Assembly (NCBI GenBank): GCA_019634195.1
Contig: JAHQVV010000071.1
Coordinates: 1 to 48,733, forward strand
From: Phycisphaeraceae bacterium
GTDB lineage: Bacteria > Planctomycetota > Phycisphaerae > Phycisphaerales > Phycisphaeraceae
DNA length: 48,733 nt
Direction of reading: 5' to 3'
In this document: piece after piece, positions 1 to 48,733 of the stretch
How the letters are laid out: each line of letters starts with the position of its first letter
How positions within the stretch are numbered: position 1 is the first letter of the stretch
Notes under the pieces: generated by a model
Seen by the model: the letters and a program-made list of their open reading frames with translations, nothing else
Told to the model about the DNA's origin: nothing
Database searches by the model: none
Position numbers and translations under genes: made by a program

Positions 1-1299
1 AGCCCTTTCCAGAATAATCGCCGTGTTCTGGCCGCCGAAGCCGGTGGTGACGACGAGTAGTTTTTCGAGTTTTGCCGGATCGGTCGCGGACATACCGTCG
101 ATGGGGCTGTCGCGGTTGATGGTCTTGGGAAGGGCCTGTTCTTTCAGGGCCTTGGCGGCGATAGCCAGGTCCAGCGCGCCGGCGCCGGCCGAGCAGTTGC
201 CGATGTTCGCCTTCGTCGAAACGACGGGGATCGTGGCAGCGCGGTCGCCAAAGACTTCCCCGATCGCGTTGGCTTCGGCGGCGTCCCACTCGGGGTGGCC
301 GATGCCCAGCGGCATGATCGCGTCGATCGTGCCGGGTTCGAGCTGCGCGTCGCGCAGCGCGTTTTGGATCGCGAGCATCGGCCCCCGGCCGGTCGGGGCG
401 GGTTGCTGCGAACGCTTGTCGGGGTTCAGTGATTGGCTGGCACCGAAGCCGAGCACCTTGGCGTAGGCGTTCGCGCCGCCCCGCTTGGCGTAGGTCTCGG
501 CGGACTCGAGGATGAGGATGCCGCCGCCCTCGCCGATGACGCTGCCGCCGGCAGATTGGTCGAACGGGCGCACCGCGGTCTCGGGGCTGTCCGATTGTTG
601 GGTGAGCCTGCCCTTGAAGACCTGCCGGATAAAGGTCATGGGGTTGAGGTTCGACTCGGCCCCGCCGCAGAAGCAGGCGTCGGCCTGGCCGCGTTGGATG
701 ACGCGGAGCGACTCGCCGAAGCTCAGCCCGCCGGAGGCCTCGGCGCAGGTGATCGTGTTGCTGGGGCCCTGCAGGTCGTGCACGATCGTGACGTGGCAGG
801 CGAGCATGTTGGGCAGGTACTTGAGCAGCCACAGCGGGGTGAGGTTGGTCATGCCCTCCTTGCCCCAGTCGTGGATGTCGAAGCTGCCGTCGTCGCGCTG
901 CGACTTGGCCAGGGCCATGGTGAGCTCGTCGGTATCGGCGGCGATCAGGCCCGCGCCGATGTGGCAGCCGACACGCGCCGGGTCGTAGTGCGGGTCGTCG
1001 GCGTTGGCGGCGGTGTTGAGGCCGGCGTCTTTGGCGGCGAGGTCCGCGGCGGCGACGGCGATCTCGATGTCTCGGGCCATGACCTTGGTCGCCTTGCGGT
1101 AGGTCTTGGGCACGAAGTTTCGGATCTTAAAATCGGCGGGGACTTCCGCGGCGATGGACGAGCCGAAGGCCGAGGCGTCGAAGGCCTTGATCGTATCGAT
1201 CGCGGTTTCGCCGGCCAGGAGTTTGGGCCAGACTTCATCGATGCCCAGGCCCAGGCCGCAGACCGGCCCGACACCGGTGATATAAACGTCAGGTTTCAT
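1..1299 (-). CDS. Ketosynthase-fold protein, catalytically degenerate (KS-beta / chain-length-factor-like), C-terminus cut by window
   Basis: The reading frame opens at ATG 1299 and runs off the left edge after 433 codons, so only the C-terminus is missing. The fold is clearly that of FabF-type beta-ketoacyl-ACP synthases: the segment starting GPSNTIT (residues 178-184) and the stretch ending in FG after residue 345 align without gaps to E. coli FabF as I remember it. At the three catalytic positions, however, the residues differ: Cys163 becomes Glu187, His303 becomes Leu331 and His340 becomes Asn368. The conserved Lys (363) stays. Chain-length factors of type II polyketide synthases also replace the Cys, usually with Gln. 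I infer a non-condensing partner subunit or regulator, not a working FabF. It follows the tonB-like gene after 48 bp on the same strand. A catalytic KS partner would have to lie outside the window. Confidence 0.85.
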   Translation of the reverse strand, partial: MKPDVYITGVGPVCGLGLGIDEVWPKLLAGETAIDTIKAFDASAFGSSIAAEVPADFKIRNFVPKTYRKATKVMARDIEIAVAAADLAAKDAGLNTAANADDPHYDPARVGCHIGAGLIAADTDELTMALAKSQRDDGSFDIHDWGKEGMTNLTPLWLLKYLPNMLACHVTIVHDLQGPSNTITCAEASGGLSFGESLRVIQRGQADACFCGGAESNLNPMTFIRQVFKGRLTQQSDSPETAVRPFDQSAGGSVIGEGGGILILESAETYAKRGGANAYAKVLGFGASQSLNPDKRSQQPAPTGRGPMLAIQNALRDAQLEPGTIDAIMPLGIGHPEWDAAEANAIGEVFGDRAATIPVVSTKANIGNCSAGAGALDLAIAAKALKEQALPKTINRDSPIDGMSATDPAKLEKLLVVTTGFGGQNTAIILERA

Positions 1300-1347
1300 G
1301 GCCGGATTTTAGCGGGGATTCTGCGATGGGTTTGGAAGGGATTGCGC

Positions 1348-2457
1348 CTAGAAGCGGTACTCGATGACGCGCGTGCTGCGGACGGCACGGTCCCCGCGCA
1401 TCGCGGGCTGGAAGGTCGAGTCTTCAAGTGCCGACAGCGCCGCTTTGAGCAGCCGGGGGTGGCCCGCGTCGTCGAGGATCTCCTGTCGGACCAGCTTGCC
1501 CGCCGCATCGACTTCGATGAGGATGCGGACGGTGCCCGACTCGCCGCGGCGTTTGCTGACGGTCGATTGCTTGGGCCGGGACTTCTTGTCGAACGTGATC
1601 GGCCGATCGACGCTGTCCTCGTCGTAGGCCAGCGATGCCGGCGCAGCCGCGTCTTTGTCGGGGGCCTCGGGCTGTTCCTCTGCCGGGTCGCTGGCTTCTG
1701 TTGTTCCAGGCGCAGGCTCGGCAGGCTGCTCGGGCTGCTCGGGCTGATCCTCGGCCTCGGTAACCGGTTCCTGTGGTTCGCTCGGGGTCTTGGGCGTTTG
1801 CCCGGCTTGATCGACGATTAGTTCGCTTGCAGTCTCTCCCGATGGCTTGCTGACGGGCTCGGCCGGCTCAAACGGCTCGTCAGCAGGCACCTCGGCCGTC
1901 GATCCCGGGGCGTCGATTGGCGTTTCGGCTGCCTCGGGTTCAGCCGTCGCTTCAGGCTCGGACGCCTCGGCAATCGGCGGCAGCGGGGCGTCGCTTTGCT
2001 CGGTTGCCGGCAGGTCGAGCGCAACGGGTTGCGTCGGCTGTTCGCCTTCCGGTGCTTCCGCGATCGGCTCATCGGTTGCCGGCGGCTTTGCGGTCGTCGG
2101 CTGTGTGCTCGGCGGCGCGTCGTCTGGCCCCTGTGGCAACTCGGGCACCGCGACCGGTACCGGCGGCACCGGCTCAACGGGTTCATCGCCGGGTTTTTCG
2201 CTCGGTGCTTCAGCGGGCTGAGATGCGGATCTGGTGGAGTTCAACATCAGCGTGACCTGCACGATGTGCCGCTCACCCTGCCGCGCAGGCTCTGATGATT
2301 GCGACCACGCCGAGGCCGGGGGCACCGGCGACAACCACATGCTCAGCAAGATCGCCGCGTGCACAACAAACGACGCGCCAAAGCACAGCCCGACCAGCGT
2401 CAGCGAGTAACGGATCGGCCTTGGGCGGTGCGGCGGGATGTTGTCGAGCTCGACCAG
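1348..2457 (-). CDS. TonB-like energy transducer
   Basis: About 369 residues if started at 2457. After a short cytoplasmic stretch (VELDNIPPHRPRPIRY) comes one membrane segment (about residues 18-45), then a long Pro/Ala/Glu/Thr-rich periplasmic spacer with many PE and PA repeats, and at the C-terminus a TonB/TolA-type domain (RILIEVDAAGKL...VIEYRF). Such proteins carry proton-motive-force energy to outer-membrane receptors. The gene starts 26 bp after the TonB-dependent receptor, so they are probably co-transcribed. The start is uncertain: no ATG, GTG or TTG precedes the membrane segment in this frame. A GTG at 2364 would cut into the membrane helix and has no ribosome site. A CTG at 2457 sits 6 nt after AGGAAGG and gives a complete anchor, so I chose it. 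A frameshift near the start is the alternative. Confidence 0.8.
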   Translation of the reverse strand: MVELDNIPPHRPRPIRYSLTLVGLCFGASFVVHAAILLSMWLSPVPPASAWSQSSEPARQGERHIVQVTLMLNSTRSASQPAEAPSEKPGDEPVEPVPPVPVAVPELPQGPDDAPPSTQPTTAKPPATDEPIAEAPEGEQPTQPVALDLPATEQSDAPLPPIAEASEPEATAEPEAAETPIDAPGSTAEVPADEPFEPAEPVSKPSGETASELIVDQAGQTPKTPSEPQEPVTEAEDQPEQPEQPAEPAPGTTEASDPAEEQPEAPDKDAAAPASLAYDEDSVDRPITFDKKSRPKQSTVSKRRGESGTVRILIEVDAAGKLVRQEILDDAGHPRLLKAALSALEDSTFQPAMRGDRAVRSTRVIEYRF

Positions 2458-2483
2458 CTCATACCTTCCTGGTTGGGGGCAAA

Positions 2484-4661
2484 CTAGAACGTCCAGTCTA
2501 AGGTAGCGACGACGCCGAAGCCGGCGCCATTAACACCCGAGCCGTGGACGCGGTAGTCCTCGTTGGTGATGTTCTCGAGTGTGACGGAGAGCTCCATGTT
2601 TTTGGAGAACTCCCACCCGCCACCGATGTTTACGGTGACGTAGCTGGGCGTGCCGCCGGGGGGGACGCGCTGGCCGTCTCTTGCGTCGCGGGAGGTCACA
2701 AAGTCCGCGTCGGTGGCCGCGGTCACGATGCCGTAGACCCACAGCGGGTGGTCGGGCACGTCGTACCGTGCGCCGACGTTGACGGTGATCGGCGGGTTCC
2801 GCTCGATGTACTCGGCCACGACCGGGCCGCCCGCGACGGGGATGGCATCGACCTCGCCGAGCTGCCAGAACGCATTGGCAAACAGGGTGACCGGCTCGGT
2901 GGGCTTCCATGTGCCGTCGAGCTCGATACCGTTGACGTAGCCGTCGCCGATGTTGCCGCGGGTAAACTCGTTGGGGTTGCCCGTGCCGAAGCGTACGACC
3001 TGGTCTTCGATAATGGTGTAGTAGTAGGACGCCTGCCAGCCGTAGGTCTCGCCTTGCCCCTTGAATCCGATTTCGAGGGCGGTGTAGTACTCCGGCTCGA
3101 GCCCGGGGCTGGCGATCTCGATGTCGGTCGCGTTGCTGCTGATGTTGCCCGTGAGGTCCGAGAGGTTCGGGGCGCGGAAGCCCTGCGAGACCCCGCCAAA
3201 GACGACCAGCTCCTCCGGCTCGATCTCGTAGTTCAGCCGGGCACTACCCACGAACGCGTTCCAAGAATCCGAGATCGAGATAATGTCTGCGGGGTTGGTG
3301 GGATCGCTGCCCGGGATGGCGGGGTTGTTGACCCGATCCGCGTCGGCGGCCGCGTAGTTCCAGCGGCCACCGATGACCGTATTCAAGCGATCGGTCAGGT
3401 CGTACTCGCCCTGGACGTAAATGCCCAGCAGGTCGTAGGTCGCATCATCACCAAACGAGCCCTGGACAAAGGTCGTCGGCACGGACCCTGAGTCACTGCC
3501 GAATGTATCGACCTTGTCGCGGTAGTAATCGATGCCATAGGTCAGCGTGAGGTCATCGCTGACCTCGCTTTGGGCCTGAGCGAAGAACCCCAATGTTTGG
3601 ACGCGCAGCGTATCGAACTCCCGATCGTTGTTGGCGCGGATGCGGTCCTGGGCTTGATTCGTATTCTGCCAAGATAGGCCAATCTTAAACGCGCTCAGTG
3701 GCCCGTTCTCGATGTCCTCGGTGTGCAGTTGCACATACGTCAGGTCGCGTTCCTGGTCGAGGTCCCGCTGCAGGTCCGTCCCGACCGTTGTGCCCGCGAA
3801 CGAGATGCCCTGGACCGTGCTGTGCGTGCGGGGCACGTTGTTCTGCCGGATGCGTTGGTGGGCGAAGACCAGCCTGCTGTTGTCGCCGACGAAGTACTCG
3901 GTCTTGATGTCGGCAGCGTACTGGCCGTAGCCCGTGCCGTTCTGCCGGCCGATGTCGCTGCCGCCTTGCAGGTCACCGAAGTCACTCGCCGATCCGCCGA
4001 TCAGCACGCCGATCGGATGGCCATCGCTATTAAAGGTCGGGCTCAGTTCAACACGGCCGCCAATGGACCGCTCGTTACTGGCGTATCGCGCGGTGGTTCG
4101 GCCTGAGAGATTATTCGTATCGCTGTAGCCGTAGGGGCTTGTCGTGATGGCGTTGACCGTGCCGCCGACCGCGTCGGAGCCGTAGATGACGGATGTGGGT
4201 CCCTTGATCACTTCCAGGCGTTCGACGGAGAAGGGGTCGAGGGTATTCCAGTACTGGTTTGGGCCCGAGCGGAAGGTGGCGTTATTCAGCCGCACGCCAT
4301 CGACCAGGAACACGTTGCGGTAGCCCGTGAACCCGCGGATGTAGGGCGAGCCCTGGCCATGCGACGTGCGCTGCACCAGCACGCCGGGCGTGTACTTCAG
4401 CGCTTCGGGCACCGAGCGGATGCCGTAGTCGCGCATCTCGTCTTGGCTGATCACGTCCGTCATGTAGGGCGTATCGAACGAGCGTTGCTCAAAGCCGTCG
4501 GCCGTGACGATCAGCGGGTCACCGAACCAATCGCCCAAATTGGTATTCGCGTTTTCGGGTTCGGGTGCCGGGCCGGTTGCTTCGTTCTGAGCGGCGGCGG
4601 GCAGGGCGGCGACGAGGAGTGCGGACGAGAACAGCGTGGAAAGAACAGAGTTGGTTTGCAA
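2484..4661 (-). CDS. TonB-dependent outer-membrane receptor
   Basis: 725 residues, a normal length for the family. A signal peptide (residues 1 to about 24, ending LPAAAQ) is followed by a TonB-box-like PLIVTAD, then the plug domain with YIRGF, VFLVDGVRLN and RLEVIKGPTSVIYGSDA, and a 22-strand-type barrel ending in the aromatic C-terminus ATLDWTF expected for insertion by the Bam machinery. The plug resembles haem, vitamin B12 and catecholate receptors; the substrate cannot be told from sequence. The start is TTG at 4661, with TAGGAA six bases upstream. The tonB-like gene lies directly downstream. No cobalamin riboswitch-like element was recognised in the leader, which argues weakly against a B12 transporter. 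Confidence 0.93.
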   Translation of the reverse strand: MQTNSVLSTLFSSALLVAALPAAAQNEATGPAPEPENANTNLGDWFGDPLIVTADGFEQRSFDTPYMTDVISQDEMRDYGIRSVPEALKYTPGVLVQRTSHGQGSPYIRGFTGYRNVFLVDGVRLNNATFRSGPNQYWNTLDPFSVERLEVIKGPTSVIYGSDAVGGTVNAITTSPYGYSDTNNLSGRTTARYASNERSIGGRVELSPTFNSDGHPIGVLIGGSASDFGDLQGGSDIGRQNGTGYGQYAADIKTEYFVGDNSRLVFAHQRIRQNNVPRTHSTVQGISFAGTTVGTDLQRDLDQERDLTYVQLHTEDIENGPLSAFKIGLSWQNTNQAQDRIRANNDREFDTLRVQTLGFFAQAQSEVSDDLTLTYGIDYYRDKVDTFGSDSGSVPTTFVQGSFGDDATYDLLGIYVQGEYDLTDRLNTVIGGRWNYAAADADRVNNPAIPGSDPTNPADIISISDSWNAFVGSARLNYEIEPEELVVFGGVSQGFRAPNLSDLTGNISSNATDIEIASPGLEPEYYTALEIGFKGQGETYGWQASYYYTIIEDQVVRFGTGNPNEFTRGNIGDGYVNGIELDGTWKPTEPVTLFANAFWQLGEVDAIPVAGGPVVAEYIERNPPITVNVGARYDVPDHPLWVYGIVTAATDADFVTSRDARDGQRVPPGGTPSYVTVNIGGGWEFSKNMELSVTLENITNEDYRVHGSGVNGAGFGVVATLDWTF

Positions 4662-4790
4662 AGCGGGTTCCTATTTCGATTTTTTGCAGCCGACCCCAAC
4701 CCCTGGGGCTGGGGCCTATGGCAGTCTTATTTAATAGCGACGCCCGCGGCCCGCGGTGCAGGCTTTGCACTTAGGTACGCCGGGTGTGGG

Positions 4791-4854
4791 TGGGGCAGGC
4801 TTCCAGCCTGTCATTGTGTTTGTTGCATCTATGACAAGCTGGAAGCCTGCCCCA
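4791..4854. repeat. Long inverted repeat in the divergent spacer
   Basis: Arms 4791-4814 and 4831-4854 (TGGGGCAGGCTTCCAGC and its complement, continuing to an ATGAC/GTCAT end) can form a hairpin of about 23 bp with a 16-nt loop. It lies between the divergent TonB receptor and histidine kinase genes, so it is not a simple transcription terminator. A shorter GC-rich hairpin (4694-4714) lies nearer to the receptor gene. The rest of the 235-bp spacer must hold the two promoters, but I could not assign -35/-10 boxes. Confidence 0.8.
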
Positions 4855-4896
4855 TCAATAAAAAGAATTACCACCTGCTGCCGATACACTGTCGCC

Positions 4897-6327
4897 ATGT
4901 CCCTGGGCACACGATTAACGCTGAAGACCGCGGTGCTGGTGCTGGCCGTCGTGGTGGTGGCCGGCGCTGCATTGCTGGGCCTGGGGGCGCTCAATCGAGA
5001 TCTCGATGCGGCGCTGGGGCAATACGACCGTTTGCGCAAGGCGTACATGCTCATCCGGGACGTGGAGCAGGCCCGCGACGCGGCGCGCAGCACCGTCCCG
5101 ACGCCCGACCGGGTGCGTCAGCCCATCCAACGGGCCGTGCTGATGCTCGACGAACAGGCGGGCGTCTTCACGGATGAGATGACGGCCGAGGTGCGTCGTG
5201 AATTGATGCTCGCCTTCGAGTCGCTCGAGGACGCCGAGCCGGGCCAGCCGATCTCGTACGAGACGGTGAGCCCGCTCTATACCGTCATCAACAAGCTGAC
5301 CAACGAGATCAGCGACACCGCCGCCGGGATCGAGGCCATCGAGCAGCGGTCTGCCCGGCACCGGACCAAGGTGCTCGTCGCCGTCGGCATCACCGCGGCG
5401 CTCGCGGCAGCGCTCGCGATCGCCGTGGGCGTCTGGCAGTACCTGGCCGTGATGAACCCGCTGCGTCGGCTGCAACGCGGCGTCGAGCGCCTCGCGTCAG
5501 GCGACTTCGCCGACCAGCTCCGCGCGACCGGCGACCGCGAGTTCGTCCAGCTCGCCAACGACTTCAACCGCATGGCCGACGACCTGGCCACGCTCTACCG
5601 CGAGCTCGAAGACAAGGTCCGCCTGCGCTCCGCCCAACTCGCGCAGAGCGAACGCCTCGCGTCCGTCGGCTTCCTCGCCGCGGGCGTCGCCCACGAGATC
5701 AACAACCCCCTGGCCATCATCGCCGGCGAGGCCGAACTCGCCCTGGGCGCGCTGACCGACGATGTCGACCAGGCCTCGCGTCAGTCGTTGCAAGTGATCC
5801 GCGACGAGGCCTTCCGCTGTAAGACCATCACGCAGAAGCTCGTCTCACTGGCTCGGCCGGGCAGCGAGACGCGTGCCGCTGCGGGCCTCCGGCAGCTCGC
5901 CGAGGAAGTGGCCTCGCTCATCAAGACACTGCCCCAGCACAAGGACCGGCAGGTGGTCGTGGAGGGCCAGCCCGTGCAAGCCAACACCGACAGCGCGCGG
6001 GTCAAGCAGGTGCTCTTGAACCTGGCGATCAACGCGCTCGAGGCGGTGCCCGCCGGTACCGGGCGCGTCCGGCTGATCGTCGGGCAATCGCTTGACGGTT
6101 CAACGATCGCGGTCCAAGACAACGGCAAGGGGATCGACGCCGACGCCTTGTCGCGCGTCTTCGAGCCGTTCTATACCGCGAAAAAAAACCCCAACACCCC
6201 GGGCCTGGGCCTTGGCCTGTCCATCAGCCACGCCATCATCGAAGACCTCGGCGGGCAACTCACCGCCGCCTCCCCCGGCCCCGGCCAAGGCAGCACCTTT
6301 ACGATCGAACTCCCAAAGGCTAAGTAG
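4897..6327 (+). CDS. Membrane-bound sensor histidine kinase
   Basis: 476 residues from ATG 4897; the frame stays open upstream but there it only crosses the inverted repeat. Two membrane helices (about 8-31 and 157-183) enclose a periplasmic sensor region of about 125 residues that I do not recognise. Next come a HAMP linker, a HisKA dimerisation domain with phospho-acceptor His266 (motif AHEINNPLA), and an ATP-binding domain with the N box (NLAINALEA), G1 box (DNGKGID), F box (FEPFYTAK) and G2 box (GLGLGLS). It should autophosphorylate and pass phosphate to the response regulator encoded 138 bp downstream. Its TAG stop codon lies inside a dispersed repeat. The signal sensed is unknown. Confidence 0.92.
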   Translation: MSLGTRLTLKTAVLVLAVVVVAGAALLGLGALNRDLDAALGQYDRLRKAYMLIRDVEQARDAARSTVPTPDRVRQPIQRAVLMLDEQAGVFTDEMTAEVRRELMLAFESLEDAEPGQPISYETVSPLYTVINKLTNEISDTAAGIEAIEQRSARHRTKVLVAVGITAALAAALAIAVGVWQYLAVMNPLRRLQRGVERLASGDFADQLRATGDREFVQLANDFNRMADDLATLYRELEDKVRLRSAQLAQSERLASVGFLAAGVAHEINNPLAIIAGEAELALGALTDDVDQASRQSLQVIRDEAFRCKTITQKLVSLARPGSETRAAAGLRQLAEEVASLIKTLPQHKDRQVVVEGQPVQANTDSARVKQVLLNLAINALEAVPAGTGRVRLIVGQSLDGSTIAVQDNGKGIDADALSRVFEPFYTAKKNPNTPGLGLGLSISHAIIEDLGGQLTAASPGPGQGSTFTIELPKAK

Positions 6328-6448
6328 GACAGGCATTCCTGCCCGTCACGAACAATCGAACGCTACATATTATTGAGACAACAGACTGATAAGGGGTGTC
6401 GCCGATGCTTCGGCTACGCCGAACGACAGGCAAGAATGCCTGTCCTAC
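6324..6448. repeat. Separated inverted repeat between kinase and regulator genes
   Basis: Arms GTAGGACAGGCATTCCTGCC (6324-6343) and CAAGAATGCCTGTCCTAC (6431-6448) are inverted copies separated by about 90 bp. The left arm overlaps the kinase stop codon (6325-6327). The arms resemble in style the repeat at 4791-4854. The spacer between them holds no recognisable gene. Confidence 0.75.
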
Positions 6449-6465
6449 ATTAGAAAGTACTAGCC

Positions 6466-7116
6466 ATGCGACCCCAGACCCGACCCTCTGTTCTTGTGGT
6501 GGACGACGAACAACGCCTCCGCGAGGTCCTCGTGCGCGGCATCGCGCAGATGGGCTACGATTGCACCGGCTCGCCCACCGCGGAGGACGGCCTGCGCCAG
6601 ATGCGTGAGCAGGCGCGCGGCGTCGCCATCGTCGACCTCAACCTGCCCGGCATGGACGGGATGCAGCTCTTTGAAAAGCTCCGCAAGGGCTGGCCCGCCA
6701 TCCAGGTCATCGTCCTCACCGGCTTCGGCGACCTCGACGCGGCCAAGAACGCCATCCGCCTGGACGTCGTCGACTTCCTCACCAAGCCGACGCACCTGGG
6801 CGAGCTCGAAGAGGCGCTCTCGCGCGCCTGGCGGCGCATCGACGACGCCGCCGGCCTCGACGCGGTCAAGCTCCCCGAGCCCACCGCTGAAGATCTGCAA
6901 GACGATGACGACGAAGAATCGATCGGCCTGGAATCCTCAGAGCCGGCCGTGTCCCCGCAGCCCGGCGAGTCGCTCGAGGACCTCGAACGCCGGCATATCC
7001 TCGACACACTCGCTCGGCATGACGGCAACCGCCGCGACACCGCAGACGCCCTGGGCATCAGCCTGCGCACGCTCTACTACCGCCTGAGCCAGTACCAGAA
7101 GGACGGGCACCTTTGA
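6466..7116 (+). CDS. Response regulator, receiver plus Fis-type HTH (RegA/ActR-like architecture)
   Basis: 216 residues. The receiver domain (about 6-120) shows the acidic pair in VVDDEQ, phospho-acceptor Asp57 in VDLNLPGMDG, the Thr of VLTGFGD and the Lys of LTKP. After an acidic linker (about 135-165) comes a Fis-family helix-turn-helix (about 170-216; RRDTADALGISLRTLYYRL). The AAA+ domain of NtrC-type regulators is absent, so it cannot by itself activate sigma-54 polymerase. This is the layout of RegA/ActR/PrrA regulators. It follows the histidine kinase gene and is its likely partner. Targets are not evident; the divergent or convergent transporter genes nearby are possible. Confidence 0.9.
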   Translation: MRPQTRPSVLVVDDEQRLREVLVRGIAQMGYDCTGSPTAEDGLRQMREQARGVAIVDLNLPGMDGMQLFEKLRKGWPAIQVIVLTGFGDLDAAKNAIRLDVVDFLTKPTHLGELEEALSRAWRRIDDAAGLDAVKLPEPTAEDLQDDDDEESIGLESSEPAVSPQPGESLEDLERRHILDTLARHDGNRRDTADALGISLRTLYYRLSQYQKDGHL

Positions 7117-7131
7117 GCTGTTTATCTTGCT

Positions 7132-7208
7132 GTGTAGCGGGAGACGCGAAGCGTCCCGTGCGAAGCATCTCTCACAGCTCGAACGGGGACGCTTCGCGTC
7201 ACCCGCTA
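7132..7208. repeat. 77-bp palindromic repeat, GTGTAGCGGG family
   Basis: Left arm begins GTGTAGCGGGAGACGCGAAG, right arm ends CGCTTCGCGTCACCCGCTA. It lies between the convergent regulator and permease genes, where it could end transcription in both directions. The TGA stop of the permease (7201-7199 on the minus strand) lies within the right arm. Related copies are at 34973-35011 (half), 43702-43780, 45261-45339 and 45666-45742. Confidence 0.88.
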
Positions 7209-8551
7209 AACTGTTCTATCGGCGACCCCGACAGCATCTTCTTCCGCCGCTGTGTCTTGATCCGATTGATCACTTGCCGGCCGATCTCATCGATCATGAC
7301 GCCCAATAGCAGGACGACGCCGATGATGATGAACTCCCAATAGGTGGGCTGCTTGAGCAGGTTGATCGCGTTGTAGAGCGAGCGCATCACCGCGGTGCCG
7401 ATGATGACGCCCGCGATCGACCCGACCCCGCCCCGCAGGGAGCAGCCGCCGAGCACGGCCGCAGCGATGGCGTAGAGCTCGTAGAAGTTGCCATCGCCTG
7501 CCGGGGTCACCGACCCGATATCCAGTGCAAAGAGCGCCCCGCCCAGGGCAGCCAGTGTCGAGCACATCACGTAAGCGAGCAGCGTCATCTGCTTGGTGTT
7601 GATGCCCGAGAAGCGTGCGGCCTCCGCGTTACGCCCCATGGCCAGGAGGTAGCGCCCGGCCACGGTCTTGTGCAGCAGGACCGCGCTGAATAACGCTAAG
7701 ACCAGCAGGATCAGCATCGGCATCGGCAGCTCGACCCATCCCCAGAGCCCTTGTGATCCCTGCGCCGCATTGTCGCCGGTCGCGCTGATCTTGTTGATTA
7801 GCGGTACGGGTATTTCAATCGGCTTGCCGTTTGCGAAATAACGCAATGACGCATGATGCGGGCCGACCCCGACCGCCTCATCGCCGGACACCAGGCGCGC
7901 CAACCCGCGATACGCCATCAGCCCACAGAGCGTGACGACGAACGACTGCAACTTCATGTACCCGATCAATACACCGTGCAGTAGGCCGATCCCCGCGCCG
8001 ATCAGTAGTGTTAGCAACACCGCCAGCAGCGGGTGCATCAATCGCGATTGGTGTTCGAGTGTCGCAACCGATCCCAGCTCGACCCGGCGGACGTTGCTGC
8101 GTAAGACCAGTATCTTGTCGTTGTTTGTGGCTTGGGTCTTCGACTGATCGATCACGAGGGTGATGTCGTCGGCCGTTTTTTTGCTGGAGATCACCAGCCG
8201 ATCCAAGTCGCTGTAGCTTGGCACCGGCGCATCGAACGTAATGGTCTTGGTGTCCGGATCGATGCTGTTGACGCTGAGGGTGTGCCCGGAGTCGTAGTAG
8301 TTGACTTGGAGAAAGAGCATCAAGCAGACGCCGCTGAGCGCAACGACCGAGCCGATGGATAGGTCGATGCCGCCGGTGATGATGACGAAGGCAACGCCCA
8401 AACCAAGGATGCCAAACAGCGCGGTCCACCGCAGGAGGTTGGAGAGGTTCTGCGGGTCCACAAAGACGGGGTTGAGTGATGTGGTGATCACGCAGATCGC
8501 CAACAGCAGAATCGAGATGCCCAGGATGCGGGTGAGGCCTTGCAGAGTCAT
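7199..8551 (-). CDS. Ribose-type ABC transporter permease with extracytoplasmic insertion
   Basis: 450 residues, about 100 longer than RbsC-type permeases. The N-terminal region with GGIDLSIGSVVALSG (about 60-74) and the later GRNAEAARFSGI and GGCSLRGGVGSIAGVIIG segments are typical of this family of sugar permeases. Residues about 84-170 form a soluble, polar, beta-rich-looking insertion between two membrane segments, probably facing the periplasm. It is the last gene of a binding protein-ATPase-permease operon and begins 27 bp after the ATPase gene. The final residues are encoded by the dispersed repeat that supplies the stop codon. The substrate is probably a sugar, but its identity is unknown. 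Confidence 0.9.
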   Translation of the reverse strand: MTLQGLTRILGISILLLAICVITTSLNPVFVDPQNLSNLLRWTALFGILGLGVAFVIITGGIDLSIGSVVALSGVCLMLFLQVNYYDSGHTLSVNSIDPDTKTITFDAPVPSYSDLDRLVISSKKTADDITLVIDQSKTQATNNDKILVLRSNVRRVELGSVATLEHQSRLMHPLLAVLLTLLIGAGIGLLHGVLIGYMKLQSFVVTLCGLMAYRGLARLVSGDEAVGVGPHHASLRYFANGKPIEIPVPLINKISATGDNAAQGSQGLWGWVELPMPMLILLVLALFSAVLLHKTVAGRYLLAMGRNAEAARFSGINTKQMTLLAYVMCSTLAALGGALFALDIGSVTPAGDGNFYELYAIAAAVLGGCSLRGGVGSIAGVIIGTAVMRSLYNAINLLKQPTYWEFIIIGVVLLLGVMIDEIGRQVINRIKTQRRKKMLSGSPIEQFSG

Positions 8552-8578
8552 GTCTCGGGGTTTCCTGTTGGTCCAAGC

Positions 8579-10093
8579 CTAAGCGGTTTGCGTTTGATGG
8601 GTATTCGTCGCCATGGCCATCACCGACTCGGCCGAGAGGCCCGCTCGGCCAAGCTCGCCGGTCATCTTGCCCTCGTGCATGACCAGGACGCGGTCCGCCA
8701 CGCCGAGCACCTCTTCCAGGTCGCTGGAGACGAACAGGATCGCGACGCCTTCGTGGGCCAATTCTTCCATGATGCGGTAGATCTCCGCCTTGGCGCCGAT
8801 ATCGACACCGCGCGTCGGCTCGTCCAGCAGCAGCACCTTCGGCTCGTTGGCCAGCCACTTGGCGAGCACGACTTTCTGCTGGTTGCCACCCGATAGGTTC
8901 CCGGCCAGTTGCTCAATAGTCGGCGCTTTGGTCGCGAGCTTGTCTTTCATCGACACGCCGAGTTCGCGTTCTTTGCGTGCATTGATGATGCCTGCCGTGG
9001 CGTCCTGACCCAGACGGGCCATGGAGGTGTTCTCGCGGATCGACATCGAGAGCACGACGCCCTGGGCTTTGCGGTCTTCGGGCACGAGCGCCAAGCCCGC
9101 AGCGATGGCCTGCTTCGGGTTACGGATGGCGATGGCGTTGCCTGCAATATGAATCGTCCCAGCCAGCGGCGGGTCGATGCCGAATAACGCCCGGAGCATC
9201 TCCGTCCGTCCCGCACCGACCAGGCCTGCGACGCCGACGATCTCTCCTGCCTTGACTTCAAGTGACAACCGGTGCTCGGGGAAGGCCTGCGTCGCCAGCC
9301 CGTCGACCTTCAGCACCGCGTCGCCGATGGGGCGGGGCTTGTACTGGTAGAGGTTCGAGGCATCGCGCCCGACCATGAGCTTGACCATCGCATCGTGATC
9401 GACCTCGTCGCGCGAAAGTTCGCCGGCGTTCTGCCCATCCCGCAAGACCGTGACGCGATGGGCCAGGCGTTTGACCTCTTCGAGGCGGTGGCTGATAAAG
9501 ATGATGCCCACGCCCTTCGCGGACAGGCGGTCGACGACGTCGTACAGCCGCTGCGTCTCTTTGTCGGAGAGCGACGCGGTCGGCTCGTCCATGATGATGA
9601 CGCGGGCGTTCGTGCTGATCGCTTTGGCGATCTCGACCATCTGTTGCCGGCCGGTGGAGAGCTCGGCAACGGGTGTCGTTGGCGGCAGGTCAAGCCCGAC
9701 TTCATCGAGCACTGCTTTTGCGCCGCGTAGCATCGCCTTGCGGTTGATCAGGCCAAGCCGTTTGGGCTCTCGGCCGAGGTAGATGTTCTGCGCGATATCG
9801 AGGTTGTCCGCGAGGTTGAGTTCCTGGTGGATCAGGGAGATGCCCAGCGACATCGCGTGCTGCACGCCTGTGAGTTCCGTGGGCACGCCGTCGATTAACA
9901 GCCCGCCGGCATCGGGGGTAACCAGCCCGGCGAGGGACTTCATGAGCGTGCTCTTGCCCGCGCCGTTCTCGCCGATAATCGCGAGGATCTCGCCTTTAGA
10001 TAGGTGCATCGATACCTTGTCCAGCGCAATCACGCCGGGATAGGCTTTGGAGATGCCTTGGGCTTGGAGTAGTGGGGCCTTTACAGGCGTCAT
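8579..10093 (-). CDS. Ribose-type ABC transporter ATPase with two ATP-binding domains (RbsA family)
   Basis: 504 residues, standard for RbsA/MglA/XylG. The first nucleotide-binding domain has Walker A GENGAGKST (41-49), a signature region LSTGRQQMVEIAKA and Walker B VIIMDEPTASL. The second has the degenerate Walker A typical of the family (GLVGAGRTEM), signature LSGGNQQKV and Walker B VLLLDEPTRGVD. It hydrolyses ATP at the cytoplasmic face to drive uptake through the adjacent permease. It sits 41 bp after the binding-protein gene and 27 bp before the permease gene, so the three form one operon. Confidence 0.95.
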   Translation of the reverse strand: MTPVKAPLLQAQGISKAYPGVIALDKVSMHLSKGEILAIIGENGAGKSTLMKSLAGLVTPDAGGLLIDGVPTELTGVQHAMSLGISLIHQELNLADNLDIAQNIYLGREPKRLGLINRKAMLRGAKAVLDEVGLDLPPTTPVAELSTGRQQMVEIAKAISTNARVIIMDEPTASLSDKETQRLYDVVDRLSAKGVGIIFISHRLEEVKRLAHRVTVLRDGQNAGELSRDEVDHDAMVKLMVGRDASNLYQYKPRPIGDAVLKVDGLATQAFPEHRLSLEVKAGEIVGVAGLVGAGRTEMLRALFGIDPPLAGTIHIAGNAIAIRNPKQAIAAGLALVPEDRKAQGVVLSMSIRENTSMARLGQDATAGIINARKERELGVSMKDKLATKAPTIEQLAGNLSGGNQQKVVLAKWLANEPKVLLLDEPTRGVDIGAKAEIYRIMEELAHEGVAILFVSSDLEEVLGVADRVLVMHEGKMTGELGRAGLSAESVMAMATNTHQTQTA

Positions 10094-10134
10094 GTGCGAC
10101 CGAACGCTTGTACCTTCGAGAGCAATGTACTCGC

Positions 10135-11223
10135 TTATTCTTGTCCCAGCAATGCATCGATCACGCCCTGAGCGCGTTCACGGGCATTGGCCTGAGTGAG
10201 TTCACCGACAAAGATGACCACTTCGCCGCCGTCAGGTAGGTCCTTGGCCAGCAGCTCCCCGGCCTGCTTACCCGCAGCGAGGTTGTCGGTGCCCAGGTAA
10301 AACAGCCGGTCCGATTCATCGGCGTCCGAGTCCACCGCGATGACGCTCACCTTGCTGCACCACTCGTTCATCATCTCGACCTGCTCGTTGGGGTTGCGCA
10401 CAGAGATGGCGATCCCGTCAGCACCGTTGATGATGGCGGTGTCCACGTAACGCTTCTGCTCGGCGACCTTGCCATCGGGTGGCATGTAGACCGAGACTTC
10501 CGCGTTGAAGGCTTCGCCCGCCTTCTCGCAACCGCGTTCAGCGAGTTTCCAGAACGGGTCCCACACATTTGTCACGAAGTGGATATCGACCGATTGTGTT
10601 GTGTCGTATGCGCCCGCGTCGTAGGGCGGGATCGGGCCGGTGCCTTCGCGGATCGCAGCGACTTCACTGGAGAATGCCGACATGTTCTCTTCTGTGATCA
10701 CGCGGGTGGGCACGTACATGAGCCCGTTGGTAGGGACATCGATCGCCTGCTCGCGGATCGTCGCGGAGAGCAGTTCGACCGAGCGGAAGCCGAATTCATA
10801 CGGGTTCTGAACGACCGTTCCTAAAATCTTCCCTTCCTTGATCGCAGCAAGCGTATCGGGGTCTTCGTCGAAGCCGACGATGCTGACCTGGTCCAGGACG
10901 CCGCGTTTTTCGACGGCTTGAAGGATGGCTGGTGGGTTGTAGGCGTAGAGCCCCACCATGCCTTTGATGTTCGGGCTGGCCGAAAGCGCATCCTCTGCCT
11001 TCTGCAAGGCTTCGGTCTTACCCCGGTCGGTTCGGATACTAACGGTCCACTCAACGCCGGTGTCCGGGTTGGTGCGGGTGACAGCCGCATCGCGCGCCAT
11101 CTGCCAGGTGACCGGGCCGTCGGTGTTGGCTTCGCTGTCGCCGCTACCGCCGCAGCCCGTAAGGCTGAGCATCAAGGCGGGCAGGATCAGGGCGAGCGTT
11201 GCTTGCAGGCGTTGGCGCGTCAT
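10135..11223 (-). CDS. Sugar ABC transporter substrate-binding lipoprotein, apparently circularly permuted
   Basis: 362 residues from ATG 11223, with a lipoprotein signal peptide and lipobox LTGC (Cys24). Both halves of an RbsB-like type I periplasmic binding protein are present but in swapped order. Residues about 57-195 match what is normally the second half (GMVGLYAYNPPAILQAV, VSIVGFDEDPDTLAAI, GTVVQNPYEFGFRSVELL, MYVPTRVI). After a linker (195-211) come residues 212-362, which match the normal first half (VDIHFVTNVWDPFWKLAE, ADGIAISVRNP, VIAVDSDADESDR, GTDNLAAGKQAGELL, VVIFVGELTQANARERAQG), and the stop codon follows that helix. The frame is intact throughout, and the gene heads the operon with its ATPase and permease, so it is probably functional. 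The open frame continues upstream to 11991, but that part is antisense to ftsW. Confidence 0.88.
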   Translation of the reverse strand: MTRQRLQATLALILPALMLSLTGCGGSGDSEANTDGPVTWQMARDAAVTRTNPDTGVEWTVSIRTDRGKTEALQKAEDALSASPNIKGMVGLYAYNPPAILQAVEKRGVLDQVSIVGFDEDPDTLAAIKEGKILGTVVQNPYEFGFRSVELLSATIREQAIDVPTNGLMYVPTRVITEENMSAFSSEVAAIREGTGPIPPYDAGAYDTTQSVDIHFVTNVWDPFWKLAERGCEKAGEAFNAEVSVYMPPDGKVAEQKRYVDTAIINGADGIAISVRNPNEQVEMMNEWCSKVSVIAVDSDADESDRLFYLGTDNLAAGKQAGELLAKDLPDGGEVVIFVGELTQANARERAQGVIDALLGQE

Positions 11224-11326
11224 GTTTTTGTTCCGAATGGGCGAGGCGAAGGTGAATGGACCGGCCATTATAGTCGGTCTTGGTGATTTCTGACGAGGGT
11301 CCCTTGGCCCTGCCGATGTAGGGGCT

Positions 11327-12538
11327 ATGGTGCGATCCGCGCACATCTTGATCGCATGCGCTGCGGCATTGCTTGGCCTGGGGGTCATCATGGTCCACTC
11401 GGCGGGCTCGGTCGTGGGCGGCCCCGACGGGGCGGTGGTGGACTCGACGTTCGGGCCCGCCGGCCCGTGGTCGATGTTCGCGACCCGGACGAGCCTGTAC
11501 GCGGGGATCGCGATCCTCGTGATGCTCATCGCTTCAAGACTGAACGTCCGGCAATTGTTCACCTCACGCGGGCTGAGCAACCCGCTGCTGGTCGCCCTCA
11601 TGGCGGCGCTCGCGCTGCAGGGCCTGACGCTCGTCCCGGGCTTTGGCCACGAGGTCAACGGGGCGCACCGCTGGCTGAAGGTCGGGCCGATCACCTTCCA
11701 GCCCTCGGAGCTGGTCAAGTGGGTGATGGTCCTGGCCGTGGCGTGGTGGTGTGCCAGGCGGACCGGCGTCATGCACAGGCTTGGCGCGGGGGTCCTGCCC
11801 GCGATCGTTTTGATCGCGGTGGCATGCGGGATGGTCGTGCGGGAGGACTTGGGCACGGCCGTGCTCATCGGTTTGGTCGCGGTCATCATCCTCATCGCTG
11901 GCGGCATGAGGCTGTGGGTCCTTGCCCCTGTGGCGATCGTCGGCGGCGTCGGCATCGTCGGCGCGATCATGGCGGCGCCGTACCGGATCAAACGCCTGAT
12001 GATTTACCGCGATCCATGGATCGACCCGCAGGGCGCGGGCTACCACCCGATCCAGTCGCAGCTCGCCTTCGCCGAAGGCGGGGTCTCCGGAAGCGGCCTG
12101 GGCCACTCGGTGCAGAAGTACTACATCCCCGAGGACACGACCGACTTCATCTTCCCGGTGCTGACCGAAGAGCTCGGCCTGGCCGGTGCGGCGCTGGTTA
12201 TCGGCTTGTTCCTCACGATCATCTGGGTCGGCTTAGGGATCGTCCGCGACAGCAAAGACCCGTTTAGTCGACTCGTCGGCCTGGGCGTGATCACGACGCT
12301 GGGCGTGCAGGCCGCGATCAACCTCGCCGTCGTGACCGTCGTTGTCCCGACCAAGGGCATCGCGCTGCCGTTAGTGAGCAACGGCGGCACCGGCTGGATC
12401 ATGACCGCCGGGGCGCTTGGCATCCTCGCCGCGATCGACAACGCGACGTCGATGGAGGAGGCGGAGGCGATTGCAGACCCTGAAGATGGTGCGGATACAG
12501 AAGCGGCAGAAACGCCAGCGCTTCGACTAACGGGGTAA
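11327..12538 (+). CDS. ftsW: FtsW/RodA-family SEDS peptidoglycan glycosyltransferase
   Basis: 403 residues with about ten membrane helices. SEDS-family features are visible: GAHRWLKVGPITFQPSELVK, the extracellular loop with QSQLAFAEGG and GLGHSVQKYYIPEDTTDFIF, and the later PTKGIALPLVSNGG. SEDS proteins polymerise lipid II into glycan strands with a class B penicillin-binding protein. The murG gene 114 bp downstream, as in many dcw clusters, favours FtsW over RodA. The C-terminus is an acidic cytoplasmic tail (EEAEAIADPEDGAD). ATG 11327 follows AGGGG closely; GTG 11330 is an alternative start with better spacing. The 103-bp spacer to the divergent binding-protein gene should contain both promoters. 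Confidence 0.9.
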   Translation: MVRSAHILIACAAALLGLGVIMVHSAGSVVGGPDGAVVDSTFGPAGPWSMFATRTSLYAGIAILVMLIASRLNVRQLFTSRGLSNPLLVALMAALALQGLTLVPGFGHEVNGAHRWLKVGPITFQPSELVKWVMVLAVAWWCARRTGVMHRLGAGVLPAIVLIAVACGMVVREDLGTAVLIGLVAVIILIAGGMRLWVLAPVAIVGGVGIVGAIMAAPYRIKRLMIYRDPWIDPQGAGYHPIQSQLAFAEGGVSGSGLGHSVQKYYIPEDTTDFIFPVLTEELGLAGAALVIGLFLTIIWVGLGIVRDSKDPFSRLVGLGVITTLGVQAAINLAVVTVVVPTKGIALPLVSNGGTGWIMTAGALGILAAIDNATSMEEAEAIADPEDGADTEAAETPALRLTG

Positions 12539-12549
12539 ACATATTTTTC

Positions 12550-12624
12550 GCCACGGATTAACACGGATGATCACGGATGTTTTTGTCTCAACTCAATCCG
12601 TGCCTGTCCGTGTTAATCCGTGGC
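12550..12624. repeat. Palindromic repeat between ftsW and murG
   Basis: Left arm 12550-12580 (GCCACGGATTAACACGGATG and on) and right arm 12595-12624 (ending CCGTGTTAATCCGTGGC) form a long imperfect hairpin. A related fragment, CTGTGAAATCTGTGGCTAA, continues to the murG start region, so the repeat abuts and may supply the start codon of murG. It might lower transcription from ftsW into murG. Confidence 0.82.
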
Positions 12625-12652
12625 TAACCCTGCCCTGGAATCTGCGTAACCT

Positions 12653-13801
12653 GTGAAATCTGTGGCTAAAGATCAACCCACCATCCTGTTCGTCGGCGGC
12701 GGCTCTGGCGGGCACATCTACCCCAACGTCGCGGTGTATGAACGGCTCGTTGAGCTGGGCGTCGACATCGACGCGCGGTTCGTTGTCAGCGAGCGGGCGA
12801 TCGACGATTCGATCCTGAAGAAACTGGACCTGCGTGGTCACGCGATCAGCGCGTTGCCGTTGTCGCTTAAGCCCAGCGGATTCATCAAGTTCTACAAGGC
12901 GATCAGGCAGGCGGAGCTGGAGACGTTCGACCTCATCCGCGCGACGGGTGCGAGGGCCATGCTCGCGACCGGCGGGTTTGTCAGCGGGCCTGCGCTCAGG
13001 GCGGGCAGCCGGGCGAGCATCCCCTGCGCGATGGTGAACCTTGACGCGGTGCCGGGCAAGAGCAACCGCTTCACCTCGCGCTACGCCAGCGACCTCTTTA
13101 GCGCCTACGAAACGACGAAGCTCGGCAAGGCCCAGCAGATCGGTGTGCCGTTGCGCCAGAGCGTGATCAACCACGTTAGTGCCGAGCAGGCCCGTCTGTC
13201 CCTTGGCCTGGACCCGGAGCTTAATACGCTGCTGGTCTTTGGCGGCTCGCAGGGCGGGGGCACGATCAACAAGGCCATGGCCGAACTCGTCAGCCGGGCG
13301 ACGGTACGCGACCTGTTCGCGGGCTGGCAAGTCCTGCACATGACCGGCGAGCAGGACTTGGCCGGCGTCCGTGAAAGCTACGCGAAGCACGGCATCCCCG
13401 GCAGGGCCGAGTCGTTTTGCACGCAGATGGGCCGGGCGTGGGGTGCCGCGACGCTGGCGGTCTGCCGGGCCGGCGCGGGGACGGTCGCCGAGTCCTGGAC
13501 CAACGCCGTGCCTTGCCTGTACATGCCGTACCCGTTCCACCGGGACGAGCACCAGCGTCTGAACGCCGCGCCGGTCGTCAACCGCGGCGGGGGGATGCTG
13601 CTCAAAGACCGCGTCGACGTCCACGACAACGTCGGCGAGCTCATGGGCCCCTTGCGCGACCTGATGAAGAACCACCTGCGCCGCGAGCAGATGCAAAAGG
13701 CGATGGAGGAATCCCGGCCGATGGACGGGGCGACGACATTGGCCGAGTGGCTGATCACGGTGCTGGGGATTGCGGTGTCGCCGAGCAAGCTGCTGCGGTG
13801 A
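12653..13801 (+). CDS. murG: UDP-GlcNAc:lipid I N-acetylglucosaminyltransferase MurG
   Basis: 382 residues, a two-domain GT-B fold. The glycine-rich N-terminal motif GGGSGGHIYPN (usual GGTGGHxxP), ATGGFVSGP in the first domain, FGGSQGG at the second-domain loop and CRAGAGTVAE plus the PYPFHRDEHQRLNA segment for UDP-GlcNAc binding all fit MurG. It makes lipid II from lipid I at the inner face of the membrane. The MurG loop usually reading VPLPHAxxDHQ is PYPFHRDEHQ here. Start is GTG at 12653 or 12662; both lie in repeat-derived sequence without a clear ribosome site, so the N-terminus is uncertain by three residues. A GTCGCC/GGCGAC hairpin follows the stop (13821-13837). Confidence 0.92.
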   Translation: MKSVAKDQPTILFVGGGSGGHIYPNVAVYERLVELGVDIDARFVVSERAIDDSILKKLDLRGHAISALPLSLKPSGFIKFYKAIRQAELETFDLIRATGARAMLATGGFVSGPALRAGSRASIPCAMVNLDAVPGKSNRFTSRYASDLFSAYETTKLGKAQQIGVPLRQSVINHVSAEQARLSLGLDPELNTLLVFGGSQGGGTINKAMAELVSRATVRDLFAGWQVLHMTGEQDLAGVRESYAKHGIPGRAESFCTQMGRAWGAATLAVCRAGAGTVAESWTNAVPCLYMPYPFHRDEHQRLNAAPVVNRGGGMLLKDRVDVHDNVGELMGPLRDLMKNHLRREQMQKAMEESRPMDGATTLAEWLITVLGIAVSPSKLLR

Positions 13802-13853
13802 GCTTTCTGCAGCGCTAGCCGTCGCCTGCAAGGCGACGCGTCGGACTAAGCCA

Positions 13854-13940
13854 AACCACAGAGATCACGGAGGCACAGAGGGGACGGAGCAAGGCAGGCT
13901 GGATTTCTCCGTGACCTCTGTGCCTCCGTGTGCTCTGTGA
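13854..13940. repeat. Palindromic repeat, CCACAGAG family
   Basis: Left arm 13854-13887 (AACCACAGAGATCACGGAGG and on) and right arm 13906-13940 (ending CCTCCGTGTGCTCTGTGA) are imperfect inverted copies with an 18-bp spacer. It lies between murG and the prenyl synthase gene. The same sequence family forms the inverted arms around the low-GC lipoprotein gene at 19934-20407. Confidence 0.82.
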
Positions 13941-13963
13941 AAGATTGGAGCTATGCTTTAGGG

Positions 13964-14851
13964 ATGGAAGCTGAAACACAGCCAAACCAACTGACCGACG
14001 CAGAGCTGATCGAGCGGGTGGACGATGCCTTGCGGCTTTTTTTGGATCGCAGGTTCGTCTCAAGCCTGAATGATGCCATCGAATACTCAGTATTTAGTGG
14101 AGGCAAGCGAGTCAGGCCGGTTCTTTGTCTGCGTTCGTGTTTGGCCGTTGGAGGAGACTTAGAAAAAGCGCTGCCTGCTGCTGTGGCAATCGAGCTGATC
14201 CACACGTTTTCGCTGGTGCACGACGACCTGCCGGGAATGGACGATGACGACTTGCGCCGTGGACGACCGACACTACATAAGCACACGAACGAGGCGATGG
14301 CGATTTTGGCGGGCGACGCAATGCTGACGTATGCGTTTCAAGTCCTAGCTAGTTCGCAAGTGGAGTCGGACACCTTAGTAAAACTGATTGGTTGGCTTTC
14401 TGCATTTACTAACACGATGATCATTGGCCAGGTATATGACACGATGGGTGGTTATTCCGAAGAGATGGACCCCATTGAGCAGCTTCGCGAGACGCATAGC
14501 AGTAAAACTGGGGCTCTGCTACATGCCTCGATCGTGATGGGTGCATATGTTGGTGGAGCGACCGATGATCAACATACACCTTTAGCACAATACGCCGACG
14601 CCATCGGCCTGATGTTCCAGGCCGTCGACGACCTGCTCGATGTCACGCAGTCCACCGAGAAGATGGGCAAGGCTACCGGCAAGGACGCGGGGCAGGGCAA
14701 GCTGACCTACCCCGGCCTGCTCGGGATCGACGGCACACGGGCCGAGATCGACAAGCTCCTGTCGCGAGCGCTTGAAGCACTATCCGGTTTTGATGCAAAA
14801 GCCGACCCGTTGCGCGAGATGGCTCAACGATTGGCGACACGACAGCACTAA
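13964..14851 (+). CDS. Polyprenyl (farnesyl/geranylgeranyl) diphosphate synthase
   Basis: 295 residues, normal for short-chain trans-prenyltransferases such as IspA. The first aspartate-rich motif is in HDDLPGMDDDDLRRGRPT and the second in FQAVDDLLDVT, with the following KATGKDAGQGKLTYP segment typical of IspA-like enzymes. These Asp residues bind magnesium and the diphosphates while IPP is added to DMAPP or GPP. dxs follows 69 bp downstream, an adjacency common in isoprenoid operons. ATG 13964 is chosen because an earlier ATG (13953) meets a stop at once and the upstream frame lies in the repeat. Roughly 13980-14590 has visibly lower GC and different codon choice (TTA, TTT, AGT, ACT) than the last 250 bp, which return to the local style. 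Confidence 0.92.
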   Translation: MEAETQPNQLTDAELIERVDDALRLFLDRRFVSSLNDAIEYSVFSGGKRVRPVLCLRSCLAVGGDLEKALPAAVAIELIHTFSLVHDDLPGMDDDDLRRGRPTLHKHTNEAMAILAGDAMLTYAFQVLASSQVESDTLVKLIGWLSAFTNTMIIGQVYDTMGGYSEEMDPIEQLRETHSSKTGALLHASIVMGAYVGGATDDQHTPLAQYADAIGLMFQAVDDLLDVTQSTEKMGKATGKDAGQGKLTYPGLLGIDGTRAEIDKLLSRALEALSGFDAKADPLREMAQRLATRQH

Positions 14852-14920
14852 TCACACGCCTTGGACCCCACTCATCCCCTACAATAAAGCGTTCAGACCG
14901 ACCCGCCCGATCCTTACCCT

Positions 14921-16867
14921 ATGGCCTACGACCTGCTCCAAACCATCGCCGGCCCAGCCGACCTCAAGAAGCTCTCTGTCGCCGAGCTCAAGACGCTTGC
15001 GCAGGACATCCGCGACGCGATCTGCGATCAGGTCTCGCAGACCGGCGGGCACCTGGCACCCAACCTCGGCGTGGTAGAGCTCACCCTCGCGCTGCACTAT
15101 GTCTTTGACTTCGGCCCCGACGACGATCGGCTGCTCTTCGACGTCGGCCACCAGTGCTACCCGCACAAGCTCATCACCGGCCGACTCGACCTGTTATCCA
15201 AACTCCGGCAGCGCGGCGGGATGGCGGGCTTCCCCGAGCCCGGCGAATCGGATCACGACCTGTTCTCCGTCGGCCACGCCGGCACGGCGATCTCGACAGC
15301 CGTGGGAATGGCACGCGGCGATCAACTCATGGGCCAGGGCGGACACAAGGTTGTCTCGCTGATCGGGGACGCGTCGATCGTCAACGGCGTCGCGCTCGAG
15401 GGCCTGAACAACGCCGGCACGCTCAACCGCCAGTTCCTCGTTGTCCTCAACGACAACGGCATGTCCATCGCCAAGCCCCAGGGCGCGATGGCCGGCTACT
15501 TCGACCGCATCCGCGTTAGCCACCGCTACGCCGGGTTCAAAAGCAAGAGCCGATCGATCCTTGAGCGTGTCCCGGGCGGGCGCAAACTGCAGTCCCTCTA
15601 CCACCGCTCAACCGAAGCGCTCAAAGCCATGCTCAAGTCCGAGCACCTCTTCGAGCACTTCGGGCTGACATGCGTCGGCCCGGTCGACGGCCATGACTTC
15701 GACACGCTTATCCCGCTTCTGCAAGAGATCAAGCTGATGCAGCGCCCTGTCCTGCTGCATGCCAAGACCATCAAGGGCAAGGGTTTTGACTTCTCCACCG
15801 GCGATCCAACGGCATTCCACAGCCCCAAGCCCTTCGTCGTTAATGGCTGCCGGGTCGATGTGAAGTCCTCCGGCCGAGCGTTCACCGAGGCCTATGCCGA
15901 CGCGATGATCGAGCTGATGAACAAGGACGACAAGGTCGTTGCCGTCACCGCTGCGATGCCTGACGGCACGGGCCTGGCCAAGGTCGCCAAGGCGCTGCCT
16001 GACCGTGTGATCGACACCGGCATCTGCGAAAGCCACGCGATGGACATGTGTGCCGGCATGGCCAAGACCGGCGTCAAGCCCTTCTTTGCCGTGTACTCGA
16101 CCTTCGCTCAGCGCGCGCTGGACCAGGTCTTCCAGGAGGTCGCTTTGCAGAAACTTCCTGTCCGTGTCTGTATGGACCGCGGCGGGTTCGTCGGCGGCGA
16201 CGGCGCGGTGCACCACGGCTTCATGGACATCGCCATGCTCCGCACGCTGCCCAATGTCGTGCAGCTCGCGCCGTGCGACGAGGCGACGCTCCAAGCTGGG
16301 CTCAAGTTCATGCACGAGTACGACGCGGGCGCCAGCTTTATCCGCTACCCGCGTGACAGCGTGCCCACCGAGCCGCTGCAAGCCGAGACACCAGCGTTTG
16401 AGCTGGGCAAGGCCAACCCGATCCACGCGAGCGATCACGACAAGCCCGCCGCCGCAATCCTCGCCTACGGCGTGATGGTCAACACCGCGCTCGCCGCGCT
16501 GCCCGGGCTACAGCAGCAGGGCTACGACATCGCGATCTACGACGCGCGCTTCGCGATGCCGATCGATATCGAGTTGATCCGCTCGCTCATCGAGCAGGGC
16601 ACGCCTATCGTGACAATCGAGGACCACGCGCTCGAAGGCGGCTTCGGCAGCATCGTGTTGGATGCCTGCAACCAAGCGGGCCTACCCACCGATCAGGTCA
16701 AGCGCCTGGGCATGCCCAAGTCCTGGGCCGGCCCCGACAGCCGCGGCAACCAACTCGCCGAGGCCGGCCTGACCCCCGAGCGCCTGGCCAGCGCGGTGCG
16801 CGAGCTGATCGACCAGCGCGACGCTTCGCCGGTCGTCGTACCCGACCCGGTGCCGACGCCGAAGTAA
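14921..16867 (+). CDS. dxs: 1-deoxy-D-xylulose-5-phosphate synthase
   Basis: 648 residues, close to the usual 620-640. The N-terminal thiamine-diphosphate domain has GGHLAPNLGVVELTLALH, DVGHQCYPHKLITG, VGHAGTAIS and the cofactor motif GDASIVNGVALEGLNNAG with LNDNGMSI. The central domain has DRGGFVGGDGAVHHG and the third domain TIEDHALEGGFGS. The enzyme joins pyruvate and glyceraldehyde 3-phosphate to make DXP, the entry step of the methylerythritol phosphate pathway. It lies directly after the prenyl diphosphate synthase gene, so the two supply isoprenoids such as the undecaprenyl carrier needed by MurG and FtsW encoded upstream. A short hairpin with a T-run follows the stop codon. Confidence 0.96.
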   Translation: MAYDLLQTIAGPADLKKLSVAELKTLAQDIRDAICDQVSQTGGHLAPNLGVVELTLALHYVFDFGPDDDRLLFDVGHQCYPHKLITGRLDLLSKLRQRGGMAGFPEPGESDHDLFSVGHAGTAISTAVGMARGDQLMGQGGHKVVSLIGDASIVNGVALEGLNNAGTLNRQFLVVLNDNGMSIAKPQGAMAGYFDRIRVSHRYAGFKSKSRSILERVPGGRKLQSLYHRSTEALKAMLKSEHLFEHFGLTCVGPVDGHDFDTLIPLLQEIKLMQRPVLLHAKTIKGKGFDFSTGDPTAFHSPKPFVVNGCRVDVKSSGRAFTEAYADAMIELMNKDDKVVAVTAAMPDGTGLAKVAKALPDRVIDTGICESHAMDMCAGMAKTGVKPFFAVYSTFAQRALDQVFQEVALQKLPVRVCMDRGGFVGGDGAVHHGFMDIAMLRTLPNVVQLAPCDEATLQAGLKFMHEYDAGASFIRYPRDSVPTEPLQAETPAFELGKANPIHASDHDKPAAAILAYGVMVNTALAALPGLQQQGYDIAIYDARFAMPIDIELIRSLIEQGTPIVTIEDHALEGGFGSIVLDACNQAGLPTDQVKRLGMPKSWAGPDSRGNQLAEAGLTPERLASAVRELIDQRDASPVVVPDPVPTPK

Positions 16868-16880
16868 TCCCGTCTCGACT

Positions 16881-16902
16881 CTGAGAATGGCTCAGTTTTT
16901 TT
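16881..16902 (+). terminator. Probable rho-independent terminator after dxs
   Basis: CTGAG-AATGG-CTCAG is followed at once by seven T residues, 14 bp after the dxs stop. The stem has only five pairs, so the call rests mainly on position and the T-run. Confidence 0.55.
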
Positions 16903-16947
16903 CTCTACACCGCTGCCAAGCTCTGCGATAAGGTGATGAGAAATCGA

Positions 16948-17003
16948 TTCCAACGATGACATTCCAACGATGACATTCCAACGATGACATTCTAACGATG
17001 ACA
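16948..17003. repeat. Four tandem 14-bp repeats upstream of a small gene
   Basis: TTCCAACGATGACA occurs three times without a mismatch (16948, 16962, 16976) and a fourth time with one change (TTCTAACGATGACA, 16990). The array ends 16 bp before the ATG at 17020, in the probable leader of that gene. It could be an operator array or a variable simple repeat that changes promoter spacing; the sequence alone does not decide. Confidence 0.95.
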
Positions 17004-17019
17004 CTATCCGGAGCTGACC

Positions 17020-17361
17020 ATGGACTGGACCGACTTGTTTCTATCGCCTGAGATGCGCAACCGCCGGGACATCAAGAGCGCGAATCAGAAGATGCAGCAC
17101 ATGCGGCGGAGGATGATCGAAAAGACTGGGCGTGATCATCAGCAGGACGCACGCCTCCTAGCGCTCGAGCAGGAAAACGATCAGCTCAAGCTCATGCTGA
17201 TGGACCTGATCAACCTGCTGCAAAGCAAAGGCGTGATTGCCGAGCAGGACACGGTAGACATCATCAAATGCGCCGCTGTCGTGATACAGGAAGAGGCATC
17301 AAACGATGACGAAGACAACCCGCTGATTGATTTTCAGCGGGCGCTGAGGGAAGAGGAATAA
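17020..17361 (+). CDS. Small coiled-coil protein of unknown function
   Basis: 113 residues, not recognised. No signal peptide or membrane segment. Residues about 20-70 are rich in charged residues with a heptad-like pattern (LLALEQENDQLKLMLMDLINLL), suggesting a coiled coil, and the C-terminus is acidic (EEASNDDEDNP, REEE). A ribosome site (CCGGAG) lies six bases before ATG 17020. The gene stands alone behind a tandem repeat array and ends 9 bp from the convergent MazG-like gene. No function can be assigned. Confidence 0.7.
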   Translation: MDWTDLFLSPEMRNRRDIKSANQKMQHMRRRMIEKTGRDHQQDARLLALEQENDQLKLMLMDLINLLQSKGVIAEQDTVDIIKCAAVVIQEEASNDDEDNPLIDFQRALREEE

Positions 17362-17370
17362 ACTCTCGCT

Positions 17371-17688
17371 TTATTTATGCCCCTTCGGTCCATCCCCGCG
17401 CAGGTACTTGTCGCGGATGGCTTCTTCGAGATCGACGCCGTTGATGTTCGCCAGCGTGCAGAGCCAGGCGACGACGTCCGCGAACTCACCGGCGGGGTCC
17501 GAGTCGCCTGAGGTGTCGCCACCCTCGCCGACGGATTTGTGCAGCGCGGTGGCGAGCTCGCCCACCTCCTCCACCAGCCACATGAAGGTTCCGGGCGTGC
17601 CGCGCGCCGCGTCGGTGTCGTGGTAGCGGTCGTAGATGTGCTGCTGGAAGGCTTTGAGCGACAGCGGTTGGTCTTCGGGGATGGTCAT
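17371..17688 (-). CDS. MazG-like nucleotide pyrophosphohydrolase
   Basis: 105 residues, all-alpha. The motifs EEVGELATALHK and EFADVVAWLCTLAN match the metal-binding EExxE and ExxD helices of MazG/iMazG-type NTP pyrophosphatases, which hydrolyse (d)NTPs to monophosphates and diphosphate, often to clean the nucleotide pool. Length fits single-domain MazG-like proteins. It is convergent with the coiled-coil gene and divergent from the copper ATPase gene with a 34-bp spacer. Confidence 0.82.
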   Translation of the reverse strand: MTIPEDQPLSLKAFQQHIYDRYHDTDAARGTPGTFMWLVEEVGELATALHKSVGEGGDTSGDSDPAGEFADVVAWLCTLANINGVDLEEAIRDKYLRGDGPKGHK

Positions 17689-17722
17689 GCCCGGATGATA
17701 ACCGACCTAGAATACCGACCAG

Positions 17723-19885
17723 ATGCCTCGCACTTCTCTAACGATCGAAGGGATGCACTGCGCTTCGTGCGTCGCACGGGTGGAGAAGGCGCTGCGCACC
17801 GTCGAGGGCGTCGAGGACGCCTCGGTCAACCTGACCACCAACCGTGCAGATATCGATGGGCGCGGGCTGGTGCCGGACCACCTGATCACCGCGGTGAACC
17901 AGGCGGGCTACGAGGCGACGCTGGCAAACCAATCGAAAGCGGAAACCGAATCCAAGAAGGCTAAGCCCTTTTCCCGGGGCGACGCGATGTATCGCGCTGG
18001 CCTGACACTACCGTTCGCCGCCGCCGTCATGGTGCTGGATATGTCGTTTGTCGCCCCGTGGTCGCCTTGGGCACAACTCGCCATCGCCTCTGCCCTGATG
18101 GCGGTATTGGGCACGCCGTTCTTTGTCGGTGCGTTCAAAGGCCTGCGGTACCGCAGGGTCGATATGGACACGCTCATCGCGCTGGGCAGCGGGGTGGCGT
18201 TTGTTTCCAGCCTGATTACACTCTTCACACCTTCCGGGGGCGGGGGGCTTGCGTTCGGCACGGCCGTGGCAATCCTCTGGTTCATCACGCTCGGCCACGC
18301 GCTCGAGCACAAGGCCCGACGGTCCGCCGCCTCCGCGCTGCACAAGCTCCGTGAGCTCGCGCCCGAACACGCGGTCGTGATCCGCAACGGGCAGGAAACG
18401 AAGATGCCCATCGCTAAGGTGCCCGTCGGCGCGGTAGTGCTCATCAAGCCCGGCGGCCGGGTCCCGCTCGATGGCACGGTCAAGGAAGGCCAGTCCACCC
18501 TCGACCAGTCCATGGTCACCGGCGAATCCGAGCCTATCGAAGCCGGCGAAGGCACCAGGGTCTTCGCCGGCACAATCAACCAGACCGGCTCCTTACGCAT
18601 CACCGTCACCGCGATCGGCGCGCAGACCCTGCTCGGCCAGATCGTCGAGATGGTCGAACAGGCACAAGGGTCCAAGGCCGCGATCCAGCGCCTCGCCGAC
18701 AAGGCCGCGGGCGTCTTCGTGCCGACCGTCATCCTCATCGCTGGTGTCGCGCTGGCGACCTGGGGCTTGGCGCTGGACGATTGGTCGCGCGGGCTCAACG
18801 CGTGTGTCGCGGTGCTGATCGTGGCGTGCCCGTGCGCGTTGGGTCTGGCGGTGCCGACCGCGATCCTCGTCGGCACCGGCCTCGGCGCGAGCAGAGGCAT
18901 CCTCATCAAAGACCCCGTCGCGCTCGAGCGTTGCTACGGCCTGACCCACATCATCCTCGATAAGACCGGCACGCTCACCACCGGCAAGCCCGCGGTCACC
19001 GCTACCCATTGCGTCGCCGATCACTTTACCGATAACGATATGCTCCGCCTCGCCGCTGCTGCCGAACGCGATAGCGAGCACCCGCTTGGTAAGGCAGTCG
19101 TCCAGCACGTGAACCAGCTGGGGCTAGACATCCCGCCCGCCAGCGGGTTTGCGTCGAACACCGCCGCCGGCGTCGTCGCAAGTGTCGAAGGCAAAATCGT
19201 TAAGGTCGCCCGCCTCTCCGCCCTCCGCGAGCAAGGTGTCGTGGCCCCCGATGGGTTGGAGGCCAAGCGAGACAAGCTATTGCGTGGCGCCCGCACGATC
19301 ATCGCCGTTGCCGTCGATAACAGCGTTGTCGGGTTGATCGGCCTGGCCGACGAGATACGCCCCGAAGCGCCGGACGTGCTCAAGGCCCTCAAAAAACTCG
19401 GCCTGCGCACCGTCATGATGACCGGCGACTCGCAGTACGCCGCCGACCATGTCGCGCGTGAACTTTCAATCGACCGCACGTTCGCCGAGGTCAAGCCCGC
19501 CGACAAGCGTCAGAAGGTCCTGGACCTGCAGATCGGCGGCAAGTCTGTTGTCATGGTCGGCGACGGCATCAACGACGCCCCCGCGCTGGCCGAGGCGGAC
19601 CTGGGCATCGCGATCGGCGGCGGGACGGACATCGCGACGGATGCCGGGCACATCGTATTGATCGGCAACGACATCACGCAGCTGCCCGCCACGATCAAGC
19701 TCGGCCGAGCCACCATGCGCCGCATCGTCGCCGGCCTGCTCTGGGCGAGTATCTACAACATCTGCCTGATCCCCCTCGCCGCGACAGGCCTGATGCACCC
19801 AATGGCCGCGGCGATCGCGATGTCACTGAGTTCGGTGAGCGTCGTGGTTAATGCGCTGTGGTTGAAGTGGACTTGGAAGGGGTGA
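17723..19885 (+). CDS. copA: Heavy-metal (copper-type) P1B ATPase
   Basis: 720 residues. An N-terminal HMA domain (about 4-69) carries the metal-binding CxxC in GMHCASC. It is followed by eight expected membrane segments, the actuator motif TGESEP, the metal-selecting CPC in ACPCALGLAVPTA, the phosphorylation site DKTGTLTTG, the HP motif SEHPLG and the hinge GDGINDAPALAEADLGIA. CPC plus an N-terminal CxxC is the pattern of Cu(I)/Ag(I) exporters, so I infer copper efflux from the cytoplasm. No copper-responsive regulator is next to it. A separate MazG-like gene reads away from it. Confidence 0.93.
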   Translation: MPRTSLTIEGMHCASCVARVEKALRTVEGVEDASVNLTTNRADIDGRGLVPDHLITAVNQAGYEATLANQSKAETESKKAKPFSRGDAMYRAGLTLPFAAAVMVLDMSFVAPWSPWAQLAIASALMAVLGTPFFVGAFKGLRYRRVDMDTLIALGSGVAFVSSLITLFTPSGGGGLAFGTAVAILWFITLGHALEHKARRSAASALHKLRELAPEHAVVIRNGQETKMPIAKVPVGAVVLIKPGGRVPLDGTVKEGQSTLDQSMVTGESEPIEAGEGTRVFAGTINQTGSLRITVTAIGAQTLLGQIVEMVEQAQGSKAAIQRLADKAAGVFVPTVILIAGVALATWGLALDDWSRGLNACVAVLIVACPCALGLAVPTAILVGTGLGASRGILIKDPVALERCYGLTHIILDKTGTLTTGKPAVTATHCVADHFTDNDMLRLAAAAERDSEHPLGKAVVQHVNQLGLDIPPASGFASNTAAGVVASVEGKIVKVARLSALREQGVVAPDGLEAKRDKLLRGARTIIAVAVDNSVVGLIGLADEIRPEAPDVLKALKKLGLRTVMMTGDSQYAADHVARELSIDRTFAEVKPADKRQKVLDLQIGGKSVVMVGDGINDAPALAEADLGIAIGGGTDIATDAGHIVLIGNDITQLPATIKLGRATMRRIVAGLLWASIYNICLIPLAATGLMHPMAAAIAMSLSSVSVVVNALWLKWTWKG

Positions 19886-19893
19886 TTTGTTTT

Positions 19894-20497
19894 GAACCAC
19901 AGAGACACAGACGGCGCGGAGGAAGGCATTATCATGCAAATGTTGATACGAATGATTCTGTTCCTTGTGACTACTAGTTTCTTAATCATCGGATGCGATC
20001 ATGAGCCGAAAGGCAAGTCAACTATGACAGAACAAGAATACGACGACATTGGCCGGTTCATATGGAACACCTATGTTCCGAAGAGTGGGCAATCGGATAC
20101 TGTTCAAGGCGAACTTCTAAGGGCAAATGAGAAGCTAAGAGACGAATGTCATCGAAACGGGAATATCAATTGGGACTCTGGTCACGAGATACTGGCGAAC
20201 TATATTCTCACGACTTTGACTGAATCACCCGACTTGTCTGATGAGGCAAAGGCCGAGTTGAAACGTGATATTGAGCGTGTGCTTGATTATGAATATCCTT
20301 ATACAGAGGATGATTTATTTGACCGCACGGAGAGGAAGATTTTTGATTGGTATCTCGCTAATCAAGAGCCCATTCCACGGTCGCATAATCCTGATCTGTA
20401 TAGATGAAGCTTTTGAATGTGCTCTGCTTCTTTTGGCGAATGCAGACTAAATGATCAAAAATTGTCTTCCTCCGTGCCCTCTGTGTCTTTGTGGTTC
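19894..20497. repeat. Inverted repeat arms flanking a low-GC gene
   Basis: Left arm 19894-19925 (GAACCACAGAGACACAGACG and on) and right arm 20466-20497 (ending TGTGTCTTTGTGGTTC) are inverted copies about 540 bp apart. Elsewhere (13854-13940) the two arms of this family lie about 18 bp apart, so here the palindrome looks split by an insert holding one gene of foreign base composition. No transposase or target-site duplication was recognised. Confidence 0.82.
19934..20407 (+). CDS. Small putative lipoprotein of unknown function, low GC
   Basis: 157 residues from ATG 19934. The start has a hydrophobic signal and a lipobox-like LIIGC (Cys about 18), so a lipoprotein is likely. The mature part is charged and acidic (EQEYDDIGRFIWNTYVP, ELKRDIERVLDYEYPY) with no motif I know. 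Base composition is far lower in GC than neighbouring genes and codons such as AAT, GAT, TTA and AGA are common, suggesting recent transfer. The gene lies inside split inverted-repeat arms, and its Shine-Dalgarno sequence (GGAGGAAGG) is part of the left arm. Confidence 0.7.
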   Translation: MQMLIRMILFLVTTSFLIIGCDHEPKGKSTMTEQEYDDIGRFIWNTYVPKSGQSDTVQGELLRANEKLRDECHRNGNINWDSGHEILANYILTTLTESPDLSDEAKAELKRDIERVLDYEYPYTEDDLFDRTERKIFDWYLANQEPIPRSHNPDLYR

Positions 20498-20503
20498 ACA
20501 ATT

Positions 20504-21343
20504 TCAAACTAAATCCAGCCAAGCCTCCGGTAGCACTTCAAGCCAGAACCGTCCGTTGCTCTTCTTGACGTAGACCTTGCAGCCGTACACCTCGCTGAGC
20601 ATTTCGGGGTTAATCACTTGGCCCGGCTCGCCCGCAGCAACGAACTTGCCTTCCTTCATCAGCAACACCTGCGACGTCTGCGGTGAGAGCTCCTCGACGT
20701 GGTGTGTGATCATCAACAGCGCGGGCGCATCCGTCTGGCGCAGCAGCTGCTCGATCGTTGCGAGCACCTGCTCCCGGGCGCGGAGGTCCAGCCCGGCGGT
20801 GGGTTCATCGAGGATCAGCAGCTCGGGTTTGTGGACGAGTGCCCGGGCGATCAGCGCGCGGCGCTGCTCGCCGGTCGAGAGTTTGCCGAGTGTGTGGTCC
20901 AGGCGGTGGCCGAGGCCGACGCTCTGCAGCAGCTGCTTGGCGTGCTCGGTCTGCTCGCGGGTCGGTTTCTCGTACAAACCAACGCTCGCGAAGTAGCCGG
21001 TGCACACCGCCTGGGTCGTGCTCAGCGCCGCGTCGACGACTGCGCCGGTGACGTGTGCGAAGCCGTTGTCCGTCGTCGGGTTGACCAGGCCGATGCGTCG
21101 GCGGAGCGCGAGGATGTTGGTCTGGCCGATGGTCTGGTCGAGCACGGTGAGCCGGCCTTGCGTGGCGAACATCGTGCCGGTGAGGCAGCGGGTAAAGGTG
21201 GTCTTCCCGCAGCCGTTGGGCCCGAGGATCGCGGCGCACTGGCCGCGCTTGATCTGGCAGTTCAAACCATCCAGGATCGTGGTCGTCCCGCGCTTCACGA
21301 CCAGCCCGTCACAATCAATCGCCAACACGCTCGCGTCTGTCAT
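20504..21343 (-). CDS. Orphan ABC transporter ATP-binding protein
   Basis: 279 residues, one nucleotide-binding domain: Walker A GPNGCGKTT, Q-loop region VNPTTDNGFAHVTG, signature LSTGEQRRALIARAL, Walker B LLILDEPTAGLD and the switch His in ITHHVEEL. The domain resembles ATPases of the ModF/iron-siderophore type. No permease or binding protein lies beside it, so it may serve a partner elsewhere or act without transport. The C-terminal tail (about 245-279) carries an unusual segment, SEVYGCKVYVKKSNGRFWLEV. ATG 21343 is preferred to GTG 21346. It is divergent from the peptidase gene with a 30-bp spacer. Confidence 0.87.
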   Translation of the reverse strand: MTDASVLAIDCDGLVVKRGTTTILDGLNCQIKRGQCAAILGPNGCGKTTFTRCLTGTMFATQGRLTVLDQTIGQTNILALRRRIGLVNPTTDNGFAHVTGAVVDAALSTTQAVCTGYFASVGLYEKPTREQTEHAKQLLQSVGLGHRLDHTLGKLSTGEQRRALIARALVHKPELLILDEPTAGLDLRAREQVLATIEQLLRQTDAPALLMITHHVEELSPQTSQVLLMKEGKFVAAGEPGQVINPEMLSEVYGCKVYVKKSNGRFWLEVLPEAWLDLV

Positions 21344-21373
21344 CACTAGAATGTATCAGGCCAATGGAGCAAC

Positions 21374-22477
21374 ATGTCTAAACGCTGCGAACAACACCTG
21401 AAGGAACTGACCAGCCTGCCGACGGGGGCCGGGCTGGAATCGCGCGTGACCCAGTGGCTGTCGGCCTGGGCCAAGGGCCGCAAGGCCGTAACACTGACCC
21501 GCGATCAGTACGGCAACCTCACCATCAAACGCAAAGGCGCCCGGTCTCAAAAGCCGATCTACTTCACCGCGCACCTGGACCACCCGGCCTTCGCGGTGAC
21601 GGAGGTGCTCGACCACGGCCGAACGATCCAAGCCGAGTTCCGTGGTGGGGTCCACGACGACTACTTTGAAGGCACCCCTGTTGCCTTGCATCTGAAAGAT
21701 AAAAAGCCCGTACCTGGCAAGGTTGTCTCGCTGGACCGCAAACGCTCGGGCGAGCTTTTTCAACTCGTCACCATCGAGCTGGACCGCATCGCGTCTGTGC
21801 TGCCCGGCGATCTGGTGACCTGGGCGCTGCCCAAGGCGAAGATCGTGAAACGCCGCTTGCACACCCCTGCCTGCGACGACCTCGCCGCCGTCGCAGCGGC
21901 GATCAGCGCGTACGAACAACTGCTTGCTAAGCCCAAGGGCGCGGGCGATGTCCGCTTGCTCTTTACGCGAGCGGAAGAGGTCGGCTTCATCGGCGCGATC
22001 GGCGTCGCCAAAGCCGGCTCGGTCCCCCAGCAATCGACGCTCGTTTGTTTGGAGAACAGCAAGGCCATGGTCGAGTCCCCGATCGGCGACGGCCCGATCA
22101 TCCGCGTCGGCGATCGGCTAAGCATCTTCGACCCCGACCTGACGGCAAGGCTTGTCTCGGTCGCTGAGTCAGTCGCTAAAGAAGACAAGACCTTCAAATA
22201 CCAGCGCAAGCTCATGCCCGGCGGCGCGTGCGAGGCCACGGCCTTCCGCGCCTACGGCTACCTCAGTTCTTGCATCTGTTTGCCGCTTGGCAACTACCAC
22301 AACATGGACGAGGCGAACAAGAAGATCGCGCCCGAGTCGATCTCGGTGGGTGACTACCATCAGTTGGTGCAATTACTCGTTGCGGTGGCCCGATCGCTGC
22401 CGACGACCCGCGCTCAGCAAGACCTGGTCAAGCGGCTCGACGGCTTGTTCGACAGCCGACGCGGCTTGCTGGGCTGA
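21374..22477 (+). CDS. M42/M28-type zinc aminopeptidase
   Basis: 367 residues. Visible metal and catalytic motifs of the M42 group are HLDHPAF (first metal His/Asp), ACDDLAAVAA (bridging Asp), RAEEVGFIGA (catalytic and metal Glu pair), and PLGNYHNMD near the end (final His). An insertion after the first motif (about 80-150; GGVHDDYFEGTPVALHL onward) fits the PDZ-like domain of M42 peptidases. It probably trims peptides in the cytoplasm. GGAG lies about eight bases before ATG 21374. The next 240 bp downstream hold GC-rich hairpin-forming sequence (22500-22595) and then the AT-rich flagellar promoter region. Confidence 0.87.
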   Translation: MSKRCEQHLKELTSLPTGAGLESRVTQWLSAWAKGRKAVTLTRDQYGNLTIKRKGARSQKPIYFTAHLDHPAFAVTEVLDHGRTIQAEFRGGVHDDYFEGTPVALHLKDKKPVPGKVVSLDRKRSGELFQLVTIELDRIASVLPGDLVTWALPKAKIVKRRLHTPACDDLAAVAAAISAYEQLLAKPKGAGDVRLLFTRAEEVGFIGAIGVAKAGSVPQQSTLVCLENSKAMVESPIGDGPIIRVGDRLSIFDPDLTARLVSVAESVAKEDKTFKYQRKLMPGGACEATAFRAYGYLSSCICLPLGNYHNMDEANKKIAPESISVGDYHQLVQLLVAVARSLPTTRAQQDLVKRLDGLFDSRRGLLG

Positions 22478-22620
22478 CCGGTATTCAGTTAGGTGAAAAG
22501 CCGCGCAAGTCGTGACGCGGAGGGCGCATCCCTTGCGCGGGCGAGGCTTGCGCACCGAAATCTTTGCGGGGGTCGGCCAAGCTTGCGCCCCCAGAAGCAG
22601 GTGTATAAGTTATTTCTAAT

Positions 22621-22630
22621 TAAGTACTTA
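22621..22630. promoter_or_regulatory. Perfect palindrome in AT-rich region upstream of the flagellar promoter
   Basis: TAAGTACTTA is a perfect 10-bp palindrome in an AT-rich island (about 22600-22645) that contrasts with the surrounding sequence. It lies about 40 bp upstream of the candidate sigma-54 -24 box, a plausible place for an activator or bending-protein site. The role is inferred from position only. Confidence 0.4.
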
Positions 22631-22668
22631 GATAAATTTTCTTCAAGGTGACGCCTGTTCTCCGCGCA

Positions 22669-22684
22669 TGGCACCTGCGTTGCG
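22669..22684 (+). promoter_or_regulatory. Candidate sigma-54 promoter of the flagellar operon
   Basis: TGGCACCTGCGTTGCG matches the sigma-54 consensus TGGCAC-N5-TTGCW except in the last base. The invariant GG (22670-22671) and GC (22682-22683) are separated by the required ten bases. Transcription would start near 22695, shortly before the first flagellar-cluster ATG at 22720. Sigma-54 control of rod, ring and hook genes is known in other flagellated bacteria. Confidence 0.72.
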
Positions 22685-22719
22685 TTTGCTTTGGCACGCG
22701 GTATCCCCCGCTTGTGAGA

Positions 22720-23007
22720 ATGATGCAACCACCGACCGACAAGACGAACAACGATCAGACCCCGGGCCTGCTGGACCTGGTTCGAGCCGATGGCGACGAC
22801 GGGCTCGGCGCGGCCATGCTCCGCCTGGCGTACATGGCGGCGGCGCAGCATCGTGCCAACGCCCGCCCCAAGCGCGTCAAGGCGTGGTCGGACGATCTGC
22901 AGGCCATTGAACTTTCATTAGTCAAGGACACGCCAGGGCACGGACGCCCGGCACTGACCCGTAGCGCTCAGGACTCTGAGCCGGTGACCACGGAGGGTGA
23001 CCGATGA
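22720..23007 (+). CDS. Small protein of unknown function, first gene of the flagellar operon
   Basis: 95 residues from ATG 22720 (ATG 22723 and GTG 22714 are alternatives in the same frame). No signal peptide; a short mainly helical centre (LGAAMLRLAYMAAAQHRANARPK) sits between polar, Pro/Thr-rich ends. I do not recognise the family. It begins about 25 bp after the expected sigma-54 transcription start and its stop overlaps the flgF start (ATGA at 23004-23007), so it is translationally coupled to flgF. Position suggests a role in flagellar assembly, export or its control; sequence gives no proof. It does not look like FlgM. Confidence 0.7.
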   Translation: MMQPPTDKTNNDQTPGLLDLVRADGDDGLGAAMLRLAYMAAAQHRANARPKRVKAWSDDLQAIELSLVKDTPGHGRPALTRSAQDSEPVTTEGDR

Positions 23008-23792
23008 ACTACGGGCTTTACTTGTCCGCTTCGGGCGTCATGGTGAATTCACATCGCCAGGACGTCCTTGCCAACAACCTGGCGAACGTGAACACCGCCG
23101 GCTTCAAGCCCCTGTTCACCGATGCACGCCAGCGACCTGCGGAGAGCATCGAAGACGGCCCGGTCGACTTCGGCCTGTCCAACGCGCTGCTCGATAAGCT
23201 CGGCGGTGGGATCTTCGGTAAGGACCAACGCGTCGCATTTACGACCGGCGCACCGGTCAAGACCGACCGTGACCTCGACGCCGCGTTGACCACCGACAAC
23301 GCGTTCTTTGCGGTACAGCACATCGACCCTAATACGGGCCAGGAAGGCGTCCGCCTGACACGTGCTGGTCAGTTCACAACCAACGCCGCCGGCGAACTGG
23401 TGACGCAGACCGGCCAGCGTGTATTAAACATCGATAACGAGCCGATCGAAATCGAAGGCCGGCCCGTCATCACGCGTACCGGCGAGATCCGGATGCTCGA
23501 CACACAAGGCAACCTGATCGGCCGCGAGCAGATCCAGGTGGCCCAGGCCGACTTGGCAAAGCTGCGGCCCGCGGGCAAGAACCTCTTCGAGATGCGCGGC
23601 GGCGACAGCCGGGTCCTGATCGAGCAGCCCATCGTGCTCCCCGGCCACTACGAGTCCTCCGGCACCAACGCGATCTCCACCATGATGGACATCGTCTCGG
23701 CGACGAAGGCCGCGACCGGCAACGCCAAGATGATCCAGTACCACGACCAGATGCTCAACGCGTCGATCAACACGCTCGCGCGGCTCGCATAA
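23004..23792 (+). CDS. flgF: Flagellar basal-body rod protein FlgF
   Basis: 262 residues. The N-terminal rod signature VMVNSHRQDVLANNLANVNTAGFK and the C-terminal helix with NAISTMMDIVSATKAATGNAKMIQYHDQMLNASINTLARLA are hallmarks of rod/hook proteins. The central part (RLTRAGQFTTNAAGELVTQTGQRVL) matches the FlgF/FlgG core. It comes before flgG in the usual flgF-flgG order, which supports FlgF, a proximal rod component in the periplasm. A ribosome site (GGAGGGTGACCG) precedes the ATG, which overlaps the preceding stop. Confidence 0.9.
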   Translation: MNYGLYLSASGVMVNSHRQDVLANNLANVNTAGFKPLFTDARQRPAESIEDGPVDFGLSNALLDKLGGGIFGKDQRVAFTTGAPVKTDRDLDAALTTDNAFFAVQHIDPNTGQEGVRLTRAGQFTTNAAGELVTQTGQRVLNIDNEPIEIEGRPVITRTGEIRMLDTQGNLIGREQIQVAQADLAKLRPAGKNLFEMRGGDSRVLIEQPIVLPGHYESSGTNAISTMMDIVSATKAATGNAKMIQYHDQMLNASINTLARLA

Positions 23793-23820
23793 ACGATTGT
23801 AAAGCAAGGTAAAACGAACT

Positions 23821-24627
23821 ATGGCTGTTAACGCACTCCACGCCGCCGCGACCGGGATGAACGCGCTCTCCACTGAGCTCGACGTGATCTCTAACAACCT
23901 CGCCAACGTGAACACCAACGGCTTCAAGGCCTCGCGCGTGAACTTTGAGGACCTCTTCTATCTACAAAAGCGGCAGCCCGGGCTGGAGAGCGGCGCGGAA
24001 ACGACACCGCCTGCGGGTCTGCAGGTCGGCCTGGGTACACGCATCAGCAACACGCAGTACGATTTCAGCGGTGGATCGGCCGTGGAGAGTGCCGGCGACT
24101 TCGACATGTTTATCGCCGGCGACGGGTTCTTCCAGGTCGAGATCCTTGAAGAGTACGGCGGCGGCATCGGCTACACCCGCGCGGGCAACTTCTTTACCAA
24201 CCGTGACAGCGAACTGGTTCTGGGTAACTCCGATGGGCCGCGGCTCTCGGACGGGATCACGATCCCCACCGACGCGATCGGTATCAGCATCTCGTCCGAC
24301 GGCATCATCACCGCCACCATGGCCGACAACTCGACCCAAGAGGTCGGGCAGGTCTCACTGCATAGCTTTGTCAATAAGTCGGGCCTCAAGTCCATCGGCG
24401 GCAACGTCTACGTCGAGTCCGAGATCTCCGGGCCCGCCACCCAGGGCATCCCCGGCGAAGGTGTGCTCGGCACGATCATCCATAAGCACCTGGAGACCTC
24501 TAACGTCAGCCCGGTCAACGAGCTCGTCTCGCTGATCAAAACGCAGCGCGCGTTCGAGATGAACAGCCAGACGATCCAGGCCGCGGACGAGCTGCTCCAG
24601 ACCGTTGGCAACCTCAGAAGGTTCTAA
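23821..24627 (+). CDS. flgG: Flagellar distal rod protein FlgG
   Basis: 268 residues, typical length about 260. N-terminus ATGMNALSTELDVISNNLANVNTNGFKASRVNFEDL and C-terminus SNVSPVNELVSLIKTQRAFEMNSQTIQAADELLQTVGNLRRF are near-diagnostic of FlgG. The core has FFQVE and YTRAGNFFTN. It forms the distal rod that crosses the P and L rings. It lies 28 bp after flgF. The 81-bp spacer to flgA contains a GC-rich hairpin (24647-24669) whose three-base loop is GGA. Confidence 0.95.
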   Translation: MAVNALHAAATGMNALSTELDVISNNLANVNTNGFKASRVNFEDLFYLQKRQPGLESGAETTPPAGLQVGLGTRISNTQYDFSGGSAVESAGDFDMFIAGDGFFQVEILEEYGGGIGYTRAGNFFTNRDSELVLGNSDGPRLSDGITIPTDAIGISISSDGIITATMADNSTQEVGQVSLHSFVNKSGLKSIGGNVYVESEISGPATQGIPGEGVLGTIIHKHLETSNVSPVNELVSLIKTQRAFEMNSQTIQAADELLQTVGNLRRF

Positions 24628-24708
24628 ACACTAAGTGAGTAAGTGTGGCGGCGGGCGGAGCCCGTCGCCCTTAGAAAACCAAGGCAAGAACAGGCAAGGA
24701 GGCCTGCC

Positions 24709-25809
24709 ATGCGACGAGACGAACCGGCCACGATGATGCACCTGATCCGCCCCATGCTGTTGTTGGTTGTGGTTGGCGCGCTGCTGCTGATCGCAGAGCA
24801 TGCCAGGAGTGATTCACTGCGTGTGCATGATGTGACCGGGTCCGATGGCCCGGAGGTCCTGCTGTCGCACGTCGCGGAGCTGGAGGGCGAGTACGCCAAC
24901 CAGTTCGCCAAAGTTGTTGTCGGCCGGTTTGTTGAGGGCGAGTCCCGGATCGAGATCAAGACGTCATCGATCCTCGAGGCGATTCGCGAAAAAGGCGGCA
25001 AGCTTGGGCTCCTCGACCTCAGCGGGTTTACGCGTGTCACCGTGCACCGCACGTTTAATGAAACGGCGACCGAAAGCGAGCCGGACCAAGGACAAACCCC
25101 GCTGGCCAATGTCGAGTCGCTGACCCGAGGCGAGCCCGTAACGGTGTACACGCCGACGACCGTTCAGTCGCTGATTGAACAGACCATCGCCAAACGGATC
25201 GGGATCGACGTCGGCTCGCTGAAGATCACGTTCAACGATCGCGACAGCGGGTTGCTGGCCAAGAGCGCCGTCGCGGGGCGGTACGAGGTCCAGCCGTTGG
25301 CCGAGCCGACGCTTGGCGCGGTGATGTTCAAGGTGACCGGTTACCACGGCACGCAGGCGATCGGCAAGGGTAAGACGGTTTCGGCTCGCGTGCAGCAGCG
25401 CGTGATCGCGGTGGTCGCGGCCGAGAAGATCGGCCGGGGCGGCATGATCAACCGTCGGCAGGTCCGCCTGCGTGAGGTGCTCATCGACGACGCGCAGCAG
25501 GCCTACCTCGGCGACACATCGCTGGTTACCGGCCAGGTCGCGGCGGGGACGATCAGCCCAGGCGACCTGATCACCGCAAGCTCCGTCAAGCTGCCCATCG
25601 CGGTGACCCGTCGCCAGCGCGTCTCGGTTCAGCTGAACAACGGCGGGATCAAGATCACGTTCAACGGCATCGCCCAGAGCGAGGGGGCCGTCGGCGAAAC
25701 TATCGAAGTGCAGAACGCCAAGACCGGCCAACGCTTCAATGCGACCGTCGTCGCACGCGGCAAGGTCGTCGCGGGGGATGCGATTCAACCTAAGGAAGAA
25801 GACCAATAA
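24709..25809 (+). CDS. flgA: Flagellar P-ring assembly protein FlgA, enlarged
   Basis: 366 residues from ATG 24709, which has a strong ribosome site (AAGGAGG). A signal or anchor helix (about 10-34) is followed by an unfamiliar N-terminal region, then the SAF-like domain and C-terminal FlgA domain (about 230-360: VVAAEKIGRGGMINRRQVRLRE; GDLITASSVKLPIAVTRRQRVSVQ; GAVGETIEVQNAKTGQRFNATVV). FlgA is a periplasmic chaperone for P-ring formation by FlgI. It is about 140 residues longer than the enterobacterial protein. Its stop overlaps the flgH start (TAATG). Confidence 0.87.
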   Translation: MRRDEPATMMHLIRPMLLLVVVGALLLIAEHARSDSLRVHDVTGSDGPEVLLSHVAELEGEYANQFAKVVVGRFVEGESRIEIKTSSILEAIREKGGKLGLLDLSGFTRVTVHRTFNETATESEPDQGQTPLANVESLTRGEPVTVYTPTTVQSLIEQTIAKRIGIDVGSLKITFNDRDSGLLAKSAVAGRYEVQPLAEPTLGAVMFKVTGYHGTQAIGKGKTVSARVQQRVIAVVAAEKIGRGGMINRRQVRLREVLIDDAQQAYLGDTSLVTGQVAAGTISPGDLITASSVKLPIAVTRRQRVSVQLNNGGIKITFNGIAQSEGAVGETIEVQNAKTGQRFNATVVARGKVVAGDAIQPKEEDQ

Positions 25810-26552
25810 TGAACAAGCACAAGTGGATCGGCATGACGTTTTTTAGCGCAGCACTGTTCGGCGGGCAGCAGGCCACGGCACAGTCGTCGTCGCTGTACGC
25901 GACCTCGGATGAGCAGGTCGACTCTGTTGCCGCCCAGCGCTACCACCAGTCCCTGGACCGCACCCGCCGGGCTCTGCCGGACGTCCACCCAGACGTGCCA
26001 CGCTACAGCGCGTACGTGAACATCCGGCCCGAGCCCCGTGAATTCGTGCTCAACGACCTGGTCACGATCATCGTCCGCGAGTCGTTCGAGAGCGAGATGG
26101 ATGCCGAGAAGACGACGGAGAAGAGTGCCGAGCTCAGCGGTGGTATCACCCAGTTCCCCAGGCTGACGATCAAGGACCTGCTGGACCTGCAGGTCCCGCA
26201 GGGCAATGCCGGTGAAGCGCTTGTCGAACTCGGCTTTGAACGCACCCACGAGGGCGAAGGTGAGTACGAACGCACCGAGTCCATGACCGGCCGGGTCCGT
26301 GCCCGCATCATCGACATCAAGCCCAACGGCCTGCTCGTCCTCGAAGCGCGGCGCACGATCATCAACGACGGCGAGCAGTCCGTCCTCGTCGCCACCGGCA
26401 ACTGTATGCCCGAGGACATCACCGCGGACAACAGCGTCCTTTCGACCCAGCTTGAGAACCTATTCATCGACAAGCAGCACTCCGGCGATCTCCGCGAGTC
26501 CGGCGAGAAGGGCTGGCTGACCAAGCTCTTCGATGCGGTTTTTGATTTCTAA
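25809..26552 (+). CDS. flgH: Flagellar L-ring protein FlgH without a lipobox
   Basis: 247 residues. The family core is clear: FVLNDLVTIIVRES, a Thr/Glu-rich stretch, GEGEYERTESMTGRVRARIIDIKPNG (the usual G..T.....L...I.AxV..V.PNG pattern) and LVLEARRTIIND. FlgH forms the L ring in the outer membrane and in most bacteria is a lipoprotein. Here the signal peptide (1 to about 25, ending ATAQSSS) has no Cys, so lipidation is not expected. Its ATG overlaps the flgA stop, indicating translational coupling. Confidence 0.9.
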   Translation: MNKHKWIGMTFFSAALFGGQQATAQSSSLYATSDEQVDSVAAQRYHQSLDRTRRALPDVHPDVPRYSAYVNIRPEPREFVLNDLVTIIVRESFESEMDAEKTTEKSAELSGGITQFPRLTIKDLLDLQVPQGNAGEALVELGFERTHEGEGEYERTESMTGRVRARIIDIKPNGLLVLEARRTIINDGEQSVLVATGNCMPEDITADNSVLSTQLENLFIDKQHSGDLRESGEKGWLTKLFDAVFDF

Positions 26553-26612
26553 GACATGGCACCGCGCTTGCTCCATCGCCCAAGACACCCCGACTGTTTC
26601 AAGGACTGAAGC

Positions 26613-27722
26613 ATGCTCACACGAAGGATTCGAACGATGCACAGACTTAAGTTCATTTTGCTGCTCGCCCTGGCGGCGCTGCTCTTGGCAACACCCGCCG
26701 CCGCGACGCAGATCCGAAACGTTGTCACGCTCAAAGGCTCGGAGTCGAGCACCATCAGCGGGATCGGCGTCGTCGTCGGGCTCAACGGCACGGGCGACGG
26801 CGAGTTCGGGCCGGCCCACAAAGCCGTCCTCGCGGCCGTCGCACGCAACATCGACGCGACCGCGACACCCCAGAACTTCACCGACGCGGACAGCATCGCC
26901 CTGGTGCACGTCAGCGCGGTAGTCCCTGCCGAGGGTGTCCGCCAGGGTGTCGATCAACTCGACGTCACGGTCGCGACGGTGAACGACGCGAATAGCCTGA
27001 AAGGCGGTGTCCTGCTGGACGCGGTGCTTTTCGCCCCGGGCAAGAACGGCCGGGCGTATGCCGTGGCCGCGGGGAACCTGATGCTGGAGGATGAGGAGGA
27101 GAACCCCCGCCGCGCAAAAGTGGTGCGCGGTGCGCACATGGTGCGCGATGTTCCCTCGATGAACCTGGATAAGTTCAACCAGATCACGTTGGTGCTGCAG
27201 GAGAACAAGGCGTCCTGGCAGCTGGCCAACTTCATCGCCGAGGCGGTCAACGGCGTCATGGTCTTGGCTGACGACGCGGACCCGATCGCCCGCGCGGTGG
27301 ACCAGAAGAACGTGATTATCAAAGTGCCGGACGAGGCGCTGCCGAACCTGTCGAGCTTCATCACGCAGATCATGGGTACGACGATCGACTCAGAGATCGC
27401 GTCGGGCGGTGCCCGGGTGATCATTAATCGCTCGGAGGGCACGATCGCGATGACGCGTGACGTCGAGCTGTCCCCGGTGATTATTTCGCACAAAGGGATG
27501 ACGATTCAGATCGTGAACCCCGAGCCGCAGCCGGACCCGAACAACCCGACGGTCGAGAACGTGGACTTCGTCGCGCTGGACCCGGACGACCGCGGCGGGG
27601 CGGGGCTGCGGCAACTACTCGACGCGCTGAACACGCTCAACGTCCCGTCCGAGGACCGCATCGCGATCATCAAGGAGATCCACGACCTGGGCGTACTCCA
27701 CGCGGAGCTGATCTACAAATGA
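26613..27722 (+). CDS. flgI: Flagellar P-ring protein FlgI
   Basis: 369 residues from ATG 26613; ATG 26637 (with AAGGA upstream) gives a neater signal peptide, so the start is uncertain by eight residues. After the signal (ending TPAAAT) comes the family pattern IRNVVTLKGSESSTISGIGVVVGLNGTGD, then DVTVATVNDANSLKGGVLL and a C-terminus LRQLLDALNTLNVPSEDRIAIIKEIHDLGVLHAEL. FlgI forms the ring around the rod at the peptidoglycan layer. Its stop overlaps the next start (ATGATG at 27719). Confidence 0.95.
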   Translation: MLTRRIRTMHRLKFILLLALAALLLATPAAATQIRNVVTLKGSESSTISGIGVVVGLNGTGDGEFGPAHKAVLAAVARNIDATATPQNFTDADSIALVHVSAVVPAEGVRQGVDQLDVTVATVNDANSLKGGVLLDAVLFAPGKNGRAYAVAAGNLMLEDEEENPRRAKVVRGAHMVRDVPSMNLDKFNQITLVLQENKASWQLANFIAEAVNGVMVLADDADPIARAVDQKNVIIKVPDEALPNLSSFITQIMGTTIDSEIASGGARVIINRSEGTIAMTRDVELSPVIISHKGMTIQIVNPEPQPDPNNPTVENVDFVALDPDDRGGAGLRQLLDALNTLNVPSEDRIAIIKEIHDLGVLHAELIYK

Positions 27723-28114
27723 TGGCCTCGATCCCCCCCAGCATGGAATTGGCGACGCAGCAGCCTTCGCGCGTGGACACCTCGCGTAGCGGGGATTTCG
27801 CGGCCGCGCCGGTGTTCAACGGCTTCTTGGACCGCGCCCGCAGTGAAGGGCAGAGCGAAGAGGCGCAGTTGCGCGAGGCCGCCGAGAAACTCGTTGCGAC
27901 CACGCTGATCATGCCCATGTTCGAGCAGCTGCGCAGCGACCCGCTGGCGACGAATATGTTCCACGGCGGCCGTGGCGAGAAGATCTTCCAGCAGCAGATG
28001 GACCAGGTGCTGTCCGACCGCATTGCAGGCGCGACGCGATTTGATTTGGTGGACTCGGTCTATAAGCAGCTCAGCGCTGCGGCGAAAGGCGGGGCAGTGA
28101 ACACCCATGGCTAA
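27719..28114 (+). CDS. flgJ: FlgJ N-terminal rod-binding protein
   Basis: 131 residues. The rod-binding domain is visible (LREAAEKLVATTLIMPMFEQLR, NMFHGGRGEKIFQQQMDQVLSDRIA). The C-terminal muramidase domain of enterobacterial FlgJ is missing, as in many bacteria, so another enzyme must open peptidoglycan for the rod. The gene overlaps flgI by 4 bp and the following flgN-like gene by 8 bp. Confidence 0.87.
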   Translation: MMASIPPSMELATQQPSRVDTSRSGDFAAAPVFNGFLDRARSEGQSEEAQLREAAEKLVATTLIMPMFEQLRSDPLATNMFHGGRGEKIFQQQMDQVLSDRIAGATRFDLVDSVYKQLSAAAKGGAVNTHG

Positions 28115-28622
28115 CCCGATCACCAAACACGTCCCGGTGCTCGAAACCGTGCTCAAGCAGTCGGCCGATCGGCACGAGCAGTTGCTGACGCTGATGAAGC
28201 GTCAACGCGAGTGCCTGCGCCTGGCGGATCACCACGGCGTGTCGGAGTGCTCACGCCTCGAGAACGCGCTGGTGCAGGCGATCGGCGACTTGGAGAAGCG
28301 TCGGCTTGAGCTGGTCGCGCAGTTGACCCAGGCGGTGGACCCCAAGGCGATCCAGCCGATGCGGATGCGCGACCTGGCGGAGCGCCTTCCCGAGCCCGCA
28401 CGGGGTCGGCTGCTGGTCTTACGCGAGCAGCTGCGTGAACGGATCACGCAGGTGAAAGAACAATCGTCGGTGACACGCCGCGCGACCGAGGCGCTCTTGA
28501 ACCATATGCAGGGCCTGGTCCAGACGCTGGGCAACGCCGGCCGGGCGTCGGGTTACGCGCCGGCCAACCAACCCCAACCCGCCAGCGTGCAGACGCTGGG
28601 CACATTGAAAGTTACGGCATAG
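28107..28622 (+). CDS. flgN: FlgN-like flagellar export chaperone
   Basis: 171 residues, predicted long helices throughout. The N-terminal region (VLETVLKQSADRHEQLLTLMKRQRECLRLADHHGVSECSRLENALVQAI, given here for its spacing of charged and Leu residues) has the pattern of FlgN-type chaperones, which hold FlgK and FlgL in the cytoplasm before export. Position directly before flgK and flgL supports this strongly. It overlaps flgJ by 8 bp. Confidence 0.78.
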   Translation: MANPITKHVPVLETVLKQSADRHEQLLTLMKRQRECLRLADHHGVSECSRLENALVQAIGDLEKRRLELVAQLTQAVDPKAIQPMRMRDLAERLPEPARGRLLVLREQLRERITQVKEQSSVTRRATEALLNHMQGLVQTLGNAGRASGYAPANQPQPASVQTLGTLKVTA

Positions 28623-28651
28623 CGCGGCATCGCCGCTAACGGATATCGACT

Positions 28652-30361
28652 ATGGGTTTGACCAGTTCCCTCTACATCGGACGCTCCGGCTTGCTTGCTT
28701 CGCAGGCCGCGATCCAAGTGGCGGGCAACAACCTGGCGAACATCGCGACCAAGGGCTACCACCGCAACGAGATCGAGCTCGCCGCGGTCCGCGCCAACGA
28801 GATCCAGCGCGGTATCTACCTGGGCAATGGCGTGCAGATCGCGTCGATCACTCGGCAGGTCGATGAAGCGCTCGAAGCCCGCCTCCGCAATGCGATCTCG
28901 GATGAGGGCGGCTCACGCGTCGCACAGGACCTGTGGTCCGAGATCGAGGCGATCGAGAACGAGTTGTCGGAGATCGACATCTCGACGCGGATGGCCGAGT
29001 TTTTCAACAGCTGGTCACAGATCGCCAACAACCCGCAGGACCTGTCGCTGCGGACGCTCGCGGTGAAGCAGGCCGAGACCTTAGGTGATTATGTCGCCTC
29101 GGTGCGCGGCGAGTTCCTGAACCTGCAGAAGCGGATCGATGATCGCACCGCTAACGCCGCGCGCGCCGCCAACGACCTGCTCGACCGCATTGCCCAGCTC
29201 AACGAGTCGATCGCCCTGCAGGAGGGTGGGTCCGAGAGCCAGGCCGGCGGCCTGCGCGACCAGCGCGACCTGTATCTCGGTGAGCTGGCTCAGTACATCG
29301 ACATCTCGGTCAATGAACAGCCCAGCGGTGCGATCGATATTTTTGTTGCCTCGCTCCCGATCGTGCTGGGCAACGACAACCGCGGCATCGCGGTAACGAC
29401 CGATTCGACGTCCGAGGGTTTAACGACAACGGTCCGCCTGGCCGAGGACCGCAGCCCCTTGGATATCAAGAGCGGTGAACTCGGCGGGCTGGTCAAGTTC
29501 CGCGGCGTATTCCTCGAGAACGCGATCGACACGCTGGACACCTACGCCAACGCGATGATCTACGAGGTCAATAAGCTGCACAGCCAGAGCCAGGGCCTGA
29601 GCCTGCTCGACTCGGCGCTGGCCACAACGGAGGTGATCGACACCGCCGTCGCGCTCAACGATCCCACGGCCCAGATCCCCTTCGAGATCCAGCACGGCTC
29701 GTTCCAGCTGCACGTGACCCAGGTCTCGACCGGGCAACGCGTCGCGCAGACGATTAACGTCGACCTCGACGGCATCGACCCGACCAACGACACCTCGCTC
29801 GACGACCTGGCGGCGCAGATCGACGCGGTCGCAAACATCTCGGCGATCGTGACCAGCGATGGCCGGCTGCAGATCACCGCCGACGCGCAGGACTTCCAGT
29901 TCAGCTTCAGCGACGACAACACCGGCGCGATGGCGGCCTTGGGGATCAACACGTTCTTCGTTGGCACGAACGGCGCTGATATCGGTGTCAACACCGACCT
30001 GGTCGATGACCCCCGCATGCTCGCGGTGGCGCGCGATCACCTGCCCGGCGACAACCGCAACGCGCTGGCCATCGCGGCGCTGCGCGACACCGGCGTGACC
30101 TCGCTGCAGGGCCAGAGCCTGACCGGCTACTGGAACCGCCACATCGAGGACGTCTCGATCCGCACCGCCCAGGCCATCGACCAGCTCAACGCCGACTCGG
30201 TCGTCAAGGAAAACCTCCAGGTTCAGCAGCAGGCCTTCTCCGGCGTGAACGCGGACGAAGAAACCATCGACCTGCTGAGCTACCAACGCATGTACCAGGC
30301 CAACGCAAGGTTCCTGACCGTCGTTGATGAATTGATGCAGACGCTTATTGGAATCGTTTAA
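28652..30361 (+). CDS. flgK: Flagellar hook-associated protein FlgK
   Basis: 569 residues, typical 550-600. The N-terminus SLYIGRSGLLASQAAIQVAGNNLANIATKGYHR and the C-terminus with FSGVNADEETIDLLSYQRMYQANARFLTVVDELMQTLIGIV are characteristic (GVNLDEE..NL..YQ.AYQANA in the family). FlgK is the first of two junction proteins between hook and filament. The start is ATG 28652, 30 bp after the flgN stop, and flgL follows after 16 bp. Confidence 0.95.
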   Translation: MGLTSSLYIGRSGLLASQAAIQVAGNNLANIATKGYHRNEIELAAVRANEIQRGIYLGNGVQIASITRQVDEALEARLRNAISDEGGSRVAQDLWSEIEAIENELSEIDISTRMAEFFNSWSQIANNPQDLSLRTLAVKQAETLGDYVASVRGEFLNLQKRIDDRTANAARAANDLLDRIAQLNESIALQEGGSESQAGGLRDQRDLYLGELAQYIDISVNEQPSGAIDIFVASLPIVLGNDNRGIAVTTDSTSEGLTTTVRLAEDRSPLDIKSGELGGLVKFRGVFLENAIDTLDTYANAMIYEVNKLHSQSQGLSLLDSALATTEVIDTAVALNDPTAQIPFEIQHGSFQLHVTQVSTGQRVAQTINVDLDGIDPTNDTSLDDLAAQIDAVANISAIVTSDGRLQITADAQDFQFSFSDDNTGAMAALGINTFFVGTNGADIGVNTDLVDDPRMLAVARDHLPGDNRNALAIAALRDTGVTSLQGQSLTGYWNRHIEDVSIRTAQAIDQLNADSVVKENLQVQQQAFSGVNADEETIDLLSYQRMYQANARFLTVVDELMQTLIGIV

Positions 30362-30377
30362 CCCGTAACGCAACACT

Positions 30378-32327
30378 ATGTCCACGATCTCCCCACTCCT
30401 GTCCCGCACCTCGAACCTGATGTCGAGTGAGCTGCTGCGCAGGCGTTTGCAGGAGACGCAACGCGAGTTGCTGCTGGCCCAGGACCAGGCATCGACGGGC
30501 AAGATCCTCAGCCGGGGATCGGACGCGCCGGCCAACATCTCCGCGGTGCTGCACCTGAACCAGGCAAAAATCCAGCGTGAGCAGCAGGAGCTCAACCTCG
30601 AACACGCACGCGGTGTCCTGAACCTCGGTGACGCCGCGCTGCGGGACATCACGGACATCCTCATCGAGGCCCAGCAGGTCGCGTCGAGTCAGATCGGCGT
30701 GGGGTCGGACGCGACGACACGGTCAACGCAGGCTGGCGTGATCGATGCGCAGCTCGCCGGGGCGATCGAGGCGGCCAACCGGCAGTTCAACGGCCTATCG
30801 GTCTTCGGCGGCAACAACGGCGTTGTTGATGGCGCGGTCTTCGAGCCCTTCCTCGGCGGTGTCAGGTATATCGGCGGTGACGCGAGCCTTGGCAACGACG
30901 GCGGGGCGCTGACCGATTTAGCCTTCAACAGCAACGGGCTCGAGGCTTTAGGTGCCTTGTCGACCCGTGTCGAAACCCTGGTCGACCTCGACCCCCAGGC
31001 CGATGGTGATGTTCTCTTGCGGGACATCGATGGCGCGCGGCAGCGCGGCTACCTGGCCGGTGCGATCAACCTGACGATCAACGGTGTGCCGACGGTGGTG
31101 GACCTGACGACCGCCGACACGCTCGACGACGTGGTCACGCGCGTCAACGACGCGATCACCAACCTGGACCCTGGCGCCGGCTCGATCGCGATCGGCCCGG
31201 GCGGCTACTCACTGACCGCCAACGCGGGCAACACGATCACGATCACCGACTCGGCCGGCGGTACCACCGCGGCGGACCTGGGCCTCGACCTCAGCGCAAC
31301 GTCCGCTTCCGTTGCAGGCAGCGACCTGAATGTGAGGCTGACCGAACGCACCGAGCTGAGCACGTTTGCTACGCCAGTCGATTTCGCCAACGGCCTGCTG
31401 ATCACGCAGGGCGAGAATACCGCGGTCGCCGACTTCTCCAGCGCGACGACGGTTCAGGAGCTGCAGAACGTGATCGACGCGCTGAACTTCGGCCTGCGGC
31501 TAACGATCAACGACGACGGTACGGGCCTGGACCTGGTCAGCGAGGTTAGCGGGATCGAGCTGAGCATCGGCGAAAACGGCGGGACCACCGCCGAGGACCT
31601 GGGCCTGCGTACGTTTGGCAACACGACGCTGCTGTCGGACTTCCGCAACCGGGTGGGCGTGCAGACCAGCGAGGCGGGCGAGCCGGACCTGGATATCACG
31701 CTGCACGACGGGACCAATTTCACTGTTGACCTGACTGCGGCTTCGACGGTCGCGGATGTGCTCAGCCTGACGCAGGCCGCCGCGGCGGGCGCGGGCCTAA
31801 CCGTCGGCGTGGACTTCGATATCGCGCTGGCCTCGACGGGCAACGGGTTCACCGTCACGGACAACACCGTCGGCGGCAGCGATTTCAGGGTGACCAACGC
31901 GGGCCTGAGCTTCGCGGCGGAGAACCTGGGCATCAAGGTGAACGCCGGTACGGGCGCGACGATCGACGGCGCGGACCAATCGAAGGTGCGTGTGGAGAAT
32001 ATGTTCACCCACCTGCAAGAATTAAGCGCCGCATTACGAAATAACGACGAGGCTGGCATCACGCTTGCTGGTAGCTCCGTCGAAGACGACATCGACTCGG
32101 TTGTGTCCGCGAGGGCACGGGTCGGTGTTCAGGCCAGGCGGGTCGATGACCAGCTCACCCTGATCCAGGACCGCGATATCCAGGAGCAAACCATGCTCAG
32201 CCAGTTACAGGATGCGGATCTAACGGAGGTCTTGACGCGTTTTCAGCAGTTGCAGCTGCAACTGCAGGCGTCGTTGCAGGTCGGCTCGGCCGGCCAGCAG
32301 TTGAGTTTGTTGGATTTCTTGCGCTAG
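30378..32327 (+). CDS. flgL: Flagellar hook-associated protein FlgL, unusually long
   Basis: 649 residues, about twice the usual size. The conserved flagellin-like N-terminus (LSRTSNLMSSELLRRRLQETQ...ASTGKILSRGSDAPANIS) and C-terminus (ARVGVQARRVDDQLTLIQDRD...SLLDFLR) frame a large insert (about 200-530). The insert holds repeated units of the flagellin IN-motif type, with echoes such as TTAADLGLDLSATS, TTAEDLGLRTFGN and FAAENLGIKVNAG, and matching ITINDxG-like strands. These surface domains would decorate the hook-filament junction. It ends the flg block before fliW. Confidence 0.9.
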   Translation: MSTISPLLSRTSNLMSSELLRRRLQETQRELLLAQDQASTGKILSRGSDAPANISAVLHLNQAKIQREQQELNLEHARGVLNLGDAALRDITDILIEAQQVASSQIGVGSDATTRSTQAGVIDAQLAGAIEAANRQFNGLSVFGGNNGVVDGAVFEPFLGGVRYIGGDASLGNDGGALTDLAFNSNGLEALGALSTRVETLVDLDPQADGDVLLRDIDGARQRGYLAGAINLTINGVPTVVDLTTADTLDDVVTRVNDAITNLDPGAGSIAIGPGGYSLTANAGNTITITDSAGGTTAADLGLDLSATSASVAGSDLNVRLTERTELSTFATPVDFANGLLITQGENTAVADFSSATTVQELQNVIDALNFGLRLTINDDGTGLDLVSEVSGIELSIGENGGTTAEDLGLRTFGNTTLLSDFRNRVGVQTSEAGEPDLDITLHDGTNFTVDLTAASTVADVLSLTQAAAAGAGLTVGVDFDIALASTGNGFTVTDNTVGGSDFRVTNAGLSFAAENLGIKVNAGTGATIDGADQSKVRVENMFTHLQELSAALRNNDEAGITLAGSSVEDDIDSVVSARARVGVQARRVDDQLTLIQDRDIQEQTMLSQLQDADLTEVLTRFQQLQLQLQASLQVGSAGQQLSLLDFLR

Positions 32328-32384
32328 GCGCAAGTGTTGCGCGGGCCAGGGCGAGTAGCCAGCCAAACCCGCGCAAAAATGATC

Positions 32385-32400
32385 GGCGGTTGGAGCCGCC
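32385..32400 (+). promoter_or_regulatory. Candidate CsrA-binding hairpin in the fliW leader
   Basis: GGCGGTTGGAGCCGCC forms a 5-bp GC stem with a six-base loop TTGGAG. CsrA/RsmE proteins bind GGA shown in such hexaloops. It lies 70 bp before the chosen fliW start. CsrA control is an inference. Confidence 0.5.
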
Positions 32401-32469
32401 CCCCGCGACAGGATGTCCCAAGCGGGTATGGAAACCAGGATGGACCAGGCTGCAAGAGGTAAGTTGACG

Positions 32470-32916
32470 ATGAAAATCAATTCGTCACGTTTCGGTGAGA
32501 TCGAAGTCGATGACCAGCGCGTCATGACGTTCCCCAAGGGTTTGCTTGGCTTCCCCGAATACCAGCACTACGTGTTGATCGAGGCCGGCCAAGACAGCTA
32601 CTTCTGGTGGCTGCAGTCGATTGATAAGCCGGACCTGGCTTTCATCGTCACGGACCCGACGCTGTTCATCCCGACGTACAAGGTCCCGGTCAAGGCCGAG
32701 CAGATCGGTCAGCTGAACCTGAACACGGTCGACGAAGCACAGGTGCTCGTCATCGTGAACAAGCGTGGCGAGACGCTGACCGGCAACCTCCAGGGGCCGC
32801 TGGTGATCAACGTGAGAAATTGCATCGGCGAACAGCTGGTGCTGAGCGATCGGCGGTTCACCACGCGTGTGCCGCTGGTCGAAGTAAAAGCCGCGATTCA
32901 CGCCCAGAGCGCGTGA
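32470..32916 (+). CDS. fliW: Flagellar assembly factor FliW (CsrA antagonist)
   Basis: 148 residues from ATG 32470 (AGAGG about ten bases upstream); the frame is open further upstream but only through leader sequence. The family patterns FGEIEVDDQRVMTFPKGLLGFPEYQHYVLI and FWWLQSIDKPDLAFIV plus NLQGPLVINV are visible. FliW binds CsrA and also free flagellin. When flagellin is exported, FliW frees from it and blocks CsrA, allowing flagellin translation. The order fliW-csrA-flagellin here matches that circuit. Confidence 0.95.
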   Translation: MKINSSRFGEIEVDDQRVMTFPKGLLGFPEYQHYVLIEAGQDSYFWWLQSIDKPDLAFIVTDPTLFIPTYKVPVKAEQIGQLNLNTVDEAQVLVIVNKRGETLTGNLQGPLVINVRNCIGEQLVLSDRRFTTRVPLVEVKAAIHAQSA

Positions 32917-32978
32917 GGCAAGCGGGAGAGAAGTTGACCCGGCGAAGTTGGCCGGGGATGTGCAAGTGAAGACAACAC

Positions 32979-33014
32979 CCGTCGATGGACGGCGGGGCCT
33001 TGCAGGATGCAAGG
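32979..33014 (+). promoter_or_regulatory. Two candidate CsrA hairpins in the csrA leader
   Basis: CCTTGCAGGATGCAAGG (32998-33014) forms a 6-bp stem with loop AGGAT, close to the CsrA core ARGGAU. Just upstream CCGTCGATGGACGG (32979-32992) forms a second hairpin with GGA at the loop edge. Both lie 30-65 bp before csrA, suggesting autoregulation. Confidence 0.58.
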
Positions 33015-33044
33015 TGACCATGGCCAAGGAAGGACCACCCCAGC

Positions 33045-33323
33045 ATGCTCGTGTTATCACGACAGCGCGACGAAACGATCATGATCGGCGACGAGATCGA
33101 GATCACCGTCGTTGACATCCGCGGAGACAAGGTTCGGCTGGGCATCAACGCCCCACGCACGATCCAGGTCCACCGCAAAGAAGTGTACGAAGCCATCCGA
33201 CGCGAAAACACGGAGGCTTCTCAGATCGAGATCGATGATCTCAGCGCCGCAGACCAGACCCTGCGTCAACGTAACGGCCACCCGAACAACAACGGCCGGT
33301 CCAAGTTGAAGCAGTCGCCATAG
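33045..33323 (+). CDS. csrA: Translational regulator CsrA with C-terminal extension
   Basis: 92 residues; the core (1-61) is complete, from [20 protein letters not shown] to the RNA-contacting [10 protein letters not shown] with Arg44 at the expected place. The dimer binds GGA hairpins in leaders and blocks ribosome entry. Unlike the 61-residue E. coli protein, it has a polar tail (about 62-92; [16 protein letters not shown]), similar to the longer CsrA of bacteria that use FliW, where FliW binds the C-terminal region. A ribosome site (AAGGAAGGA) precedes the ATG by about nine bases. It lies between fliW and flagellin. Confidence 0.96.
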
Positions 33324-33336
33324 ACGGACCCTTAAC

Positions 33337-33360
33337 CCGGCGCAACGGAGTGCACGCCGG
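33337..33360 (+). promoter_or_regulatory. Upstream candidate CsrA site in the flagellin leader
   Basis: A 6-bp stem CCGGCG/CGCCGG (33337-33342 with 33355-33360) closes a 12-base loop containing ACGGAG. The same ACGGAG forms the loop of the second site at 33430-33447, 70 bp downstream. Two CsrA sites in a flagellin leader is the arrangement known for Bacillus subtilis hag. Confidence 0.6.
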
Positions 33361-33429
33361 ACTGTGAAGCCAGGCAGACGCCTGGCATTGAAAACCCAAG
33401 CCGCCGCGAATGATTCGCCGCAGCAGATG

Positions 33430-33447
33430 ACAAACACGGAGGTTTGT
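33430..33447 (+). promoter_or_regulatory. Candidate CsrA site covering the flagellin Shine-Dalgarno sequence
   Basis: ACAAACACGGAGGTTTGT forms a perfect 6-bp stem with hexaloop ACGGAG. The Shine-Dalgarno GGAGG (33438-33442), nine bases before the ATG, lies in the loop and last stem pair, so CsrA binding would block the ribosome. Another hairpin without GGA (33369-33386) lies between the two sites. Confidence 0.75.
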
Positions 33448-33451
33448 CCCC

Positions 33452-34903
33452 ATGACACGTATTAACACCAATGTTTCCGCCATGGTCGCCCGGACCAACC
33501 TGGACCGGACCAACACCGACCTCGCCACCCGGCTACAACGCCTGTCCACGGGCCTGAAGATCAACCGAGGTGCCGATGACCCCGCCGGCCTGATCGTGTC
33601 CGAACGATTGCGTGGCGAGATCTCGAGTATCGGCCAGGCCGTTGATAACATCGAACGCGCCTCGAACGTCATCGCGACGACCGAGTCCGCGTTGCAAGAG
33701 ATCAACGACCTCTTGATCAGCATCAAATCCCTGTCCGTCGAGTCCGCCAACACCGGTGCGTTCTCGAAACAAGAGATCGAAGCCAACCAGCTCCAACTCG
33801 ACTCGGCCGTTGAATCGATCACGCGGATCAGCAACACCGCCAGCTTCGCCGGGCTCAAGCTGCTCAACGGATCGTTGGACTACCTGACCTCCGGCGTCAC
33901 CGCCAGTCAGATCTCAGACATCTCGATCAAGGGCGCTAATTTCGGCCTGAACCCTTCGATCCCTGTTAGCGTCGAGGTCCTCCAGTCCGCCGAACACGCC
34001 TCGCTGTTCCTCTCGGGCAACGGCAACGGCACGTTCACTTCCGCCGTCAGCTTCGAGGTCCAAGGCAACGAAGGCGTACAGGTCTTTACCTTCGCCTCGG
34101 GCACGGCCCTCTCCGCCGTCGTCAACGCGATCAACCAAGTCTCCGACGCGACCGGCGTCAACGCCTCGCTCGCTTCTGCCACGGACCCAACCTCGGGCGT
34201 GATCTTAGAGTCCGCCAAATTCGGGTCGTCCGAGTTCGTCAGTGTCCGCAAGCTCTCCGGCGGGGCGTTCTTCGACGCCTACACCGCACAGGGCGGCGGC
34301 GCCGTTAACCGCGACATCGGCGGCGACACCCTCGCGCTGATCAACGGCAACCTCGCCATCGGCGACGGCCTGGACATCTCACTAAACGCCTCGAACCTCA
34401 ACGTCGAGATGACCCTCACTTCCGCAGCCGCCCAGACGCTCGGCACCGCCTATACCTACGCCATCACCGGCGGCGGGGCAACCTACCAGATCGGCCCGGA
34501 CATCAACTCGCTGCAACAGGTCGGCTTCGGTATCCAGTCCGTCGCCGCGACACGCCTGGGCAACTCGACCGTCGGCTTCCTCAACGAGGTCCTCACCGGC
34601 GAGGCCGACTCCCTGCTCAACGACCCGCGCGGGGCGTCGGAAATTATTGACGCCGCCATCGACCAGATCTCCACCCTCCGTGGCCGGATCGGCGCCTTTG
34701 AACGCAACACGCTCGACACCACCCTGCGATCGCAACAGGTCGCGCTGGAGAACCTGACCTCCGCCGAGAGCGTTATCCGCGACACCGACTTCGCGGAAGA
34801 GACGTCCAACCTCACCCGCGCCCAGATCCTCCAGCAGGCCGGCACGCAGACCCTCGCCATCGCGAACAACACCGCCCAGTCGGTCCTGTCGCTGCTGGGT
34901 TAA
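33452..34903 (+). CDS. fliC: Flagellin
   Basis: 483 residues. The conserved N-terminal D0/D1 region (TRINTNVSAMVARTNLDRTN, LSTGLKINRGADDPAGLIVSERLR, ALQEINDLLISIKSLSVESANTGAFSKQEIEANQLQLDSA, in family order) and C-terminal region (LRGRIGAFERNTLDTTLRSQ, SAESVIRDTDFAEETSNLTR, QTLAIANNTAQSVLSLLG) frame a variable central domain (about 160-390) exposed on the filament. It is exported by the flagellar apparatus and has no signal peptide. The leader carries two candidate CsrA hairpins, and a strong terminator follows. Only one flagellin gene is in this window. Confidence 0.96.
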   Translation: MTRINTNVSAMVARTNLDRTNTDLATRLQRLSTGLKINRGADDPAGLIVSERLRGEISSIGQAVDNIERASNVIATTESALQEINDLLISIKSLSVESANTGAFSKQEIEANQLQLDSAVESITRISNTASFAGLKLLNGSLDYLTSGVTASQISDISIKGANFGLNPSIPVSVEVLQSAEHASLFLSGNGNGTFTSAVSFEVQGNEGVQVFTFASGTALSAVVNAINQVSDATGVNASLASATDPTSGVILESAKFGSSEFVSVRKLSGGAFFDAYTAQGGGAVNRDIGGDTLALINGNLAIGDGLDISLNASNLNVEMTLTSAAAQTLGTAYTYAITGGGATYQIGPDINSLQQVGFGIQSVAATRLGNSTVGFLNEVLTGEADSLLNDPRGASEIIDAAIDQISTLRGRIGAFERNTLDTTLRSQQVALENLTSAESVIRDTDFAEETSNLTRAQILQQAGTQTLAIANNTAQSVLSLLG

Positions 34904-34937
34904 GTGGGGTTTAGGGTCTGGAAAAATGAAACACGCG

Positions 34938-34963
34938 AGCCCCGGCTTCCCGCCGGGGCTTTT
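34938..34963 (+). terminator. Rho-independent terminator after flagellin
   Basis: A 9-bp stem AGCCCCGGC / GCCGGGGCT with a five-base loop is followed by TTTT. It lies 35 bp after the flagellin stop and closes the flagellar cluster. Confidence 0.9.
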
Positions 34964-34972
34964 CATTGCGCG

Positions 34973-35011
34973 GTGTAGCGGGAGACGCGAAGCGTCCCGC
35001 GCGAGTGCGAG
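34973..35011. repeat. Half copy of the GTGTAGCGGG palindromic repeat
   Basis: GTGTAGCGGGAGACGCGAAG and the following bases match the left arm of the element at 7132-7208; the right arm is absent. It lies directly after the terminator and upstream of the gene at 35024, and the sequence here runs into that gene's leader. Confidence 0.8.
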
Positions 35012-35023
35012 TAAACTGAACAC

Positions 35024-35833
35024 ATGAAGCAATTACTCCCCACATCCGTGATCTTGATCGTTGTTATCGCGCTCATTGCATCGTCATACTCGACCAATGC
35101 ACAGATCGAGCGTTTTGAAGCCGCCGACTCCGAGGGCGTCACCGCGACGCGCGACAGTACGACGCTCTATCTACAGGTCGATGCCGATGTCAAAGGCCCG
35201 GTCAAGATCCCCCGCCTCGCTGCGCCTCTCAGTTCCATGATGTGGCAGGGCAGCATCACCGACGACGGCATCCGTCTCAAGCCCGAACCGGACCACTGGG
35301 TCATCCATTGGAAGAACCGCCCCGCAGAAGACGCGACGCTGGTGCTTCAGTTCGGTGATGAGCCTTTGCTGATGGAAGAGATCAAGCCCATCAAGAAATC
35401 AGCGGATGGTTCGTTTTACCTGCCGGCGCATAAGGCGATCATTGAGGGCAAAAAGATTCGATATGAACCGCAGCCATACAAAAACACCGTTGGGTTCTGG
35501 ACGGGGAAAGACGATGTTGCAGCGTGGGATATCGAACTCGACAAACCCGGCCGGTTCAGTGTTGCAGTGCTGCAAGGGTGCGGTAAAGGGCAAGGCGGAA
35601 GTGATGCGAAAATCGTTTTTATTGCTGGAGAGGGAAAGGAATCCGATCGACTTGATTTTCAAGTGATTGAGACGGGGCACTTTCAGCATTTTTGCTGGGT
35701 TCATCTGGGCGAATTTGAATTGACCATCCCAGGACGTGTCTCAATAATTGTCGCGCCTAAGCATATTAAGCAAGCCGCGCTGATGGACATCCGCGCGATC
35801 CACCTGATCCGTTTGCCGGATAAAAAGAAATAG
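35024..35833 (+). CDS. Secreted protein with a sulfatase-associated beta-sandwich-like module
   Basis: 269 residues with a signal peptide (1 to about 26, ending SYSTNAQ). The N-terminal half (about 30-130; TRDSTTLYLQVDADVKGPVKIPRL, WQGSITDDGIRLKPE) resembles the C-terminal beta domain of some planctomycetal fucosidases. The second half (YKNTVGFWTGKDDVAAWDIELDKPG, VLQGCGKGQGGSDAKIVF, VIETGHFQHF, ALMDIRAIHLI) resembles a module I recall at the ends of planctomycetal sulfatases and fucosidases. No catalytic domain is present, so it may be a stand-alone carbohydrate-binding or accessory protein. That reading is from memory of the family and not certain. The later half is lower in GC than neighbours. 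Confidence 0.65.
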   Translation: MKQLLPTSVILIVVIALIASSYSTNAQIERFEAADSEGVTATRDSTTLYLQVDADVKGPVKIPRLAAPLSSMMWQGSITDDGIRLKPEPDHWVIHWKNRPAEDATLVLQFGDEPLLMEEIKPIKKSADGSFYLPAHKAIIEGKKIRYEPQPYKNTVGFWTGKDDVAAWDIELDKPGRFSVAVLQGCGKGQGGSDAKIVFIAGEGKESDRLDFQVIETGHFQHFCWVHLGEFELTIPGRVSIIVAPKHIKQAALMDIRAIHLIRLPDKKK

Positions 35834-35838
35834 CATTT

Positions 35839-35924
35839 AAAATAGCCGCGACGCTACGCCTCGCCGGGAAATCGTGACAGACTGAGGGTCACTCTCCGGC
35901 GACGCGTAGCGTCGCGGCTATTTT
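35839..35924. repeat. Palindromic repeat between convergent genes
   Basis: Left arm AAAATAGCCGCGACGCTACG (35839 on) and right arm ending CGTAGCGTCGCGGCTATTTT (to 35924) form a long hairpin flanked by A- and T-runs, so it could terminate transcription from both sides. It lies between the genes ending at 35833 (plus) and 35953 (minus). Confidence 0.82.
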
Positions 35925-35952
35925 GTGAGAAAACGTTTCAAAATAGTGCGCC

Positions 35953-36237
35953 TCACATCATCCGCTGCTGCACCTCGATCAGGTGGTAGCCGAACTGGGT
36001 CTTGATCGGATCGGACACCTCACCCAGCGGCAGGTCGGAGAAGATGACCGCGTCGAACTCGGGGACCATCGCGCCTTGGTTGAATTGGCCCAGCGAACCA
36101 CCTTCCTTACCCGATGGGCAGGACGAGTGTTCCTTGGCGAGGTCTGCAAAGGCGGCGCCGTCGGCGATCTGCTGCTTCAATTCGAGGGCTTGTTCTTCGG
36201 TCGAGACGAGGATGTGGCTGGCGACGGCGGTGGGCAT
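35953..36237 (-). CDS. Parvulin-type peptidyl-prolyl isomerase
   Basis: 94 residues, a single PpiC/rotamase domain with no signal peptide: ASHILVSTEEQALELKQQI, FADLAKEHSSCPSGKEGGSLGQF, MVPEFDAVIFSDLPLGEVSDPIKTQFGYHLI. Length and motifs match E. coli PpiC, a cytoplasmic isomerase for X-Pro bonds. The gene seems monocistronic, with a 35-bp spacer to the DUF2809-like gene upstream on the same strand. Confidence 0.93.
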   Translation of the reverse strand: MPTAVASHILVSTEEQALELKQQIADGAAFADLAKEHSSCPSGKEGGSLGQFNQGAMVPEFDAVIFSDLPLGEVSDPIKTQFGYHLIEVQQRMM

Positions 36238-36272
36238 GAGGGTGCTTTCGGTTAGAGGGTTGAGCGGACAGT

Positions 36273-36673
36273 TTAGGCGGATTTACTTGGCCGAGCGATC
36301 AGGTGGTGCAGGCCTACCGCCAAGGCGCTGCCGACGGCTAAGCAGATGACATCCGACCACAGGAAATGGTTGCCCAGTAGGAAGCCTGTGGGCGGGAAGC
36401 CGCGCAGTGTCGCCAGGGGTTCGCCGCGATAGAGCTGGCTCGTTTCGATGCCGACGGTGAAGCACAGGGCCAGCAAGAACAGCCGCCAGGCCGGCCAGCG
36501 GATCAATGCTGCTGCGAACAGGAAGAAGAACATGACCGCCCAGAGTGTGTCGCCGAGGTAGGTCGCGATAAAGCCTGAGAAGGTTGTGGCGTCCGCATCG
36601 CTGCGCAGGGCACGGGCGATCAGGCCGATTGGGATGGCCGACAAGGCGACGGCGAGGCAGACCCCGCGGCGTT

Positions 36674-36677
<4 letters not shown>
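36273..36677 (-). CDS. DUF2809-like membrane protein
   Basis: 134 residues with four hydrophobic helices. The pattern [17 protein letters not shown] followed by a Glu-containing membrane segment ([21 protein letters not shown]) and a terminal helix fits DUF2809, a family of unknown function sometimes grouped with VanZ-like proteins. Its start overlaps the stop of the glutamine amidotransferase gene by 4 bp (ATGA), so the two are co-translated, though no functional link is apparent. Confidence 0.72.
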
Positions 36678-37312
<635 letters not shown>

Positions 37313-37341
37313 GGCGTGTATATTCTAGTTCGTTTGCTGGC

Positions 37342-37770
37342 CTACATCATGCTGTCCATCAGCTGGAACATCGGAAGCTGTAGCCCGAGGAAATAGACGA
37401 CGTACATCACGAGGCAGAGCACGATCACGAGCAGGTTGAGCCCTAGCTTGATGCTGCCGTGGAGCGGCGGGATGCACTCCTTGGCGATCAGAGCGACGAT
37501 GCCTAAGCCATAGACTGCGAGGAAGACAAGCGCAGGGCTGCCCACAAGGAAGATGGTGAGTGCGGGGAGTTGCGTGTCGAAATCCTGAAAGATTTCGATG
37601 AATCTTGGTATCACCCACAGATGAAAGACGCATAGGCTAAGCAGCAGGAAGACCGCGATCACTGCGGTGACGATCGAGCCGACGGTCAAGACGGCTTTCG
37701 TCGTGTTGTCCTTTTCGGGGCGATGGTGTTGTCGTGCGTAGGCCTGTCGCGGTGCGGAGGTGCCTGTCAT
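37342..37770 (-). CDS. Small membrane protein with a GspF-like segment
   Basis: 142 residues with three hydrophobic segments (about 25-50, 68-92, 108-130). The part VIPRFIEIFQDFDTQLPALT between the first two resembles the periplasmic loop of GspF/PilC proteins of type II secretion and type IV pili, which read V-P-x-F-x-x-x-F...LP..T. The rest of a GspF domain is absent, so this may be a small derivative or chance similarity. It lies between the LeuRS gene (start of that gene is upstream) and the amidotransferase on the same strand. Function unknown. Confidence 0.68.
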   Translation of the reverse strand: MTGTSAPRQAYARQHHRPEKDNTTKAVLTVGSIVTAVIAVFLLLSLCVFHLWVIPRFIEIFQDFDTQLPALTIFLVGSPALVFLAVYGLGIVALIAKECIPPLHGSIKLGLNLLVIVLCLVMYVVYFLGLQLPMFQLMDSMM

Positions 37771-37791
37771 ATTGATTCCCGAAGAGCGTGC

Positions 37792-40700
37792 TTAGCCGAC
37801 CACGATGTTAATCAGCCGGCCCTTGATCACGATCACTTTGCGGATGGTTTTGCCGTCGAGGTGGGCCTGGACGTTCTCGTCTTCCTTCGCGAAGGCTTCG
37901 ATCGCGTCTTGATCGGAATTGGTGGGGATGTTGATCTTGGCGCGGAGCTTGCCGTTGACCTGCACGGGCATCTCGATCGTGTCCTGAACAAGCTTGGCTT
38001 CGTCCCAGGTGGGCCAGTCGGTGTCGGCGAGGTAGGTTTCGTGGCCGAGCTTCTGCCAGACTTCTTCCGCGACGTGCGGCGCGATCGGGCCAAGCAGTTG
38101 GACGAGGGTTTCCACGGCCGAGCGCGGCGGGGCGTCCTGCTTTACCAACTCGTTGTTCAGCTCGATCATCGCGGCGATGGCGACATTGAACGCCATTGCT
38201 TCCATCGACTCGGTCGCGCGTTTGACGGTGGCGTGGACCTTGCGGTCCAGTTCTTCGCTCGGCGTGTCGTCGGTGACGCGCAGCTCGCCGGAGTCTTCGT
38301 TGAAGACGACGCGCCACAGGCGGTTGAGGAAGCGGTGGACGCCGACGATGTCGGCGGTCTTCCAGACCTTGCTCTGATCCAGCGGGCCCATGTACATTTC
38401 GTAGAGCCGCAGCGTGTCGCAGCCGTACTGTTCGCAGATTTCTTCCGGGCCGATGGCGTTCTTGAGGGACTTGCCCATCTTGCCGAACTCTTCGGTGACT
38501 TGCTCGCCCTCGCAGGTAAACGATTCGCCTTTCTGCCCTTCGACTTCGGCGGCGGGCCGTCCATTGGCGTTGACGACCTTCGACGCATCTACGGGGAACC
38601 CGCGCTCGTCGCGGTAGCAGTAGGCCTGGATATAGCCCTGCGCGAAGTATCGGCCGAAGGGCTCGGGTGTCGTTGCGACGCCGAGGTCGTAGAGGAATTT
38701 GTGCCAGAAGCGGGCGTAGAGCAGGTGCAGGACCGCGTGTTCCGCGCCGCCAACATAGAGGTCGACACCGCCGGCGTGGGTGCCTTCACCGGACGATTTC
38801 TCGCTGAGCATCCAGTAGTTTTCGGCCGACTCGCCGACGAGCGCGTCGCTGTTCTTGTTGTCGAGGTAGCGCAGGTAGTACCAGCACGATCCGGCCCAGT
38901 TGGGCATCGTGTTCAGCTCGCGGGTGTACGCGACGCCGTCGATCGTGACGGTCTTCCAGCTGTCGCCCGCTCGGCCCAGTGGCGGCTGCGGCGGGGCGTC
39001 CGGGTCGTCGCTGCCCGAGGGCTTGAAGTCGTCCATCTCCGGCAGGTTGACGGGCAAGTCGGTCTCGTCAACGGTGCGGATCTCGCCGTTGGGCCCGTGC
39101 AGGATGGGGAAGGGCTCGCCCCAGTAGCGCTGCCTGCTGAAGAGCCAATCGCGGAGCTTGACGTTTTCTTTTTCTTTGCCGACGCCCTTGGTTTCCAGGT
39201 AGTGGGTGATCTTGTACTTGGCGTACTCGGCGGGGTTGCCGTTGAGCGAGACTTCGTCGTTTTCGGAGTTGACGCTGAGCGCGCCTTCGGTGGCGACGAA
39301 GGCGTTGCCGGATATCGTGCCGAGCCGGCGCTCACGGGCGAGTTCGAAGAGCTTCTCGATGCCGTCGGCCATCAGGGGCTCGAGCGCGTCCTGCCAGATC
39401 ATGGCGATCGAGCCTCGGCCTTGGGCCGGCTCGGGGGTGTCTTCTGTGCCCGTTTTGTCCTGACGCCAGAAGTTCACGACACCCCAGACCTTGTCGTAGT
39501 CGGTCTCGTCTTGGTTGACGCACATGGCGACGAAGTCGACGAGCGATTTACGGAGTTTTTCTTCACCCGTATCGGTAAAGAGCTCGGGCTCGCGGTCGTG
39601 CCGCTCAACATAGGCATAGATCGCGGCGGTGGGCTTGTCGGCGACGACGTCGATGATCGGCAGATCGAATTTTTTCGCGAACTCGAAATCGCGCGAGTCG
39701 TGCGCGGGCACGGCCATGATCGCGCCGGTGCCGTAGCCCATCATGACGTAGTCGGCGATCCAGATGGGGACCTTCTCATCGTTGACGGGATTGATGGCGT
39801 AGCCGCCGGTGAAGACGCCGGTCTTCTCTTTGGCGTCTGTCTGCCGGTCGATGCTTGATTTGCTGGCGGCCTGCTCGCGGTAGGCACGAATGGCTTCGGC
39901 GCGCTGGGGCCTGGTGATCGTGTCTACAAGCGGGTGCTCGGGGGCGAGGACCATGTAGGTCGCACCGAAAAGTGTGTCGGGGCGGGTGGTGTAGACGCGG
40001 ATGGTCTCGTCGGGGCCCGACATTTTGTCGTTGCGCTGCTCGGCGTTCGTGGCGCCAAGTGTGTCGATCCTGAAATCGACCTCTGCACCGATGGACTTGC
40101 CGATCCAGTCGCGCTGCAGCTTCTTGATGCTGCCGGGCCAATCGACATGGTCCAGGTCTTCGATCAATCGGTCGGCGTACGCGGTGATACGGAGCATCCA
40201 CTGCTTGAGCGGTCGCTTGTAGACGGGGAAGTTGCCGCGTTCGCTCTTGCCTTCGTTGGTGACTTCTTCGTTCGCGAGGACGGTGCCGAGCTCGGGGCAC
40301 CAATTAACCTCGACCTCTGCCATGAAAGCGAGGCGGTACTCGTCGAGCAGGCGCTCGCGCTGGGGCTGGGTCAGCTCGGTCCACTTGTGGATGTTGGGGT
40401 CGCCGATGCCTGCGAGGGGTTCGAGGGACTCGGTGGCGCCGGAGACGATGAGCTCGCCGTCGGTGCCGACGTAGTAGTCTTCGCCCTCGAGTTTTTCGAT
40501 GAGGGTACTGATCGACGCGGCTTTGTTAGCGACCGGGTCGAAGTACGAGTGGTACAGCTTCGTGAAGATCCACTGCGTCCACTTGACGTAGTCGGGGTCG
40601 GTGGTGGCGAAGGCGCGGTCCCAGTCGTAACCGATGCCCAGGCGTTTGAGCTGGGCGGTCATGTTGGCGATGTTTTTCTCGGTGGTGATGCGGGGGTGGA

Positions 40701-40998
40701 CGTTGTGCTCGACGGCGTACTGCTCGGCGGGCAGGCCGAAGGCGTCGAAGCCGATGGGGTGCAGGACGTTGAAGCCGCGCATGCGTTTGTAGCGGGCGAC
40801 GATGTCGGTGGCGGTGTAGTTCAGCGCGTGGCCCATGTGCAGGCCGGCCCCGGAGGGGTAGGGGAACATGGCGAGGGTGTAGAACTTGGGCTTGGACGCG
40901 TCGAAGCCCGATTCGCCGGGGTTGGGCGTGGCGAAGGTGCGGGCGTTGTCCCAGTGCTGCTGCCAGCGTTGCTCGATGGCGTTGAAGTCGTATTTCAT
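37792..40998 (-). CDS. leuS: Leucyl-tRNA synthetase
   Basis: 1068 residues, longer than the 860 of E. coli, because of extra segments in the editing and leucine-specific regions. The HIGH motif appears as HMGH (54-57) in the context GAGLHMGHALNYTATDIVARY; the class I second signature is KMGKS (840-844) with Gly in place of the usual Ser. The CP1 editing domain contains TTRPDTLFGATYMVLAPEHPL and GYGTGAIMAVPAHDSRD. The WNDARQ-like C-terminal region includes GPIAPHVAEEVWQKLGH. It charges tRNA-Leu in the cytoplasm. The KMGKS variant occurs, as far as I remember, in other LeuRS lineages and need not reduce activity. Confidence 0.97.
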   Translation of the reverse strand: MKYDFNAIEQRWQQHWDNARTFATPNPGESGFDASKPKFYTLAMFPYPSGAGLHMGHALNYTATDIVARYKRMRGFNVLHPIGFDAFGLPAEQYAVEHNVHPRITTEKNIANMTAQLKRLGIGYDWDRAFATTDPDYVKWTQWIFTKLYHSYFDPVANKAASISTLIEKLEGEDYYVGTDGELIVSGATESLEPLAGIGDPNIHKWTELTQPQRERLLDEYRLAFMAEVEVNWCPELGTVLANEEVTNEGKSERGNFPVYKRPLKQWMLRITAYADRLIEDLDHVDWPGSIKKLQRDWIGKSIGAEVDFRIDTLGATNAEQRNDKMSGPDETIRVYTTRPDTLFGATYMVLAPEHPLVDTITRPQRAEAIRAYREQAASKSSIDRQTDAKEKTGVFTGGYAINPVNDEKVPIWIADYVMMGYGTGAIMAVPAHDSRDFEFAKKFDLPIIDVVADKPTAAIYAYVERHDREPELFTDTGEEKLRKSLVDFVAMCVNQDETDYDKVWGVVNFWRQDKTGTEDTPEPAQGRGSIAMIWQDALEPLMADGIEKLFELARERRLGTISGNAFVATEGALSVNSENDEVSLNGNPAEYAKYKITHYLETKGVGKEKENVKLRDWLFSRQRYWGEPFPILHGPNGEIRTVDETDLPVNLPEMDDFKPSGSDDPDAPPQPPLGRAGDSWKTVTIDGVAYTRELNTMPNWAGSCWYYLRYLDNKNSDALVGESAENYWMLSEKSSGEGTHAGGVDLYVGGAEHAVLHLLYARFWHKFLYDLGVATTPEPFGRYFAQGYIQAYCYRDERGFPVDASKVVNANGRPAAEVEGQKGESFTCEGEQVTEEFGKMGKSLKNAIGPEEICEQYGCDTLRLYEMYMGPLDQSKVWKTADIVGVHRFLNRLWRVVFNEDSGELRVTDDTPSEELDRKVHATVKRATESMEAMAFNVAIAAMIELNNELVKQDAPPRSAVETLVQLLGPIAPHVAEEVWQKLGHETYLADTDWPTWDEAKLVQDTIEMPVQVNGKLRAKINIPTNSDQDAIEAFAKEDENVQAHLDGKTIRKVIVIKGRLINIVVG

Positions 40999-41103
40999 GG
41001 CGATGCGGTCGTCGTGTCTCGGTTTGCCGTTAGCGGGGTAGATAGTGTACCGGCCCCGGGTCGGTGGCCGCGCTGCGGCGGGTGATTGCTTGGGGTTCCC
41101 GGT

Positions 41104-42435
41104 TTACGCGTTGGCGTAGCGCATGTTCCGGACGATGCGCCCGACGATCACGAAGTACGGCAGGGTGAGCAGCAGGAAGACACCGAACCAGGCCAGCGGG
41201 AGTATCTCTTCGAGCCAGTAGTAGCCCATCTGGTCGAAGTACTGGTCGACGAGCAGAACGATGATGGTGGTAAAGCCGTACATGAGCGCGGCGATGAAGA
41301 GGACGTACCCGCTGGCGTAGCAGGCGGCCTGGCATGCGGCGGGGAGCAGGTTTCGTTTGCCGAAGACCCGGTCGGCGAGTCCGACCAGGGAGCCGGCGCC
41401 GAGCACGATGATGACGCCGGCGAACGAGGCGCTCAGCCCTGAGAAAAGCCCACCGATCAGGAAGACCTGCAGGAAATCGAATACGCCGTCGAGCCAGTCG
41501 TCGCCGACGATGACCTGGGACACGATGAAGACGTAGCCCACGCCGAGCGGCCCGGTGAGGAGCAGGGTTATCGCGGTGATCGCCAGGGCCTTGGCGTAGC
41601 CGGGCGTGCGGGTGTGCACTTGCAGGGTGTCGCCGAGCGCGGCGGGGTTGAAGAGGGCCATGCGCATCTTGGCGAGCGTGCCGTGCTCTTGGGTGCCGCG
41701 CGGGGTGTTGAGCGAGGTCTCGGCGGGTCGGCCGCACTCGGGGCAGGTCTGCTCGCCGGTCAGGCCGACGATGGCGTAGCCGCAGGTCTCGCACAGCGCG
41801 GGCCAGCGGGACTTGGGCCGGTAGACTTCGCTGCTGCGTGGCACGACCAGGGCCCGGAGCGTGAACCAGCCGCCGATGCCGCAGTACAGCAGGAAGATGG
41901 ACAGCCACACGATGCTGTAGAAGAGCTCACGCAGTTGATACCCGAGCGTGTCGTAATCGTAGTACGAATCGTTCCACTGAAGGTTATCGACGATGTCGAT
42001 CGCCACGATGAGCGCGAGTGTCCAGGCCGCGTGGAAGGGCGTGAGCTGGTACCACCGGCTCAGCGATCGGCCCACGCCGTGGCTGTACCGCTCGGCCCCC
42101 GCGCCCCAGCAGCTCGTCCACCACGCCGTAAGCAGGTAGCACAGCTCGATCACGATCAGCCAGACCGCGACCAGCACCAGCATGATCGGCAGCTCGCCCG
42201 GCCCGATGTAGGCGAGTTCTTCGATGAAGTCGCCGTACCAGAACACCGCGTCGACGACAATCAGCCCGGCGAAGAAGAGGAAGATCCCCGCCACGTGATA
42301 GAGCAGCGAGTGGTAGACGCCCGCCTCCCGCCAGGCCCGTCGGCAGGCCCGCCAGGGCATCACCAGCGACACCGCCAGGCCGGTCAGCGGGTGCATCGGG
42401 TCGGCATCATCATGGGGTACGTCCGCACCGGTCAT
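41104..42435 (-). CDS. Multi-pass membrane protein with a zinc ribbon
   Basis: 443 residues from ATG 42435; the open frame reaches 42537 but would overlap the promoter of the divergent kinase gene. Two groups of hydrophobic helices (about 45-200 and 290-440) flank a cytoplasmic segment with CETCGY and CPECGRP, four Cys that fit a zinc ribbon like those in many planctomycetal membrane proteins. The N-terminal SLVMPWRACRRAWREAGVYHSLLYH resembles the start of Yip1-type proteins. Function unknown. It lies 105 bp after the leuS start region on the same strand. Confidence 0.72.
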   Translation of the reverse strand: MTGADVPHDDADPMHPLTGLAVSLVMPWRACRRAWREAGVYHSLLYHVAGIFLFFAGLIVVDAVFWYGDFIEELAYIGPGELPIMLVLVAVWLIVIELCYLLTAWWTSCWGAGAERYSHGVGRSLSRWYQLTPFHAAWTLALIVAIDIVDNLQWNDSYYDYDTLGYQLRELFYSIVWLSIFLLYCGIGGWFTLRALVVPRSSEVYRPKSRWPALCETCGYAIVGLTGEQTCPECGRPAETSLNTPRGTQEHGTLAKMRMALFNPAALGDTLQVHTRTPGYAKALAITAITLLLTGPLGVGYVFIVSQVIVGDDWLDGVFDFLQVFLIGGLFSGLSASFAGVIIVLGAGSLVGLADRVFGKRNLLPAACQAACYASGYVLFIAALMYGFTTIIVLLVDQYFDQMGYYWLEEILPLAWFGVFLLLTLPYFVIVGRIVRNMRYANA

Positions 42436-42548
42436 AGGCGTGAAGGATAACCGCAGCGGCCGGGCCCGTGCCCGGCGGAGGGGCTTGGCTGTGATTATCA
42501 TGGCCCTCCCGCACCGCGGCCTGTTCAGCTTCGACAAGAGAATCCACT

Positions 42549-43694
42549 ATGCCCACCCGTACCGAAACCGCTCAAGCCGCCGCCGCCGGGCTCCGCACCT
42601 TTGCCAACACGATCCAGGACACGCCCGTGCTGATCGGGTTCGACGGCTTTGTCGATGCGATCATCGCCGTCGTCGACAAGCGCCACGACACCGACAATTA
42701 CGACCCCGTGCACACGCTCGATAAGTTCGGCCAACGGATCGTCGACTCGGCCGGCCGTTCGAGCAATGTCGAGCTGGTCACCAAGCTCGAGAAGCTCGGC
42801 GGCAACGGGCCGATCATGGCCAACGCCATGGCCACCGCCGGCCTGCCCGTGACCTACATCGGTAACCTCGGCACGCCTTCGCTCAACCCCGTCTTTAACG
42901 ACTTCGCCGAGATGGCGACCGTCCACTCCATCGCCGAGCCCGGCCACACCGACGCGCTGGAGTTCGACGACGGCAAGCTCATGCTCGGCAAGCACGCCTC
43001 GCTCCGCCACGTCAATCAGGAAACCATCGACCAACAGATCGGCCGAGAGGCCTACGTCGAGATTGTCCGCAACACGAAGTTCCTGGGCATGGTCAACTGG
43101 ACGATGCTGACCAAGCTCAACACGATCTGGGAGGCGCTGATCGAAGAGGTGCTGCCACAGATGGACAACGACCGGTACGTGTTCATCGACCTGGCCGACC
43201 CGAGCAAGCGGACGAGCGAAGACCTGGCCGAGGCGATGGCGCTGACCAAGAAGCTCAACGCGGAGTCAAAGGTCGTCGTCGGGTTCAACCTCTCCGAAGC
43301 CACGCAGGTCGCGGAGGTGCTCGGCGTGCCAGTGCCCGAAGGCGACGCGGCGCAGAAAGCAGCCGTCCAACAGATCGCGACCGACCTGCGTGAAGCGCTG
43401 GATGTCCACTGCGTCTGCGTGCACCCAAGAGAAGGAGCCGCCGCCGCGATCAAGACGGACACCGGCATCGGGTCCGCGATCTTCAAAGGCCCGTTCGTCG
43501 CCAAGCCCAAGCTCAGTACGGGTGCTGGCGACAACTTCAACGCTGGCTTCTGTTTGGGCCTACTCGCAGGCCTACCCATCGATCAATGCCTGTGCACCGG
43601 CACCGGCACCAGCGGCTTCTACGTCCGCAACGCCCACTCGCCATCGCTGGACGAGCTGGCCGCGTTCTGTGACGACCTGCCTGATCCGGAATAG
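42549..43694 (+). CDS. PfkB-family sugar kinase
   Basis: 381 residues. The C-terminal signature STGAGDNFNAGFCLGLLAG has the catalytic Asp of the usual DTGAGD motif shared by ribokinase/PfkB enzymes. The N-terminal GFDGFVDAIIAVV and the GG of KLGGNGPIMANAMA (usual GGAAAN) complete the fold. It should transfer phosphate from ATP to a sugar or nucleoside; the substrate is not evident. It is divergent from the zinc-ribbon membrane gene and followed by a palindromic repeat before dnaB. Confidence 0.88.
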   Translation: MPTRTETAQAAAAGLRTFANTIQDTPVLIGFDGFVDAIIAVVDKRHDTDNYDPVHTLDKFGQRIVDSAGRSSNVELVTKLEKLGGNGPIMANAMATAGLPVTYIGNLGTPSLNPVFNDFAEMATVHSIAEPGHTDALEFDDGKLMLGKHASLRHVNQETIDQQIGREAYVEIVRNTKFLGMVNWTMLTKLNTIWEALIEEVLPQMDNDRYVFIDLADPSKRTSEDLAEAMALTKKLNAESKVVVGFNLSEATQVAEVLGVPVPEGDAAQKAAVQQIATDLREALDVHCVCVHPREGAAAAIKTDTGIGSAIFKGPFVAKPKLSTGAGDNFNAGFCLGLLAGLPIDQCLCTGTGTSGFYVRNAHSPSLDELAAFCDDLPDPE

Positions 43695-43701
43695 GCCGTC
43701 C

Positions 43702-43780
43702 GTGTAGCGGGTGACGCGCAGCGGCCCGGTTAGGCCATCTGCCACGATTCGCACGGGACGCTGCGCGTCACCCGCTACAC
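43702..43780. repeat. 79-bp palindromic repeat upstream of dnaB
   Basis: Begins GTGTAGCGGGTGACGCGCAG and ends CTGCGCGTCACCCGCTACAC; the two ends are perfect inverted copies around a short asymmetric centre. It is nearly identical, in the same orientation and length, to 45261-45339 on the other side of dnaB, with a handful of differences, mainly in the centre. Confidence 0.93.
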
Positions 43781-43857
43781 CGTTCTGTCGTCAACCTACA
43801 ATCCACATGGTTACCGACAGCCGTTCGGGACCGACCAGATCACGGATGATGTCTGTT

Positions 43858-45258
43858 ATGTCTAGTGCCCCAACCCAGCCCTTCGAACGCGGCCGCCGCT
43901 CCGAGCGGAAGATCGATGTCAGCCAGCTTTTTGACAAGCTGCCGCCCAGCGCGATCGAAGCCGAATCAGCGGTGCTCGGGTCGATGATCCTGGATTGGCG
44001 GGTCTGCGGCGAGGTGGTTCAGATCATCAAGTCGCCGGAGGATTTTTATAAGCCCGCCCACGCCGCGGTGTATGAGGCGCTCTTGTCGCTGTACAACGAG
44101 GTGCAGTCGATCGACATGGTCCAGCTCACGCAGAAGCTGGTCGACAAGAACATGCTCGAGCAGGTCGGCGGGGTCGAATACCTCATCGAGTTGTTTGAGT
44201 CCGTGCCCAGCGCGGTCAGTGCCGGGCACTACGCCCGGATGGTGCGCGAGAAGGCGTTGGTCCGTTCGTTGATCGACGCGTCGGGCAAGCTGCTGCACCA
44301 GTGCTACAACTCTGGCGACTCGGCCGACGACCTGCTCGCCGAGGCCGGGCAGCTGATCTACCACATCCAGGAGAAGCGGGGCATCACCGACGCCGCGGAC
44401 CTGCACGGTATTCTCGAAGAGACGATGGCCTTCCTTGAGGCCCACGACGGGCGATCCGTCACCGGGCTGGAGACCGGCTTCTTCGAGCTCGACGAGATGA
44501 CCAACGGCCTGCACGGCGGGGAGATGACGATCATTGCCGCCCGCCCCTCGATGGGCAAAACCGCGTTTATGCTCAACATCGCCGAGCACATCTCAACGGT
44601 CAACAAGATCCCCGTCGCGGTGTTCTCCCTGGAAATGGGTAAGCAACAACTGGCCCAGCGTCTGCTCTGCTCGCGTAGTGGGGTCGACTCACAGAAGCTG
44701 CGGAAGAATATGCTGAGTCGTGATGACTTTGGTCGGTTGCAGATGACGGTGGGGGAGCTGGCCGAGGCACCGATGTATATCGACGACACGCCGGGGTTGA
44801 ACCCGATGGTGCTGCGCGCCAAGGCACAGCGGCTCGCGAACGAACGTCACATCAAGGCGATCTTTGTCGACTATATGCAGCTGATGTCCGAGCCGGGCAG
44901 CAATTCGCGTCAGGAAGAGGTGTCGAGTATTTCGCGTCAGATCAAGGCGCTGGCGCGTGACCTGAACGTGCCGGTGGTTTGTTTGAGTCAGCTCAATCGT
45001 CAGGCCGAGCAGCGCGAGGGCCACCGCCCACGCATGAGCGACCTGCGCGAGTCGGGCTCGATCGAGCAGGACGCGGACGTGATCCAGATGGTGCACCGCG
45101 AGGATTATTTTCACCGCAGCGACCCGGACTACGAGCCAGACCACCTCGGCGAGATCATCATCGCCAAGCAGCGTAACGGCCCGACCGGGGTCTGTAAGCT
45201 GCAGTTCCACGGCCCGACGACAAGGTTTCATAATCTTGCTTCAGGTAGCGATTATTGA
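43858..45258 (+). CDS. dnaB: Replicative DNA helicase DnaB
   Basis: 466 residues from ATG 43858, typical for DnaB. The N-terminal primase-interaction domain starts LPPSAIEAESAVLGSMILD. The RecA-like motor has Walker A ARPSMGKTAFMLNIA, Walker B region IKAIFVDYMQLM, the LSQLNRQAEQREGHRPRMSDLRESGSIEQDAD segment (with the DnaB-specific Arg finger) and IIIAKQRNGPTG. It unwinds DNA at the fork as a hexamer. The frame stays open upstream to 43711, but there it reads through the palindromic repeat, so that part is not counted; ATG 43846 is an alternative. Two near-identical repeats bracket the gene. Confidence 0.95.
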   Translation: MSSAPTQPFERGRRSERKIDVSQLFDKLPPSAIEAESAVLGSMILDWRVCGEVVQIIKSPEDFYKPAHAAVYEALLSLYNEVQSIDMVQLTQKLVDKNMLEQVGGVEYLIELFESVPSAVSAGHYARMVREKALVRSLIDASGKLLHQCYNSGDSADDLLAEAGQLIYHIQEKRGITDAADLHGILEETMAFLEAHDGRSVTGLETGFFELDEMTNGLHGGEMTIIAARPSMGKTAFMLNIAEHISTVNKIPVAVFSLEMGKQQLAQRLLCSRSGVDSQKLRKNMLSRDDFGRLQMTVGELAEAPMYIDDTPGLNPMVLRAKAQRLANERHIKAIFVDYMQLMSEPGSNSRQEEVSSISRQIKALARDLNVPVVCLSQLNRQAEQREGHRPRMSDLRESGSIEQDADVIQMVHREDYFHRSDPDYEPDHLGEIIIAKQRNGPTGVCKLQFHGPTTRFHNLASGSDY

Positions 45259-45260
45259 TG

Positions 45261-45339
45261 GTGTAGCGGGTGACGCGCAGCGTCTCGTTCAGGCCATCTG
45301 TCACGATTCGCACGGGACGCTGCGCGTCACCCGCTACAC
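45261..45339. repeat. 79-bp palindromic repeat downstream of dnaB
   Basis: Begins GTGTAGCGGGTGACGCGCAG and ends CTGCGCGTCACCCGCTACAC, two bases after the dnaB stop codon. It may end dnaB transcription. It is a direct-orientation near-copy of 43702-43780. Confidence 0.93.
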
Positions 45340-45446
45340 GCAGAAAACGACTTCACCTGTATAACTCAGATGGACGTGATTCATCGCTGGCATATGATCG
45401 CGGCTTACGATCGATATTCTTTATTCTCCGAATCACAGGGCCACGG

Positions 45447-45638
45447 ATGGACACCCAAAAACACCTTTCGCTCCGACTGACCAATGACGACATCGTCCGG
45501 CTCCGCACCAGCATCGGGGCCGACACCCACGAGCTCTCGCTGGACCGCGAGGAATTCGAGCAGCTCTTCCGCCACATGCTCAAGCTCCGCGCCAAGCTCG
45601 ACCTCCGCGATGCGAGCCGGGGCTTCGATCGGCGGTAA
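45447..45638 (+). CDS. Small protein of unknown function
   Basis: 63 residues from ATG 45447. No signal or membrane segment. It starts with a strand-like stretch (KHLSLRLTNDDIVRLRTSI) and continues as a charged, probably helical tail (REEFEQLFRHMLKLRAKLDL). I do not recognise it. It sits between two palindromic repeats (45261-45339 and 45666-45742) and its GC and codon style match the chromosome, so it looks native. The 108 bases before it hold no clear promoter. Confidence 0.55.
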   Translation: MDTQKHLSLRLTNDDIVRLRTSIGADTHELSLDREEFEQLFRHMLKLRAKLDLRDASRGFDRR

Positions 45639-45665
45639 GCCCGGCACTTGATTTCAAAAAGCACG

Positions 45666-45742
45666 GTGTAGCGGGTGACGCGAAGCGTCCCGTGCGAGTT
45701 CTTTTGCGATTTAAACGGGACGCTTCGCGTCACCCGCTACAC
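45666..45742. repeat. 77-bp palindromic repeat upstream of the sulfatase gene
   Basis: Begins GTGTAGCGGGTGACGCGAAG and ends CTTCGCGTCACCCGCTACAC. The arms match the 7132-7208 copy better than the dnaB-flanking pair (GAAGCGTCCCG against GCAGCG). The centre is AT-rich and unrelated to the other copies. Confidence 0.92.
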
Positions 45743-45808
45743 CGCGTTTTAAGAGCTTTACAGCTTGATATCATCTACGTGATACTCGGATTCGTGAAAA
45801 GGATGAAG

Positions 45809-47305
45809 ATGCACGCACGCCTGTTATCACTGTTGCTTTGCCTTGCTGTCGCCGGCTGCGCTACCGAGCGCCCCGTTGATAACGGGACCGAGGGCGAGCC
45901 GCTTAGCGCGACGCCGACCCCGCCCAACATCATCTACATCCTCGCCGACGACCTGGGCTACGGAGACCTTGGCTCCTACGGCCAGAAGCTCATCGCCACG
46001 CCGAACCTTGATGCGATGGCCGTCAACGGCCTGCGCTTCACCGACCATTATGCCGGCTCGACCGTCTGCGCCCCGTCGCGATGCGTGCTCATGACCGGCA
46101 AGCACACGGGCCGGTGCTTCACCCGCGGCAACTACCACGACAAAGAGACCGGCTACACGATCGCGATGCCCGAAGGCGAGCCGTCGCTGCCCAGGCTCTT
46201 GCAGTCGGCCGGCTACCAGACCGCGTGCATCGGCAAGTGGGGGCTGGGCCCGCCGAACTCCGCGAGCGACCCGAACACCTTCGGCTTTGACTTCTTCTAC
46301 GGCTTCCTCGACCAGCGCCACGCCCACAACCACTACCCCGATTACCTCTGGCGCAACGATAAAAAGGAGCTCACCGGCAACATCATGACGGATGAGAGCC
46401 GGGCCAGCATTCTTGGCGCGGGTGTCGCAGTGGAGCGCAAGGCCTACGCGAATGACTTGTTCTTTGAAGAATCCACCCAGTGGATCGACAAGCAGGCAAA
46501 GGATGGCAAGCCCTTTTTTTTATACCTCGCGCTGACCGTGCCGCACGCGAACAATGAGGCGAACCGCCTGGTCAAGCACATGCCCAAGGGGGCTCAGGAG
46601 CAGCGTGGCCAGGAGGTACCGGACTTCGGCCCTTATGCGGACAAGGACTGGACCGGGCCGAACAAGGGCCAGGCCGCGATGATCACGCGTTTCGACAAGC
46701 AGATCGGAGAGTTGTCCAAGCAGCTCGAAGGGCTGGGGGTCGCGGACAACACGCTGATCATCTTTACTTCCGACAACGGCCCGCATGCAGAGGGAGGCAA
46801 CCAGCCCGCGTTTTTCGATGCCAACGGCCCGCTGCGTGGCATCAAGCGCGACCTCTACGAGGGCGGCATCCGCGTACCCATGATCGCGTACTGGCCCGGC
46901 AAGATCGCGCCGGCGGTCACCGATCACATCAGCTCGTTCGAAGACATCTTGCCGACGTTTACTGATCTTGTTGGCGTTGAAGCGCCCGCACAGATCACCG
47001 GTATCAGCTTCGCGCCGACGCTGCTGGGCGAGGGCAACCAAGCCAAGCACGACTATTTGTACTGGGCGTTTTACGAGCAGGGCGGCAAGCAGGCGGTGCG
47101 ACTGGGCAAGTGGAAGGGCGTCCGGATCAAGGTCGCGAAAAACGAGAATGCCCCCATCCAACTCTACGACCTGTCCAATGATCTCGGCGAGCAGAACGAC
47201 ATCGCCAAGGACCACCCCGGCATCATCGCGCAGATCAAGACGATGATGGAGCAGGCCCAGACACCCGCGACGTTTGAGCGATGGCGGTATGAGTGGGAGA
47301 AGTGA
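45809..47305 (+). CDS. Lipoprotein sulfatase (arylsulfatase A-like)
   Basis: 498 residues from ATG 45809 (ATG 45803 also possible; AAAGG is better spaced for 45809). A lipoprotein signal ends AVAGC. The formylglycine motif CxPxR is CAPSR, in the context GSTVCAPSRCVLMTGKHTG, where Cys would be oxidised by a sulfatase-modifying enzyme. Metal-binding ILADDLGYGDLGSYG, the catalytic Lys of GKWGLG, TSDNGPHAEGG and GLRGIKRD-like PLRGIKRDLYEGGIRVPMI are also present. It removes sulfate from sugars or glycans at the outer surface or periplasm; the exact substrate is unknown. Such genes are abundant in marine Planctomycetes. The next gene starts 4 bp after its stop. Confidence 0.93.
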   Translation: MHARLLSLLLCLAVAGCATERPVDNGTEGEPLSATPTPPNIIYILADDLGYGDLGSYGQKLIATPNLDAMAVNGLRFTDHYAGSTVCAPSRCVLMTGKHTGRCFTRGNYHDKETGYTIAMPEGEPSLPRLLQSAGYQTACIGKWGLGPPNSASDPNTFGFDFFYGFLDQRHAHNHYPDYLWRNDKKELTGNIMTDESRASILGAGVAVERKAYANDLFFEESTQWIDKQAKDGKPFFLYLALTVPHANNEANRLVKHMPKGAQEQRGQEVPDFGPYADKDWTGPNKGQAAMITRFDKQIGELSKQLEGLGVADNTLIIFTSDNGPHAEGGNQPAFFDANGPLRGIKRDLYEGGIRVPMIAYWPGKIAPAVTDHISSFEDILPTFTDLVGVEAPAQITGISFAPTLLGEGNQAKHDYLYWAFYEQGGKQAVRLGKWKGVRIKVAKNENAPIQLYDLSNDLGEQNDIAKDHPGIIAQIKTMMEQAQTPATFERWRYEWEK

Positions 47306-47309
47306 TTGC

Positions 47310-48671
47310 ATGGATTATCAAGGATTATCAAGAAAGATCGTTCGGTGTGTGGATGCATTCACACAAGGTGCAATCTGCCAAAGGGAGTGCATCAATTGTG
47401 TACTGGACAATTTCGCTGCGACTCCTTTCCCAGAAGACATTAAAGAAGTTGATCTCTCCGTTTTAACCGATCAATCTGTTCGATCCGCATTACTTGAAAG
47501 ACTCGATGAAATTATGCAGCCGAACTACCATTGGCCCGGCCTATTTCGTGGAGGCCACAGCCTTTCGGTAGTACAATTGGAAAAAATTCGAGTTGAGGAA
47601 TCTGAGCGATTACGTGAGTGGTCTACGGTTCTAAGAGATGTCATGCAGCACACCCTCGATCCATCCGATACAGTTCCCACCATGCCATACGAAAACGAAT
47701 TGAAAGTTGCTGTCCAGGCGGTGCGTGACGCGGCGATTGTCTGCCGAAAGGTTCAGGCGGCGCTCGTCACCGCTGAGACCCTTGAGAAGAAGGACAAGAG
47801 CCCGGTCACCGTCGCAGACTTCGCTTCGCAGGCCGTGGTCTGCAAGGCCCTGGCCGATGCGTTTGGCGATGACCGCGTCGTCGGTGAAGAGGGCGCGGGC
47901 GACCTGCGTGGCGAGGCGAACACGCCGCTGCGTGATCAGGTTGTGTCGCACACCGCTGAGATCGTCCACGACGCGAGCGAAGAGGACGTCCTGCATTGGA
48001 TCGACCGGGGCGGCTACGACCCGGCCAAGGAAGGCGCGGCCAGGCGATACTGGACCCTCGACCCCATCGATGGCACGAAGGGTTTCTTACGCGGTCAGCA
48101 GTACGCGATCGCGCTCGCCCTGATCGAAGACGGCAAGGTCGTCCTCGGTGCGCTGGGCTGCCCGAATCTGCAGCACACCGACGGGCCCGACGGCTGCCTG
48201 TTTACTGCGGTGCGCGGCGAGGGGGCGAAGATGCTCGCGATCGATGGCGAGGGCGTTGAAGGTACGGCGGTTACCGTTGACGAGGTCATGCAGGCCAGCG
48301 ACGCGAAGTTCTGCGAGTCCGTCGAGTCCGGCCACTCCAACCAAGGCGACTCGGCGACCATCGCGACGATCCTCGGCATCACCGCCGACCCGTACCGCAT
48401 CGACAGCCAGTGCAAATACGCCGCGGTGTCGCGTGGCGATGCGAGTATTTATCTGCGTCTGCCGACCCGTGCGGATTACCAGGAAAAGATATGGGACCAC
48501 GGCGCGGGTTCGATCGTTGTCGAAGAAGCGGGCGGGACTGTGACCGATGTCGCAGGCAACGCGCTAGACTTCTCACTGGGTCGAACGCTCGCGAACAACC
48601 GTGGCATCATCGCGACTAATGGTCGGTTCCACGATGAGGTCGTGTCTGCGGTGCAGAGCGTGATTGGGTGA
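47310..48671 (+). CDS. 3'(2'),5'-bisphosphate nucleotidase-like enzyme with a novel N-terminal extension
   Basis: 453 residues from ATG 47310. Residues about 125-453 form a complete inositol-monophosphatase-fold enzyme of the Hal2/CysQ type: DKSPVTVADFASQ, VVGEEGAGDL (metal Glu), WTLDPIDGTKGFLRG and IWDHGAGSIVVEEAGG. It should hydrolyse PAP, the by-product of sulfate activation and transfer. Residues 1-124 are an extra domain encoded by clearly lower-GC DNA with different codon use, with Cys residues in CQRECINC and a helical C-terminal part. The ribosome site GGGAGAAG before ATG 47310 and the lack of one before the internal ATG 47682 favour the fused protein. Adjacency to a sulfatase fits sulfate metabolism. 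Confidence 0.83.
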   Translation: MDYQGLSRKIVRCVDAFTQGAICQRECINCVLDNFAATPFPEDIKEVDLSVLTDQSVRSALLERLDEIMQPNYHWPGLFRGGHSLSVVQLEKIRVEESERLREWSTVLRDVMQHTLDPSDTVPTMPYENELKVAVQAVRDAAIVCRKVQAALVTAETLEKKDKSPVTVADFASQAVVCKALADAFGDDRVVGEEGAGDLRGEANTPLRDQVVSHTAEIVHDASEEDVLHWIDRGGYDPAKEGAARRYWTLDPIDGTKGFLRGQQYAIALALIEDGKVVLGALGCPNLQHTDGPDGCLFTAVRGEGAKMLAIDGEGVEGTAVTVDEVMQASDAKFCESVESGHSNQGDSATIATILGITADPYRIDSQCKYAAVSRGDASIYLRLPTRADYQEKIWDHGAGSIVVEEAGGTVTDVAGNALDFSLGRTLANNRGIIATNGRFHDEVVSAVQSVIG

Positions 48672-48733
48672 TGGGATTGAGATGGTTCGAACGCGGCAAG
48701 CCGCGGCGCTTCATCTTCTCAGTCAACGTGTCA

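Follow-up and report, generated by a model that had tools for sequence, protein, structure and literature searches.

A circularly permuted sugar-binding lipoprotein of a CUT2-type ABC importer in Planctomycetota, with indications that its permutation recurs within the family

The window analysed here, a 48,733-nucleotide stretch of DNA from a Phycisphaeraceae bacterium, encodes a sugar-binding lipoprotein whose canonical second half comes first and whose canonical first half comes last (Table 1). As the canonical order of the Peripla_BP_4 halves is absent, the protein is a permuted variant of the type I (cluster B) binding proteins. The swapped order itself is confirmed, since it lies far beyond chance and recurs in other genomes, and its interpretation as a natural circular permutation is supported. 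The fuller reading, in which a permuted and lipid-anchored binding protein with a rebuilt pocket serves a CUT2-type ABC importer, arose by duplication and is recurrent in its family, is very probably correct. The word "halves" denotes here the halves of the sequence and not the lobes of the fold; the C-terminal lobe presumably has its first strand-helix unit in the canonical first half.

Table 1. Positions of the binding-protein gene, its segments and its operon partners in the window, and of related loci in other genomes
Feature	Position	Strand	Basis
Binding-protein ORF, lipoprotein of 362 aa	11223..10135	minus	reading frame intact, from translation
Signal peptide and lipobox, residues 1-24 (...LSLTGC; Cys24)	11152..11223	minus	translation; lipobox scan
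N-terminal tether and added hairpin, residues 25-57, before the permuted start	11053..11151	minus	AlphaFold model
Canonical second half, placed first, residues 58-192	10648..11052	minus	profile and phmmer order; conservation; model
Linker from canonical C- to N-terminus, 18 residues (193-210), REGTGPIPPYDAGAYDTT	10594..10647	minus	between both half-profiles
Canonical first half, placed last, residues 211-362	10138..10593	minus	profiles, phmmer, model, conservation
ABC ATPase, two nucleotide-binding domains, sugar-importer type	8579..10093	minus	ABC_tran, two stretches
Permease BPD_transp_2 with insertion of about 85 residues near residues 83-165	7199..8551	minus	profile matches
Loci of the second permuted order (PC2)	L077:5813-7120 (G045); L078:5936-7660 (G218); L134, L135, L136
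Binding protein of G196, window order (CN), distant subfamily	L084:1745-2902
Head-to-tail canonical pairs, possible precursors	L168-L173, L080

The order of the halves is apparent from profile and pairwise searches. Pfam Peripla_BP_4 (PF13407) matches the protein in two stretches at E 1.4e-53, with 182.6 bits against a curated cut-off of 35.1, and in its best stretch residues 222-358 align with positions 10-147 of the 258 in the profile; profile-based annotation thus splits permuted proteins into two partial matches. The best stretches of the NCBIfam profiles for RbsB (184-282 of 295) and for the allose SBP (184-290 of 311) fall on residues 62-161 and 53-159, and that of the rhizopine SBP (3-152 of 289) falls on residues 214-358; the protein stays below the cut-off of all seven NCBIfam families matched. 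With phmmer, positions 9-151 of canonical 2qvc align with residues 218-359 and positions 162-251 with residues 64-153. The earlier note on this DNA had drawn the segments at 57-195 and 212-362 with a linker between them, which Pfam, NCBIfam and phmmer show to be correct within a few residues; the intact frame and well-placed signal peptide that it described are seen in the translation, which opens with the lipoprotein signal MTRQRLQATLALILPALMLSLTGC. Cys24 is invariant across six aligned same-order proteins, and the linker is weakly conserved among proteins of that order. Pocket motif residues are N96, D119, E120 and Q139 in the first-placed half and N219, F224, W225, D298, D300, R306, N346 and R350 in the last-placed half. 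We take these RbsB-type motifs at conserved positions to line the ligand pocket, the positions being matched at the level of motifs and not contact by contact. When 76 proteins of all three orders described below are aligned half by half, N219, F224, D298, D300, R306, N346, R350, F118, D119, E120 and Q139 are identical in 76 of 76, and W225 and N96 are kept in 74.

The predicted structure is consistent with this arrangement. An AlphaFold model from an alignment of six rows, which include three halves of canonical proteins, reaches a pLDDT of 88.2 and a pTM of 0.83, and the deposited structure 5er3 (2015) may be in the AlphaFold training set; with three sequences only, the pLDDT is 54.2. Residues 1-33 have a pLDDT below 50 and are followed by a helix (40-45) and strands at 48-51 and 58-64. 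In this confident model the predicted two-lobe fold is collinear with 5er3, the best PDB match by Foldseek (307 columns, TM 0.77/0.87, rmsd 2.5, 42% identity), so that the structure prediction proposed as a check recovers a same-order structure. The best-ranked canonical binding proteins match the model over about 150 columns, or one half, which is what a sequential aligner should give; among the matches listed, the longer canonical ones have an rmsd of about 9 or more. The new termini lie, in the model, between the helix at 344-359 (...NARERAQGVIDALLGQE) and the strand at 58-64. By the anatomy of RbsB and the DSSP assignment of the model, the cut would fall where the earlier note had put it, in a loop of the C-terminal lobe, which we take to be the one that connects the first helix to the second strand and faces away from the cleft.

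The binding-protein gene is followed on the minus strand by genes for a two-domain ATPase and a BPD_transp_2 permease, the three together covering 11223-7199, which is the make-up of CUT2-type importers (RbsABC/AraFGH type). The best NCBIfam match of the ATPase is AraG (E 6.7e-173, under the AraG cut-off), and among the families listed (the best 25 of 194 for the ATPase) no NCBIfam cut-off is reached by the operon proteins. A single sigma-70-like site lies at 11296-11267, and shuffled sequences give 0.8 such sites. The permease insertion, at window positions 8057-8305, is absent from G002 of the same genus; long permeases also occur in G001 and in the canonical operons L081 and L083, and the insertion is thus independent of the permutation.

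The same order, hereafter CN, is found in three of the four other genomes of the genus, namely G001 (one contig), G002 and G004, at 56-64% identity, which answers the search for same-order homologues in related genomes; the fourth, G003, gave no match. It is also present in two more genomes of the family (G023 and G027), in G081, which belongs to another family, and in G748 and G780, each assembled as a single contig. A profile of six same-order proteins, run on 392 sampled genomes of the phylum (E<=1e-40), matches 72 of them, and by coordinates 58 are canonical, 10 CN, two of the second permuted order (PC2) and two show one half only above the threshold. Where one half alone passed the threshold or the halves lay on separate contigs (G737, G041, G367), a contig end or the threshold itself accounts for it. 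Within the family of G552, 32 of 149 genomes match at E<=1e-75, a threshold passed there by no canonical-looking match, and by match span 29 of these are CN and three PC2. ATPase and permease genes adjoin the binding-protein gene in permuted and canonical loci alike, and a search of viral contigs found no relative. The window genome is a draft of 246 contigs, which might favour a misjoined contig or a binning error behind which the true order is canonical; the conserved order refutes such an assembly rearrangement, as it recurs at 56-64% identity within the genus, in the single-contig genomes and in the PDB construct 5er3, with the PC2 order too standing in a single-contig genome (G218), and the chance of a misjoin is next to nil. 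That the gene is a decaying or non-functional rearranged paralogue is a reading that might draw on its function being putative and on its being the sole match in the window genome, but the open frame, signal peptide, pocket residues and operon, together with an order kept across genera and families, make decay exceedingly improbable. The natural permutation kept beside its ATPase and permease, as proposed in the earlier note, is upheld by the order in relatives, the pocket residues, the 5ER3 crystal structure and the confident model.

The PC2 order consists of the second part of the canonical second half, the first half and the first part of the second half; its cut lies directly before the VKV(I/V)AFDE strand ((G/A)FDE motif), presumably again within a C-terminal-lobe loop that leads from a helix to a strand. 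It is found in five genomes, G045 and G218, from two families of the order, and G958, G975 and G1028, from the family of G552. The ATPase and permease stand beside the PC2 gene in four of the five, the contig of G1028 being only 4 kb long, and G045 and G218 encode the same transporter in a third order. A profile of the G045 and G218 proteins run against 301 genomes of the order (E<=1e-75) matches 48 genomes, of which two are PC2; in the other 46 the match covers only the first half and the beginning of the second, the pattern of canonical proteins. A single genus, g608, holds both a CN genome (G972) and a PC2 genome (G1028).

The number of origins was addressed with a tree of 76 proteins (50 canonical, 21 CN including 5er3, and five PC2) whose halves were set in a common order; distant or long-branch proteins (L014, L016, L017, L033, L034, L112) and cut-off genes (L043, L064) were excluded, duplicates from the same locus were collapsed, and E-value and coverage filters removed further distant homologues, including L084. 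CN proteins occupy four places in this tree and PC2 proteins two. The CN proteins do not form one clade: a grouping of all 21 is rejected by the AU test (p=8e-35), and by each half alone (p=1.3e-4 and 1.6e-4). A clade of the window group with L140 and L141, a grouping picked after the tree was seen, is rejected as well (p=1.6e-4; 3e-4 and 9e-4 by halves). For L005 and the pair L006 and L045, neither their mutual separation nor that from the main clade is firm, and the split between the two PC2 groups is not firm either (p=0.0105 for one clade with both halves, 0.175 and 0.046 by halves). The tree of the ATPases has poor resolution and is of no help on the number of origins. A chimera of two paralogues was considered and rejected: half-specific trees first put the halves of the main clade with different groups, and they take the same place without the outgroup and long-branch rows. 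A further CN protein, that of G196, belongs to a subfamily separate from the main family and is a permuted case among canonical kin. A search with it in 298 genomes of the class (E<=1e-20) matches 75, in which a span covering both halves in this manner is seen only for G196 itself and for G081, a main-family CN protein at 24% identity; 14 of 14 kin genes inspected, which come from eight of the matched genomes, are canonical, with identities by halves of 58% and 55% for the nearest.

These trees suggest that the same kind of permutation event took place more than once in this family; gain and reversal are indistinguishable from the trees, and the direction of the changes is thus a presumed one. 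A single ancient permutation in the main family, with later reversion of some lineages to the canonical order, would account for the identical cut loop in all CN proteins and for the position of L005, L006 and L045 close to the base of the family, and the first one-clade test, run on 16 CN proteins when L137-L141 were not yet included, was borderline (p=0.047). We nevertheless regard a single origin as unlikely, because one clade is rejected with 21 proteins and by each half, L140 and L141 sit among canonical proteins at up to 72% identity between orders, L141 retains both loop ends of its canonical kin, the G196 case lies in a different subfamily with canonical kin, and reversal requires at least an equal number of rearrangements. 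As for the route by which the repeated events would have come about, tandem duplication followed by loss of the outer halves is the most likely one: in a tandem pair the leading copy would lose its first half and the trailing copy its second, leaving the succession signal, second half, first half. This route fits the tandem canonical pairs and the split loop of L141. Head-to-tail canonical gene pairs are present in seven genomes, G022 in the main family and six of the 75 of the G196 subfamily (G282, G289, G302, G307, G326 and G340). The C-terminus of L141 (...VIDEVLDRSFDATRYDAP) and its mature start (...TLKNDKYEFLDTRTD) correspond to the two ends of a loop that canonical L114 keeps unbroken (VIDELMDRSHDNTRYDEPGKVIKNEKYTILDTR). 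Among the loci studied, neither a fused or half-trimmed intermediate nor a tandem pair beside a permuted gene was seen. Permutation by duplication is an established model, and fission and re-fusion of separately encoded halves is a described alternative (PMC3320104). The title of entry 7pu4 indicates a crystal that contains fragments of ribose-binding protein side by side, which would lend fission some plausibility; separately encoded halves were, however, not noticed in an unsystematic reading of the loci, the apparent split cases are those due to contig ends or threshold, and whole copies in tandem do occur, so that fission and re-fusion is rather improbable as compared with duplication.

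In functional terms, the 18-residue linker would bridge the canonical termini while the new termini, in a C-terminal-lobe loop between helix and strand, would stay off the cleft; the fold and the pocket would be rebuilt in the usual way and allow a Venus-flytrap closure on the ligand, and the closed protein would hand the ligand to the adjacent permease. The lipid anchor would then pull on the C-terminal lobe and not on the N-terminal lobe. We infer both the transport function and this effect of the anchor. The ligand is probably a glucose-like monosaccharide, because the nearest canonical solved relatives are the glucose-binding proteins of Thermotoga maritima; the neighbouring genes in ORF lists of eight loci, which give translation starts only, show no common sugar pathway. 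A lipobox is detected by script in 16 of 20 CN, four of five PC2 and 31 of 50 canonical proteins (5er3 excluded); read by eye from the same output, with kinship ignored, the counts are 19 of 19 CN proteins with a complete start (L003, whose start is lost at a contig end, being left out), five of five PC2 and 37 of 50 canonical. A link between lipoprotein anchoring and permutation is, on these sequence counts, suggestive only. In the canonical relatives L035, L036 and L117 the apparent anchor is an N-terminal hydrophobic helix and not a lipid. Permuted proteins of one family (L094-L097, L137) carry long Pro/Glu/Lys-rich C-terminal tails, with repeated EEAPK units in L095.

Natural circular permutations are in many cases known only from comparisons of distant families. 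In the present case, canonical and two permuted orders coexist in matching operons, the two permuted ones even in one genus, and this coexistence allows direct tests of how permutations arise, of passage through tandem duplicates and of anchor position in ABC importers. If the recurrence is true, the family is a natural experiment on the tolerance of proteins to cutting and rejoining. A bolder and rather doubtful reading holds that sugar-binding lipoproteins of Planctomycetota were permuted repeatedly from tandem copies, with cuts in two or more different C-terminal-lobe loops and repeated use of one of them, and were selected for an anchor on the other lobe; if true, it would be among the clearest natural cases of repeated and selected circular permutation. 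The open-licence papers searched yielded no report that permutation recurs in this family and, as judged by listings, no natural permuted type I binding protein other than Tp0684.

Among the closest known systems, 5ER3 (released 2015) is a solute-binding protein from Rhodopirellula baltica SH 1, an organism that we take to belong to another class of Planctomycetota. It has the same order (residues 60-361 on 32-332, E 1.9e-78), shares a clade with the window protein and is collinear with it in second half, linker and first half, from which it differs by being only 42% identical. Searching open-licence papers by its code gave no paper on the structure, and its permutation seems undescribed there. 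The statement of the earlier note that RbsB-like proteins run in the opposite order holds for the canonical kin, but the order is not unique to this gene, as 5ER3 had been deposited. Circular permutation is also known in another class of binding proteins (OpuAC). A permuted type I sugar-binding protein was already known, with a cut in the other lobe, and the window order was present, apparently undiscussed, in 5ER3. That earlier case is Tp0684 (TpMglB-2) of Treponema pallidum, a type I sugar-binding lipoprotein that is likewise circularly permuted, is assigned to a putative ABC importer, was proposed as "Type Ic / Cluster Bc" and is reported by its authors to bind D-glucose (PMC4990184). It is cut between strands 3 and 4 of the N-lobe (strand order 5-4-6-1-2-3) with the order of the C-lobe unaffected, and its authors suggest that permutation may suit tethered binding proteins (PMC4990184). 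Both proteins are permuted type I proteins, but the window protein is cut in the C-terminal lobe with the whole canonical first half moved, the trait of Type Ic / Cluster Bc, with the first three N-lobe strands at the C-terminus, is absent from it, and Foldseek matches it poorly to 5jx2 (Tp0684; TM 0.39, rmsd 10). The main text of PMC4990184 does not contain "Rhodopirellula", "Planctomycet" or "5ER3". For DNA methyltransferases, several permuted orders explained by duplication with documented intermediates are described (PMC3320104); these are unrelated enzymes and may serve as an evolutionary parallel only. Among canonical proteins the closest solved relatives are the Thermotoga maritima glucose-binding protein structures 2h3h, 2qvc and 3c6q (E 6e-35 to 2e-34), of which one half fits by fold and which, unlike the window protein, keep the canonical order. 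RbsB and the other cluster B proteins (PF13407) share with the window protein the domain family, the pocket motifs and the types of partner, and differ from it in the order of the halves.
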